This document shows, piece by piece, positions 1 to 47,154 of a stretch of DNA of 47,154 nucleotides. The notes beneath the pieces were generated by a model, which was not told where the DNA came from, did no database searches, and saw only the letters and a list, made by a program, of their open reading frames with translations. The translations under genes and the position numbers were made by a program. The stretch comes from a virus. The stretch's first letter is position 1, and every line of letters begins with the position of its first letter. The stretch is taken from positions 1 through 47,154 of IMG/VR virus record IMGVR_UViG_3300005618_000027. One strand, 5' to 3'.

Positions 1-234
1 AGGCACCAGCGGCAAGCGCGATGCAGTGCGGCACCAGGCACCAGTACCAGCGCCTAGGGTCCTGTAGTGGCACCAGCGGCACGCAAACGTCGCGGAGCTA
101 TGCCGATTAGTCGACCAGGCACGATAGCAACACGCGGCACCGTAGCGGTTGCTTGCCTGGTGATCACGCACCAGCAACACGCACCAGGCACCAGGCACCA
201 GCACGCGTGACACCAGGCTACGTGAGAGTACACA

Positions 235-251
235 TAGGTACTGTGACCAGG
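235..251 (+). repeat. 17-bp direct repeat, left copy
   Basis: TAGGTACTGTGACCAGG here is identical to the copy at 46215-46231. Across the joined ends the two copies bracket the last gene and the ACCAG repeat block. Confidence 0.6.
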
Positions 252-256
252 CAAGA

Positions 257-271
257 CTAGTTGACAAGTAG
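257..271. promoter_or_regulatory. TTGACAA-centred palindrome, candidate operator
   Basis: An imperfect inverted repeat, CTAxTTG-A-CAAxTAG, is centred on 264. It resembles the perfect palindromes at 4286-4298 and 10291-10303. It lies upstream of the first early genes. No good -10 box follows at normal spacing, so a promoter is not claimed. Confidence 0.35.
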
Positions 272-465
272 CCCATAGTGGGGCCTAGGTGACCAGCGGC
301 AAACATGCCGCTAGTGACCAGCGGCAAGCAAGCAACACGCACGCATAGCGACCAGCAAACACATGGTCGATGATGCGTACATGTGCGATGCCGAGGCGGC
401 GAAAATCCGCGGTTCACATGAATCTCAACCGAGCGCAACCCGCTCACAAACCAGGAAGGCAAGCA

Positions 466-858
466 ATGACACACACACAAACAGCCCTCGAAGCAACAGT
501 GTTGCAATCGCCCCCGTTTCTCACGGGATGGGGCAAGTTCAGCGAGATGCAAGGCAGCATCCGTGCGCTCATCATGGGGCGTCTAGTCAAACTGTCCAAG
601 ACCACCGTGGCGTCATACGACAGCGATTACTACCACGACGCAATGTGGCTCGCTGAGAACATCAACGATGCCGCAGCCGAGCAAGCAATCAACGGCGGGT
701 ACGTGTTTCACTTCAGTTTCGACAACTGTGGCACGTGGCTCTCGACGGACCCGTTGCTGGGTCTGGCACGAGAGGCCAAGTACACGTGCCGGCTGTATGC
801 AACAGGCGGCGAGTTCGGCAACTGGGCGTGGAACCTGGCGATCGTGGCAGCGTCATGA
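466..858 (+). CDS. Hypothetical early protein, 130 aa
   Basis: First gene of the rightward early region. The start at 466 is chosen because CAGGAAGG lies just upstream, while the longer reading frame has no ribosome site. The product is soluble, with no signal peptide or membrane segment and aromatic clusters near the C-terminus (WLST, GNWAWNL). No family is recognised. The stop overlaps the next start as ATGA, which suggests translational coupling. Its place at the head of the early genes suggests a host-takeover or regulatory role, but this is position only. Confidence 0.7.
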   Translation: MTHTQTALEATVLQSPPFLTGWGKFSEMQGSIRALIMGRLVKLSKTTVASYDSDYYHDAMWLAENINDAAAEQAINGGYVFHFSFDNCGTWLSTDPLLGLAREAKYTCRLYATGGEFGNWAWNLAIVAAS

Positions 859-989
859 TCGTGCACGTCGAGGACATCGCAGACATCGTTGCCACGTGGC
901 AAACGTGGGAGCGTGTCGACAGCATGGGCGGCTGGTGGGTAACCACGCACAGCACAGGTAGCAAGCAGTTCGTTCAAGACGACGACTGA
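855..989 (+). CDS. Small hypothetical protein, 44 aa
   Basis: The start overlaps the previous stop as ATGA, and the stop TGA forms the first bases of the first copy of the two-hairpin leader. The product is short, with an acidic end (QDDD) and a WWVTT core. No family is recognised. Coupling to the upstream gene is the main support for it being real. Confidence 0.55.
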   Translation: MIVHVEDIADIVATWQTWERVDSMGGWWVTTHSTGSKQFVQDDD

Positions 990-1079
990 CATGCTTACAG
1001 CGCACGAACGATGGAGGTCGTGCGTTGTGATGCGTGCCAATCACGGTACGTGCAATGCAACAGGAAAGGCAGCACACAC
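987..1079 (+). promoter_or_regulatory. Two-hairpin leader element, copy 1
   Basis: Begins with TGACATGC (including the stop of the gene before). Stem 1 pairs CGCACGA (1001-1007) with TCGTGCG (1018-1024). Then comes the conserved GATGCGTGCCA, in which CGTGCC (1033-1038) pairs with GGTACG (1045-1050), then a Shine-Dalgarno and a CA-rich spacer before the start at 1080. Stem 1 differs from the other copies but keeps its pairing. Confidence 0.6.
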
Positions 1080-1316
1080 ATGCTGTTCACACACATGCTC
1101 ATCGAGCAGGGACCAGTCGTCCCGACCGCCAGGCCCGCACAAGTCATCTTTGTGGGCGAGGATTACAACACACGGTTCAACGCTGTGCATGGCGACACGA
1201 TCATCGTCGTCATGAAGCCAGCGGGCGATGTCGTCGCACGCTGCAACGACATGGGCGGCGAGCCCGTGTACAACCCGTTCACGCTGATCAACACTTGCGA
1301 AGGTGTCGACTTCTGA
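1080..1316 (+). CDS. Hypothetical protein, 78 aa
   Basis: Preceded by the first copy of the two-hairpin leader and an AGGAAAGG ribosome site with a CACACA spacer, which sets the start at 1080. The same frame is open upstream through the leader and would encode a CxxC-containing stretch (RCDACQ), so a longer zinc-ribbon form is an alternative. The core contains a hydrophobic strand (DTIIVVMKP). No family is recognised. The stop overlaps the next start as TGATG. Confidence 0.6.
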   Translation: MLFTHMLIEQGPVVPTARPAQVIFVGEDYNTRFNAVHGDTIIVVMKPAGDVVARCNDMGGEPVYNPFTLINTCEGVDF

Positions 1317-1450
1317 TGAGCGCAACGCAGTACACACGGCCAGACGGCAGCACGTACATCGTGGCCCGCACGACGGCCGGCACGTATGTCGTCATCGGCG
1401 TGCCAGGTTCGTACCGCTTGAAGCGTGACGCGGTGGCTGCTGGCAAGTAG
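1316..1450 (+). CDS. Small hypothetical protein, 44 aa
   Basis: Starts inside the stop of the preceding gene (TGATG), so it is probably translated by re-initiation. The sequence has alternating short strands (STYIVART, TYVVIGV) and a basic end. No family is recognised. It ends just before a strong terminator, closing the first early operon. Confidence 0.55.
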   Translation: MSATQYTRPDGSTYIVARTTAGTYVVIGVPGSYRLKRDAVAAGK

Positions 1451-1476
1451 CATCGAGGCACGGCTAGTCGCACAAA

Positions 1477-1509
1477 GGCGCACAGATCATTTCGATCTGT
1501 GCGCCTTTT
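1477..1509 (+). terminator. Rho-independent terminator (GGCGCAC family)
   Basis: A perfect 12-bp stem, GGCGCACAGATC (1477-1488) with GATCTGTGCGCC (1494-1505), has a 5-nt loop and is followed by TTTTG. The outer half of the stem is shared with terminators at 3753, 5902 and 47083. Confidence 0.85.
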
Positions 1510-1532
1510 GCGCGTCTACCGTGACGTTGGGC

Positions 1533-1589
1533 GTTGGCGACACGCGTGCTGGGCTTGAGTCACGTCGTGCAGGTCAGCGTGTCACCAAC
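1533..1589 (+). promoter_or_regulatory. Long hairpin upstream of the clamp gene
   Basis: GTTGGCGACACGC (1533-1545) pairs with GCGTGTCACCAAC (1577-1589) at 12 of 13 positions around a 31-nt loop. There is no T-run, so it is not a terminator. It lies 120 bp before the sliding clamp start and may be a leader structure or a protein-binding site. Confidence 0.45.
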
Positions 1590-1709
1590 ACACGCACAGT
1601 AGCACACGCACACATGCAACACAATGGCGAACAGATACTTGACAGTCATGAGACAGTCTGCTCAGCAAGGCAACGACTCCCGTTGCACCAATGGAAGGAC
1701 ACACACGCA

Positions 1710-2465
1710 ATGGAACTGTTCAACACACGTGAGATCGAGGGCGCAACACTTGCCGTCGATCCGAGAATGTTGCAAGGTGCGGCACTGTTCGCATCGAGCG
1801 AAACGGCAGCGAGGCCGATACTCGCAAGCGTTGCAGTCTGCTTCAACAAGGCAGACGTTGCCAGCGGCACCATCGTGCCGTTCGCATACGTAGCAACCGA
1901 CAGCTACCGGCTCGCAGTCGTCGGTGGTGTTGCCAAGCACAGCCCGATGGAGCTGCGCAACGCAGTGTGCATCGATGCCGACGTGCAGTACGTGCTGCTC
2001 AGCGTGGCAGACATCGCCAAGCTGAAAGTGACTCGCACGACACAGTTCGCCACGGTGGCGATCCAGGGCGGCGCAACGTACAGCAACGTCACGACAACGA
2101 CGTTCAAAGGCTGGACTGGTGGCGCAAGCGGGCTCGCAGAGATGACCCCGGCAAGCCGTCGCTCGTACACAGACCAGACCAGCATCGGCACGCTGGTCGA
2201 CGGCGAGTATCCGCAGTTGCGCAGCATCCTGCCCGAGCAGGAGCCGAACCTGTACGGGGTGCCGCACTTGTGCTTCAATCCGAAGTACATGGCGACGTAC
2301 CATGCGTTCAGCAAGCTGTTCAACAAAGACGGCGACACGCCACTGGTGTTGCGTGGTGCTGGCAGCGAGCTGAAGCCCGCAATCTGGACGATCCGCGAAG
2401 GCGACGACGCACAGTTGTTGTCGCTGCTGATGCCAGTGCGCAAGACCGAAATCGGGGAGTGGTGA
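1710..2465 (+). CDS. DnaN-like DNA polymerase sliding clamp, 251 aa
   Basis: Resembles the bacterial beta clamp, a ring that tethers the replicative polymerase to DNA. Visible support: ATDSYRLAVV (about residues 68-77), like the family's ATDGHRLA motif, and a C-terminal LLMPVRK, like the beta clamp's closing MPxR motif. At 251 aa it is shorter than the usual ~370 aa, as phage clamps often are. The start at 1710 is set by GGAAGG and a CA-rich spacer; the longer frame upstream runs through a hairpin and a terminator. It is followed by a coupled gene (TGATG). No phage DNA polymerase was recognised in the window, so it probably works with host Pol III; it could also act as a decoy. Family call fairly confident, partner inferred. 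Confidence 0.75.
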   Translation: MELFNTREIEGATLAVDPRMLQGAALFASSETAARPILASVAVCFNKADVASGTIVPFAYVATDSYRLAVVGGVAKHSPMELRNAVCIDADVQYVLLSVADIAKLKVTRTTQFATVAIQGGATYSNVTTTTFKGWTGGASGLAEMTPASRRSYTDQTSIGTLVDGEYPQLRSILPEQEPNLYGVPHLCFNPKYMATYHAFSKLFNKDGDTPLVLRGAGSELKPAIWTIREGDDAQLLSLLMPVRKTEIGEW

Positions 2466-2878
2466 TGAACGATCACATTCTGGCGAGATACGCAAAGTGG
2501 GAGCGTCGGCGTGGTGCGATCAGCCGACTCGAAGGGTTCCGACCGGGCAGCATCGCACCGCGGCACTGGGAACAGAGCGACGACAACGCCGTGGACCTGA
2601 TGCACGAGGCGATGAACGTCATCGCTGAAGTGCAGCAGTGCTTCACCCGCTACAACGAGCACATGAGCGGCATGGCACCGGCCGTGTCGTGCAGCGAGGC
2701 CGAGGCCATGTACGAGGCGATGCAGCTCGTCGGTGCCGATGACGTTGCCGAGTCGTTCATGCTCGACCACGCCATGAGCGATGACGACGAGGGCGACCAG
2801 CACGAGGTTGTGTACTCGTCATACGGCACGCAGCGGCCAGTTGGCTGGAAGCAGCGCGTCGTCGGCACGCTGGAATGA
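2465..2878 (+). CDS. Hypothetical protein, 137 aa
   Basis: Coupled to the clamp gene by a TGATG overlap. The product is acidic in its C-terminal half (MSDDDEGDQHE) and mainly helical, with no membrane segment. No family is recognised. Its place right behind the clamp suggests a replication-linked role, but that is context only. Its stop is the first codon of the second two-hairpin leader. Confidence 0.65.
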   Translation: MNDHILARYAKWERRRGAISRLEGFRPGSIAPRHWEQSDDNAVDLMHEAMNVIAEVQQCFTRYNEHMSGMAPAVSCSEAEAMYEAMQLVGADDVAESFMLDHAMSDDDEGDQHEVVYSSYGTQRPVGWKQRVVGTLE

Positions 2879-2962
2879 CATGCCCGCAGCACACAAGCAC
2901 GCAGCTTGTGTGTTGCGATGCGTGCCAATTCGGGTACGTACAAGCAGGGAGATACACACACA
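2876..2962 (+). promoter_or_regulatory. Two-hairpin leader element, copy 2
   Basis: Begins TGACATGCCCGCAGC. Stem 1 is a perfect 9-bp helix, CACACAAGC (2890-2898) with GCTTGTGTG (2904-2912), closed by a 5-nt loop. The conserved GATGCGTGCCA follows, with CGTGCC (2921-2926) pairing GGTACG (2933-2938). A CAGGGAG ribosome site and CA-rich spacer lead to the start at 2963. Confidence 0.65.
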
Positions 2963-3169
2963 ATGAGCGCAGCAATCGAGGTACTACAGGATGCGGTTGG
3001 CGAGACCAACGAGCGCATCGAGGACATCAAGCGCACCATCGCCGGCCACGAGGCGACGTTGCTGGCAACGCACGAGGCGATCGAGGCACAGCGTGCCGAC
3101 ATGGCCGATCTGCAAGAGCAGCACAAAGAGCTGGTCGTGGCAATCATCAAGCTGGGCGTCGCATCATGA
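2963..3169 (+). CDS. Small coiled-coil protein, 68 aa
   Basis: Almost the whole product is a predicted coiled coil rich in E, A, L and I (for example NERIEDIK, RADMADLQEQHKEL). The start follows GGGAG and a CA-rich spacer at the end of the second two-hairpin leader. No family is recognised. Overlaps the next gene as ATGA. Could oligomerise or bind a partner protein. Confidence 0.7.
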   Translation: MSAAIEVLQDAVGETNERIEDIKRTIAGHEATLLATHEAIEAQRADMADLQEQHKELVVAIIKLGVAS

Positions 3170-3360
3170 CGGAGCGACTTGCATCGTTTCTCAAGGTGCA
3201 CGACGTGATCGAGCGTGACGGCATCGACGTAAGAATCGAAACGCTGCGCTACACGGCATCGGGCGTGGTTGTCATCGAAGTTCAGTCGAACAACCCCGCA
3301 GGCCCGACCGGACGGTGGGAGTACATGCTGCCGCCCGACGAGCTGGTGGTGATCAAGTGA
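3166..3360 (+). CDS. Small hypothetical protein, 64 aa
   Basis: Coupled to its neighbours by ATGA and GTGA overlaps in a run of four tiny genes. The pattern of short strands (VDVRIETL, GVVVIEVQS, WEYML) suggests a compact beta fold. No family is recognised. Confidence 0.6.
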   Translation: MTERLASFLKVHDVIERDGIDVRIETLRYTASGVVVIEVQSNNPAGPTGRWEYMLPPDELVVIK

Positions 3361-3536
3361 CGCAGTGGTTGCTGGAAGGCAGCTACGGCACGTTTGAAAT
3401 CAAGCGTGTCGTGGAGGCTGACACCAGGCAACAGGCATACGAGCAGACCGGCATCAAGACCACGCTTGAGGATGCCGGCTGGACCGTGAGCGACATCGAC
3501 GGCGAAGATTGGTCGATCACGAAGGTGCGATCATGA
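3357..3536 (+). CDS. Small hypothetical protein, 59 aa
   Basis: GTG start overlapping the previous stop (GTGA), chosen over an upstream ATG that would overlap more. The product is acidic, with FEIKRVVEAD and DGEDWSITKV segments. The pattern of a strand, a helix with an AYEQTG turn and a final strand is common in small phage proteins of unknown function. Confidence 0.55.
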   Translation: MTQWLLEGSYGTFEIKRVVEADTRQQAYEQTGIKTTLEDAGWTVSDIDGEDWSITKVRS

Positions 3537-3736
3537 CACGCATCACATTCCACGTGTCGATGGACACTGACGGCGATGCCGACGAGCTGGCACGCAGCTT
3601 CGAGCAGTACATCTCGACACCAGGCCCGCAAGACCTTGGGTTCCTCAGCGACTACGCACGTGACGGTGTGTACTCAATCGCATCGGGCTACGAGGGGCCG
3701 TTTGTCGAGAGCATCGGTGTCGTTCGCACGAGCTAA
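3533..3736 (+). CDS. Small hypothetical protein, 67 aa
   Basis: Starts within the preceding stop (ATGA) and ends 16 bp before a strong terminator, so it closes the second early operon. Acidic product with an aromatic C-terminal half (DYARDGVYSIASGYEGPF). No family is recognised. Confidence 0.6.
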   Translation: MTRITFHVSMDTDGDADELARSFEQYISTPGPQDLGFLSDYARDGVYSIASGYEGPFVESIGVVRTS

Positions 3737-3752
3737 CAGCAAGCAAGCAAAA

Positions 3753-3786
3753 GGCGCACATGGACTCCCTTCCATGTGCGCCTTTT
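3753..3786. terminator. Terminator between convergent genes (GGCGCAC family)
   Basis: A perfect 12-bp stem, GGCGCACATGGA (3753-3764) with TCCATGTGCGCC (3771-3782), is followed by TTTT; on the other strand AAAA precedes the stem, so it can work both ways. It separates the rightward gene ending at 3736 from the leftward gene ending at 3810. Confidence 0.85.
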
Positions 3787-3809
3787 GCGCGTCTACAGGC
3801 GTGTTATGG

Positions 3810-4148
3810 CTAACTGCGCGTCGGGGATGATTGCGACGCAAATGCCTGCTTGACGATCGGCGCGATCAGATGCGGGTTTGCTTGCAAGTGGCCGATGACC
3901 TGTTGCGTGGTTTGGGCAACGATCTGGCGTTGCATGCTTGCGAACAGTTGCATCTCGGTGACTTCACGTGCGGTCTGCAACGTGGCCTGGGCGAGATTCC
4001 AGTACGCACGTGCGTACTCCTTGCCGGACGTGTCGATGCCGGGAAGCATCTGCTCACTGAACAGCGAGTCGAACGTCACCTGAGGGCGCGTGTCTGACTG
4101 CGCGTACTGAACCTGCTTCTCATCTTGCGCTGTTTGCGTATCGGGCAT
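3810..4148 (-). CDS. Lone leftward early gene, 112 aa, unknown
   Basis: The only leftward gene inside the 16-kb rightward early region. The start at 4148 is set by a strong AAGGAG eight bases upstream; the longer frame lacks one. The product is Gln- and Ala-rich and mostly helical (ATLQTAREVTEMQLFASMQ, QTTQQVIGHLQAN), with no membrane segment. Upstream there is a possible -10 (TACTGT at 4198-4193) but no clear -35, and a small hairpin (GCAGAC/GTCTGC) at 4169-4188. It ends at a bidirectional terminator. A leftward gene in an early region can be an immunity or lysogeny gene, but no DNA-binding motif is evident. Confidence 0.65.
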   Translation of the reverse strand: MPDTQTAQDEKQVQYAQSDTRPQVTFDSLFSEQMLPGIDTSGKEYARAYWNLAQATLQTAREVTEMQLFASMQRQIVAQTTQQVIGHLQANPHLIAPIVKQAFASQSSPTRS

Positions 4149-4285
4149 GGGCGACTCCTTCGTGTAAGGCAGACAGGTTGTTGTCTGCGTGAACAGTATG
4201 CGCACAGATGCGCGACACACGCAAGAGCGTACACGCATGCCTACACGCACAGGGGATTACGTGTGCCGCACAGATACATCACAAA

Positions 4286-4298
4286 GACTTGACAAGTC
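4286..4298. promoter_or_regulatory. Perfect 13-bp palindrome, candidate operator
   Basis: GACTTG-A-CAAGTC contains a TTGACA box and lies 62 bp upstream of the DUF932 gene, in the divergent intergenic region. It matches the palindrome at 10291-10303 in its inner 11 bases. The -10 box for a TTGACA promoter here is poor. Confidence 0.45.
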
Positions 4299-4360
4299 AA
4301 TTAGAGTTATGGCTGTTAGTCGGCAACAACGCCGCAACAAACAGGAAGCAGTACACACAC

Positions 4361-5434
4361 ATGAGTATCTACCAACAGATCGAGCTGAACGACGGCGTAG
4401 TCACCGGGTTCCTCGATGAGAAGATCAAGGCGTGGCACCAGGGCGGCATCGACAGTGCCGAGCTGGTTCGGCTAGGGCGTGCGTTCAACGGCCCGGTCCC
4501 CGCAGACGTGGCGGCTCGCCTCGTGGCATGGGAACCGATCATCGTTGAGCTGCCCGGTATCACGGACATCAACGGCGAGTTCTACACGCTGCCCAACAGG
4601 TTGTCGCAGTTCGTCGCCAACCCGAACAGCATGGAAATCGTCAACGTTGCCGGCAGTGGCTACGACGCACGGTTGCACATCACGTTCCAAGAGCTGATCC
4701 AAGCGGTTCTCGACAACAACGGGCTGATCGCATCGGCCGGTTGCCTCGGTGACGGGGCGCACATGTTCGTGTCGTTCCGAGCTGGCGATGGGCAGACCAT
4801 CGGCGGCGAGTGGGGCGGGGCAGTGCCGCTGGTCAACCTCACGGCGAGCTTGACTGGTGCGCTCAAGAACACGCTGCACACCAGCAGCACCCTGATCGTC
4901 TGCGACAACACAGCGAACCATTCGGTGCGCACCGCGACGAACAGCATCGGCGTCAAGCGCACCAAGAACGCAGCGTCGAAGCTGAACGTCACCAGCATTC
5001 GTGAAGCACTCGACGTGGCATTCGCTGACACGTTGGAGCTGGTTGCCGAGTTCGAGCGCATGGCCAACATGCCAGCGGACGAGGGCATGCTCAGCATCGT
5101 GCTGAACATGTGGAAGCCGATTCCCAACGACAAGGGCCGTGCGCAGACAATCGCCAAGAATCAGCACGCTGACTTCATGCGGTTGTTCAACACGGACCCC
5201 CGCAACGTGTTCGGCAAGTCGGTTGCTGGTCTGCTGCAAACCCACAACACGTGGGCTCACTGGGAGCAGGGCATGCGAGGCTTCGCTGATGTCAAGGGCA
5301 TCGTGCCCGTCACGGCGAGGCTTGACCGCATGGCAATGCGCACAGGTGCCGGCGACGTGGAGAGGGAAGATGCCAAGTTCATGCAGATCATCGCCAGCGA
5401 GTACCCCGAGCTGGCACTGGTCGTAGCGAGCTGA
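4361..5434 (+). CDS. DUF932 phage/plasmid-like protein, 357 aa
   Basis: Resembles the DUF932 (phage/plasmid-like, TIGR03299) family, common in actinobacterial and other phages and plasmids, with no established function. Supporting features are length, the NRLSQFVANP region, the central SFRAGDG..WGGAVPLVNLTASLTGALKNTLHTSSTLIVCDNT core and the helical second half with VKRTKNAASKLNVTSIREAL (family-like pattern, by eye). The start at 4361 is set by CAGGAAG and a CACACAC spacer. Upstream lies a TTGACAA palindrome. The gene ends at the third two-hairpin leader. Members are often highly expressed early; a role in replication or recombination is only suggested by context. Confidence 0.65.
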   Translation: MSIYQQIELNDGVVTGFLDEKIKAWHQGGIDSAELVRLGRAFNGPVPADVAARLVAWEPIIVELPGITDINGEFYTLPNRLSQFVANPNSMEIVNVAGSGYDARLHITFQELIQAVLDNNGLIASAGCLGDGAHMFVSFRAGDGQTIGGEWGGAVPLVNLTASLTGALKNTLHTSSTLIVCDNTANHSVRTATNSIGVKRTKNAASKLNVTSIREALDVAFADTLELVAEFERMANMPADEGMLSIVLNMWKPIPNDKGRAQTIAKNQHADFMRLFNTDPRNVFGKSVAGLLQTHNTWAHWEQGMRGFADVKGIVPVTARLDRMAMRTGAGDVEREDAKFMQIIASEYPELALVVAS

Positions 5435-5545
5435 CATGCCCGCAGCGCACAACGGCGTTCTAACCCTGCGCTTACCTAGGCAGGTCTACCGTTGTGCGTT
5501 GCGATGCGTGCCATCCGGCATTAGCTGAAGCAGGGAGATACACAC
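5432..5545 (+). promoter_or_regulatory. Two-hairpin leader element, copy 3
   Basis: Begins TGACATGCCCGCAGC like copy 2. Stem 1 is 10 bp, CGCACAACGG (5446-5455) with CCGTTGTGCG (5489-5498). Its larger loop can hold an inner stem (CCTGC/GCAGG). GATGCGTGCCA follows, with a shorter second stem TGCC (5509-5512)/GGCA (5517-5520), then CAGGGAG and a CA spacer to the start at 5546. Confidence 0.6.
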
Positions 5546-5896
5546 ATGGCACACGAATACGCCACGGACCATCGCTGGTCCCCAACCGCGTCGGGTGCAA
5601 CCCCGCCCGACGACGCACCTGCCGTGTACACGGCACGGTGGATCGACTACGGCACACATGCCGACGTGGTGCACGACCGCGGCGGCTTCGCCTTTGACGA
5701 GCAGTCCGCAGTCGACCGGCTCATTGACGAGCTGAACGAGGTTCGTGCGCACCACGACATCGCAGACATGCCGCGTGACGTGACGCACCAGCTCATCCAG
5801 TCCGACACGTTGGTGATGTTTGGCCGGCGTGCGGGCGGGTACGTATACGTTTGCGCCTGGCAGCCGGCTGGGACGCAACCGAGCGCAACCGAATGA
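5546..5896 (+). CDS. Hypothetical protein, 116 aa
   Basis: Preceded by the third two-hairpin leader; the ribosome site is CAGGGAG with a CA-rich spacer. The product has an acidic helical middle (DRLIDELNEVRAHHDIADM) and a C-terminal beta-like stretch (GGYVYVCAWQ). No family is recognised. Ends just before a terminator, so it is probably expressed with the DUF932 gene or alone. Confidence 0.65.
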   Translation: MAHEYATDHRWSPTASGATPPDDAPAVYTARWIDYGTHADVVHDRGGFAFDEQSAVDRLIDELNEVRAHHDIADMPRDVTHQLIQSDTLVMFGRRAGGYVYVCAWQPAGTQPSATE

Positions 5897-5901
5897 ACAC
5901 T

Positions 5902-5937
5902 CAGTGCGCACAGACCATCAATCTGTGCGCACTGTTT
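5902..5937 (+). terminator. Terminator-like hairpin
   Basis: A perfect 13-bp stem, CAGTGCGCACAGA (5902-5914) with TCTGTGCGCACTG (5922-5934), is followed by TTTGTGT, a weaker T-run than the other terminators. The GTGCGCAC core relates it to the GGCGCAC family. Confidence 0.65.
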
Positions 5938-5949
5938 GTGTAATAGACA

Positions 5950-5989
5950 TTGACTATCCCCATACGTTACACGTACAGTATGTAACGTA
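5950..5989 (+). promoter_or_regulatory. Promoter with overlapping palindromic operator
   Basis: TTGACT (5950-5955), 18 bp, TACAGT (5974-5979). A perfect inverted repeat, TACGTTAC (5963-5970) and GTAACGTA (5982-5989), straddles the -10 box. It lies directly upstream of a winged-helix gene, so autoregulation is likely. The sequence TTACACGTnnAGTATG within it recurs at 19171 before the tail-fibre operon. Confidence 0.6.
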
Positions 5990-6031
5990 GACCAAGACCC
6001 CGTTTACAACAACCAAAGGACAAACCCCAGC

Positions 6032-6394
6032 ATGAAGGAATCACAGTACGGCCCACAGTTCGAGCAGATTGTTCGAGATGCAGGCGAGGAAGGCATCTCA
6101 GCGGGCGACATTCACGAACAGGTGCAGTCGTCCCGCCAAGCGGTCTACGGATGGATTCGCAAGAACCAAGCGCACCTGCGCAAGGTTGGCGAGTCGACCC
6201 GTGGCGGCGTCATGTACCGATGGGTCGACCAGTCCATCGCTACCGTCAAGCGCAACGGCAAGGCCAAGCCCGCTGCGAGTGAAGGCGTCGAGGTTGGCAC
6301 CGTGTTCACCGTGACACGGTTGCGGTTCGTCAACGGTCACATGTGGGCGACGCTCACCAGTGACCACGCTGAAGTCGAAGCCGAGTTGTCGTGA
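6032..6394 (+). CDS. Winged-helix DNA-binding protein, candidate regulator, 120 aa
   Basis: The N-terminal ~60 residues read as a winged helix-turn-helix: EQIVRDAGEEGISAGDIHEQV, then SSRQAVYGWIRKN as likely recognition helix, then a wing ending in GGVMYRWV. The C-terminal half (VFTVTRLRFVNGHMWATL) looks like a small beta domain. The start follows AAAGGA. The promoter just upstream carries a perfect inverted repeat over the -10 box, so the protein probably represses its own operon and may act as a phage repressor or Cro-like switch; this is inference. Coupled by GTGA to two small genes. Other roles, such as an anti-host factor, cannot be excluded. Confidence 0.65.
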   Translation: MKESQYGPQFEQIVRDAGEEGISAGDIHEQVQSSRQAVYGWIRKNQAHLRKVGESTRGGVMYRWVDQSIATVKRNGKAKPAASEGVEVGTVFTVTRLRFVNGHMWATLTSDHAEVEAELS

Positions 6395-6609
6395 TCATCG
6401 ACACCAACCGGCCACGATCGGGACAGCGCCCGAGCACCCGTGTCGGCTGCAACGTCACCACGACCGTCCCCGTGGGCGACGTGGCAGCCGGCACCGTGTG
6501 CGTGTACATGGGCATGGACGAAGTACCAGGGTGGCACCGACTCGTCACGCTTGACGGCATCGAGCTGCGCAAGCTGTTCGGCCGTGAGTTCATCGAGACG
6601 CAACCGTGA
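6391..6609 (+). CDS. Small hypothetical protein, 72 aa
   Basis: GTG start overlapping the previous stop (GTGA) in the regulator operon. The product looks mainly beta: VGCNVTTTVPVGDVAAGTVCVYMG, then a helix at IELRKLFGREF. No family is recognised. Coupling suggests it works with the regulator. Confidence 0.55.
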   Translation: MIIDTNRPRSGQRPSTRVGCNVTTTVPVGDVAAGTVCVYMGMDEVPGWHRLVTLDGIELRKLFGREFIETQP

Positions 6610-6773
6610 GCTTGCCCAAGATCAAGGGCTACCATCTGGCCAACGTCAAAGCGGTGCGTGTCACGTGCGACCAGTGCCACGACACCGCGTTGGTCGAGAG
6701 CGACATCGACGCACTCGACTGGGCTCAATCGCACCATGCCACGGTGCACAAGAAATTGTTGACAGGTACTTGA
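6606..6773 (+). CDS. Small zinc-finger-like protein, 55 aa
   Basis: GTG start overlapping the previous stop (GTGA). The 55-residue product has CDQC followed by a helix ending SHHATVH, that is CxxC then H-x4-H, a C2H2-type arrangement that probably binds zinc. This is typical of small actinophage proteins that bind nucleic acid or host proteins. Its 3' end overlaps the -35 boxes of the next promoter. Confidence 0.6.
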   Translation: MSLPKIKGYHLANVKAVRVTCDQCHDTALVESDIDALDWAQSHHATVHKKLLTGT

Positions 6774-6798
6774 CAGATGCCTGTCGCGTAACTACGCT
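6770..6798 (+). promoter_or_regulatory. Strong promoter TTGACA-N17-TACGCT
   Basis: A consensus -35 (6770-6775), exactly 17 bp, and a TANNNT -10 (6793-6798). A second TTGACA lies 11 bp upstream (6759-6764). A terminator follows only about 25 bp downstream of the expected start, so the transcript would be about 50 nt. Confidence 0.65.
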
Positions 6799-6804
6799 GG
6801 CGCT

Positions 6805-6856
6805 CGTCCGCCGACCCCTGACCCCCTGCGCCCCGTCCGCGTGGGGGGTTTTTCGC
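6805..6856 (+). ncRNA. Candidate short RNA or attenuated leader
   Basis: The expected transcript runs from the promoter at 6770-6798 to the terminator at about 6824-6856, with no room for a gene. It could be a stand-alone small RNA, or a leader whose terminator is overridden to allow expression of the genes from 7141. Length and existence are inferred. Confidence 0.35.
6824..6856 (+). terminator. Rho-independent terminator
   Basis: CCCCCTGCG and CGCGTGGGGG form a GC-rich stem with one bulge, followed directly by TTTTT. It lies 25 bp behind a consensus promoter. Confidence 0.75.
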
Positions 6857-6880
6857 GTCATCACTCAGCGTGACAATTAG

Positions 6881-7015
6881 CTAGGCTGCTATTTGCCCCC
6901 CTCCTACCGAATAGCACCCTAGCGACCCTTGTAGGCCGTCCGAGCCTAGGTGCCTAGCATGACGCACCCTGGCCTAGCCGACTCGCTGCCTAGCACCCTC
7001 GCTGCCTAGCAACCA
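6881..7015. repeat. CTAG repeat cluster in a 367-bp intergenic region
   Basis: The stretch 6774-7140 has no gene. It holds seven CTAG tetramers in 129 bp (6881, 6919, 6946, 6954, 6974, 6990, 7006), most within GCCTAG; the last three are exactly 16 bp apart, and CTCGCTGCCTAGCA is directly repeated. CTAG is rare in most bacterial and phage DNA. The cluster ends 50 bp before a promoter and may bind a regulator or act in replication. Confidence 0.6.
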
Positions 7016-7062
7016 GGTCATTGCCGATTGGGGCTTGTCAACAAATAATTCCTGACACATGC

Positions 7063-7091
7063 TTGACACGTACCGCATGTGTGAGTATGGT
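7063..7091 (+). promoter_or_regulatory. Promoter TTGACA-N17-TATGGT
   Basis: A consensus -35 at 7063-7068, 17-bp spacer and TANNNT -10 at 7086-7091. It lies 50 bp before the gene at 7141 and probably drives the replication/recombination operon. Confidence 0.7.
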
Positions 7092-7140
7092 CACGTTCCC
7101 AACACCGTGTGCAAGCACGTGAGCAAGGAATGGACACGCG

Positions 7141-7689
7141 ATGACTGCGAGTGGTCAACCTATCGACCCCGATGATCCTTGGACGATGGCCACAACCACC
7201 GGCTACGACATCGATGAGTTCTACACGCGGGCATCGGATGGCAAGGGACACAGCGCCAACAGACAGGTCACCGTGTCGACTGCGCTCGCCGGCATGATCG
7301 ATCGACTCGTGCAGAGCAAGGCAATCCCGTCGCTCGCATCGTTCCAAGATGTTGCACGTGACGCGCTGATCCATCGCATGCGCTACGTCGACCGGGAGCT
7401 GTTGAAAGGCAACGACTTCGGGTTCGCCAAGGTGCTCGCAGCAGAGGCACAGATGTCACGCATCAAAGCACTGCACGATCACCGACGCCAGGCGCACGAG
7501 CTGATCGAGCAAGTGGGCATCGAGATAACAGTGCAAGTCAAAGCCAACCAGCGCGACGCAGCGTGGAATGAGATTGAGCAGTTCGAGGAAACGTGCGTGC
7601 TGTGGGCAGACGATCCGGTCTACGTGGAGATGCAAGAGGCGGCGGCGCAGTGGAAGCTGATGCTGCAACGACTATGGCTTGTTAAGTAG
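7141..7689 (+). CDS. Hypothetical protein with possible ribbon-helix-helix, 182 aa
   Basis: First gene after a consensus promoter and directly upstream of the helicase (stop and start adjacent). Near residues 40-80 the pattern RQVTVSTALAGMID followed by a helix with VARDALIHRM resembles a ribbon-helix-helix DNA-binding fold; the rest is helical and Gln-rich. The start follows AAGGA with a spacer containing ACACGCG. No family is firmly recognised. A role as regulator or accessory factor for the replication genes is inferred from position. Confidence 0.6.
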   Translation: MTASGQPIDPDDPWTMATTTGYDIDEFYTRASDGKGHSANRQVTVSTALAGMIDRLVQSKAIPSLASFQDVARDALIHRMRYVDRELLKGNDFGFAKVLAAEAQMSRIKALHDHRRQAHELIEQVGIEITVQVKANQRDAAWNEIEQFEETCVLWADDPVYVEMQEAAAQWKLMLQRLWLVK

Positions 7690-9309
7690 ATGTCGCAGCA
7701 CTCACTCCCAGCGTGGGCGAGCGCGCCTCGTGCGCACCAACCAGCAGCGATCGACGCAGCAGTCGAGGCGTTCAACGCCGGCACTGAAGTCGTGTTCATG
7801 GATGCACCGACAGGCAGCGGCAAGACCTACATCGGTGAGATGATCCGACGTGAGCTGGACACCCGGTGCGTGTACGTGTGCTCAGACAAGCAGTTGCAAG
7901 ACCAGTTCTTGCGGGACTTCCCGTATGCCCGTGTACTGAAGGGCCGGCAGAACTATCGGCCGACCTACGCAACGGGCAAGATCACGTGCGAGGACTGCAC
8001 CGCGGTGTCAGCCGATGACGATTGCATGTGGTGCGCTGATCGCAACATGTGCCCGTATCAGGTGGCCAAGGCACAGGCCCGGTTCGCTGAGGTCGCGGTG
8101 CTCAACACCAGCTACTTCCTCACCGAGGCGAACTATGTCGGCACGTTCAGCAAGAACGATCTTGTCATCATCGATGAGGGCGACATGTTGGAGGATGCAC
8201 TGCTCTCGTTCGTTGAGTACCGAGTGCCCGAGTACGTGATGCGCGACCTTCGACTGCGAGCCCCGACGAAAGGCGCACGCAAGCCGACGCTCATCGGGTG
8301 GCTCAACGCAGTGGCGACGGCGGCACGTCAGCTCGTGCAGTCACGCGGTGGTGCGATGGAACGCAAGCATCAGAACAGGTGGGCCGCGTTCATCGATGAC
8401 ACCAAGCGTGTCGCCGCCGAGCTGCAACGTGACGTTGCCGCGGCCGACCCCGAGTCAGACACCGAGGCTGATGATGCAGGGCGGTGGCTGCGTGACTACG
8501 ACACCAAGACCTTTGCGATGAAGCCAGTACAGGTCGCAGGGTACGGACCCAAAGCACTGTGGCGGCACGGCAAGCGGTTCCTGATCATGTCAGCCACCAT
8601 TATCTCGCCCGACGAGATGGTTCACAGCTTGGGTATCCCATATGACTTCGAGACGGTGACCGTGCCGATGACATTCCCAGTAGCCAATCGCCCGATCATC
8701 CTCGCACCCGTTGCCAACGTCACCTATGCGACCTTCGACCTTGCAGTCCCGCAGCTCGTGTTTGCCATCGCACAGATAATAGCGATGCATCCCGGCGAAC
8801 GCGTACTGGTGCATTGCGTCAGCAAGAAGCTGAATGAAGCACTGTGTGCGGGCATAGCCGTAGCCGGCGTCGTTCGCCCGATCTTCACGTACAGCAATCC
8901 GAACGAACGAACTGACCTGATCAAAGATTTCGTCAACAGCGACGGTGGGGTGCTGTTCAGTCACAGCATGGACCGCGGTGTTGACCTGCCCGGTGACATG
9001 TGCAGTGTTGTCATCATCGCCAAAGTACCAAGCCCCGCGCTAGGGGACAAGCGCGTGTCAGCGCGGCTGCATCTGCCCGGTGGCGAGCAGTGGTACGCAG
9101 TGCAGGCAGTGCGCAAGGTCGTGCAGATGTCGGGCCGGCATGTACGCAGCGACACCGACGTGGGGGTTACCTACATTCTCGACGCGCAGTTCACCACGAA
9201 CCTGTGGCGCAGGAATCGTGGGCTGTTCCCGGCGTGGTGGCGCGAAGCAGTCGACAGTTCATTCGATGTCCGTCAGCTCATGCCAGCACGCATGAGCAAG
9301 GCGAGTTAA
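7690..9309 (+). CDS. XPD/DinG-like Fe-S DNA helicase, 539 aa
   Basis: A superfamily 2 helicase that would unwind DNA using ATP. Walker A APTGSGKT (39-46), DEGD Walker B (162-165), a cysteine set between them (C100, C103, C112, C115, C121) matching the [4Fe-4S] domain position in XPD/DinG, and a C-terminal motif VI-like QMSGRHVRS. The domain order (helicase core, Fe-S insert, second RecA domain with HSMDRGVDLPGD) fits the family, though it is shorter than DinG. It starts directly after the upstream gene. With the nuclease and ATPase downstream it probably forms the replication or recombination core. A type III restriction-like SF2 helicase is the alternative, but the cysteine insert argues against it. 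Confidence 0.8.
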   Translation: MSQHSLPAWASAPRAHQPAAIDAAVEAFNAGTEVVFMDAPTGSGKTYIGEMIRRELDTRCVYVCSDKQLQDQFLRDFPYARVLKGRQNYRPTYATGKITCEDCTAVSADDDCMWCADRNMCPYQVAKAQARFAEVAVLNTSYFLTEANYVGTFSKNDLVIIDEGDMLEDALLSFVEYRVPEYVMRDLRLRAPTKGARKPTLIGWLNAVATAARQLVQSRGGAMERKHQNRWAAFIDDTKRVAAELQRDVAAADPESDTEADDAGRWLRDYDTKTFAMKPVQVAGYGPKALWRHGKRFLIMSATIISPDEMVHSLGIPYDFETVTVPMTFPVANRPIILAPVANVTYATFDLAVPQLVFAIAQIIAMHPGERVLVHCVSKKLNEALCAGIAVAGVVRPIFTYSNPNERTDLIKDFVNSDGGVLFSHSMDRGVDLPGDMCSVVIIAKVPSPALGDKRVSARLHLPGGEQWYAVQAVRKVVQMSGRHVRSDTDVGVTYILDAQFTTNLWRRNRGLFPAWWREAVDSSFDVRQLMPARMSKAS

Positions 9310-9342
9310 TTCACCAGCAGGACTCAAGCAAGGAGCACAGCA

Positions 9343-10038
9343 ATGACAGACGTACAAGACAAATGGGGGCTCACCAGTGGGCTACCGCTAGCCGATGCCG
9401 ACGTGGAGATAACCACGTTCGAGTTTGGTTTCAACGCCAACATCGGTGCCGGCCTGGTGTGCGCCAACATCGGGTTCACCATCACCGACAACGACGAGCT
9501 GGTTGACCAGTCGTTCACCGTTGGTGACGGGTGGGAGATTGGTGGCAAGGGCGCATCGATCAGCGGCAAGAAGAAGATCAACAACCAGACCAACTGGGGC
9601 CGGCTCGTGCAGTCGATGATCAGCGCGTGCGGTGGGCCAGAGGGCATTCAGAGCACGTTGCCCGACGCCGACTACCGTGAGGCAGCAGGTTGGATCGGTA
9701 CTCGTTGGCATCTCGACACCGTGGACGTAGAGGTCTACAACCCGAGCAACAAGACGACCAAGACGGCCAGCAAGATCATCGCCACGTCGTTCATCGGCAA
9801 GGGTGATGCGAGCACCAACGGTGCGACCAAGCCTGCCGCCAAGAAGTCTGGCAAGCCGGCGCTGATCGACACCGACCCGGCGCTGTTCGCTGAGCTGTTG
9901 GCTATCGCTGAGACACACGCAGACCATGAGGATTTCGTCGGTGCTGTGCTCGAACGTGCCGACGTGGAGAGCAACCCCGTCGCAGTCGGTGCGGTGATGA
10001 GCACCAAGGCCGGCAGCGTGTGGGCAGCAAAGGCATGA
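9343..10038 (+). CDS. Hypothetical protein, possible ssDNA-binding protein, 231 aa
   Basis: The start follows AAGGAG with a short CA-containing spacer. The N-terminal ~150 residues look rich in beta strands with Trp and Gly (KWGLTSGLPLADADVEITT, DGWEIGGKGASISGKKKIN, NWGRLVQSMI); the C-terminal part is a helical tail after a linker (KPAAKKSGKPALID). Position between a helicase and recombination genes, and a beta-rich fold with a flexible end, suggest a single-stranded DNA-binding protein, but no family motif is certain. Coupled by ATGA to the next gene. Confidence 0.55.
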   Translation: MTDVQDKWGLTSGLPLADADVEITTFEFGFNANIGAGLVCANIGFTITDNDELVDQSFTVGDGWEIGGKGASISGKKKINNQTNWGRLVQSMISACGGPEGIQSTLPDADYREAAGWIGTRWHLDTVDVEVYNPSNKTTKTASKIIATSFIGKGDASTNGATKPAAKKSGKPALIDTDPALFAELLAIAETHADHEDFVGAVLERADVESNPVAVGAVMSTKAGSVWAAKA

Positions 10039-10286
10039 CCATGTTGCAAGGTCCGGTTGCTGACCTGAAGTTAACAACCGAGATGAACAAGGACGCCAAG
10101 ACGCAACAACGCATGCTCGCACTACAGATGATGCTCGATGCGCACAGCCGCGGTCTGCCGGTACTCGTGCCGACAGACGCGGCTGGCCACGTGGTTGATG
10201 TCGCACCAAAGGATGCGCGCAAGCTCGTGTACGAGGGCGTCGAGAAGTGGCGCAGGTACATCTTCGACGGCGAAGCAATCGGCTGA
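10035..10286 (+). CDS. Small hypothetical protein, 83 aa
   Basis: Starts at ATG 10035 within the previous stop (ATGA); the longer GTG frame is less likely. A basic and Gln/Met-rich helix (QQRMLALQMMLDAHSRG) is followed by an acidic end. No family is recognised. Ends just before a promoter. Confidence 0.55.
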   Translation: MTMLQGPVADLKLTTEMNKDAKTQQRMLALQMMLDAHSRGLPVLVPTDAAGHVVDVAPKDARKLVYEGVEKWRRYIFDGEAIG

Positions 10287-10312
10287 CAGTCACTTGACAA
10301 GTGAAGTACAGT
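10283..10312 (+). promoter_or_regulatory. Promoter with internal TTGACAA palindrome
   Basis: CTGACA (10283-10288), 18 bp, TACAGT (10307-10312). The spacer holds the perfect palindrome CACTTG-A-CAAGTG (10291-10303). A repressor bound there would cover the promoter. It lies 70 bp before the gene at 10382. Confidence 0.55.
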
Positions 10313-10381
10313 GACCAACATCAGTAAAGTCTGAGTCAACAATCAAGCGAGCAGTGGGTGGCACGTTCGAGGAAGGGAAGT

Positions 10382-10798
10382 ATGGCTACTACTGCCACCA
10401 AAGCTGCCACCAAGCCCGAGCCCAAGCGCAAGTTGGCAACGCTGCCGACACGTGCACAGCACGAGGTTGGGCAGTCGACCAAGCGGGCCAACAGTGCCCC
10501 GATCGACTACGGCGCAGCACGCATGCCAAGCACGTTCACCAACCAGCACTCGCCGTGGATCAACAAGGTGTGCGCATTGGTTGCCGACGTGGTGCAAGGC
10601 GTCGGCACGTATGACGCGTTCTACAAGATCGGATCGTTCACGACACCATCGGGTGCGCGCACGACGATCCGCAATCTCAGCAAGCAAGCCGAGCTGTTCC
10701 CAGCCAACCCGGTGACCTTCGAGGTAGAGCTAGTCACGCGTGCCGATGGCACGAAAGGTTCCGAGCTGTGGGCAGCAGTGCGTCAGCTCGAACCGTGA
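10382..10798 (+). CDS. Hypothetical DNA-associated protein, 138 aa
   Basis: The start at 10382 follows GGAAGGGAAG, making it better than an upstream ATG. The first ~35 residues are Lys/Arg/Ala/Thr-rich (KAATKPEPKRKLATLPTRAQ), a basic tail of the kind that binds nucleic acid. The rest mixes strands and helices and ends TKGSELWAAVRQL. No family is recognised. Has its own promoter and palindrome upstream. Confidence 0.6.
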   Translation: MATTATKAATKPEPKRKLATLPTRAQHEVGQSTKRANSAPIDYGAARMPSTFTNQHSPWINKVCALVADVVQGVGTYDAFYKIGSFTTPSGARTTIRNLSKQAELFPANPVTFEVELVTRADGTKGSELWAAVRQLEP

Positions 10799-10802
10799 AG
10801 TC

Positions 10803-10883
10803 AGATCACCAACGGTATTCCTGCTACCAGCAGTGATCTAGCTGAGGGCACACGAGTCGCCAGTGGAAACGGATTCGTGTGCC
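10803..10883 (+). promoter_or_regulatory. Two hairpins upstream of gene at 10919
   Basis: AGATCAC (10803-10809) pairs with GTGATCT (10833-10839); GGCACACGA (10847-10855) pairs perfectly with TCGTGTGCC (10875-10883). No T-run follows. They fill the gap between two genes and precede GGAAGG with a CA spacer. The arrangement recalls the three-copy leader, but without its GATGCGTGCC segment. Confidence 0.45.
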
Positions 10884-10918
10884 TGACTGCAAGATCAACC
10901 AGGGAAGGACACAACACA

Positions 10919-11293
10919 ATGGACATCAACAGCGAGGGTTTGGTGGTGCCACGTGCACTGCCGCCGAGCCAATGGCAAGCCAGCGTCGACGCATCAGAGT
11001 TGATGGCGGAAGCAATCACATGGGAGTACGGCACGGCGTTCGCTCTCAACTACATGAACGACACGGGTGCGGGCAGTCACGTCGCGCTCGTGTTCAGCCT
11101 GCCGATCGATGACACCGACGCCAAGGTGCTCGTCATACCGATCGACATGGATCAGGTGCAACAGATTGCGATGTCGATGATCCGTGCGCTCGCCGGCATC
11201 TACGGCAAGACGCTCGATGAAGTGATCGAGGCCGCAGTGTGGGATATCAAGCATGGCTACGAGGGTGGAGACGAGGCAGACGACGTGACGTGA
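10919..11293 (+). CDS. Hypothetical protein, 124 aa
   Basis: The start at 10919 is set by GGGAAGGA with a CA-rich spacer after two hairpins. The product has N-terminal LPPSQWQASVDASELM, a hydrophobic strand (HVALVFSLPIDD), helices with QIAMSMIRALAGIY, and an acidic end. No family is recognised. Overlaps the nuclease gene as GTGA, so the two are probably co-translated. Confidence 0.6.
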   Translation: MDINSEGLVVPRALPPSQWQASVDASELMAEAITWEYGTAFALNYMNDTGAGSHVALVFSLPIDDTDAKVLVIPIDMDQVQQIAMSMIRALAGIYGKTLDEVIEAAVWDIKHGYEGGDEADDVT

Positions 11294-12294
11294 GCGAGGA
11301 AGTTGATCTACTCAGCGACAGCCGGCCCCCACGGTATGTCGAGGGTGATGACGTGATCTATCGGGCGTCATCGATTGGGTCGTGTGAGCGTGCGTTGGTC
11401 GCAACTGCCCGACGTGCGCTCGCACAACCTCACCCTGATTGGTTCCAAGCAGTGCTCGATGAGGGCAGCGCGATGGAGTCAACGATCAGTGACATGTGGG
11501 ACGAGGAAACAGGCGTCCCGACCGTTGATAAGCAACGAGAGTTCAACCTGTTTGTTGGCACCATCGATGACCACGACGTGTATGTGCGTGCGCATGTCGA
11601 TGGCGTCAACGGCAAGGACATGACCAGCTTGCGTGAATACAAGAAGTTCCGCGACTCCACGTGGGGCAAGTTCTTGGAGCAAGGCGTGGAATGTCAGCCC
11701 AACTATCCGTGGCAGGTGTCTGTCGCGATGCACGCGATGGCCGCAGGGTACAAACCGGCGCGCCAGATCGCAGTGGCATGTGAGTTTGTCGGTGGCCGGT
11801 ACCACGGCGACGACGACACTGGCCGCAGCATCACCGAGGTTGTGTGCAAGTACCTGGCGACACCCCCGATCCCACTCAACGCCATACGTGTACGCGTGGC
11901 GCGCATCGAACGACTGATCAACCAAGGGTTCGACCTACCCGAAGTGCCGTGCAACGCGGCGATGTATCCGTGCCCGTACTACAGGTACCACGACCCCAAG
12001 GCCGAGCTGCACGAGATGACCCTGCCTGCTGATGCCGCGTGGAATGACATCTTCACCGACTACATGCAAGGGCGCGCGAGTGTCACCGCGATGCGCCGGC
12101 AGGTTGACGAGTTCGACGCAACCGTGAAAGCGATGCGCCAACAGATCATCGATCGGTTGCTGGTCGAGGGCGTCAAGCCTGGCACCAAGGTGAATATCGG
12201 TGACTACGAAGCCAAGTGGCAAGAGACAGAGCGTGCCGAGTACGTGGTCAAGGCGAGCGTTGTCACCAAAGTCGACATCAAGAAGGCGTCATGA
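11290..12294 (+). CDS. PD-(D/E)XK nuclease, Cas4/RecB-like, 334 aa
   Basis: A likely metal-dependent exonuclease that resects DNA for recombination. The active site is read as D104 (HVDGV), E116-x-K118 (REYKKF) and a following QVSVAMHAM stretch, matching motifs II, III and QxxxY of RecB/Cas4 nucleases. C32 (IGSCERA) and the C-terminal PCNAAMYPCPYY cysteines suggest an Fe-S cluster as in Cas4, with the fourth ligand not certain. GTG start at 11290 overlaps the previous stop (GTGA); a longer ATG frame is less likely. Its stop overlaps the RecA-like ATPase gene by ATGA. The pairing is typical of phage recombination modules. Confidence 0.75.
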   Translation: MSEEVDLLSDSRPPRYVEGDDVIYRASSIGSCERALVATARRALAQPHPDWFQAVLDEGSAMESTISDMWDEETGVPTVDKQREFNLFVGTIDDHDVYVRAHVDGVNGKDMTSLREYKKFRDSTWGKFLEQGVECQPNYPWQVSVAMHAMAAGYKPARQIAVACEFVGGRYHGDDDTGRSITEVVCKYLATPPIPLNAIRVRVARIERLINQGFDLPEVPCNAAMYPCPYYRYHDPKAELHEMTLPADAAWNDIFTDYMQGRASVTAMRRQVDEFDATVKAMRQQIIDRLLVEGVKPGTKVNIGDYEAKWQETERAEYVVKASVVTKVDIKKAS

Positions 12295-13097
12295 CTGTGC
12301 TGTTGCGTTCCCCGCACCCGTTCCCCGAGCGACTGTTGCTGTTCGGTGGTGGTGGTGCCGGCAAGACCGAGGCGCTGTTGCAGGTGGCCAGACACATTGG
12401 TGTTGGCCACATGTACGTGTACGAGAACGACATCAGTTTCGCATGGGACCGGGCACTGGCGACGACGTTCACCGATGTCGATGAGCGTGGCGTTGTTGAG
12501 CTGCACCGTGCCGACAACGAGTGGAACAACACGTTGGAGATTGTCGCCAAGATCACCGCGCAAGCCGACGAGGATGCCGGCGATTGGGTGGTGTTGGATT
12601 CGATGACACCGACGTGGGAGCAGTGCCGAAGCTGGTACTTGCAGCAGGTGTATGGCGAGGACGCAGCCGGCTACCTGATCAACCTCAAGTCAGCACACGG
12701 CGACGACATGGGCGCATACAGCAAGGCGTTGTCCGAGTCGATGAACTACGACATCATCAACAAGGAATACAACCGGCTGTATCACCTGCTGTTCAAGTGG
12801 CGTGGCAACTTGGCGATCACTGCCGAGGCACAGCAACTGGGCGGGCGTGAAGATGCCGAGTCCACGATGATCTTCGGACACTTGGGCGTCAAGCCTGGTG
12901 GCCAGAAACGTCTGCATCATGTGGCTAGCACGAGTCTGCTGTTCATGCACAGTGCGCGTGCCACGTGGAAGATGTCGACCGCCAAGGACAGGAACCGTGT
13001 CGACATGGAGAACGAGATTGTCGATGACTTCGCTATCGACTACCTCGTGCCGGTCGCAGGTTGGAAGCCGATGCCAAGCAAGAAGGTGGCAGCATGA
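12291..13097 (+). CDS. RecA-like (Sak4-type) recombination ATPase, 268 aa
   Basis: Walker A is GGGGAGKT (19-26) and Walker B is WVVLDSMT (99-106), in a short RecA-like core of the Sak4 or phage AAA type that anneals or pairs DNA. Central helices (YNRLYHLLFKWRGNLAITAEA) and the segment FGHLGVKPGGQKRLHHVASTSLLFMH fit RecA-like folds. Coupled to the nuclease gene upstream and to the lysin gene downstream by ATGA overlaps. A phage DnaB-like loader is an alternative, but nothing specific points to it. Confidence 0.65.
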   Translation: MTVLLRSPHPFPERLLLFGGGGAGKTEALLQVARHIGVGHMYVYENDISFAWDRALATTFTDVDERGVVELHRADNEWNNTLEIVAKITAQADEDAGDWVVLDSMTPTWEQCRSWYLQQVYGEDAAGYLINLKSAHGDDMGAYSKALSESMNYDIINKEYNRLYHLLFKWRGNLAITAEAQQLGGREDAESTMIFGHLGVKPGGQKRLHHVASTSLLFMHSARATWKMSTAKDRNRVDMENEIVDDFAIDYLVPVAGWKPMPSKKVAA

Positions 13098-14284
13098 GTC
13101 GCGCACCCTGGTTGGAAGCACACGACGAGTTCGAGGGCGTCGGTGCGCATGAACTGAATCCGCGCTACGACCCGGTTGACGAGAAGGCACGCAGCGGCAC
13201 CGAGCTGTTCTATCTGCCGGCGTACTCACGGGCACGCAGCTTCATGCTGGCCACGTTCGAGGCACCACGTCTCGATGGCATCGATGGGTCGCATCACAAC
13301 TACGACGCCGGCCCGGTGGATTTCAACGCGCTCTCGGCATCAACATGGTGGTGGGCGTGGAAGGCAACGCAGTCGACTGGCTATGTCGACCCGACGTTCG
13401 CTGCGATGCGTGCGCTCGCCGGCCGGCTGTTCACACACCGGCTGTTCTACCACTGGTTGTCGTCCACCACTGATGTCGTCAAGCAAGCAGAGAACTATCT
13501 GCGCACGGTTGGTGTGTTGCACGAGGGCGACGGCGTGATGATCGACGCCGAGGAAGCAGGCGTGACTGTCGACAAGTGCTTGCTGTTCGCACGTGCTGTT
13601 GAGTCGGTGACCCATCGGCCATGCGCGATCTACACGGGTGCGTATGTCGCGGGCGGCACCATCTGGCAGTCAACTGCGCTGCGACACAGCGACTACGGCA
13701 TGCGTCCGATGCACCTTGCCGCGTACACCACGGAGGCACGTGCACGCTCACTGCCCGGTGTGGCGGCGTACCCGTGGGACGCATGGCAGTTCAGCAGCAA
13801 CGGCCCGGTGCGTGGCATCACAGGACGCTGCGACATGAATCGGGTGGACAACATCTCGGTCTATAACTCGGCATGCAGGGTGACGGTGCTGCCCCCACGA
13901 ACACAGGAGCCAGACATGGCGCACATCATCACTCATTCGGAACCTCGTGACTTCGAGGGCAACGTCTACAGCAACAGTCAGATCAAATGGATCGTCATGC
14001 CTGATGGCACCAAGCGTCATCTCGGTGGGCCTGAGTTCCGGTTGTACGACGACGGCACAGGCGGCGTTGCATACGACAACATCGATCTGGACAACTGGCC
14101 AGACTACGTAGCACCGAACACGGTGACCCCGACCAACACGCCGGGGCCAGCGGGTGCAGCGGGTGCGGTCGGTGCAGCCGGCGCAGCGGGCGCAGCAGGT
14201 GCGGCCGGTGCCGTGGGGCCAGCAGGTTCGGACGCAGCAGCACAGGACATCACAGGCACCTTCACCGGCACGACAAGTGGTTGA
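13094..14284 (+). CDS. GH25 lysozyme-like endolysin with collagen-like tail, 396 aa
   Basis: A glycoside hydrolase 25 muramidase that would cut peptidoglycan at lysis. The N-terminal catalytic domain has GIDGSHHN (D64), VMIDAEE (D151, E153 acid pair), IYTGAYVA and PWDAWQFSS, matching GH25. A second region follows (DGTKRHLGGPEFRLY) that may bind the wall, and the C-terminus is collagen-like (GAAGA/GPAG repeats, about 353-384). It overlaps the ATPase gene (ATGA) and the next gene by 8 bp. Endolysins usually sit by the holin, which here is 5 kb away and leftward. A cell-wall hydrolase with another role, for example release or superinfection exclusion, is possible. Confidence 0.75.
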   Translation: MSRAPWLEAHDEFEGVGAHELNPRYDPVDEKARSGTELFYLPAYSRARSFMLATFEAPRLDGIDGSHHNYDAGPVDFNALSASTWWWAWKATQSTGYVDPTFAAMRALAGRLFTHRLFYHWLSSTTDVVKQAENYLRTVGVLHEGDGVMIDAEEAGVTVDKCLLFARAVESVTHRPCAIYTGAYVAGGTIWQSTALRHSDYGMRPMHLAAYTTEARARSLPGVAAYPWDAWQFSSNGPVRGITGRCDMNRVDNISVYNSACRVTVLPPRTQEPDMAHIITHSEPRDFEGNVYSNSQIKWIVMPDGTKRHLGGPEFRLYDDGTGGVAYDNIDLDNWPDYVAPNTVTPTNTPGPAGAAGAVGAAGAAGAAGAAGAVGPAGSDAAAQDITGTFTGTTSG

Positions 14285-14954
14285 GCGCCGGCTGATTCTC
14301 TGCTCCCCAACCGAACGCGGTGAACACATCAACATTCTGCGACGCTCGATGGACGCGACCACGAGCCCGATGCCTGAACGTCGAGGCGTTGACTTCCTGT
14401 GGGCAGCAGACCAGGAATGGTGGGGGATACAACGCAAGACGATCAGCGATCTGTGGGCCAGCATCGAGGACGGCCGACTGGCGTTTGAACTGGCACAGAT
14501 CAGCACCGAGATTGTGCACTGCATCTTCATCATCGAAGGCAAGTTGATGGCCACGTTGGATGGCATCTTTAGTGTCGGTCGGCAACAGCGATCGGTGGCG
14601 ACCCACTACAAGGCGCTGATGACACTGGCTGGCAAAGGCTGCATCGTGTTGAACACTGAGAGCGCACAGCACACAGGTCTGGCGATCAAAGGAATTGTTG
14701 ACTGGTCGCGTGAGAGCAAGCATGCGTTGGGCAACGTGCGCCCAAAGGTGACAGGCAAGTGGGGGAAAGCTACGTCGCGTGAGTGGGGCGTGCATCTGCT
14801 GCAAGGCTTCGACGGGATCGGGTACGACACAGCCAACAACATCGTGGAGATGTTCGGCGTGCCGTTGGCCTGGACGGTGGACGAACAACAGTTGATGAGC
14901 GTGCCTGGTGTTGGCAAGCTGCGTGGCCGCAAGCTGATCGAGGCGTTGTCATGA
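14277..14954 (+). CDS. ERCC4-type nuclease with helix-hairpin-helix, 225 aa
   Basis: Resembles the XPF/Mus81 (ERCC4) structure-specific nucleases. The core is VDFLW (D39), then GIQRKTISDLWASIEDGRL, that is Q52-R53-K54 with D58, where the classic motif is ERKxxxD; phage members often carry Q for the first E. Two C-terminal helix-hairpin-helix motifs are likely (GFDGIGYDTANNIV and SVPGVGKLRGRKLIEAL). GTG start at 14277 overlaps the lysin stop by 8 bp, chosen over upstream frames lying inside the lysin. Coupled by ATGA to the UDG-like gene. Probably resolves branched intermediates. Confidence 0.75.
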   Translation: MVERRLILCSPTERGEHINILRRSMDATTSPMPERRGVDFLWAADQEWWGIQRKTISDLWASIEDGRLAFELAQISTEIVHCIFIIEGKLMATLDGIFSVGRQQRSVATHYKALMTLAGKGCIVLNTESAQHTGLAIKGIVDWSRESKHALGNVRPKVTGKWGKATSREWGVHLLQGFDGIGYDTANNIVEMFGVPLAWTVDEQQLMSVPGVGKLRGRKLIEALS

Positions 14955-15796
14955 ACCGCGACGAGCGACGAGGCATCATCCGACTGGTGCGTGAACTTGG
15001 CGCTGAGGTCTTGGTCAGCGTGCCTGATCATGTTCCGCTGTCCAAGCAGCAGCGTGCACTGCGACGCACCAGCATCGAGGAACAGGTTGCTACGTGCGAG
15101 CTGTGCGAGCTGCGCGCCGGGTGCAATCAGCCAGTCGTACCGCGCTGGCCGGGGATCACCGGCAAGGCACACGTCACCGTGGTGGGGGAGTCACCGACCG
15201 TTGATGATGACCGCAAGTCGCTGGCCTTCAGCGGCAGGGTCGGCAGACTAATGCGCGATGGTCTTACGACTGCCGGGATCAGCGCGGAGGACTGCGCGTA
15301 CATGTACGTGACGGCGTGCCGTGCGCACCTTGAGGACATGCCGCGACCACCATCGGTGCGTGAGATGGCGCACTGTCGCGACAACCTGTTGCAGTCCATC
15401 AGCGCAGCAGATTCCAAGTACCTGCTATTGATGGGGGCGAGCGCAGTGCGGGCGTGGCGATCTGACGTGCGACTGGGCGATGTCGCCGGCCGGCTGTTCA
15501 TCTGGCGTGGGCGATTCGTCTGGCCGATGTTCAGCGTGCAGGCAGTAATTCGTGGCACATTCCCCGTTCGCGACTGGCGCACACAGCTTGCACAGTTCGG
15601 CCAGATCGTCGCTGATGATGCCGGTGTCGACGCTCTGTACCCCTCGTGTATCGAGTGCGGAGAGAGTGTTTACGGCTACGACATTGATGGGCTACCGTGG
15701 TGTGCTGAACACTTAGCGTCACACGTGGCGAGTGCAACAACGCAAGATGCAGGGTGGGCCAAGCATCAAGTAAACCAGCAGACGCTGGGGCTTTAG
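14951..15796 (+). CDS. Family 4-like uracil-DNA glycosylase fold, 281 aa
   Basis: Matches family 4 UDG layout: CELC (C49, C52), then GKAHVTVVGESP (71-82), SGRVGRLM (94-101), then TACRAHLED..PP..REMAHCRDNLL with C123 and C142 as the other Fe-S ligands. However, the usual GExPG is GESPT and the HPS-like motif is TFP, so glycosylase activity is doubtful. A C-terminal addition, CIECGESVYGYDIDGLPWCAEH, is a zinc-ribbon-like domain. ATGA overlap with the ERCC4 gene. A structural or DNA-binding role is possible. Confidence 0.7.
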   Translation: MNRDERRGIIRLVRELGAEVLVSVPDHVPLSKQQRALRRTSIEEQVATCELCELRAGCNQPVVPRWPGITGKAHVTVVGESPTVDDDRKSLAFSGRVGRLMRDGLTTAGISAEDCAYMYVTACRAHLEDMPRPPSVREMAHCRDNLLQSISAADSKYLLLMGASAVRAWRSDVRLGDVAGRLFIWRGRFVWPMFSVQAVIRGTFPVRDWRTQLAQFGQIVADDAGVDALYPSCIECGESVYGYDIDGLPWCAEHLASHVASATTQDAGWAKHQVNQQTLGL

Positions 15797-15913
15797 GTCG
15801 AATGGCCTATTGCCTTGACGATAACCAGACACAAGGCTCACAGTGCTGCGTCACTCTGAACCTTGGTCGACGTACAAACAACCGTCGGGTGGACAATCAA
15901 GGAGCACACAGGC

Positions 15914-16180
15914 ATGACAGCATGGGCAGATCACTACCAGGACATTACACCTGACGATGAGGTACCGATGGTTGGTGCACGCATCTTGCAGACGATGAAT
16001 GAGCTTGGTGGCAAGCGGTATCAGTACACGAGCGATGGCCAAGCTGACGCCAGTGAGATTGTGTTCATGCTGCTGCTGGCGCTCGATACCGAGCTGGCCA
16101 ATGCGCGTGATGACCTGATGACATTGCACCAGGAGCGTCGCAACGTCGAGGGCGATGGCGGGCGTGGTGGTGGTGGCTGA
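15914..16180 (+). CDS. Small hypothetical protein, 88 aa
   Basis: The start at 15914 follows AAGGAG with a CACACAGG spacer. Helical, with FMLLLALDTELANARDDLM suggesting a short amphipathic helix, and a Gly-rich end (GGRGGGG). No family is recognised. The stop overlaps the next gene (TGATG). Confidence 0.6.
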   Translation: MTAWADHYQDITPDDEVPMVGARILQTMNELGGKRYQYTSDGQADASEIVFMLLLALDTELANARDDLMTLHQERRNVEGDGGRGGGG

Positions 16181-16365
16181 TGCCGACGTACATGCGGGGA
16201 CGCAATGCAATCGCGACACGGGTGTGGATCGTTGACATGGAACAGGTGCAAGTGTGGCGCGTGGTCTGTGACGTGTGCGGTGCGGTGTACGACCTGAAGC
16301 CCGACGAGGAACCGCCAGCGCGCTGTGCTGAATGCCGGTGCACTGTGATCACGGCAGTCGGATGA
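16180..16365 (+). CDS. Small zinc-ribbon protein, 61 aa
   Basis: The product has CDVC and CAEC (CxxC pairs with a linker), giving a likely zinc ribbon. The start at 16180 overlaps the previous stop, though a later ATG at residue 20 would leave the ribbon intact. No partner is known. Coupled by ATGA to the next gene. Confidence 0.6.
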   Translation: MPTYMRGRNAIATRVWIVDMEQVQVWRVVCDVCGAVYDLKPDEEPPARCAECRCTVITAVG

Positions 16366-16505
16366 GCGGCAAGGGTAAGTACAAGCGTCACCACGTGACA
16401 GGCAGCAACCCGCGACGCAAGACGGCGCGTGAACATCTTGGCAAGGCTGAGCCGCGGAGACTGAAGCCACCTTGGATCGACCGAACGTTGCCGTTCGATG
16501 ACTAA
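16362..16505 (+). CDS. Small basic protein, 47 aa
   Basis: Starts within the previous stop (ATGA) and ends 8 bp inside the excisionase gene. Very basic (GKGKYKRHH, NPRRKTAREHLGKAEPRRLKP), so probably nucleic-acid binding. No family is recognised. Shorter than most annotation cut-offs; coupling on both sides supports it. Confidence 0.55.
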   Translation: MSGKGKYKRHHVTGSNPRRKTAREHLGKAEPRRLKPPWIDRTLPFDD

Positions 16506-16680
16506 GCCAGGTGAGGTACTGAGCTACACCGTGATGGGTGCGGCGGCAGCAACAGGACTGTCGCGCACCACGCTGTATCGGTTGATGGAGGATGGCACCC
16601 TGCCCTACATGAAGGTGCGAGGGTGCCGTCTCATCGAGGCCGGCGAGCTGCGTGCGTTGCTCGCACGATCAGCCCAGTAG
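16498..16680 (+). CDS. xis: Excisionase-like HTH protein, 60 aa
   Basis: A small MerR-like/HTH_17 helix-turn-helix protein of the type used as excisionase or recombination directionality factor: MGAAAATGLSRTTLYRLMEDGTLPYMKVRGCRLIEAGEL. It lies convergent to the integrase and the two coding ends overlap by 12 bp, so expression of one can interfere with the other. Function is inferred from family and position. A transcriptional regulator is the alternative. Confidence 0.65.
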   Translation: MTKPGEVLSYTVMGAAAATGLSRTTLYRLMEDGTLPYMKVRGCRLIEAGELRALLARSAQ

Positions 16681-17787
16681 CGCGGCCATCTCGTGCACTG
16701 AGCCACGCACCACGGGTCGTGCCTTGCGGTATGTCAGCTCCAACATGCGTGTCGTTGTGTGCCCGAGTATGTCAGCGATCACCGCGTAGGGAATCTCCGC
16801 ATCGACCATCAATGACGCCGCGGTGTGTCGCATTTCGTTCGGCGTCCAGTGGCCAGGGATACTCTCGGTCAACATCTGAAACTCACGGTTGAGGTTGCGC
16901 AGTGCGATCAACGTGCCGGTGCTGGTGCGGAACACGAGCGGCGACACGATGCCCGACACGGCATCTTCGAGTTGCTGAATCTCACGATGGTTGCGCAGTG
17001 CATCGAGTACCCGTGCGCCGGCAGGAATCGTGCGCCGAGCCCGTGTCGTTTTCAGATCATCGGTGAGGTATGACTGACACGTCTTGGTGCGTTGCACGCC
17101 GCGCTTGACGGTGATGGTGCCCGCATCGAAGTCGATCGCATCCCAACACAGCGCGGTCAGCTCGCCCGGTCGCATGCCGAGATAGATACCAGTAACGAAC
17201 AGCGCATGCCAACGGTGGCGTGCGGTGAGTGACAGAAACTCCTTCGCTTGGTCCGCGGTCATTGCGTGCGTCTCACGTGCCGGCTTGACGTTGATCGGCA
17301 ACGTGATTCGGCGCGCCAGGTTGGTCGACATTTCCTCCCGCTTGATGGCGAAGTCGAATATCTGAGCGAGCACACCACGTTGCTTGCTGAGGGTGCCGTG
17401 GCTGTAGCCAGCGAGACGCAAGAACGCATCGTCAAGGTCACGCACTCGCAGTGTCGCAGTGCGTCGAGTGCCGAGTTCACGCTTCAGCGAGGCGCACCGA
17501 TTCTCGTAGCTGAACACGGTGCCGGGTGCCAGCTTGCGTCCCGGCAGATCGAGGGCGAGCCACGAGTCGATCACGTCACCAACGGTGAGGTCATCGGGAG
17601 CGATCACCCCGGTGCCGGTGATCCGATCACGCTCTAGCGTCATTGCCGCCAGCGCCTGCTTCGCCTTGTTCTGTGTCGCGACGGTCTTGCTCCTTCGTCT
17701 GCCGTTGGGCATCGTCAGCACTGCTCTCCATTGTCCGTCGTCTGTCTCGTAAACCGAGCCCATGCCGCTTGCCAGTGTCCTACTCAT
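16669..17787 (-). CDS. int: Tyrosine integrase, 372 aa
   Basis: Site-specific recombinase inserting the phage at the host attB. N-terminal arm-binding and SAM-like domains (about 1-170), then the catalytic domain with GIYLGMRPGEL (first Arg), TPNEMRHTAASLM (second box), DILGHTTT and the tyrosine in ELTYRKAR. The first His of the usual HxxR is Asn, as in many actinobacterial integrases. The start at 17787 follows GGAAGGA with a CACACACACA spacer; a longer frame to 17844 runs into the arm-site repeats. Its gene lies next to attP, and the 3' end overlaps the excisionase gene. Confidence 0.92.
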   Translation of the reverse strand: MSRTLASGMGSVYETDDGQWRAVLTMPNGRRRSKTVATQNKAKQALAAMTLERDRITGTGVIAPDDLTVGDVIDSWLALDLPGRKLAPGTVFSYENRCASLKRELGTRRTATLRVRDLDDAFLRLAGYSHGTLSKQRGVLAQIFDFAIKREEMSTNLARRITLPINVKPARETHAMTADQAKEFLSLTARHRWHALFVTGIYLGMRPGELTALCWDAIDFDAGTITVKRGVQRTKTCQSYLTDDLKTTRARRTIPAGARVLDALRNHREIQQLEDAVSGIVSPLVFRTSTGTLIALRNLNREFQMLTESIPGHWTPNEMRHTAASLMVDAEIPYAVIADILGHTTTRMLELTYRKARPVVRGSVHEMAALLG

Positions 17788-17832
17788 TGTGTGTGTGTTC
17801 CTTCCTAGTGATGGGGGCAGCAAGGTACCAGC

Positions 17833-18063
17833 GGAAAAGTGCATCTAAGTGCAGTAGCCCGAAACTCTCTGGTACTCACTGGTTGGTGTCCAATCATCCT
17901 ACCAGGGCAGTCAAGTCTGTGGCCAGCATGTGTAACCCACGTGCCGGGAACTTACAAGGCATAGGTCGGGGGTTCGAGTCCCTCTGCGCCCACCAGGTCA
18001 GAGGCACTTTTCGAGGGTTGAGGTTGACAGTCAGCCCACGAAAAGTGCAACTAAGTGCAGTAG
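17833..18063. other. attP with arm-type repeats and tRNA-derived core
   Basis: Two nearly identical 24-25 bp repeats (17833-17857 and 18040-18063), each holding two AAGTGCA units 11-12 bp apart, flank a core matching a tRNA 3' end; an inverted GGCACTTTT unit is at 18003-18011. This arrangement fits integrase arm-binding sites around the crossover core. The interval 17788-18220 has no gene apart from this site and a terminator. Confidence 0.8.
17951..17995 (+). tRNA. Partial tRNA (3' half), attachment core
   Basis: Reads as anticodon loop CTTACAA, T arm with GGTTCGAGTCC and acceptor end ending in CACCA. The anticodon would be UAC (valine). The 5' half is absent, so it restores the host tRNA after integration and does not act alone. 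The anticodon assignment is tentative. Confidence 0.7.
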
Positions 18064-18170
18064 ATTTGGAACGTACAGGGATTATCTGGCACTGACCGAG
18101 ACAAACTGCCAGGCCGCTGGACACTGGTGGTAGGGTGGCTACAGGCAATGTGTGTTGCCTTCCTGAAGCA

Positions 18171-18210
18171 GCGGCCCGGTCGGGAGTCGACCGGGCCGCT
18201 TTCAGTTTTT
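18171..18210 (+). terminator. Strong rightward terminator behind attP
   Basis: A perfect 12-bp stem, GCGGCCCGGTCG (18171-18182) with CGACCGGGCCGC (18188-18199), is followed by TTTCAGTTTTT. No rightward phage gene ends here. After integration it would lie just behind the restored tRNA gene and stop its transcript from entering the leftward lysis genes. Confidence 0.8.
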
Positions 18211-18220
18211 GGACTCGCAA

Positions 18221-18775
18221 CTACTTGTTCGAGAGCACCGGAATCAGCACCATCGCGGCGAGTAGCAGCGAGACGATGAAGCCGACCGCCGCGTAGATCG
18301 CGCCGTTAGCAGCGCGGTGTTCGTTGCGTTGCTCGTTCATGCCAAGCCGCGTCGCTTCCATCTTGGCGACCCGTTCCTTCAAGTCATCGATCCCATCGGT
18401 CGTGCCTTTGATCGCGGTGACGAATGTGAGTGCGAGTTGCTTGAGCTGTTCGGCTGTGCTCGCCTCTGTTTTCGCAATCGCCTTGTCGGTCGCTGATGTC
18501 TGCTCCTTCACTGCTTCTTTCTGTGCGGTGAGGGCGGCATCAACGGCGTCTTTGGTGTCCTTCTTTTGCTCAACACGTTGACGCTCGATGAGGTCGAGTT
18601 GCTTGTCGACTGACTCAAACTTTTCCTGTGTGAGTCGGTCGAAGTCAGCGAGGCGCACGAACATCAGATCGTGGAGCCCGCCGATTTCGCGCAGCAGTTG
18701 CGCGGTGGTCAGCGCCGAGGGATCGAGAACGATCGGCCGGCTGCCACCGTTGGTACCTTCCACTGGGGTCGTCAC
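18221..18775 (-). CDS. Coiled-coil membrane protein, possible lysis accessory, 184 aa
   Basis: A long coiled coil (about 45-140, for example QEKFESVDKQLDLIERQ, KEAVKEQTSATDKAIAK) is followed by one C-terminal membrane segment (AAVGFIVSLLLAAMVLIPV). GTG start at 18775, three bases after the holin stop. The form, coiled coil plus tail anchor next to a holin, is seen in phage lysis cassettes. It may be a second holin or a spanin-like or regulatory factor; the exact role is unknown. Confidence 0.6.
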   Translation of the reverse strand: MTTPVEGTNGGSRPIVLDPSALTTAQLLREIGGLHDLMFVRLADFDRLTQEKFESVDKQLDLIERQRVEQKKDTKDAVDAALTAQKEAVKEQTSATDKAIAKTEASTAEQLKQLALTFVTAIKGTTDGIDDLKERVAKMEATRLGMNEQRNEHRAANGAIYAAVGFIVSLLLAAMVLIPVLSNK

Positions 18776-18778
18776 GCG

Positions 18779-19075
18779 TTATCCGAGGCCGACGCCGGGG
18801 GCGAGCACTTCGTTGACATCGTGTGGCTTGTACAGGCCGACGTATGCAGCTTGCGAGGCGATGAATCCACCGATGGCGAGCACGACCGCGGAGCCGGTCA
18901 CATGAGCGGTGCCATCGGGCAAGGTGGCAACAACGATCACGGCGGTTGCGGTGCTGAGTAGTGCGTTGAGGAATTGCTTGAGCCACACGCTTGCAGTCGA
19001 CTTGGTGAGTAGCGAAACGGCGGCGGGTATCAGCATGGTCACGACAAGCGTGACGACGAGTGCGGAAATGGTCAT
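18779..19075 (-). CDS. Holin, 98 aa
   Basis: Three likely membrane segments: 4-22 (SALVVTLVVTMLIPAAVSLL), about 33-52 and about 62-80, with a short loop TLPDGTAH and a C-terminal tail, as in actinophage holins that permeabilise the membrane at lysis. The start at 19075 follows GAAGGA with a short CA spacer; an upstream ATG frame lacks one. Expressed leftward, divergent from the tail-fibre operon. The endolysin is elsewhere, in the early region. Confidence 0.7.
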   Translation of the reverse strand: MTISALVVTLVVTMLIPAAVSLLTKSTASVWLKQFLNALLSTATAVIVVATLPDGTAHVTGSAVVLAIGGFIASQAAYVGLYKPHDVNEVLAPGVGLG

Positions 19076-19170
19076 GGTCTGTGTCCTTCGTTGCTTGGGG
19101 TTCGATGACCAGGCACGCTCACCCCAGCAGAGAACGTGCCTGGTCTGTTGGATCATAGCGCATCCATGCA

Positions 19171-19194
19171 TTACACGTGGAGTATGCTGCAATC
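19171..19194 (+). promoter_or_regulatory. -10 box next to the tail-fibre start
   Basis: TATGCT (19183-19188) lies six bases before the ATG at 19195. TTACACGTnnAGTATG (19171-19186) also occurs within the regulator's promoter at 5967-5982. No good -35 is seen. A GGAG at 19179 could still act as ribosome site 12 bases upstream. Confidence 0.45.
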
Positions 19195-20361
19195 ATGACC
19201 GTGACGCAGGGGATCGAGACGATCAACAGCGTCGACTACCCGTACTACGACTCAACGGGCAAGACAGGTTCGCTGGTCGCGCCGACGATGACGACAGGCA
19301 CCGAGACGATCAACGGTGTCGCTCAAACGTGGTACAGCTTCGCCCGAGCTGGTGGCGCAGCGCCGCCGCCTGCCGGGTCGGGACCGATCAGCTACGACGG
19401 CCGGCTTGGTGGAGTCGCTGACACGTATGCACCGATGGACTTGGTGCCATGCGACGTTGGTGACTTGCGGGTTGTCGTGGCGATGTGCAACGTGGCGCAG
19501 ACCACTGACGTTGCCGGCTGGACACGCACGTCATTCGCGGTCGGCTCGTACTTCATCGGGGTCTGGTACCGCTACAAGGTTGCCGACGATCTGGACACGG
19601 TGCCGCTGTTGTGCATCCACAACGGGGTCAAGTATTCGTATGCGTTCAGCAACGTCGGTGGCGGGGCACTGGTCATCGGCCACGACGGGTACTGGTACCA
19701 GGATCACGGCAATGCACCGACGCAGAGCTACCAGCTCGCAGCAGACGTGGTACTGGCAGTCGACAGTGACACGTTCCTGGTGGTGCTTGGCGACGGTGCA
19801 CAAGCACTCGCCATCCCGACCGGCTGGCGTGTCGCTGATGTCGCCGGCACGTCGATGATGGGCAACGTGTTCAAGAAGGTTGGCAGCGAGTCAGCCGACA
19901 CGGTGCTCTCGCCTTTGATCACCAGCACCGGCACGACGATGTACGACCTGGTTGGCATCATGCTGGCGATACCGAACGTTGGTTCACCAGCGGTGCCCGA
20001 AGATGGGTTGACCGCGGCAACTGCCTACACGGTGCTCGCTGACGGTTCGACTGCGATCAACACGATCACGTCACCAGACATTCAGTGGTACAAGTTTGTC
20101 GCGCCGGCCACCACGAACTATGCGCTCAAGACGTTGGGCTCGACGCCGGTTGGATCGTTCGGGCTCGACACCATTCTCGACGTGTACACGGGTGACCCTG
20201 CTGTGTTGCTCACGTCGGTCGGTCACAACGACGACGGGCCTGGTACGTGGACGAGTCTCATCACGCTGGCGGCAACGTTGGGCGTGACGTATCACATCAA
20301 GGTCACCTTGTCTACTCCATCGGGTGCGACACCGACCGCGATCCATATGACGGTGACATGA
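19195..20361 (+). CDS. Tail fibre/receptor protein with PPC-like domain, 388 aa
   Basis: First gene of the rightward fibre operon. The N-terminal ~260 residues are beta-rich ([14 protein letters not shown], and a jelly-roll-like run). The C-terminal ~120 residues fit the bacterial pre-peptidase C-terminal (PPC) pattern: [45 protein letters not shown]. Such domains bind carbohydrate or assemble fibres. The -10 box lies six bases before the start, so leaderless translation is possible. Overlaps the next gene (ATGA). Confidence 0.6.
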
Positions 20362-21899
20362 GCGACCCAATCGTCATCACGATCAACGAGGGCGACTCGC
20401 TGATAGTGACCGTGCAGGAAGGGCCGATCGGCACACCTGGCGCGAACGGGATCGATGGTGAAGATGGGATTGACGGTGCCGATGGTGTCGATGGCGTAGA
20501 CGGTGTTGATGGTGCGCCGGGTGCCGATGGTGTCGATGGCGTAGACGGTGTTGATGGGGCCGCTGGTGCCACGGGCGCGACCGGGGCGACAGGGGCTACT
20601 GGTGCGGGTGGCGCGGCTGGCCCGACCGGGCTGACAGGGCCGGCTGGTGCCGATGGCGTGGACGGTGCGACAGGTCCGATCGGTCCCGATGGTCCGACTG
20701 GTCCCACGGGTCCGACAGGCGCGACAGGCAGTGCTGGTGCGACGGGCAGCACGGGCAGCACTGGCGCGACAGGCGCAACTGGTGCGAGTGGTTCGCCCGA
20801 CACGGCAGCACAGGTGCTCACCAAGTTGCTGACCGTTGACGGCACGGGCAGCACGCTCGACGCTGACCTGCTCGACGGGCTCGACTCAACGGCGTTCCAA
20901 CCAGTTGATTCCGACCTCACCGCGATCGCTGCACTGACCACGACCAGCTACGGACGTGGGTTCTTGGCACTTGCCAACTCAGCAGCGGGTCGGGCAACAC
21001 TTGGCTTAGGTGACGTAGCCACGTACAACGTCAGCACACTCGCACCCGACGCCGCATTCCAGGCGCTGTATCAGCCGTTGGATTCAGACCTCACCGCGAT
21101 TGCTGCGCTGGCGACCACGAGCTACGGGCGGGCGTTCTTGGCACTGGCAAACCAGGCCGCGCTGGTTGCGTTGTTGCCTGCCTATCAGCCGTTGGATTCA
21201 GACCTCACACAGATTGCTGCGCTCACGTCAGCGGCGGCCACGATCCCGTGGCGAGACGCGGCAGGAACATGGGGCTTGTTGAGTGCCGTGCAGCAGATGC
21301 GTTCAGCAATGGCTATCGCCACGGGTGGGGCGACGCTCACGTACTACGACACGGCGACCACCGCGGCAAGCACGTCGTTGACTGCCGCGGGTCGTGCGCT
21401 AATAGATGACAACGATGCCGCCGCGCAACGCACGACATTGGGTCTTGGCACGGCAGCAACAACAGCAGCGACGGACTATCAGCCGATCGACTCGGACCTC
21501 ACCGCGATCGCAGCACTGACCACGACAACTTTCGGGCGGTCGTTGCTTGCTCTCGCTGATCAGAACGCGCTCATCGCCCTGATCCCAGTGTCAATTAACG
21601 TGACGTGGACTAACGCGTCGTTCAACGGTACATGGGGCAACTACGGTTCGGGTTTCCAGACGTGCCAACAACGCCTTGTCGGAGATATGGTCTACCTGCG
21701 TGGCATGGCGGCAGGCGGGGCCACCGGCACAGTCATGTTCACGCTCCCAGTAGGGCGACGGCCGGCGCTGCCGATCATGTTCATCGCCTCGCACTCTGGT
21801 GGCAATGGCTTTGTGCAGATCAACGCCAACGGCACGGTTGTTGCCAACGGCACAACCACGTGGGTCAGTGTCGACGGCATCCAGTTCTCGATCCTGTAG
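20358..21899 (+). CDS. Collagen-like tail fibre, 513 aa
   Basis: The start at 20358 overlaps the previous stop (ATGA). N-terminal [15 protein letters not shown], then about 125 residues of Gly-X-Y (GADGVDG, GATGATG, GPTGPTG), a collagen-like triple helix, then repeats of a [17 protein letters not shown] unit (at about 20910, 21085, 21200 and 21490) that look like a trimeric beta-helix shaft, and a C-terminal head ([19 protein letters not shown]). This is typical of host-binding fibres that form trimers. The gene holds two exact 38-bp repeats. Confidence 0.75.
20475..20557 (+). repeat. 38-bp direct repeat inside the collagen-like fibre gene
   Basis: Identical copies occupy 20475-20512 and 20520-20557 (period 45 bp, 15 codons). 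The period keeps the reading frame, so slippage could change fibre length. Confidence 0.75.
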
Positions 21900-21931
21900 A
21901 CACATAGCTGATCTGTACAGCATGCGTCTGG

Positions 21932-21943
21932 TATCCTGCACGC
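21932..21943 (+). promoter_or_regulatory. -10 box six bases before a start
   Basis: TATCCT (21932-21937) precedes the ATG at 21944 by six bases, with a TG at the extended -10 position (CTGGTATCCT). No ribosome site is seen, so a leaderless transcript is likely. Confidence 0.45.
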
Positions 21944-22291
21944 ATGATCCCCGGTCGACACGACCTGCTCATCTACCGCGGTGACGTGTGGGCGATTCAG
22001 GTGCAAATCCAGCATGCCGACCTCACGCCTCTCGACACGGGTGATGCCACGTTTGCTGCGCAGTGGCGACCGGCGCACGATTCACCGACGTTCGAGGACA
22101 TGCTGGTGACGTTGCTCGATGTCGGACTGTTCCGTATTGCGCTCACCGGGATACAGACACGCCGGATGCAGAACGGCATATGGGACTTCGAGATGCGCGG
22201 CGACGTGCTCACCGATCCACAGACACTGTTGCAAGGTGACGTGACGGTTCGCGGTGACGCCACGCAGCTACCACCGGAGCCGGAACCATGA
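21944..22291 (+). CDS. Small beta-rich tail/baseplate-type protein, 115 aa
   Basis: Beta-rich, with [31 protein letters not shown], resembling small Ig-like or BppU-type proteins that occur beside phage fibre genes. No ribosome site; a TATCCT box sits six bases before the start. The stop overlaps the next gene (ATGA). Confidence 0.55.
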
Positions 22292-22707
22292 GCATGTTTG
22301 ACGACGAAATCATTGTCATCACGATCAACGATGGTGGCGCGCCAGGCTTGACCGGCCCGCAAGGGACACAGGGCATACAAGGTGTGCAAGGTGCGACCGG
22401 CAACACGGGCGCGACCGGCGCGACAGGTCCGCAAGGTCCGGTCGGTCCCGATGGGATCAACGGCGTCGATGGCATTCCCGGTAGCACTGGTGCACCGGGC
22501 GCGCAAGGCATACAGGGTGACGCTGGGCCGGCTGGCCCGAGCGGTGGTCCCGCTGGTCCCGCTGGTCCGACCGGGCCGACTGGTGCTGCGGGCACGGACG
22601 GTGCGACCATCCCCATCCACATCGTGTTTCAGATCGTCTACGACTTCATTGCCGGCGCTGGCAGCATCGATCCAAACGCGCTGTACGTGATCATTCCGGG
22701 GCCGTAA
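22288..22707 (+). CDS. Second collagen-like fibre protein, 139 aa
   Basis: N-terminal [10 protein letters not shown] resembles the start of the 513-aa fibre (VITINEGD). About 85 residues of Gly-X-Y repeats (GPQGTQG, GATGNTG, GPAGPTG) follow, then a short non-collagen end ([15 protein letters not shown]). Likely trimeric and attached to the same base as the larger fibre. Coupled at both ends (ATGA, TAATG). Confidence 0.7.
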
Positions 22708-23489
22708 TGCCGCTGCGTGCTGGGAGCGTCGATCCACTGCGGCTGTATGGTCGCAACCAGCTCGTCACCAAGGTGATGCACGCTGGCGATCAAGTGTGGC
22801 CAGACACCACGCCGCCGCCGCCGCCCGTTGGTTCCGCGATGCTTGCGTTTTGGGATGCGCGTGTCTACTCAGGCACGGGCAAGCTGTTGAACTTGGGCAC
22901 GGGTGGACCGAGTTTCGATCTGAGCGTCAACGATGCGATCTGGACTGCTGGCAGTTACTTCGATCACCTTGCCGGTAGCAACATCGGGCTCACCACGGTT
23001 GCCGATCCGATCACAGTCACAGCGGCAGAGCATTTCTACATCGGTGCGGTGATCAGTGAGGCGTCGGGTGGCAACGCTGCGCTGACATTCGGTTCGGCAT
23101 TCGGGGCGCACCAGATATGGGTCGCGCTCAACGGTTCTGCGGACCCCGACGAACGCACATACGTTGGACAGTACGAGGCCAACGGCACGGGTGCACTCAG
23201 CTCAAGCCCGACACAACTGGCCAGTGCTGGCGGCAACGGCAAGTTGCTGTTGTGCGTCGGGCGTAACCCCGACACAGACAAGGTTGTGTTCGTGACACGC
23301 GCCGTTGATGGCACCCCGCTTGGTGTACCGAACGGGCCGATCAACCCCGACCTAGCAACAGGCAGCGCAGTGTTCAGCACGGTGTGGCGATTCGGCTTCG
23401 CCAACCAGTATTTCCGTTTCCACGGTGCGTTCATCCATCGAGGCGCAATGACCAGCGGCGACTTCGATGACCTTGCCGCCTACTTCTAA
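22707..23489 (+). CDS. Tail-tip protein with LamG/ConA-like fold, 260 aa
   Basis: After a 35-residue head, PPPPPVGSAMLAFWDARVYSG begins a beta-sandwich-like domain (LLNLGTGGPSFDLSVNDAIW, EHFYIGAVISEASG, KLLLCVGRN) of the laminin-G/concanavalin type, common in receptor-binding proteins. It starts within the previous stop (TAATG). The 3' end overlaps the leftward ejection-protein gene by 4 bp. Confidence 0.6.
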   Translation: MPLRAGSVDPLRLYGRNQLVTKVMHAGDQVWPDTTPPPPPVGSAMLAFWDARVYSGTGKLLNLGTGGPSFDLSVNDAIWTAGSYFDHLAGSNIGLTTVADPITVTAAEHFYIGAVISEASGGNAALTFGSAFGAHQIWVALNGSADPDERTYVGQYEANGTGALSSSPTQLASAGGNGKLLLCVGRNPDTDKVVFVTRAVDGTPLGVPNGPINPDLATGSAVFSTVWRFGFANQYFRFHGAFIHRGAMTSGDFDDLAAYF

Positions 23490-26400
23490 CCGTAGATGCC
23501 GGCCGACGATCCTGGTGTGTTGCTCAGTGCTTGTGCTTGGCCGGCGAGCGCGTTGTTGATCTGTTGAGTCAGTGCGTCGGTGGTCTGCGGGACCATTGCT
23601 GCGGTCTGATCGGGTGTCTGTGCGCGCAGTTTGTCGAGTGCGGCTTGCAGCGTTGGCGAGTCGGATGCACCGGACCAATCGCCACTGGTCTTGGCTGCGT
23701 TCACACTGTCATTCACTGACTTGGTGCGTGCAACCTCTGCCTTGAAATACTCCTGCGGAATGTCGAAGTCGCGCCACAAGATTGGCAGTCCACCGTTGGC
23801 GAGCAGCGAGCGGTTTGCGCCAGCAGGGTCACGGGCGATGCGGTCGTTGAAATCCTTGTTGACCCCGAGCAGGCTGGTCAGTAGCTGCGTCTGCGGGATG
23901 GTGTTGGCAGCGAGGGCCATCAGTGCGTTGGGGTGCTTGGCCCCGAGTCGGCCGGTTTCAGGATCGTAGGTGAGTGTCGGGTATAGCTCAGCTTCGCCAC
24001 GGGATGACAAGCCGACAGATTCAAGGGCGGTGGCGATCAGCGGGTTGGTGGCTGACAGGTAGCCAGACAGGGTGAACAGATCAGGCACACCGTTGAACGG
24101 GTTTACCGCGCCCATCGACAGGTAGTTCTGGTGGCCTGATGCCGACTCGCCACCGAACGGGATCATCGACAAGAAGTTGAGTGGTAGCCCGTGCAGGTCG
24201 TCAGTTTCTGCCTTGCCGAATGCGCCGAGCACCGATGCGCGCAGCGGGTGGTCGACCGGGTAGCGCATCACGTACTGCACGGCGTGACGCATGAAGCCAT
24301 AGAACGGGAACACCGTCTTGAACACGTTGCGCTCGATCGGTGTGAGCGTCGTCCAATCCATCATCGTGCGACGGAGTAGTTCCTCACCGGCACGCTCAGC
24401 GACACCTTTCGACAGACCCTTGGCGATGGCCTTGTCGTGCCCGTACAGGTAGGCCATTGCGCGGTACTGGTCATCGAACAGCCCGTTGAGGTCGAACGAC
24501 TTTTCGATGAGGCTGTTGAATCCACCTTTGGCCTTGGTCAGTGCGCCGTTCTCACCGGCTTGCTTGAGCAGACGATGTGCGGTCTTGCCCATCAGCACGC
24601 CGGCATTGGCTTGGACGCGGGCAACCTCGAAGTTCTCTGCTTTCATCGAGCCGAGCATGGTGCGCACGATTTCGTTTTCTGCTGTGCTGCCCGCTGACTT
24701 CAGCTTGCCTCGTTCACGGCCGACGAGCTGACGTGCTTCGCTCCAATACTTGAACGCGCCAGGCCCGGTCTGGCCGAACAGCATCACCGCGCCGCCCAAG
24801 ATGTTGTAGAGCTGCGTGCGTGGCGAGAGCCCCACAACAGCAACACGGAAGGTTTGTGTGACAGGATCGATGGCCCCGCCGAGCAGACCTTTGGGCGACG
24901 CGATTCGTTGCAGGTTGTTGGCCAGTGACTTCGGGATGAAGTACGCATCCTGATCGTATTTCTGTAGCCGCGCCCCGCCCCACGAGTAGCCACGTTCGGC
25001 AGGGTTGAACCGCGTGTACTGCGAGCCGATGATGTCGGTGAGCTGTTGCTGGAAGTTGAGCGGCGAATCAGCGTTGCGGGCAAGGTGTGAGAACTGTGCC
25101 TGTAGGTCAGATTGCTTGACGCCGAATCGTTCCATGATGTGGTCGATCACCGTCTCAGTAGCGCGACGGGAGAGCTGTTCCATGCCTTGATGCGACAGTG
25201 CGATAGCCCAGTCATCGGTACCGGGCGACATGTCGAGTGTGCGCTCCATCGTCTGTGTGATCTTGGTCGGGATCACGCCAACCTGCGGGCGTGCAACCTG
25301 CCCTGCTTGGCTGCGCGACACGCGGTGCACAAACTCAGGGTCGAGGCCCGAGTCGCGCATCTCCTGCCACGTGGCCGCAACCTCTTTCTCGATGCCCGAG
25401 TAGAGGGCTTGCGTGCTGCCAGCTTCGTTGCCAGTCAGCTTGTCGACATCGGCCCAGTTCGATTCTGTGACGCTGCGTGTGATGGCTTCGACATCGGCCG
25501 GCGTGGTGAGCCCAGCTTTGATGTGATCGACCGTCTTGGCGATCGTCGCAGCTTGCACGTTCGGACCCCAACGAGCCGGCACAGTGCGTGCGGTCAGCCG
25601 TTCAGCAGCAGCGCCGTAACGCTCAGCCTTGCGAGCCGTATAGGTGGAGCCGTACTTGTTGTCCCACGTGACGCGATCGCGGTAGCTGCGGATCGTGTCG
25701 ACGGCACCGGGCATATCGGTGATCGCATGACGTGCCGGTCCTTTGCGTGACATCAGGTTGTCGAGTGCTTCGGTGATCCGCCCGGTGTTGCCGTCAGCAA
25801 TCGCGTATGCCAGCGCCTTGGCCTGTGCGTCGAGCGGTGTGTTGTGCAATGACTTGATGATGTCGAGCATCGGTATGCGCTGGTGCACCGGGCCTTGGTC
25901 GATGGCTTCTTTGATGTGACCGGCTACACCGTCGAAGCCTCCACGTGACGACTCTGCCTTGTCCATCGCCACGCGTGCCGGCGAACCGCGGCCAGTGTCG
26001 AAGCCGTGCGCGTCCATCGCTCGCATCTGTGCGTCGAGCTGATGCTTGCGTGTGCGCCGAACGGTGTTGGTCATCGCATGATCGACCTCCGCGTGCCAGT
26101 CCTCAGCGACGCGTGTGCCGGTCGGATTCATGTACTCAGCGCGGTGGCCAGCGATGCGCTTCGTCACGTCAGATCGGGCCCGCGTGTTGGTGATCTTCTC
26201 AGCCTGTGCACGCGGGTAGAACTCGCCGTTCATCTCGATCACTTCACCAGTGCGGGCCTGTAGGTCACGGGCGTAGCGGTTGGTGATTTCGCGGTAGGCA
26301 TGCACCATCGGTAGCTCAGCGTCGGTGTACCGGGCCTTGTCACCGAGCTGCATCTTGCGGGTCACTGCGACACGCATCTCCTGCCCGTATTCCTCAGCGA

Positions 26401-27406
26401 GTTTGGCGCTGTCACGGGTGAGCTGTTCGAGCGGGTCGGCAGCTTCGATCAGACCGTCACGCACACCCGCGATTCGGCTACTGGCCTTGGACGTTTCGCC
26501 CATCGCCCAACGGGTTTTCTCACCGAACGCTTCGGATATTGCCTGCCCGCCACGGGTTCTGGTGGCGACATCGTTGACGTATCCGGCCAGCTTGGTTGGC
26601 ACGATGTTGCCTTCAGCGTCGAGCTTGGACTTGACCCATGTGCGCAACGCCGGTACCTCTCGTGCCTGGTGTTCGAGCACAGCGCGTGGCACATAGTTCT
26701 CAGGCGTGTGTTCGAGGCCCGCCAGCGCCACGTCAGCGGCCTTAGCGAGGCGTCCAGCTTCCTGTACCACCGGGCGGGTTTTGGCGAATGCTTCAAGCCC
26801 TGGTGCCACGTCGAGCCCAGTGAACAGCGGGTGCCGTAGCAGCTCTGCCGGATGCAGGGCGTTGCCGGCGATGAACGAGCCTGGCAGCATGCGCAGACCG
26901 GGTGCCTGGAACACGGCTTGCAGCGGGTCAGCACCACCGGCACGAGCTGCGCTGATGCTGTCACCGATGTGCGGCAGTGACGTGACCTCGTTGATCCACA
27001 TGCGCGGGTCGAGCAGCTTGGGGATCGAGCCGATCACCGAGCGCGCATCGCTGACAAGGTTGCCGGGAAGGTTCCACATGCTGCGCTTGGTGCCTTCGGT
27101 CGGCAGCTTGCGTGCTTGCGCGGCGTTGGCGGCAGCGATCGTCTGTGCCTCGTTCAATGGTGCTGTGCCCTGATGCACGCGGTTGGCGTCGAACTGCACC
27201 AGGGCGTCGCGCACGTGCGGGTCAAGGCCGGCGTAGAAGTCACGCATCTTGGTGACCTTGTTGGTCAGCGCGGTTTCGTTGGCTGCGTTCTTTTCAACGA
27301 CCGGCTGAAAGTCCTGTTGCTGTGGCGCGAAGATACCGAGCGGGCCAGGCAGGTTGCCGAGCACGCCACCAGCGGGTAGCTGTGGGATCACATCGAGCAA
27401 CGCCAC
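23486..27406 (-). CDS. Large internal virion (ejection) protein, 1306 aa
   Basis: The largest gene. Mainly helical, with long charged helices, no signal peptide and a segment rich in hydrophobic residues (LYNILGGAVMLFGQTGPG). It lies with two further glycine- or Gln-rich genes after the tail adaptor, as the internal core proteins of T7-like phages do. No lytic transglycosylase motif was identified. Converges with the fibre operon. A tape-measure-like protein is the alternative, but no tube gene is present. Confidence 0.6.
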   Translation of the reverse strand: MALLDVIPQLPAGGVLGNLPGPLGIFAPQQQDFQPVVEKNAANETALTNKVTKMRDFYAGLDPHVRDALVQFDANRVHQGTAPLNEAQTIAAANAAQARKLPTEGTKRSMWNLPGNLVSDARSVIGSIPKLLDPRMWINEVTSLPHIGDSISAARAGGADPLQAVFQAPGLRMLPGSFIAGNALHPAELLRHPLFTGLDVAPGLEAFAKTRPVVQEAGRLAKAADVALAGLEHTPENYVPRAVLEHQAREVPALRTWVKSKLDAEGNIVPTKLAGYVNDVATRTRGGQAISEAFGEKTRWAMGETSKASSRIAGVRDGLIEAADPLEQLTRDSAKLAEEYGQEMRVAVTRKMQLGDKARYTDAELPMVHAYREITNRYARDLQARTGEVIEMNGEFYPRAQAEKITNTRARSDVTKRIAGHRAEYMNPTGTRVAEDWHAEVDHAMTNTVRRTRKHQLDAQMRAMDAHGFDTGRGSPARVAMDKAESSRGGFDGVAGHIKEAIDQGPVHQRIPMLDIIKSLHNTPLDAQAKALAYAIADGNTGRITEALDNLMSRKGPARHAITDMPGAVDTIRSYRDRVTWDNKYGSTYTARKAERYGAAAERLTARTVPARWGPNVQAATIAKTVDHIKAGLTTPADVEAITRSVTESNWADVDKLTGNEAGSTQALYSGIEKEVAATWQEMRDSGLDPEFVHRVSRSQAGQVARPQVGVIPTKITQTMERTLDMSPGTDDWAIALSHQGMEQLSRRATETVIDHIMERFGVKQSDLQAQFSHLARNADSPLNFQQQLTDIIGSQYTRFNPAERGYSWGGARLQKYDQDAYFIPKSLANNLQRIASPKGLLGGAIDPVTQTFRVAVVGLSPRTQLYNILGGAVMLFGQTGPGAFKYWSEARQLVGRERGKLKSAGSTAENEIVRTMLGSMKAENFEVARVQANAGVLMGKTAHRLLKQAGENGALTKAKGGFNSLIEKSFDLNGLFDDQYRAMAYLYGHDKAIAKGLSKGVAERAGEELLRRTMMDWTTLTPIERNVFKTVFPFYGFMRHAVQYVMRYPVDHPLRASVLGAFGKAETDDLHGLPLNFLSMIPFGGESASGHQNYLSMGAVNPFNGVPDLFTLSGYLSATNPLIATALESVGLSSRGEAELYPTLTYDPETGRLGAKHPNALMALAANTIPQTQLLTSLLGVNKDFNDRIARDPAGANRSLLANGGLPILWRDFDIPQEYFKAEVARTKSVNDSVNAAKTSGDWSGASDSPTLQAALDKLRAQTPDQTAAMVPQTTDALTQQINNALAGQAQALSNTPGSSAGIYG

Positions 27407-27409
27407 GGG

Positions 27410-28540
27410 CTACCTGCCGAGCTTGGCGGCGGCAGTGATCTGTGCTTGTGCTTGTCGGCCGGCGATCATGTCATCGAGCGTGCCGTTGCCGATGCCCGAC
27501 TGCGCGGCCGGTGATGCCATCGACGTGAGTGCTTGCAGTTGCGACATGTAGCTGGCGTTCATCTGCGCGGCTTGCATCGCGTACACCGGGTTGTTGTTGG
27601 CCTTGCTGAAATCGTCGGCACGGGCCTGCGACTCATCGAGATAGCCGGTGAACTTCGGCAACGTGTATGCCTGGAATGCGGCCATGCGATCGTTGCGCGC
27701 ACCGTCTTTGGTGGCAGCATCAACGAGCGGCATGAGCTGTTCGTTGTACAGCGCCGCGGTCTGCTCACCGTTGAGGTTGCCGGACTTCGATTGGAACTGT
27801 AGCGTCGCCAAGATTTTCGCCTGTTCCTCAGGGTCGACTCCCATCGTGCCCATCAGCGTGCGGGCCTGCGTCTCGACCAGACCGACGTTCTTGGCGTCCT
27901 TCTTGCGTTGCTTGGCTTCCGACTCGTCGCCTTGCAAGAACTCCCATGCGCCGCCGATGATCGCGCCGCCGAGTGTGCCGAGGCCGGGGCCGAACATCAT
28001 CGTGCCGGCAGCAGCGCCGCCGAGCGCGCCGCCGAGAGTTTCATCCCAGCGACCTTCAGGGTTTTCGCCGCCGTTGAATGCACGGAACACTTGGTCGGTG
28101 GCGTAGTCGACTCCGTAGCCGGCTGCGAGTCCGAGCCCTGCTTTGCCGGCGAGCCCTTTGAGCCCTGCGCCTTCGGTGGCTGCGTACTTGCCGAGCATGC
28201 CCTTGTTCAAGAACTGGTTGTTGGCCAGAGTGCCGAGAATCCCACCAGCGGCAGGGGCGACCTCAGCGGCGACGGTTGGGATCGCGCTCGACATGTTGCG
28301 GATGAACGGCTTGGCTGCGCCGATGGCCAGGGGTTCGGCGGCGGCGGCTTGCGTGGCAGCACGAGCAGCGGCCTGCTCCGCGCCAGTCACATACGTTGCC
28401 TGCACGGGAGGAACGACACCAGTACCGATAGCGCGCTGTGCTTGCTGCGCAGCCTGCTGCGCGACGACGGGCGCGACAACCTGTGACGCTGATGTTGGTG
28501 TCAGTAGCTTCTTGACCCCACCGGGGAGTGCGAGTGCCAT
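27410..28540 (-). CDS. Internal virion protein, 376 aa
   Basis: N-terminal ~110 residues are Ala/Gln-rich; then a Gly-rich hydrophobic stretch (GGALGGAAAGTMMFGPGLG) resembling membrane-inserting segments of phage ejection proteins, then Gln-rich helices. The start at 28540 follows AGAGGAACC. Position between the large protein and the next gene suggests it is part of the internal core or channel. Confidence 0.55.
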   Translation of the reverse strand: MALALPGGVKKLLTPTSASQVVAPVVAQQAAQQAQRAIGTGVVPPVQATYVTGAEQAAARAATQAAAAEPLAIGAAKPFIRNMSSAIPTVAAEVAPAAGGILGTLANNQFLNKGMLGKYAATEGAGLKGLAGKAGLGLAAGYGVDYATDQVFRAFNGGENPEGRWDETLGGALGGAAAGTMMFGPGLGTLGGAIIGGAWEFLQGDESEAKQRKKDAKNVGLVETQARTLMGTMGVDPEEQAKILATLQFQSKSGNLNGEQTAALYNEQLMPLVDAATKDGARNDRMAAFQAYTLPKFTGYLDESQARADDFSKANNNPVYAMQAAQMNASYMSQLQALTSMASPAAQSGIGNGTLDDMIAGRQAQAQITAAAKLGR

Positions 28541-28550
28541 CAGGTTCCTC

Positions 28551-29648
28551 TCATTGCTGTGCGTGCTGTAGGAGCTGTGTCATGAGCTGCGCGATTGATG
28601 CCTTCGATGCTGCATCGTTGGACTGCTGTGCTTGTGCGAGCTTGCCGACCAGCGCGTCTCGATTGATGCCGAGACGCTGTGCCCCACGTTCGAGCGCGCC
28701 GTTCATCTGTTGCGCGGTCACGCCGTATTCGTTGGCGAATGACTTGAGTGTGTCGTTCTGAAACTTGGCGTTGGCCTGCGCACGATCGTTGGCTACCTGC
28801 GCACCGTTCTGCTGGTTGGTCAACGATGAGTTGTTGCGGTCCAATCCGAGGTTGGCGTTGTACAGGTTGTTGGCGATCGACGTGTTGCTGGTGTCGAACC
28901 CGAGCTGTGTGTCGCGCTGTGACAGGTCACGATTCATCCGGTTGTCTTTGCGATCCTGCTGGTAGCCGGCCGACATCACCGAGCCTTTGCTGGTTGCCTG
29001 TGACGCGTCGTTGCGGAACTGCTGTCCGAACGCAAAGTTGTTCTTGTCGGTGCCCAGTCCGAACTGTCGCAGTGCTTGCGCCGATAGGTCACCAGCGTTG
29101 CGGATGCCATGCGCACGATCCTGCTCGTTGAATGCGCGGGCCTGGTTGCGGTAGTTGGTCGTGTTGGCGAAGTCGATACCAGCAAACGCGGCGTCACTGT
29201 CGTTCTGTGCCTGTGCGATGCCGTTGCGATTCTGCTGGCCTTGCAGACCGGCGCGGTCCTGTGCGTAGCGGGCTTGCAGATCGGCCATGTCGAGTGGGTA
29301 CAGCTTGGCGGTGGTGTTGTTGTAGTTGTCTTGCAGAGACTGGTTGTCGATGCGCATTTGACCGTTGATCAAATCCATCTGCGAATGGATCAGGTCCGAA
29401 TACGGGTCAGAGGCCACGGGGGGCGTTGCTGCCCATCGGGTGTTCGGCTGGTTGGTCGGCTGATACTGCGTGCCGGCATTCGGGTTGGACACACCAGGCG
29501 AGTAGCGCGGCTGCGGGGTTGCCGACCATGACGGGTTGGTCGGTGAGCCAACAGTCGGCGTCGGCATCTTGGTGACAACGCCGCCTGGCCCCTTCGGGTT
29601 GGTCGGTGAACCGACTGGGGGTGTCGGGATCGGTGTTCCTAGGGGCAT
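28551..29648 (-). CDS. Gln/Asn-rich internal virion protein, 365 aa
   Basis: Repeats VGSPTNP near the N-terminus, then long Gln/Asn-rich helices (MDLINGQMRIDNQSLQDNYNN). An ATG at 29648 is preferred to the longer frame at 29675, which overlaps the adaptor gene; both have weak ribosome sites. No family is recognised; position and composition suggest an ejection or core protein. Confidence 0.5.
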   Translation of the reverse strand: MPLGTPIPTPPVGSPTNPKGPGGVVTKMPTPTVGSPTNPSWSATPQPRYSPGVSNPNAGTQYQPTNQPNTRWAATPPVASDPYSDLIHSQMDLINGQMRIDNQSLQDNYNNTTAKLYPLDMADLQARYAQDRAGLQGQQNRNGIAQAQNDSDAAFAGIDFANTTNYRNQARAFNEQDRAHGIRNAGDLSAQALRQFGLGTDKNNFAFGQQFRNDASQATSKGSVMSAGYQQDRKDNRMNRDLSQRDTQLGFDTSNTSIANNLYNANLGLDRNNSSLTNQQNGAQVANDRAQANAKFQNDTLKSFANEYGVTAQQMNGALERGAQRLGINRDALVGKLAQAQQSNDAASKASIAQLMTQLLQHAQQ

Positions 29649-29649
29649 G

Positions 29650-30339
29650 TCAGCCTCGATAGTTCCAGTCGGCAATGAATGCCGGAACGCCGTGGATCAT
29701 GTCGTCCATCTGAACGTTGCGTGAGATGTTCATGTAGTCGTTGAGCTTCAGCGAATCGCGCTTGGCCATGTACATCTGTTGGGCTTCCTGCCAGCGCGGG
29801 TCGCGGTCCTTGCGCAGTGCGCGCATCTCGCAGTAGTCGACAAGGGTGTCTTGCCATGCCGAAGGGAAATCGATCGGGTCTGCGTCGCCAGCACCGGACT
29901 CATCGATGTGCACCGCGGTACGCACGACACGTAGCGAGATGACGTTGATCGCGTTGGGCACCGGATACAGGCGCATCATCAGCGTTGGCGGGTAACCCCA
30001 AAGCGTGTAGACCTGCGGCTGGTAGCTCGACTGATTCTGGTAGTGGCCCCAAACCTGATCGACCCCCTCGTAGGCGACGGGTGCCAGCGGGACCATGCGT
30101 GCATCGGCAGTCGTGAAATACACGTTGTCGATTTCCAAGATGTTGTCGGGCAACAGGTACTCAGCTTGATTGGCGACCGTGTTGAACGTGGCAACGTCGG
30201 TGAGTTGGCGCGTCTCACGGGCCAGATCGTCTAACCCATCGTTCAGCCAGCGCCGTAGCTGCGCATTCAGCCATGAGCCCTCGACCTGTTCGTCCAGCAT
30301 GTCGCGAACACGGGTGAGGGTATCCGTAATCGTCAACAT
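29650..30339 (-). CDS. Tail adaptor (gp11/tail-tubular A-like), 229 aa
   Basis: Mainly helical with a beta insert, resembling head-tail adaptor proteins of short-tailed phages (T7 gp11 type): SWLNAQLRRWLNDGLDDLARE start, EYLLPDNILEIDNVYF, and WQDTLVDYCEMRALRKDRD. It would join the portal to the nozzle. A TACACT box sits six bases before the start with no ribosome site, so leaderless. Confidence 0.65.
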   Translation of the reverse strand: MLTITDTLTRVRDMLDEQVEGSWLNAQLRRWLNDGLDDLARETRQLTDVATFNTVANQAEYLLPDNILEIDNVYFTTADARMVPLAPVAYEGVDQVWGHYQNQSSYQPQVYTLWGYPPTLMMRLYPVPNAINVISLRVVRTAVHIDESGAGDADPIDFPSAWQDTLVDYCEMRALRKDRDPRWQEAQQMYMAKRDSLKLNDYMNISRNVQMDDMIHGVPAFIADWNYRG

Positions 30340-30345
30340 GCTGGA

Positions 30346-30351
30346 AGTGTA
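30346..30351 (-). promoter_or_regulatory. -10 box six bases before the adaptor start
   Basis: On the minus strand TACACT is followed by TCCAGC and the ATG at 30339. The same TCCAGC-ATG context follows TACGCT at the portal gene. No clear -35. Confidence 0.45.
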
Positions 30352-30366
30352 GCGTATGCATGCTTG

Positions 30367-30810
30367 TCACAGTGCGACTCGTGCCAGTGCCAGGTCGACG
30401 GTGCCCTCGACGGCATCGAACACGATGACCTGCACCCGGTCACCTTGGGAGAGCCGGTGCTGGCAGGTGAAACAGTCGGGGCCGGCGCATTCACGTTGGG
30501 CGATGGCCACTGCGTTGACGGTGACACTGATCAGGCAAGCAGTGTTGGTATGCACGGTGATCATGTAGAACCCGCCCGCTTCACGGTTGATGACCACTGC
30601 ATCGACGGTCGGGCCACCAGGGTCGAGCTTGGGCACGAACGCCGCGGTGTCGTACACGACGGTGCCGAACATCGCTGCACCGGGGAAGGTTTGGAATGCC
30701 GAGATGCGACATTCGATCGCGGCAAGGGTGAGGCTGTTCGCCCAGCGCGACAGCTCAGGGTCTTGCTGCGCACGCGATAGGTGCGCACGGTTGATGGTCC
30801 CGTACTTCAC
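30367..30810 (-). CDS. Hypothetical virion protein, 147 aa
   Basis: Beta-rich C-terminal two-thirds (DTAAFVPKLDPGG, GGFYMITVHTNTACLISVTVN, GDRVQVIVFDA). The start overlaps the large tail gene's stop (ATGA). Possibly a small tail or decorative protein; no family is recognised. Confidence 0.5.
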   Translation of the reverse strand: MKYGTINRAHLSRAQQDPELSRWANSLTLAAIECRISAFQTFPGAAMFGTVVYDTAAFVPKLDPGGPTVDAVVINREAGGFYMITVHTNTACLISVTVNAVAIAQRECAGPDCFTCQHRLSQGDRVQVIVFDAVEGTVDLALARVAL

Positions 30811-32744
30811 GACTTGGCTGGCTCGCTGCGGTCGTCAATGGTTATCTTCAGGGAATGGACCTTCGGTGCCGGTGCGGTGCGGTTGTCTTGCGCCTCGATA
30901 CGAACCTGTATGTGCATGGCCGTGAAATTGGGGCTGACAACCTTGACATGCTGCTGCGGATTGGCATTTGGTGGGACGTTAAAGAGGGTGACGACGGGCG
31001 GGATCGCAGAGCCATCTTCACGGTAACCTGTGAGGGTGACCTTGACCCGCGGCGTTGTCGCGTCGGCCGGCACGGTGACAACGAGTTCCATTTCTTTGAC
31101 GGTGAGCAGCCGGTCACGGGACTGAAACAACGGCTGGGACTGCCAGGAGTAGGAGCTTGCCAATACTGACGGGTCCAAGTCGTAGTATTGCTCGTTGCGT
31201 GTTGCTGTCAGCTTGTACGGGAAGCAGCGCAAGTTGTTGTTGGTCGTCGCTGCGTACACGTTGAATGCGACCGGGCCGTTGACCGGATCGGGCATCTCGA
31301 TGCGCCACCAACCTTTGCTACGCGTGTCGTACAAGAAGTTGTTGGGCACTGCGACCCACGGGTGCAGGTAGCCGAACCGCCCGACGATGCCGGTGTATTC
31401 CTCAGGGTAGGTCTGGACGATGCCGCCAGTGCCCTCGTTGATAACAGCATCGGCCGGAATGATGTCGTCGCGGTGATCCCAAAACCATCCTTCGAGCTGC
31501 CCGCTGATCTTCTCGGACTGCTCGCCACCAGTGAACGAGAACACGCCGTTTGCTGTGCCGTAGACCAGACCGATCGGGGTGAGCGTTGGGTACGACGCGA
31601 TGCCGGCTGTTGATTCGATGAACGGCAGACGTTGGATGGTTGGGTTGTCGATGTCGCCACGGATCAGGTAGCCACCGTTGCGATGCTTGATGACCAACAG
31701 CTCGTCTGCACTGATGCTGGCGAGAATGCCGATAGGCGAGATGGATTCCTCACCGATGTCGAGCGTGGTGGCAGTGCGCTGCGACCACGTATCAGCAGCA
31801 GCAGTCGCCATGAAGTCGATCGCCGGGAAGTAGAACAACAGGTCTTTGCTGACGGTAACAACCTGCCCTGCGACGGTCACCGTCCAGTGCGCAGCGCCGA
31901 GCACACGACCTTGGTGCGAGCACAGCATCGTCACGTATGGCCATGTCGGTACCGGGATGGCTTCACCCTCGAAGGTGAGTGACGAGAACACGTCCTGCCG
32001 GTCTGGTGTGCGTGTGCCGGTTGGCCGCGGGTAGCACGTCAGCACGTATTCGCCGCTGGCACCGGGGCGGGTGTAGCCGACGTAGTGCAGGTCGGTGTCG
32101 AACGTGGTGACTGCCAGTTCCGCGGCGGTCAGCGTGGCGTCGTCGTTGAAATAGTCAAACCCTGAATATCCAGCGACGACGATCGGTGCCAGGTTCGAGA
32201 AGTTGGCGCTCGCCGTGTCGTCGGTGACGATGATCGTGCGGTTCTGGTCGAGCCCGCCCGAGTAGAGCTGGTAGCGATGCACTGCCGGCCCGCTATCGGG
32301 GGCATCGATCCGGCTGAACAGCCAGTGATATTCGGGGCCGCTGAACGGGGTGTTGATCAGCCCCTGCACGTACCAGTTGTAGTTGCTGTTGTGCTGATCG
32401 GACCAGTAATACTGATACATGCTGAACACGAAGTCGGGTGGCCCGAAGATCGAGGCGTCCATCAAGAATGCGGCGACACGTTCGGCCGGGTAGAACGTCG
32501 AGCCGATGTCGGTGTTGCCGGCCGGGAGCAGATCGTGTGTGCGCACCAGTGTCAGTTTGGGTAGCGGCACCAGCGCGCCGGAAGGATCAGAGCAGCAGCG
32601 AAACGTGTTGGCGATGGTCGCGCCACCGTTCACATAGCCGGTGGTTTCGTTGTCGGACTGACCGGACGCGCCGTGATAGTCGGCCATGATCCCCGGCCCG
32701 AAGTTATCGAGCATGATCGTGCTGATCGCCACGCCTTCACGCAT
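30807..32744 (-). CDS. Tail nozzle-like protein, 645 aa
   Basis: A large beta-rich protein (NGVFSFTGGEQSEKISGQLEGWF, RSKGWWRIEMPD) in the place of the T7 gp12 (tail tubular B) nozzle. It follows the small helical gene at 32737 with an 8-bp overlap. No signal peptide. Sequence resemblance to gp12 itself is not clear, so the name rests on length and synteny. Confidence 0.55.
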   Translation of the reverse strand: MREGVAISTIMLDNFGPGIMADYHGASGQSDNETTGYVNGGATIANTFRCCSDPSGALVPLPKLTLVRTHDLLPAGNTDIGSTFYPAERVAAFLMDASIFGPPDFVFSMYQYYWSDQHNSNYNWYVQGLINTPFSGPEYHWLFSRIDAPDSGPAVHRYQLYSGGLDQNRTIIVTDDTASANFSNLAPIVVAGYSGFDYFNDDATLTAAELAVTTFDTDLHYVGYTRPGASGEYVLTCYPRPTGTRTPDRQDVFSSLTFEGEAIPVPTWPYVTMLCSHQGRVLGAAHWTVTVAGQVVTVSKDLLFYFPAIDFMATAAADTWSQRTATTLDIGEESISPIGILASISADELLVIKHRNGGYLIRGDIDNPTIQRLPFIESTAGIASYPTLTPIGLVYGTANGVFSFTGGEQSEKISGQLEGWFWDHRDDIIPADAVINEGTGGIVQTYPEEYTGIVGRFGYLHPWVAVPNNFLYDTRSKGWWRIEMPDPVNGPVAFNVYAATTNNNLRCFPYKLTATRNEQYYDLDPSVLASSYSWQSQPLFQSRDRLLTVKEMELVVTVPADATTPRVKVTLTGYREDGSAIPPVVTLFNVPPNANPQQHVKVVSPNFTAMHIQVRIEAQDNRTAPAPKVHSLKITIDDRSEPAKS

Positions 32745-33030
32745 TGGTCTGATCCCAGTGTTCGAGCTTCATGTCGAGCAGTCGCAGCTTCGCGGTGTAT
32801 GCGTCGATCTGGCCGGTGAGACGGATCGCCTCAGCCTTGTGCGGATGCGCGGCGAAGTCTGCTTCCTCACGAATCGTGGTGATGTTCTTGTCGCCACCAG
32901 CGCACAGTGATGCGTACGCGTTGGCGCGGGTCGTCAGTTCTGCGGCAAGCGATTCTGCACGTTCGATGTACAACTCGGTGAGCCGATCAACGACAGTCTC
33001 GTAGTCGTCCAACAGCTCATGCAGGTTCAT
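32737..33030 (-). CDS. Small coiled-coil protein, 97 aa
   Basis: Helical throughout with heptad-like spacing (LTELYIERAESLAAELTTRA, ITGQIDAY-type segments). The start overlaps the preceding gene (ATGA) and its stop overlaps the nozzle gene start. Possibly a chaperone for the large tail protein. Confidence 0.55.
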   Translation of the reverse strand: MNLHELLDDYETVVDRLTELYIERAESLAAELTTRANAYASLCAGGDKNITTIREEADFAAHPHKAEAIRLTGQIDAYTAKLRLLDMKLEHWDQTNA

Positions 33031-33665
33031 GAACCCTTGATCGTTGTACCTTGGTCGGCGCGCTTGGCGGTGGTACGTGGCGCGTCGGCGGATGGCTTCG
33101 ACTCATCGTGCTTGGGCTTGGGTAGCTCGTGCGATTCGACGGGAGCCTTCGACTTCTTGGCGTCGTCGGGCAGTACACCAGGATTCTCAGCAACCTCACG
33201 GTCACTGATCAGCTTGGTGAGCTGATCGATCTGTGCCTGCTGCGCGGCGAGCGCACGTTGCAGGACCGCGGTTTCAGCGGTGATCGGCGGCAGGTCGGTG
33301 TCGTCGGAACCGGGGAGCGGTTCCAAACCTGCCGGGTCATCGAGCACCATCGGCAGCCATTCGTCTTTGAGCGTGGTCACACGGAACGGTGGTGTCTGTT
33401 CCTCCCACAGCTCAGCAGCGTCGGGTTGGCCGAGCTGATAGCCCCACTGGAAACGGACCTGCTGGTACGTGTCTGAGCGGGCGCGATCGCGTGCGGTGTC
33501 ACGTGCCTTGGGGTGACCAAAGAACGCCGCTGCGACCTCGATGGGCACGATCACTTCGCCACCAGGTTCGATCGTGTATTTCTGGCCCTGATACACGAGG
33601 GTCAAATCGCGATAGTTCGCATCACCCTTCTTGGAAGGGTTGAGAATCTTGACAAGTTCGTTCAT
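33027..33665 (-). CDS. Hypothetical structural protein, 212 aa
   Basis: N-terminal part with a basic patch and beta segments (LTLVYQGQKYTIEPGGEVIVPI), later an acidic, Pro/Lys-rich disordered C-terminus. The first half resembles small capsid-completion proteins found after major capsid genes, but no family is certain. Coupled by ATGA to the coiled-coil gene. Confidence 0.5.
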   Translation of the reverse strand: MNELVKILNPSKKGDANYRDLTLVYQGQKYTIEPGGEVIVPIEVAAAFFGHPKARDTARDRARSDTYQQVRFQWGYQLGQPDAAELWEEQTPPFRVTTLKDEWLPMVLDDPAGLEPLPGSDDTDLPPITAETAVLQRALAAQQAQIDQLTKLISDREVAENPGVLPDDAKKSKAPVESHELPKPKHDESKPSADAPRTTAKRADQGTTIKGS

Positions 33666-33735
33666 GCTCGTCTTTCATGTGTACAGATGTCGACACGGCG
33701 CGTGCTGCCTCGCCGTGTCGACATTCAGGCGGGGG

Positions 33736-34233
33736 TTACAGGCGGCTGACCCACACGGGTGCGAGGTTGGCTGCATTCTTGGCACCGAGGAAGGTGCCCA
33801 CGACGTTGCCAGCAAACGTTGTTGCTGCCAGGCCGGTTGCGGCGGCGATGACATCAGCCTGTCCTGCGGTTGCGCCGGTCACTGCCATGTCGCCGGCTGC
33901 GGCTGTGCCGGCACCGACGTTGACGAGGCAGTATCCGTACTTGCAGAACGATGTCGGCTGACCGATGGTCGCTGCGTCCATGCACACGCCAACGACGCCG
34001 AATGCGCCGAGGAATGTGCCTGCGCCGCCAGAGGCGACCTTGTTGACGCGGAGCCCGGTTGTCAGTGCCGGCACGACGAGGGTGAGCAGATCGCCAACAG
34101 CGATGGTGCCGTTGGCTACTGCTTCGATGACCTCGTTGTAGTAGTCGAGGGCGAATCCGTCAGCGCCGAGTCCCGTGCGGTAGTCGGTCACTGTGCGGTA
34201 CGCCTGAAGTGGGTTGTTGATGGTCTTGTCCAT
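33736..34233 (-). CDS. Capsid decoration or head-fibre protein, 165 aa
   Basis: Follows the capsid gene, like cement proteins. Ala/Gly-rich with beta repeats (GDLLTLVVPALTTGLRVNKVASGG, TFAGNVVGTFLGAKNAA), resembling DUF2190-type decoration proteins by composition. Ribosome site AGGAACC. The exact family is uncertain. Confidence 0.5.
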   Translation of the reverse strand: MDKTINNPLQAYRTVTDYRTGLGADGFALDYYNEVIEAVANGTIAVGDLLTLVVPALTTGLRVNKVASGGAGTFLGAFGVVGVCMDAATIGQPTSFCKYGYCLVNVGAGTAAAGDMAVTGATAGQADVIAAATGLAATTFAGNVVGTFLGAKNAANLAPVWVSRL

Positions 34234-34245
34234 GATGGTTCCTGT

Positions 34246-35238
34246 TCAGCTCGTGAGTCCGGTGAATGCACCCTGCAAGCGAGCAGAGCGGCACAAGAAG
34301 TTGCCGGCCCACAACAGCGTCGCTACGAACGCGTCCTGGTTGACGGGGCGCTGGAAGTCCTCCAAGTAGAAGTCCGCACGAGGGCTGACTACCCAGTCAA
34401 AGACGTTCTCGTTGAGGAAGTAGATGCGCCCGGTTGTGCTGTTGCCGGCGTCGGTCACGTGAGAGTCAACGACCCACGGAGTGTTGTTGTACAGCGCGTT
34501 GGTGAAGCCTGCCGATGCCAGCATTTCATCGAACCCACCGGGCTGACGGTTGTACTGGTTGGCATAGCCGGCGCTGGTGGTGTTCAGCGCGATGTACTTG
34601 TTGTACTGATCGCTGCGAGACAGGATGATCGTCGGGTGTTGACCGCCGACCGAGCACTGGCTGAACATCGTCTGGTACTGGCCCATCGCTGTGATCGCGG
34701 TGGTGGCCGAATCGATCTGTGCGTTCCACCAAGTGTTGGTGCTGCGTGCGATGCCGCCGTAGTTCGGGTCACCGACTGATGCGTTGCCGACTGCCCCTGC
34801 AAGACCGTTGATGTCCTTGGGGTCTGTGAGCCCGTCACCGAACAAGCCGGCTGCCAGGTTCTCGGCCATCTCCATCCATGCTTGCTGCGATTGCAGGGTG
34901 AGCACGTTGGCGATGGCGTCGGAGCTGTCGGCCTTGATCATGGTGAGGCCGTCGATCGCCCATGACACGTAGTGCTGCTTCCAGTCCCATGCAGCAGACT
35001 TGATCGTGTCGGATGGGGTCACGTTGAGCACGTCGTAACCGCGGTAGGTGCCGCCAGTGTTGAACCGGGTGTACAGCAGCGGAACCTCGATCTGCGTGCC
35101 ACCACCGATCATGCGCTTGAGCGCCTTGATGAAGCGATACAACAGCACGTTGCTGTTGTAAATCTGATCAGTGATCTGCGGCATGATGTACTGCCGCACC
35201 ACTGATGTGAGTGTGTTGGCACCGATAGGCGTGGTCAT
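34246..35238 (-). CDS. Major capsid protein, 330 aa
   Basis: HK97-like capsid. Visible: N-arm, then VLLYRFIKALKRMIGGGTQIEVPLLYTRF, TSAGYANQYNRQPGGFDEMLASAGF, and a C-terminal DAFVATLLWAGNFLC. The order scaffold, capsid, decoration supports this. The start at 35238 has AAAGGATCGAGGG upstream; a 12-codon longer frame is less likely. Confidence 0.75.
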   Translation of the reverse strand: MTTPIGANTLTSVVRQYIMPQITDQIYNSNVLLYRFIKALKRMIGGGTQIEVPLLYTRFNTGGTYRGYDVLNVTPSDTIKSAAWDWKQHYVSWAIDGLTMIKADSSDAIANVLTLQSQQAWMEMAENLAAGLFGDGLTDPKDINGLAGAVGNASVGDPNYGGIARSTNTWWNAQIDSATTAITAMGQYQTMFSQCSVGGQHPTIILSRSDQYNKYIALNTTSAGYANQYNRQPGGFDEMLASAGFTNALYNNTPWVVDSHVTDAGNSTTGRIYFLNENVFDWVVSPRADFYLEDFQRPVNQDAFVATLLWAGNFLCRSARLQGAFTGLTS

Positions 35239-35303
35239 GACTTGCCCTCGATCCTTTCTGTGCCACTGGCACAAGGGTCTGTTGCGGTGCTGGGATTACG
35301 CGC

Positions 35304-35332
35304 AGTGTAGCGCATCCGTACCTGTCATGTCA
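35304..35332 (-). promoter_or_regulatory. Capsid gene promoter
   Basis: On the minus strand TGACAT (35332-35327), 17 bp, TACACT (35309-35304). The transcript would begin near 35297 with about a 60-nt leader carrying a ribosome site before the capsid start. Confidence 0.5.
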
Positions 35333-35377
35333 CGCATGTGTAATTACAAAGCCAAGTTTGTATAAGTCGGCTTTGTA

Positions 35378-36499
35378 CTAGTCGTGTTGCGGGATGCCTT
35401 CGGCCTGTGCGATGAACGCGCTCATCGAGCTGCGTCGCTCATCCGGTGTCATCTTCGTAACGTCGATCGGCGGGGTGATCGATGCCTGTGACGCGCTCGT
35501 TGCCATCGATGCGGCACGAGCCTTCTTTTGGCTGATCGCCTGATCCGCTGCCATGTCCGCTGCGGCGCGCTGTGCCGCCGATGCTGCGCCGGTCATCACC
35601 TGCGTGTACAGGCCAGGGTCGGTGGCCAGGGCATAGTTCAGCGCCTTGCGGGTGACTGATGCCATGTCCGCGTCACGGATCAGCGTGCCGTTGACCGGGT
35701 GGTAGTCGCGTTCCTGCTGTGCGAAGGCGTCGAACATGTGATGTTCGATGGCGATGTTGGTGAGTTCGGTTGTCTGCTCAGGGGTCAGCCCATGCTCATC
35801 GGCCCATGCGAGTGAGGCACGATTGAATGCGTGGACTTGCGCGTCCATCTGTCGTTGCAGTGCGTCACGGTCCACCGGGGGAGTGGTGATGTTCTGCTGC
35901 TGTGCGGTGAGACGAATGTTCTCACGCTGAAGGTTCTCGACGTAGAGACGCTGTTGGTCATCGAGGTCGGATAGCAGCTCGTCGGTTGGCGGCTGCTGCG
36001 TGCGTGATGCCTGCGCTGCCTGCCATGCCTGGAAACGTTGGTACTCATCGAGGCTGATCGCTGCCGCTTGGCCGGCTTCGAGCGCGGCCATTGCGTTGCG
36101 CAGGTTCGGGTCGAGGGCGGTCGCCCAGTCGCCCAGTGCGGAGAGGCGTTCGACATCGGCGGTCGTGTACGTGCGCTCGCCAACGGTGAACGTTGATGGT
36201 GACGGCACTGCCGAAGTCTCAGTGTCGTCACCATCATCGTCCGCACCTGTCGCGGTCGTGGACGTAGCACCCTCACTGCCCGTTACGGGAGCATCGATCG
36301 GGACGACAGGTGCCGCCGCAACTTCGCCCTCAGTCGTTGAGTCTGTGCTTGCGGGCGACGAGGCGTCGTCCTGCGTCGTATCGCTACCATCATTCGATGG
36401 GGTGCTGTTGGCGATGCGCCGAGCGAGGGCATCACCAAGTTCTACCGTGGGGTTGGGTATCTCATCCGTCGTCGTGGACGGTGTTTCGATGTTGCTCAT
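35378..36499 (-). CDS. Scaffolding protein, 373 aa
   Basis: Immediately upstream of the capsid gene. Acidic, disordered first ~110 residues (TTDEIPNPTVEL, DDDGDDTETS), then a helical half with QNITTPPVDRDALQRQMDAQV, as in phage scaffolds that guide procapsid assembly. AGGAG lies six bases before the ATG at 36499; an ATG three bases earlier is also possible. Confidence 0.7.
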   Translation of the reverse strand: MSNIETPSTTTDEIPNPTVELGDALARRIANSTPSNDGSDTTQDDASSPASTDSTTEGEVAAAPVVPIDAPVTGSEGATSTTATGADDDGDDTETSAVPSPSTFTVGERTYTTADVERLSALGDWATALDPNLRNAMAALEAGQAAAISLDEYQRFQAWQAAQASRTQQPPTDELLSDLDDQQRLYVENLQRENIRLTAQQQNITTPPVDRDALQRQMDAQVHAFNRASLAWADEHGLTPEQTTELTNIAIEHHMFDAFAQQERDYHPVNGTLIRDADMASVTRKALNYALATDPGLYTQVMTGAASAAQRAAADMAADQAISQKKARAASMATSASQASITPPIDVTKMTPDERRSSMSAFIAQAEGIPQHD

Positions 36500-36591
36500 C
36501 ATGTGCTCCTGGGGTTGAGTTCTGAGCGATGTACCGCTCACGGTTGATCAAGTAACGCGGCGTCAGCCACGTCGGGTACCAGCGGTCGGGA

Positions 36592-36915
36592 TCAGGCCGG
36601 GGGCGTGTTGGCAACAACTGCATCCGAGAGCGTCGCGGTGTCCGCGCTGATCTGGTCTGCGATGGCCTGAATTGCTACCGGGTCTGCGCCATTGGCGATT
36701 GCCTCGGTGAGCTGCGCGGCGATGCCGTTGAGCAGTTCGATGATCGAAGCCTGCACGGTTTCTTGTGCGGTAACAGCGGCGGTGATTGCGTCGAGTGAAG
36801 CCATGATGTTTCTCATTTCGTTGTGTAGGACTGTGTGTACGTGTTCGAGTAGTTCGGTGACGCGGAGAAGCAGCCGGGTTTCCAATTCCTCCCAGCGGCG
36901 TTCCTCGTCAGTCAT
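36592..36915 (-). CDS. Small helical protein, 107 aa
   Basis: N-terminal helix (EERRWEELETRLLLRVTELLEHV) joined to a conserved-looking Ala-rich module (SLDAITAAVTAQETVQASI, NGADPVAIQAIADQI) that in other phages often stands alone starting at an internal MASLD. Overlaps the preceding gene (ATGA). An alternative start there would give a 70-aa protein. Confidence 0.55.
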   Translation of the reverse strand: MTDEERRWEELETRLLLRVTELLEHVHTVLHNEMRNIMASLDAITAAVTAQETVQASIIELLNGIAAQLTEAIANGADPVAIQAIADQISADTATLSDAVVANTPPA

Positions 36916-37262
36916 CCGGCTGAGAGCTGCCGGCGAAGTTCGTCGGCATTTGGTGCGCCCATACCGGGAGTCATTCCTTGTAGGCCGGCTGCGGCCGAGT
37001 CGCCCCCGCCAGGTGGCATGAACGACGGCCCGCCGCCCATGCCCGGTGGCATGCCTTGAGCTTGAGGACCGCCCGCTTGGTCGGGCGGGAGCAGTCCTTG
37101 CTCTTGCATCTGGCGCTGAGGATTACGCAGCTCTTGGAGAACCATTGTCTCCATCTGAATCAGGAACGGCATGTTCGCGTCCATGACAGTTTTCGCTTGC
37201 GTGATCGTCGTATACAGCGAGTCGAGCACTTCCGACATCGTGTTGGTTTTGCGCGATGGCAT
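36912..37262 (-). CDS. Gly/Pro/Met-rich hypothetical protein, 116 aa
   Basis: N-terminal helix with MDANMPFLIQMETMVLQELRN, then a low-complexity GGP/PPG/Met stretch (PPGMGGGPSFMPPGGG) and a short acidic end. The start at 37262 is assumed; ATG at residue 9 (37238) is possible. No family is recognised. Confidence 0.5.
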   Translation of the reverse strand: MPSRKTNTMSEVLDSLYTTITQAKTVMDANMPFLIQMETMVLQELRNPQRQMQEQGLLPPDQAGGPQAQGMPPGMGGGPSFMPPGGGDSAAAGLQGMTPGMGAPNADELRRQLSAG

Positions 37263-37274
37263 GACGGGTGGGGG

Positions 37275-37418
37275 TTACTTCCCGATGGGGATTTCGGTCG
37301 GGGTCTTGGAGCGACCACGGACCTGAGCGTCCGGCGTCGAGCCGAAGTGACCGCTGGTCGTTTGACCGACCGGGGTGATCTTCACGTTGCCGGCCTTCTT
37401 GATGGGCTGCATAGCCAT
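37275..37418 (-). CDS. Small hypothetical protein, 47 aa
   Basis: The start at 37418 follows GAAAGGA; the longer frame begins inside the promoter. Basic and short (NVKITPVGQTTSGHFGS). First gene of the leftward capsid transcript, 24 nt behind the expected start of transcription. Confidence 0.5.
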   Translation of the reverse strand: MAMQPIKKAGNVKITPVGQTTSGHFGSTPDAQVRGRSKTPTEIPIGK

Positions 37419-37448
37419 GATGCTGCGTCCTTTCGTGGAGCTGCGTGC

Positions 37449-37477
37449 AGCATACAGCATGCAGACGGTACGTGTCA
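37449..37477 (-). promoter_or_regulatory. Leftward promoter of the capsid operon
   Basis: TGACAC (37477-37472), 17 bp, TATGCT (37454-37449) on the minus strand, divergent from the rightward promoter at 37496. Confidence 0.5.
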
Positions 37478-37495
37478 CGCATGCGCGGGAGGTTG

Positions 37496-37524
37496 TTGAT
37501 TGACGTGTTGGGGTTGGTTACTGT
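37496..37524 (+). promoter_or_regulatory. Rightward promoter of the cassette
   Basis: TTGATT (37496-37501), 17 bp, TACTGT (37519-37524), seven bases before the ATG at 37532. No ribosome site, so a leaderless transcript is likely. Confidence 0.5.
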
Positions 37525-37531
37525 TTTCGCC

Positions 37532-38614
37532 ATGACAGATACCCAGCAGCACGTCACAACGGGGTGGGGGACCATTGCCGGTCACCACGATCACGGGGAG
37601 GATCGGATAGAGCCGAGTGAGTCGCCGCCTAACGGTGACAGTGAGCCCGTGCCGCCGCTGTTGCAAGGGGCAATGAACCTGCAACAAGCGATTCAGCGCA
37701 TATCCGAGCCAGCGCCTGAGCCCAAGCGACACGAGCGTGGTCCCGATGGTCTGTACCACTGCGACGTGCCGGGATGCGCGTGGGTACCGTCCGAGAAGTA
37801 TCAAGCGTGGCAGATGCACACACAGCGGACGCACAGGACAAGTCCGGCGATGGAGAAGGAACGTTCCGCTAAGGCAGCGGCGTCATTGTCCGAAGCCAAC
37901 AAGGTGCGTAAGCAGATCGAACAACGCGAATCGCCTGAAGTCTTAGAGGTCATCAAGGCATGTCGTGAGTCAAAGAACAAGCTGGAATACGACGCCTTCC
38001 GCAAACGCCGCGGTCGTGCCAGTCGGCAGGGATTGTCTGCCGCCGAGTTCGAGATGGCCGAGGTCCGTCGAGCACGCAGCATCGTGAGGGACCAGCGCAG
38101 GCTTGGCACCGCGACTACCGAGGCATCGACCAACAACGACCTTGGGCCGGCTGCACGGCGGATACTTGACGAGCGGTTCAACGGTGGCTCGTCAGCTCGC
38201 AACAGCTACCAACACCGGCTAGCAAACTCGCAGCAACGTGGTGAGACGCCAGCACAGTTCGAGCTGATCGAGATTGCACGAGCACGGCATCTCGCCAAAG
38301 GCAAGACGTGGCATGGCGCGATTGTCGCTGCGACACGCAAGGAGGTCACCGGCAAGACCGGCAACGAGAACAGCGGCCGGCACGGGAAAAAGCCTGAAGC
38401 TGAAGCGCCGAAGGTGAAACACGAGCTGGTGGTGCATCAACCAGACTTCGTGCTGAGCAACGGACACATGCGCGACGAACTGCATGCGGCCGACGAAATG
38501 TTTACTCGGGTGGGGAGTGCAACGGACACGCTATTCCCCGACCGAGTTCCGTCAGATCGGATCATCGAAGTCGCGGAATGGCAGGTGAACACGATCAGAA
38601 TGTTGCAACGTTGA
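37532..38614 (+). CDS. C2H2 zinc-finger protein with duplicated domain, 360 aa
   Basis: First gene of a rightward cassette inside the leftward late region. A disordered N-terminus, then a eukaryote-like zinc finger with C77-x4-C82-x13-H96-x4-H101, then two similar segments (about 154-190 and 224-258), each ending QG/GE-T/S-A-E/QFE..E..RAR, basic and probably DNA-binding. C-terminus unassigned. The start at 37532 follows a -10 box by seven bases; the longer frame overlaps the divergent promoter. Possible regulator or host-modifying protein. Known zinc-finger repressors such as Ros are shorter. Confidence 0.65.
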   Translation: MTDTQQHVTTGWGTIAGHHDHGEDRIEPSESPPNGDSEPVPPLLQGAMNLQQAIQRISEPAPEPKRHERGPDGLYHCDVPGCAWVPSEKYQAWQMHTQRTHRTSPAMEKERSAKAAASLSEANKVRKQIEQRESPEVLEVIKACRESKNKLEYDAFRKRRGRASRQGLSAAEFEMAEVRRARSIVRDQRRLGTATTEASTNNDLGPAARRILDERFNGGSSARNSYQHRLANSQQRGETPAQFELIEIARARHLAKGKTWHGAIVAATRKEVTGKTGNENSGRHGKKPEAEAPKVKHELVVHQPDFVLSNGHMRDELHAADEMFTRVGSATDTLFPDRVPSDRIIEVAEWQVNTIRMLQR

Positions 38615-39030
38615 ACGCGCTACGGGAGAGCAGTATCGCGACAGCGAGTCAACGGATCGTAGAACAAACCGATAAGCAGGCAGCAGACAGAATCAACGCG
38701 CAAGCATTGAGGCTGGCTGAGCTAGAGCGCCAGCGTGGGCTAGAGGCTGCGGCTGAAGCACTGAAAACCAAGACGACACCGGGAAGCGTGAAGTACGTCG
38801 ACTGCCGGACGTTCGGACATTCATGGGTCAGCGTGGAAGCAAACTCCAATCCGACGATCGGCTGGTACATGGTCGCACGGTGCGAACGGTGCGGCACAGT
38901 GAGGAAAGATATTGTCAACAGGTTCGGCATTGTCGAGCGACGACGGTACGAGTATCCAGACAGCTACAAGGACACCGACCATTGGACCCGTAGCGATTGG
39001 CGGATGCAGTTCCTGCGCCGGTTGCAGTGA
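38578..39030 (+). CDS. Zinc-binding hypothetical protein, 150 aa
   Basis: N-terminal coiled coil (QTDKQAADRINAQALRLAELERQ), then a zinc-ribbon-like part CRTFGHSW..ARCERCGTVRKD and a tail ending DWRMQFLRRLQ. The start overlaps the previous gene by 37 bp; a TTG at 38611 (TTGA overlap) would fit better. Similar small zinc proteins occur in actinophages; function unknown. Confidence 0.55.
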   Translation: MAGEHDQNVATLNALRESSIATASQRIVEQTDKQAADRINAQALRLAELERQRGLEAAAEALKTKTTPGSVKYVDCRTFGHSWVSVEANSNPTIGWYMVARCERCGTVRKDIVNRFGIVERRRYEYPDSYKDTDHWTRSDWRMQFLRRLQ

Positions 39031-39428
39031 TCGAGCAGCGAGCTAGAGGGTTACTTGTTCGGCGGGCACTCGGGGTGGTGCCCGCCGACAAGTTGCACAT
39101 CGAGCATGACGATCCGCACGAGCTGATGGTTGCGGTGGCGGCGCGGGTCGCTGAAGCCGAGCAAGCCAAGCGCCGGCACCGGGAGCTGATCGCAGCATTG
39201 GAGCGGGGACTGCGGTTGTATCAGCAAGAAGCACCGAAGCTGACCAAGAGCCAGCGTCGCACGATGCGCAAACGGTTGGGGCTGGTCGGCAAGGTGCCAG
39301 TGGGTCGACCGCCACAGTTGCGCCACGGCACGCCAGGAATGCTCAAGCGGGGCTGCACGTGTGCCGAGTGCAAGCAGGGACGCACACAGCGCCAGCGTGA
39401 GTACAGAGCCCGCCTGAGGGCATCATGA
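39027..39428 (+). CDS. Helical protein with C-terminal zinc motif, 133 aa
   Basis: GTG start at 39027 overlapping the previous stop (GTGA). Basic helical middle (RRHRELIAALERGLRLYQQ), then KSQRRTMRKRLGL and HGTPGMLKRGCTCAECKQG, a Cys-x-Cys-x2-Cys motif seen in many actinophage and actinobacterial proteins. Probably binds nucleic acid. Coupled by ATGA to the last cassette gene. Confidence 0.55.
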   Translation: MIEQRARGLLVRRALGVVPADKLHIEHDDPHELMVAVAARVAEAEQAKRRHRELIAALERGLRLYQQEAPKLTKSQRRTMRKRLGLVGKVPVGRPPQLRHGTPGMLKRGCTCAECKQGRTQRQREYRARLRAS

Positions 39429-39802
39429 GCCAGTTGTTCTACGACCGAGCCGGGTTACCGATCGAGATGATGGAATGGTCTGCGTTGATGTCAATGGACG
39501 AGTACCGCGTTGTTGCCCAAGACCAGTTCGATGACATTGGCGTGTCGACGGTATGGCTTGGGCTGTGCGGGCCGTGGTGGGGGGTGCCGTTGATCTTCGA
39601 GACGATGATCTTTGGTGGCGCATTCGCTCAGCACCAGTGGAGGTATGCGACAGAGCAACAAGCAATAGCCGGCCACCAGTACGCGTGCGGGCTGGTAGCC
39701 GGCGAGCTGCGTATGCAGACGGAGCTAGCGAATGTGGGGGAGAATGAAGATGATCAGCGCGATGGCTGCGAGCACGAGCACAACAGTCCAGACGCCACCT
39801 GA
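39425..39802 (+). CDS. Hypothetical cassette protein, 125 aa
   Basis: Starts in the previous stop (ATGA). Aromatic and hydrophobic middle (VWLGLCGPWWGVPLIFETMIF) may be membrane-active, then an acidic, His-rich end. Its last 78 bases lie on the opposite strand to the small membrane protein gene at 39725-39865. No family is recognised. Confidence 0.5.
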   Translation: MSQLFYDRAGLPIEMMEWSALMSMDEYRVVAQDQFDDIGVSTVWLGLCGPWWGVPLIFETMIFGGAFAQHQWRYATEQQAIAGHQYACGLVAGELRMQTELANVGENEDDQRDGCEHEHNSPDAT

Positions 39803-39865
39803 CCATTGGCCGATGTCGCGGTCACGGTTGTAGTTGCGATTGCGAGGCTTGCGGGTGGGGGTCAT
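39725..39865 (-). CDS. Small single-pass membrane protein, 46 aa
   Basis: A basic N-terminus followed by one membrane segment (GVWTVVLVLAAIALIIFILP). Start within the preceding stop (ATGA). Its 3' part overlaps the rightward cassette gene antisense. Possible accessory lysis or exclusion factor, or a cryptic reading frame. Confidence 0.45.
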   Translation of the reverse strand: MTPTRKPRNRNYNRDRDIGQWSGGVWTVVLVLAAIALIIFILPHIR

Positions 39866-40023
39866 TTTGGTGAGGGCTCCGGTTCTTCGTGGGCGGTTGT
39901 GTCGTCGGTCTTGCATGGGCCGTATTCGCTGACTTCGGTGTCGCCGGTGACGTGCACGTTGGCCCCGTTGTCGTAGGTCCGCATCATGTCGAAGGTCGAC
40001 GGCGGCTTGGTGACTGGCTGCAT
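39862..40023 (-). CDS. Small hypothetical protein, 53 aa
   Basis: The start at 40023 has a strong AAGGAG; the longer frame lies inside the portal gene. Acidic, with TYDNGANVHVTGDTEVSEYG and an EEPEPSP end. Immediately follows the portal gene. Confidence 0.55.
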   Translation of the reverse strand: MQPVTKPPSTFDMMRTYDNGANVHVTGDTEVSEYGPCKTDDTTAHEEPEPSPK

Positions 40024-40025
40024 GG

Positions 40026-41816
40026 TTAGCTCCTTGTTGCTTGTCGCTTGCCAGGCGCTTGTGAGGCTTGCTGAGACATCTGTTCCATGACACGTTTGGC
40101 GACGATCGAATAGTTCGGCCACTGCTTTGCTTTCAACAGCTCGTACACGTCAATCGCTCCCAGCGCGAATAGCTGCTGCGCGTCGGCGGCACGAGCTTGT
40201 TTCGATGTGGGTAGCTGAGAGCCGGCGTCGGCAAGCAAGGTGAATCGCAGCGGGATGCGTTCCTCTTTGTTGTCGGCATCACGGGTGTAGAAGTGGCGGG
40301 CGCGCATGGCCATGTGGAACTTCTGTCCATCTGCGCCCTGTATCGACATCTGCCGGGGCTCTGTGTAGAACTCGGCCACGTTCGCGCACATCTTGGAACA
40401 GACCCCGCGCAGTGCCGCTTCGAGCTGACGCAATGAAGCACGTACGCGGACAAACGCTGCATCCTGAACTTGGTCGAGCACGCCCGTCGAATTGCGTCCA
40501 GATGGAGCAAAGCCACGGACCATCGCAGACAGTCCGCTGATCGATTCGATTTCCCCCTTGAAAAACTGGATCAGGTCCGTCGACATCGTTGGGTGCATTT
40601 GTGGGGGATTCAGCCATGAGATTTCCGTCTGCTCTGCCTCGATGCGCTGACCGGGACGGTTGGTGATCTTCTTGCCACGTGAGCGCGATCGCGGCGATTC
40701 TTGGAGCACAGGGTTTCCCATCAGCGCGATGTTCTGCATGATGGACGAGAGCAGCCGTCCGATGGATTCTTGCGGGGAGTCGAGCAGCGCCACGATCGAC
40801 GGGCCGTAGAACTCGCCAGTGTCGGTGAGCACCATCCGGTCGTAGGGGTGCGTGCCATAGGCGTTGACTTCGCCGGCCTCGCAGTCGAGCAGCACGTTGC
40901 GCCCGCACGTCACGATGCAGCGCCACACGTCGCGGACCTTGGAGACTGACGGGTCGTCGGTCTTGGTGATCTGGTGGTGACGGACCCAGCATTCGAGCAC
41001 GGTGACTGTCATGTCGTCAGCGATGCCACGGTCACGCGGGTTGTCGGTGATCCCGTAGCGGGTCTGCGTTGCCGATGGCAGGTTGCCGAGACGCACACGG
41101 GCCATCGACTGACTGACTGTCTCATCGAGAATGTGCGGCTGCTCGTCCACGTCCTCAGTTGCGCCGGCACCGATCTTGCCGCGTGCGCCGGGGTAGCTGC
41201 GGTCCACGTCGCTGATCGTCATTTGCTTGGCCTCGATGATGTACGTGAGGTCTTGCATGCTGGTTGCGAACGGGTCGGGGTAGATGTTGAACGGCGTCAC
41301 GCGACGGAACGCGGTGTCACCGATCCCATCGGCAAGCCACGGTTCCCATGTCGTCTTGAGGTAGCCGATGCCATACGTGAACGCATCCCACAGCACCATC
41401 GAGATTTCCAGGTCGAGCGAATTGCCCATGAACGTCGCGTTGAGCACAGCGTTCATGTCTTGTGACAGGGACTGGTAGAAGTCTGCGTACTCGCTGAACG
41501 GTTGCGGTGCTGCGGTCGTCTCGATCGTCGGGCGCTGGTCGGTCATCCACGCCACCGAGCTGAAGATCACCGGGAACACTTGGCTGATTTCCGGTGCCGG
41601 CATCCACGCCTCTGCACGGGGAGCCCACGTCTTGTTGTGCAAGGTGCGGTAGTTGTTTTTCCACTGTGCGATCAGCGGCCGGCGCAAGCTGCGTGCACGC
41701 ATGAACAGGTGCTGCACATACGCGGCGGTCTGATCTTCGGTCTGACCTGTGCTCGTGCCGGCTGCGACGTTGGCAGGACCGGGGGCCATCTCATCGAGCA
41801 CGGTGGCAGTGGGCAT
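40026..41816 (-). CDS. Portal protein, 596 aa
   Basis: Forms the dodecameric portal for DNA passage. Visible: YVQHLFMRARSLRRPLIAQWKNNYR, then ISQVFPVIFSSVAWMTDQRP, ITVTVLE-type and GPSIVALLDSPQESIGRLLSS segments, and PTMSTDLIQFFKGEIESISG typical of phage portals (P22/T7-like group). The start at 41816 follows a TACGCT box by six bases; an ATG six codons earlier gives 602 aa. No ribosome site. It is followed by a tiny gene and the embedded cassette. Confidence 0.8.
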   Translation of the reverse strand: MPTATVLDEMAPGPANVAAGTSTGQTEDQTAAYVQHLFMRARSLRRPLIAQWKNNYRTLHNKTWAPRAEAWMPAPEISQVFPVIFSSVAWMTDQRPTIETTAAPQPFSEYADFYQSLSQDMNAVLNATFMGNSLDLEISMVLWDAFTYGIGYLKTTWEPWLADGIGDTAFRRVTPFNIYPDPFATSMQDLTYIIEAKQMTISDVDRSYPGARGKIGAGATEDVDEQPHILDETVSQSMARVRLGNLPSATQTRYGITDNPRDRGIADDMTVTVLECWVRHHQITKTDDPSVSKVRDVWRCIVTCGRNVLLDCEAGEVNAYGTHPYDRMVLTDTGEFYGPSIVALLDSPQESIGRLLSSIMQNIALMGNPVLQESPRSRSRGKKITNRPGQRIEAEQTEISWLNPPQMHPTMSTDLIQFFKGEIESISGLSAMVRGFAPSGRNSTGVLDQVQDAAFVRVRASLRQLEAALRGVCSKMCANVAEFYTEPRQMSIQGADGQKFHMAMRARHFYTRDADNKEERIPLRFTLLADAGSQLPTSKQARAADAQQLFALGAIDVYELLKAKQWPNYSIVAKRVMEQMSQQASQAPGKRQATRS

Positions 41817-41822
41817 GCTGGA

Positions 41823-41828
41823 AGCGTA
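41823..41828 (-). promoter_or_regulatory. -10 box six bases before the portal start
   Basis: TACGCT on the minus strand, then TCCAGC and ATG, the same context as at 30339. No -35 is clear, but a second promoter lies upstream at 41974. Confidence 0.45.
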
Positions 41829-41863
41829 CAGCATGTGTCTACCCAGCGTGCGCTATGACGACG

Positions 41864-41926
41864 GTGGCCCCCGCACTGCCGCGGGCCCATCAGGGACGGG
41901 AGACGGGACAGCAGCACGGGGGCCAC
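41864..41926. promoter_or_regulatory. Long hairpin in the portal leader
   Basis: GTGGCCCCCG (41864-41873) and CGGGGGCCAC (41917-41926) form a perfect 10-bp stem around a 43-nt loop. No T-run in either direction, so it is not a terminator. It lies in the transcript from the promoter at 41974-42002. Confidence 0.45.
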
Positions 41927-41973
41927 GATCAGCAAGTTGCCTAGGAATGGGACACAAACGTCGGCAAGCGTTG

Positions 41974-42002
41974 ACAGTAACGATGCGTCAACGGTCTGTC
42001 AA
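41974..42002 (-). promoter_or_regulatory. Consensus promoter before the portal gene, with operator-like repeat
   Basis: TTGACA (42002-41997), 17 bp, TACTGT (41979-41974) on the minus strand. An inverted repeat CGTTGAC-N11-GTCAACG overlaps the -10 box and spacer. The promoter lies at the end of the zinc-ribbon gene, about 150 nt before the portal start. Confidence 0.65.
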
Positions 42003-42295
42003 GGGGCTTCGGCGGCGAGGTCGGCCCAGTCCTTTGGTTTGTAGTTCACTTCGATTCCTGTGCGCTCGCTGTACGCCTCACCGTTGCGCTTGAGGTCGTC
42101 GGTGAACTGTCGCATTGATGACACGTGTGTCTGCGTTGTCTGGTTGAAGTGTTCCGGCATCGTGTCTTTGATGCTGACCTGCCATTTGCGTTGCAACAAC
42201 CCGATGAGACATTCGGGGCACAGATCGAGATGATCGGCACGGCGGGTACTGTCAACACGCAGACGACACTTGGTGCACTGGTACGCGTAGATCAT
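41999..42295 (-). CDS. Zinc-ribbon protein, 98 aa
   Basis: The start at 42295 overlaps the terminase stop (ATGA). N-terminal zinc ribbon (YQCTKC and CPECL) followed by a helical tail. Resembles FmdB-like small zinc ribbons. Between terminase and portal, it may be a packaging accessory; unproven. Confidence 0.6.
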   Translation of the reverse strand: MIYAYQCTKCRLRVDSTRRADHLDLCPECLIGLLQRKWQVSIKDTMPEHFNQTTQTHVSSMRQFTDDLKRNGEAYSERTGIEVNYKPKDWADLAAEAP

Positions 42296-44277
42296 CGGTC
42301 GATGTCCTCTCGTTTGCCCCACGCCATCCACGGAGGGTCGGCCTCGTCGCCGGGGTCGTCGGGTGGCAGCACGTCCGGTACTGCATCGGGTACGGGTCCA
42401 CTGCCAGCGAGTGCCGGCCCGCTGGCAGTGGAGGGGTCGACCGGCTTGCGAGCGATGTTGGCCGGCATCGTGTGCGGGGCTCGTGTCTCGAAGGCCAGCG
42501 GCGGCGGTTCGATACTGTCGACGGTGATCGCGATGGCCAGCGCCATCACACCGTCGTCGTACAAACTGCCATCAGAGTTTGTGTAGCCGTGACCATCTTC
42601 GGTCGTCACGTAGTCGCGCAATTCCATTAAGGTCACTTCGTCATGGATGATCAAACCGTGGACACTGCCGGCAACACCAGCGAGGGGATCGGTGATCGCC
42701 TTCAGCAGGTGACTGATAGCAAGATGTTTGGTCTTACCATTTGTGCTCCAACCGAATGTGTTTTGCACGTGGCCGGGCATCTGAGCGACGTTCTCCATCC
42801 GGTAGACGTTGCGGTAGCCGTCGCCCACGATGCACCCGACAGTCGCAAAGCCTGGTCCCTCCCGTTCCGGTGCGAGCATGGCGTCGTGGTAGTACGTGCC
42901 GATGAGCTGCATGTGCTTGCCGAAGTTGATCGGGTCGATCTTGTTGCGGTAAACGGCCACCTGCTCGTTTGTGCGCCGGGACAGCACTTGGACACAAGCA
43001 TTGTCCCCCGCCGTCGTGTGTGTCGGATCGCCCCCTGCGAGATACATACCCCAATTACGATCCGTCGATGGGTACGCGAACACCGTGAGCCATCCACGTT
43101 CGTGTGGCATGAACTCGACCTTGTTACCTATGCGACTCAGGATTCCGCGCTGCCCCCGACGTGGCTCGTAATGGTTCAGTAGGGCTTGCAAGGGGAACAC
43201 GTTGCGCCCGGTCGAGATGAACGCTTCGTGCGGTGTGCTAGGCATTTCCTGATGGAACTTTTCAACATCTCCCTGGCATTTATTGGCGATGTACCAGCGA
43301 CGCCACAGCAACCGTTCCGTGTCAACGCCGAAGTCTCGGACGAGACGAACCTCCTCGTCATCAAGAGCAGAGACGGCGGCATATTTATTGCGCACATCTG
43401 CGGGTATGAAGGCGGACGTGTATTCGGGATCATCCCACCAGGGGTAGAACTTGAAGGTGAAGTCACTGTCACCGCGCATGGCACGCATGCATTCGCGGTG
43501 AAAGAAATTGCCGACGCCGTTGGCGGTCGACTCGTAGAACATGACGGTCAAACCGAACGTGGGGATGACGGAGCTGAGCCCGGTCATCATCTTCTCAGGA
43601 TCGTCGTAGAAGCCAACCTCAGACAGGTGTAGCCCGTGGATCGTTTTCGATCGGCCAGTGTTTTCGTTCGCAGCAGTAGCGACCTTGATGTCACTGCCAT
43701 GTTCCCAGCCGAGATGGTTCTTGCCGTTGTACCGATCAACAAAAAAATCAGCAAACGGGTAGGTTTTCCAATAGCGGGTAGCCATTTCAAGGATGCCTTC
43801 GCTGCTGTCCTTCTCGTGCGAAACGATCAGGCATTTGAAATCATCGAGCATCATCGAGAGGACGAACAAGATCGCCTCGATGACAGTGGAGACGCCGATC
43901 TGACGCGCCTTCAATACGCAGATGCGAACCTGCCCGCGGGATTCGAGCTGCGACTGACACTCGGCAATGAAGTCACGTTGAGCATCTTTCAACGTGTCAC
44001 CGAAACGGACGATGGCGCGGTCCTTCGAGAGCACGAATAGTTCGCTGACTGCTGCCTCCAACCAAAGGGGGCTCCGCCCCCCTTGACCCCCTGGTTGACC
44101 GTTGCTGACAGGTGGGGTGCTAGCCGGCTGCGGTGTTGATCGGCGGCGTTGGGCAGACTTCGCTGGGAGTTTGGCGAGTTTCGAGCTGACAGTTACCGCC
44201 ATGTCAGACGCCACCAGCGACGAACCGATGGCGTCTGACAGCCAGCGGAGTTTGCCGCACGCCGGCATAAGTGTCAC
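42292..44277 (-). CDS. Terminase large subunit, up to 661 aa
   Basis: Packages DNA with ATPase and nuclease domains. Walker A-like LKARQIGVST (about 122-131), Walker B region IHGLHLSEVGF, then the coupling motif and the nuclease (GGDPTHTTAGDNACVQV, DGSLYDDGVMALAIAI). GTG at 44277 gives 661 aa; ATG at 44268 or 44202 (636 aa) is possible, since the first 70 residues are low complexity and include a palindrome. Downstream ATGA overlap with the zinc-ribbon gene. Confidence 0.85.
   Translation of the reverse strand: MTLMPACGKLRWLSDAIGSSLVASDMAVTVSSKLAKLPAKSAQRRRSTPQPASTPPVSNGQPGGQGGRSPLWLEAAVSELFVLSKDRAIVRFGDTLKDAQRDFIAECQSQLESRGQVRICVLKARQIGVSTVIEAILFVLSMMLDDFKCLIVSHEKDSSEGILEMATRYWKTYPFADFFVDRYNGKNHLGWEHGSDIKVATAANENTGRSKTIHGLHLSEVGFYDDPEKMMTGLSSVIPTFGLTVMFYESTANGVGNFFHRECMRAMRGDSDFTFKFYPWWDDPEYTSAFIPADVRNKYAAVSALDDEEVRLVRDFGVDTERLLWRRWYIANKCQGDVEKFHQEMPSTPHEAFISTGRNVFPLQALLNHYEPRRGQRGILSRIGNKVEFMPHERGWLTVFAYPSTDRNWGMYLAGGDPTHTTAGDNACVQVLSRRTNEQVAVYRNKIDPINFGKHMQLIGTYYHDAMLAPEREGPGFATVGCIVGDGYRNVYRMENVAQMPGHVQNTFGWSTNGKTKHLAISHLLKAITDPLAGVAGSVHGLIIHDEVTLMELRDYVTTEDGHGYTNSDGSLYDDGVMALAIAITVDSIEPPPLAFETRAPHTMPANIARKPVDPSTASGPALAGSGPVPDAVPDVLPPDDPGDEADPPWMAWGKREDIDR
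44059..44097. repeat. GC-rich palindromic element inside the terminase gene
   Basis: AAGGGGGCTCCGCCCCCCTT (44065-44084) nested in CAACCA (44059-44064) and TGGTTG (44092-44097) outer arms. It encodes the low-complexity QPGGQGG linker of the terminase N-terminus. It resembles short REP-like palindromes seen in many bacterial and mobile DNAs. Confidence 0.6.
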
Positions 44278-44334
44278 CGGCCAGTCGGCGGGTGGGGCCA
44301 GCCGGCCGGCGACAAGTACGCATACTAGCTACTG

Positions 44335-44655
44335 TCATGCCACTGTCGCTACGATGTCGGGCACATTGACACGTATGTGTTCACGGAACCCCGCACGCAT
44401 GCGTGTATAGGCATCACGCATCTGTTGATCCTTGGACGTTTCCTCTTCAGCACGGCGGGCACGCATCATGTCGGGGAGTGCGGTGCGCATCAGCATGAAC
44501 CGCTGCGCCTCGGTGCCGTACTTGATGAACCATTCGTAATCGTTGATCAGCCGAGACATGACAGATTCGAGACGAGCGCGATACACGGGGTCGGCCATCA
44601 TCGCCGCATACGCCTCGGGGGTGGCGCGTGCGGGGGTGAGAGCTGAGACGGCCAT
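44335..44655 (-). CDS. Candidate terminase small subunit, 106 aa
   Basis: The start at 44655 overlaps the stop of the preceding gene (ATGA). Helical (VYRARLESVMSRLINDYEWFIKYG, EEETSKDQQMRDAYTRMR). Position directly upstream of the large terminase, 57 bp away, suggests a small terminase, but no HTH is clear; the wHTH gene upstream is another candidate. Confidence 0.5.
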   Translation of the reverse strand: MAVSALTPARATPEAYAAMMADPVYRARLESVMSRLINDYEWFIKYGTEAQRFMLMRTALPDMMRARRAEEETSKDQQMRDAYTRMRAGFREHIRVNVPDIVATVA

Positions 44656-44945
44656 CAGCGGTGCCCGTCGAGCAGCACACCGTTGGGCACCAGCTTGTAC
44701 CAGAACAGGCCACCACCACTGTTCAGCTTGCGGACGGTATGCCCACCGAATCGTGGCTTGCGCATGTGACGGAGCTGTGCCGAGATGGAGGCAGGCGGGT
44801 CGCCCGTCAACTTCTCGATCTGTGCGAGGGTGCGCCATTTGCCGTCGAGCATCACATTCCAGATGCGTTGCAGTTGGCTGTTGAGGCGGGCGTTGTCAGC
44901 AGCCGGCACATAGTCGCTGCCATCGAAAATCCATGCAGCGGTCAT
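44655..44945 (-). CDS. Winged-helix protein, 96 aa
   Basis: DNA-binding wHTH: RIWNVMLDGKWRTLAQIEKLTGDPPASISAQLRHMRKP, then a wing with VRKLNSGGGLFWYKL. Overlaps both neighbours (ATGA). May be the DNA-recognition part of packaging (small terminase) or a late regulator. Confidence 0.55.
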   Translation of the reverse strand: MTAAWIFDGSDYVPAADNARLNSQLQRIWNVMLDGKWRTLAQIEKLTGDPPASISAQLRHMRKPRFGGHTVRKLNSGGGLFWYKLVPNGVLLDGHR

Positions 44946-45115
44946 GCGCGCATCCGATCCCAGCCGGCCCGACCGTAGATGTATTCGCAGCAGTCAGCGC
45001 ACACCAGCTCGCCGCCCGACACGACACCTTCGTCGGCGTCGCGCATCGAGCGATTGCACCAGCAGCAGAACAGCGTCGGCTCGTGGTAGTTGTCAGCTTT
45101 GTTGTACCACGTCAT
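44942..45115 (-). CDS. Small zinc-ribbon protein, 57 aa
   Basis: Cysteine pairs FCCWC and CADCC over 57 residues; likely zinc ribbon (DEGVVSGGELVCADCC). Found by reading the strand, not from length. Coupled by ATGA at both ends, which supports it. Confidence 0.6.
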   Translation of the reverse strand: MTWYNKADNYHEPTLFCCWCNRSMRDADEGVVSGGELVCADCCEYIYGRAGWDRMRA

Positions 45116-45489
45116 GCTGCCGGCTCCGGTTCCTCATCCATGAACGGGTGGCGTGGCACGTAGTAGGCACGCAGCATCACGAACCCACGAGCGCACGAAT
45201 CCATTGCGTCCATCAGCTCGTGCTGATAGCCGGCAGGGATCGTCATGTTGCAGATCAGGTTGCGTGCCGGCGTCTTGCGAATGTCGTTGATCACCGCGAC
45301 GACATCGGCCACGTGCACAGCGTCGGCCTCGATGTCGGCAAAGGTCCGCTTCTCGACACGGGACATGAACAGCGTCATTCCGCTGCTGCCTGATTGCGTC
45401 GGCTTGATGCCGGTGTTCGCTTCCTGATCAGCGGTGCGCTTTCGGGCCCGCGCTTTGGATTCTGCTTGGGGTGCTCGCCGGGTCGCCAT
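45112..45489 (-). CDS. Hypothetical protein, 125 aa
   Basis: Basic N-terminus (RRAPQAESKARARKRTA) then beta/helix mix (GMTLFMSRVEKRTFADIEADA, AVINDIRKTPARNLICNMTIP). Starts within the previous stop (ATGA). No family is recognised. Confidence 0.55.
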   Translation of the reverse strand: MATRRAPQAESKARARKRTADQEANTGIKPTQSGSSGMTLFMSRVEKRTFADIEADAVHVADVVAVINDIRKTPARNLICNMTIPAGYQHELMDAMDSCARGFVMLRAYYVPRHPFMDEEPEPAA

Positions 45490-45890
45490 CAGTAGCGTTC
45501 CTTGTCGACCAGCAAACCGGGTATGCCCAGCGGCGCATTCACATCGTCACCGAGCAAACCTGTCGGGTCACGCAGCACCGGCCAATCAGGAATGGTGTCG
45601 TCTGTTGGGTCGCTGTAGTCGAGCGTCATGTCACGTTCGAGCACGGGCATCTCACGCACGCTTGGCAACTGCTCGTTCTTGTACAGCGAGCTGTTGCTCA
45701 CTGCCTCGGGGTACGTGATCGACGCAATCGCCTTGGCCGTCGCATCAGCCACGGTGCTCACAGCAAGCTGGAACGATTCTCGTTGCGCAGCGAGCAGGTC
45801 GGCGCTGTTCGGTTGGTTCCTGCCGGCGATGAGCTGACTGAGCAGGACCGCGGCAACAACGATGGCGATTACTGGGATGGCATCGTTCAT
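45489..45890 (-). CDS. Membrane-anchored hypothetical protein, 133 aa
   Basis: An N-terminal membrane segment (AIPVIAIVVAAVLLSQLIAG) with a long soluble part. First gene of the leftward packaging operon; the start at 45890 lies eight bases behind a -10 box. Function unknown. Confidence 0.55.
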   Translation of the reverse strand: MNDAIPVIAIVVAAVLLSQLIAGRNQPNSADLLAAQRESFQLAVSTVADATAKAIASITYPEAVSNSSLYKNEQLPSVREMPVLERDMTLDYSDPTDDTIPDWPVLRDPTGLLGDDVNAPLGIPGLLVDKERY

Positions 45891-45898
45891 AAGTTGAC

Positions 45899-45926
45899 AG
45901 CATAGGGCTGTAACTTTACATGTCAA
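45899..45926 (-). promoter_or_regulatory. Consensus leftward promoter of the packaging operon
   Basis: TTGACA (45926-45921), 16 bp, TATGCT (45904-45899) on the minus strand, eight bases before the ATG at 45890, so the transcript would have at most a two-base leader. Confidence 0.7.
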
Positions 45927-46097
45927 TAGTCAGTCAGTATCGTTGATGCATTGTCGATCGGCTGTTCTCGGACTGGCCTCTCCCCGACGCTGGCCGCTGC
46001 GCAGGGTAAACCGGGATGCGTGTTCGTGTGTTTGTACGTGCAAGCAAGCATCGAAGCTCTCACGCACGCACGTAGAACTACCTACGCATGCGCGTGA

Positions 46098-46133
46098 TGC
46101 TGTGCTGTGCTGTGTGCTGTGCTGTGCTGTGCT
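46098..46133. repeat. GTGCT microsatellite
   Basis: Seven close copies of the unit TGTGC/GCTGT in 36 bp, the only simple-sequence tract of this size seen in the window. Prone to slippage. Confidence 0.7.
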
Positions 46134-46214
46134 ACTGCATGACACAATGAGCATGAACTACCCGCGTGCGTGCGAGTAGTGACATGCTGTAATGGTAGCT
46201 GTCCAGAAATTGTT

Positions 46215-46231
46215 TAGGTACTGTGACCAGG
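46215..46231 (+). repeat. 17-bp direct repeat, right copy
   Basis: Identical to 235-251. Confidence 0.6.
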
Positions 46232-46259
46232 GCTTATGCAAGTTACTGTCAACTTAGTG

Positions 46260-46288
46260 TTGCGTTACTGTCCATCGTCTGTTAGCGT
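46260..46288 (+). promoter_or_regulatory. Candidate rightward promoter TTGCGT-N17-TAGCGT
   Basis: TTGCGT (46260-46265), 17 bp, TAGCGT (46283-46288). It lies 52 bp before the last gene. The -35 is one mismatch further from consensus than others. Confidence 0.45.
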
Positions 46289-46340
46289 ACTGGCCATCGA
46301 AGCAAGTACGTTTCGATCCAACACAGGAGACATACACACA

Positions 46341-47063
46341 ATGTTGCAAGCAACTTTCATGCAGGTAGAAAACGAAGCGTGGGCGATTATCGGCAAGGCG
46401 GTCGATGTCAAAAACGCTCTCGTGGAAGGCAATGGGAAAACCGTCACGTTTGTCAATGCACGTAGCGGCAAGCAAACAACGCGACAGGTCATCGGAACCT
46501 ATGCAGGCACAGCGGTTATCGCCGCTGGTCATGTGGCGATTCTGGTCGGTTCGCAGGTCGGCAAAAACGGCATGACACGCGGCGAGTTTTTCGCCAAGTG
46601 CAATGCCGATCGGTTGGCCGCGAAACTTGCCGCCATCGACACAAAGCCGGTCAAGCCGGTCAAGCCGGTCAAGCCTGCTAGCGACTCACTTGAGGCACAG
46701 ATAGCGGCACTGCAAGCGCAACTTGCCGCACTGGTTGCGCCGCTGGTTGTGGCAGTGCCTACCGTTGCTGGTGTCAAGCCACGTAGTGCGGCACAACTTG
46801 CCAACGATGCAAGGCTAGGTGCCGCTGGTGCGGCAAGGCGGGCGGCAAAACTGACACCAGCGGTTGCCGCTACCGTGGCCATCGCGGCAGACTTGCCGCC
46901 CCAATCACGCGGCGACCTGTGCGTTTGCGCCTCAGGCCAAAAAGCAAGTTTCACCCATCACGCGGCAAGCAAAATCACTGACACCAGCGTGCATGCTTGT
47001 CGGCAGTGCGTCAAGAATGTCAGCGGCAAGGATATGGTCGCCGCGTTGCACGCGGCAAGCTAA
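46341..47063 (+). CDS. Hypothetical protein with KPV repeats and Cys/His end, 240 aa
   Basis: The start at 46341 follows AGGAG and a CA-rich spacer; the longer frame lacks one. N-terminal beta region, then KPVKPVKPVKP repeats (nine-base tandem repeats at 46646-46676), a coiled coil (SLEAQIAALQAQLAAL), and a C-terminal CVC...HH...CRQC that could bind zinc. Alone between a divergent promoter region and a terminator. No family is recognised. Lone transcription and repeats suggest an accessory gene; function unknown. Confidence 0.6.
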   Translation: MLQATFMQVENEAWAIIGKAVDVKNALVEGNGKTVTFVNARSGKQTTRQVIGTYAGTAVIAAGHVAILVGSQVGKNGMTRGEFFAKCNADRLAAKLAAIDTKPVKPVKPVKPASDSLEAQIAALQAQLAALVAPLVVAVPTVAGVKPRSAAQLANDARLGAAGAARRAAKLTPAVAATVAIAADLPPQSRGDLCVCASGQKASFTHHAASKITDTSVHACRQCVKNVSGKDMVAALHAAS

Positions 47064-47082
47064 TCACGTAGCGGCAAGTCAA

Positions 47083-47115
47083 GGCGCACCAGCGGCAACG
47101 CTGGTGCGCCTTTTT
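47083..47115 (+). terminator. Terminator at the right end (GGCGCAC family)
   Basis: GGCGCACCAGCG (47083-47094) with CGCTGGTGCGCC (47099-47110) has a GCAA loop and TTTTT. The stem includes the ACCAGCG repeat motif. Confidence 0.85.
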
Positions 47116-47154
47116 GCGTTTTCCGACCAGGCACCAGGCACCAGGCACCAGCGG
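47116..47154. repeat. ACCAG repeats at the right end
   Basis: Four tandem GGCACCAG/GACCAG units at the end. The last 12 bases, AGGCACCAGCGG, equal bases 1-12 of the window. This could be a cohesive or redundant end, or an assembly overlap. Confidence 0.6.

Follow-up and report, generated by a model that had tools for sequence, protein, structure and literature searches.

The genome of a virus from IMG/VR (record IMGVR_UViG_3300005618_000027), analyzed here over its whole stretch of 47,154 bases (the window), carries the same leader-like sequence before three genes. This raises the question of whether the repeated sequence acts as an RNA structure and what such a structure might do between the genes that it separates.

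Three copies of a hairpin element at gene junctions

The three copies are located on the plus strand at positions 987-1079 (c1), 2876-2962 (c2), and 5432-5545 (c3), and thus the leader originally proposed for the genes at 1080, 2963, and 5546 is real. When a covariance model built from c1 to c3 was run against the whole window, only these copies were found at 91 to 105 bits, the next non-overlapping match reaching 19.5 bits. In agreement with the original prediction, the upstream stop codon is part of each copy: the first letters of all three are the TGA of the upstream open reading frame (987-989 in c1), which in c3 is the DUF932 gene. Each copy ends at its 3′ side with a Shine-Dalgarno (SD) sequence (CAGGAAAGG in c1 and CAGGGAGA in c2 and c3), a spacer, and the ATG of the next gene at 1080, 2963, or 5546. 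In between lie hairpin 1, composed of a lower and an upper stem, and a second hairpin overlapping its 3′ end. The lower and upper stems span 990-994/1032-1036 and 995-1007/1018-1030 in c1, where hairpin 2 extends from 1034 on, 2879-2883/2920-2924 and 2885-2898/2904-2917 in c2, and 5435-5439/5506-5510 and 5441-5455/5489-5503 in c3.

Each copy stands inside one of three gene runs on the plus strand and never at the end of a run. The first run (466-1450) holds c1, the second (1710-3736) holds c2, and the third (4361-5896) consists of the DUF932 gene, c3, and a gene for a 116-amino-acid protein. The ends of the runs are marked by terminator-like hairpins at 1474-1508, 3747-3788, and 5902-5934, respectively. 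This layout suggests that the genes of each run are carried on one shared transcript.

Compensatory base changes in hairpin 1

Hairpin 1 proved to be larger than predicted. The claimed arms are real, and to them are added an invariant lower stem, CATGC/GCGTG, and a small internal loop below an upper stem of 11 to 16 bp, giving a helix of about 16 to 20 bp in two parts. As hairpin 1 runs on through the lower stem, the conserved flanks of the element are themselves pairing strands. The segments TGACATGC and GATGCGTGCCA are invariant, next to an upper stem that is free in sequence and nevertheless paired. The loops are 10, 5, and 33 nt long in c1, c2, and c3, confirming that they differ in length, and the 33-nt loop of c3 is structured by an extra internal hairpin.

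In the three-copy alignment of 19 pairs, standard pairs occupy 98.2% of the 57 cells, with a single cell unpaired. Thirteen pairs are invariant, five are changed on both sides, and one is changed from C-G to U-G with the wobble kept, so that five of the six variable pairs are doubly changed and the claim of differing arms that pair in all three copies holds. Of 500 column shuffles, 2 reached the covariation score, and pairing fell to 12 to 53% when the partner strand was displaced by one to three columns. The three double changes in the gap-free part of the stem are all G-C to A-U transitions, for which a G-U intermediate is possible; when the same number of right-arm transitions was placed at random, the probability that all cells still pair was about 0.005. 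The leaders, folded from stop to start, gave z-scores of −3.2, −3.8, and −3.1 (1,000 dinucleotide shuffles each). Because there are only three copies, all in one genome and with no homologue found, this covariation is paralogous and small. Together with the kept wobbles and the variable but paired upper stems of other phages described below, the compensatory changes support the proposed selection on RNA pairing, and we consider it very probable that the hairpins exist as structures at the RNA level.

Hairpin 2 and the ribosome-binding site

The second hairpin, GTGCC/GGTAC or GTGCC/GGCAT, is present in each copy as predicted, with 5 bp in all three and, as judged by eye, 7 to 8 bp in c1 and c2. 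It is weak: each copy taken singly is near chance, at 5 to 7% by random occurrence. Since its strand GCGTG also belongs to the lower stem of hairpin 1, the full forms of the two hairpins cannot coexist and exclude each other in part. The shared strand, GATGCGTGCCA, is the longest invariant stretch of the element. The two conformers, with lower stem or with hairpin 2, are 1.3, 4.3, and 2.8 kcal/mol apart, and the preferred one varies among the copies, c3 favoring the lower stem.

The downstream ribosome-binding site follows just 3′ of the hairpin in mostly open A/C-rich sequence. In the predicted ensemble the SD region is mostly unpaired (0.52 to 0.88), and the hairpin therefore does not simply hide it. 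The SD sequence and CA spacer, counted as part of the leader in the original prediction, are present in the copies but not specific to the element, as an SD with an ACACACA spacer is also found at hairpin-less genes of this phage (466, 1710, 4361, and, on the minus strand, 17787).

Analogous elements in the same and other phages

Searches with patterns, BLAST, and the covariance model detected no homologous copies among IMG/VR sequences, phage records, and GTDB genomes. Pattern scans of IMG/VR and the GTDB genomes returned only chance matches, as judged by folding and the covariance model, and blastn of c2 against phage records gave no match. Protein searches with the DUF932 protein, the helicase, and the protein encoded at 1710-2465 revealed no near relatives in IMG/VR, nor did a DUF932 search of genomes; a terminase search retrieved one 8-kb contig with an identical terminase, on which the element does not occur. 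Distant DUF932 relatives (23 to 27% identity in the alignment) provided loci for comparison. The proposed covariance search for relatives was run on 36 DUF932 neighborhoods, and the model gave no match at E values up to 1. The likeness of the elements of other phages described below is therefore one of architecture and not of sequence, and we regard them as analogues of c1 to c3.

Within the window, a hairpin at 10833-10898 on the plus strand shows the same architecture as c1 to c3 with an otherwise unlike sequence. Its lower stem is formed by the strands TGATCT/AGATCA and its upper stem, 13 bp long, by GGGCACACGAGTC/GATTCGTGTGCCT; an SD and an ATG at 10919 follow. Its fold z-score is −3.67, and the covariance model matched weakly over 10845-10921 (E value of 0.009). 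No long upstream open reading frame was found to stop at its foot. Possibly it is a further occurrence of the same architecture.

Gordonia phage Orchid contains four copies, three of the form TGAATC-AACC-[paired, variable]-CGATG-GATTCA and one whose foot is changed. AACC-CGATG forms the internal loop between the lower-stem strands TGAATC/GATTCA, and for two of the four copies the foot TGA could be shown to be the stop codon of the upstream gene. The left arms of the upper stems share as few as 4 of 12 positions between copies, and three of the four upper stems are fully paired, the remaining one (o115) having a bulge. By eye, there is no clear hairpin 2. Such hairpins, unannotated so far, were found here in the Orchidvirus phages Orchid, RobinSparkles, and Gibbles. 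Like c1 to c3 they consist of a conserved lower stem with TGA at its foot, an internal loop, and a variable paired upper stem followed by SD and ATG, and they stand in an operon with a DUF932 gene; their conserved sequence, however, is a different one. Upstream of the DUF932 gene, the upper stems found at the orthologous position in Orchid and Gibbles differ from each other, and both are paired. When IMG/VR was scanned for the Orchid foot, the inside was unpaired in 20 of 21 contigs, with 0 to 3 outer pairs, the Orchid record being the sole one with 5 to 16. The GATG motif shared with Orchid in the internal loop did not prove to be general. Apart from these hairpins, positions 9561-9634 of the Orchid stretch, beyond its last annotated gene, match the Rfam Pistol self-cleaving ribozyme at 36.9 bits (cutoff, 34.5).

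In the phage record IMGVR_UViG_3300036795_000143, intercistronic hairpins of the form GCGTTTCC...GGGATGCCCGCTAGG occur at 7174, 7895, 9059, 10767, and 12567 of the locus compared and at record position 53802. Five copies were folded, and in four of them the TAG stop codon of the upstream gene lies inside the lower stem. The family has an alternative hairpin, GCCCGCTAGGGC, and the record contains a sixth match to the conserved 3′ strand. Covariation in this family taken alone was not significant and did not exceed that of shuffles.

Minihelices resembling the acceptor and T arms of tRNA are among the known substrates of RNase P or RNase Z. In Mycobacterium phage Fowlmouth (MH834613) and the IMG/VR locus L144, the same junctions hold repeated minihelices of this type, mostly in gaps between genes and with stems that vary and remain paired. 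They consist of a T-loop TTCGATT (at 1637, 2321, 2847, 3712, 3989, 4756, 7312, 7809, and 8432 in the Fowlmouth locus and at 2348, 2734, 3170, and 6531 in L144), a variable 6-bp T-stem, and a contiguous acceptor-like stem of 5 to 6 bp. In most of them a stretch of 10 to 18 nt replaces the D and anticodon arms, and a further hairpin and the SD GGATGGAA follow. ARAGORN called none of them as a tRNA gene; possibly they are RNase P or RNase Z processing signals. L144 also carries, on the same phage contig as these minihelices, a GOLLD RNA match at 13805-14265 (180 bits).

Alternative explanations

Several readings that place the function in the DNA, in a protein product, or in transcription can be weighed against the properties of hairpin 1. 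The original prediction named a CDAC-containing reading frame as a competing conserved object, and the element might accordingly be the remnant of a small coding sequence with a CxxC motif. CDAC codons do occur in all three copies, and in c1 the frame runs into the downstream gene (MEVVRCDACQSRYVQ...). It is joined to that gene only in c1, however, and is broken by a stop codon in c3; the distances from CAGC to GTTG (22, 21, and 51 nt) and from CCA to ATG (40, 35, and 32 nt) do not keep a spacing in multiples of three, and the c1 extension matched neither a protein family nor any sequence by tblastn. The frame is thus not the conserved object, and we consider a coding remnant extremely improbable. 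The suggested attenuation leader is not supported either: neither hairpin is followed by a U-tract, the copies are absent from the terminator scan, and the terminator-like hairpins stand elsewhere, so that an intrinsic terminator or attenuator was rejected or ranked low. A sigma-70 promoter was likewise rejected or ranked low, as no −10 box at the right distance could be recognized by eye. By position, the nearest described feature is the ESAS of cluster K mycobacteriophages, an inverted repeat with a variable spacer located, with the SAS, just upstream of the SD and start codon of a subset of nonstructural genes (PMC3203893). The three copies are likewise imperfect inverted repeats upstream of the starts of a subset of early, nonstructural genes, and the left arm of c1, CTGACATGCTTACAG, resembles the K1 half-site TTGACATGCATACAG. 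A protein-bound DNA repeat of this kind, or a promoter or operator, nevertheless appears quite improbable. With a matrix of Anaya sites (17-bp half-sites) the c1 left arm ranked third in the window with a score of 10.4 bits, which is close to background, whereas most real Anaya sites score 20 to 30; the arms of c2 and c3 were not among the top window matches listed, and the 13-bp SAS GGGATAGGAGCCC was not seen next to the start codon in the leaders of the copies. On this evidence c1 to c3 were not assigned to the ESAS. According to the authors who described the ESAS (PMC3203893), moreover, deviations within the conserved half-sites of these elements do not, in general, maintain RNA pairing, whereas the arm changes of c1 to c3 are matched from left to right. 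Self-correction of palindromes by template switching, without any selection on RNA, would also change the two arms in step and vary the loops. This process should remove mismatches, but some persist in all copies (G-U 20/74, U-G 12/83, and A-C at the foot); the matched changes inside the stem are transitions that G-U intermediates could have bridged, and the fixed position between stop codon and SD would be left unexplained. We judge it very improbable.

Two further readings accept an RNA structure and assign it another role. In a translational switch, GCGTG would pair either with CATGC next to the stop codon or with the downstream GGTAC/GGCAT, and the terminating ribosome would choose between the two states and thereby set initiation at the next gene. 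The invariance of the shared strand, the energy differences given above, and the occurrence in all three copies of both a hairpin 2 and a stop codon at the lower-stem foot speak for such a switch. It is unlikely, though, given that hairpin 2 is short and near chance, that the preferred state differs between the copies, that neither state clearly hides the SD, and that the Orchid-type elements have no clear hairpin 2. Alternatively, a phage RNA-binding protein could recognize the invariant lower stem and internal loop as an RNA operator and co-regulate the three downstream genes. The invariant segments beside a sequence-free upper stem and the presence of one copy in each of the three runs would fit this model, but the invariance may reflect common descent of three recent copies, and we regard an operator as distinctly unlikely.

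A putative mRNA processing or insulation signal

The reading that we favor, with a probability of roughly 40%, is that the hairpin serves as an mRNA processing and insulation signal separating cistrons, probably by RNase III-type cleavage. It is favored because the element stands between stop codon and SD, the SD is mostly unpaired, there is no U-tract, and other phages carry tRNA-like minihelices at such junctions. Changed letters with kept pairing, together with differently spelled hairpins elsewhere, probably mark a signal that cuts or insulates a shared message. Each copy would thus form an RNA hairpin where two cistrons of a single early mRNA meet, an RNase III-type double-strand endonuclease would cut the helix made up of lower stem, internal loop, and upper stem, and the cistrons of each of the three runs would be expressed as separate units. 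Instead of being cut, the helix might block decay from one side. When a ribosome terminates at this TGA, its footprint must include the 5′ strand of the lower stem; from geometry alone, some coupling of upstream translation to the state of the hairpin is therefore likely. Intercistronic helices of about 11 to 22 bp, with or without an internal loop, are typical of RNase III-type sites, a range into which hairpin 1 falls, and this enzyme would be the simplest candidate for a hairpin of this form; RNase III of Streptomyces (AbsB) cleaves mRNA (PMC2936110). Cleavage itself is proposed tentatively; in length, the helix is close to the lower limit for the enzyme. Against the reading as a whole, there are only three copies in one genome, and the covariation in IMGVR_UViG_3300036795_000143 does not exceed shuffles.

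In T7-type phages, polycistronic mRNA is processed at RNase III hairpins between genes. Like c1 to c3, these are intercistronic, have two helical parts and an internal loop, occur several times per genome, and lie between a stop codon and the next SD. The present elements differ in having the stop codon in a conserved hairpin foot and a sequence-free upper stem, and in their cleavage being inferred. Mycobacterial interspersed repetitive units are repeats between genes with stop and start overlaps; compared by description only, c1 to c3 differ from them in forming a strong hairpin and in lacking a small open reading frame conserved across the three copies. Intercistronic hairpins of phage mRNA are thus known as a kind, and the novelty suggested for the element as a class is unproven. 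What stands of that suggestion concerns the stop-overlapping form: Rfam gave no matches over the window, only chance miRNA and sRNA matches elsewhere appeared in 900-5700 at E values up to 1, and no description of such hairpins in these phages was found in the open PMC literature.

A wider, somewhat unlikely generalization is that these hairpins represent a widespread and undescribed phage element in which a stop codon in a hairpin base conserved within each lineage, below an upper stem free in sequence but paired, couples termination to separation of the next cistron, with lineage-specific spelling and tRNA-like minihelices in some phages. If the processing reading is right, dedicated RNA elements split the early mRNAs of some actinophages and likely actinophages at the borders between genes; annotation would have missed these elements, given their location in short gaps and the absence of any sequence shared from one phage to another. 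Searches could then look for a foot containing a stop codon, an upper stem that varies yet pairs, and an SD downstream, and the connection of translation termination with mRNA processing could be tested directly.

Other features of the window

Dense CACCAGGCA/CAGCGGCA repeats occupy both ends of the record (1-360 and 47120-47154); perhaps they represent the ends of a circular map, an origin, or an attachment region. On the minus strand, a perfect 14-bp hairpin without a U-tract lies at 33686-33725 in the gap between two genes of that strand and shortly before the gene whose start is at 33665. At 5940-6010, upstream of a gene at 6032 with a weak helix-turn-helix match, the inverted repeat CGTTAC..GTAACG is overlapped by a promoter-like TTGACT-18-TACAGT.
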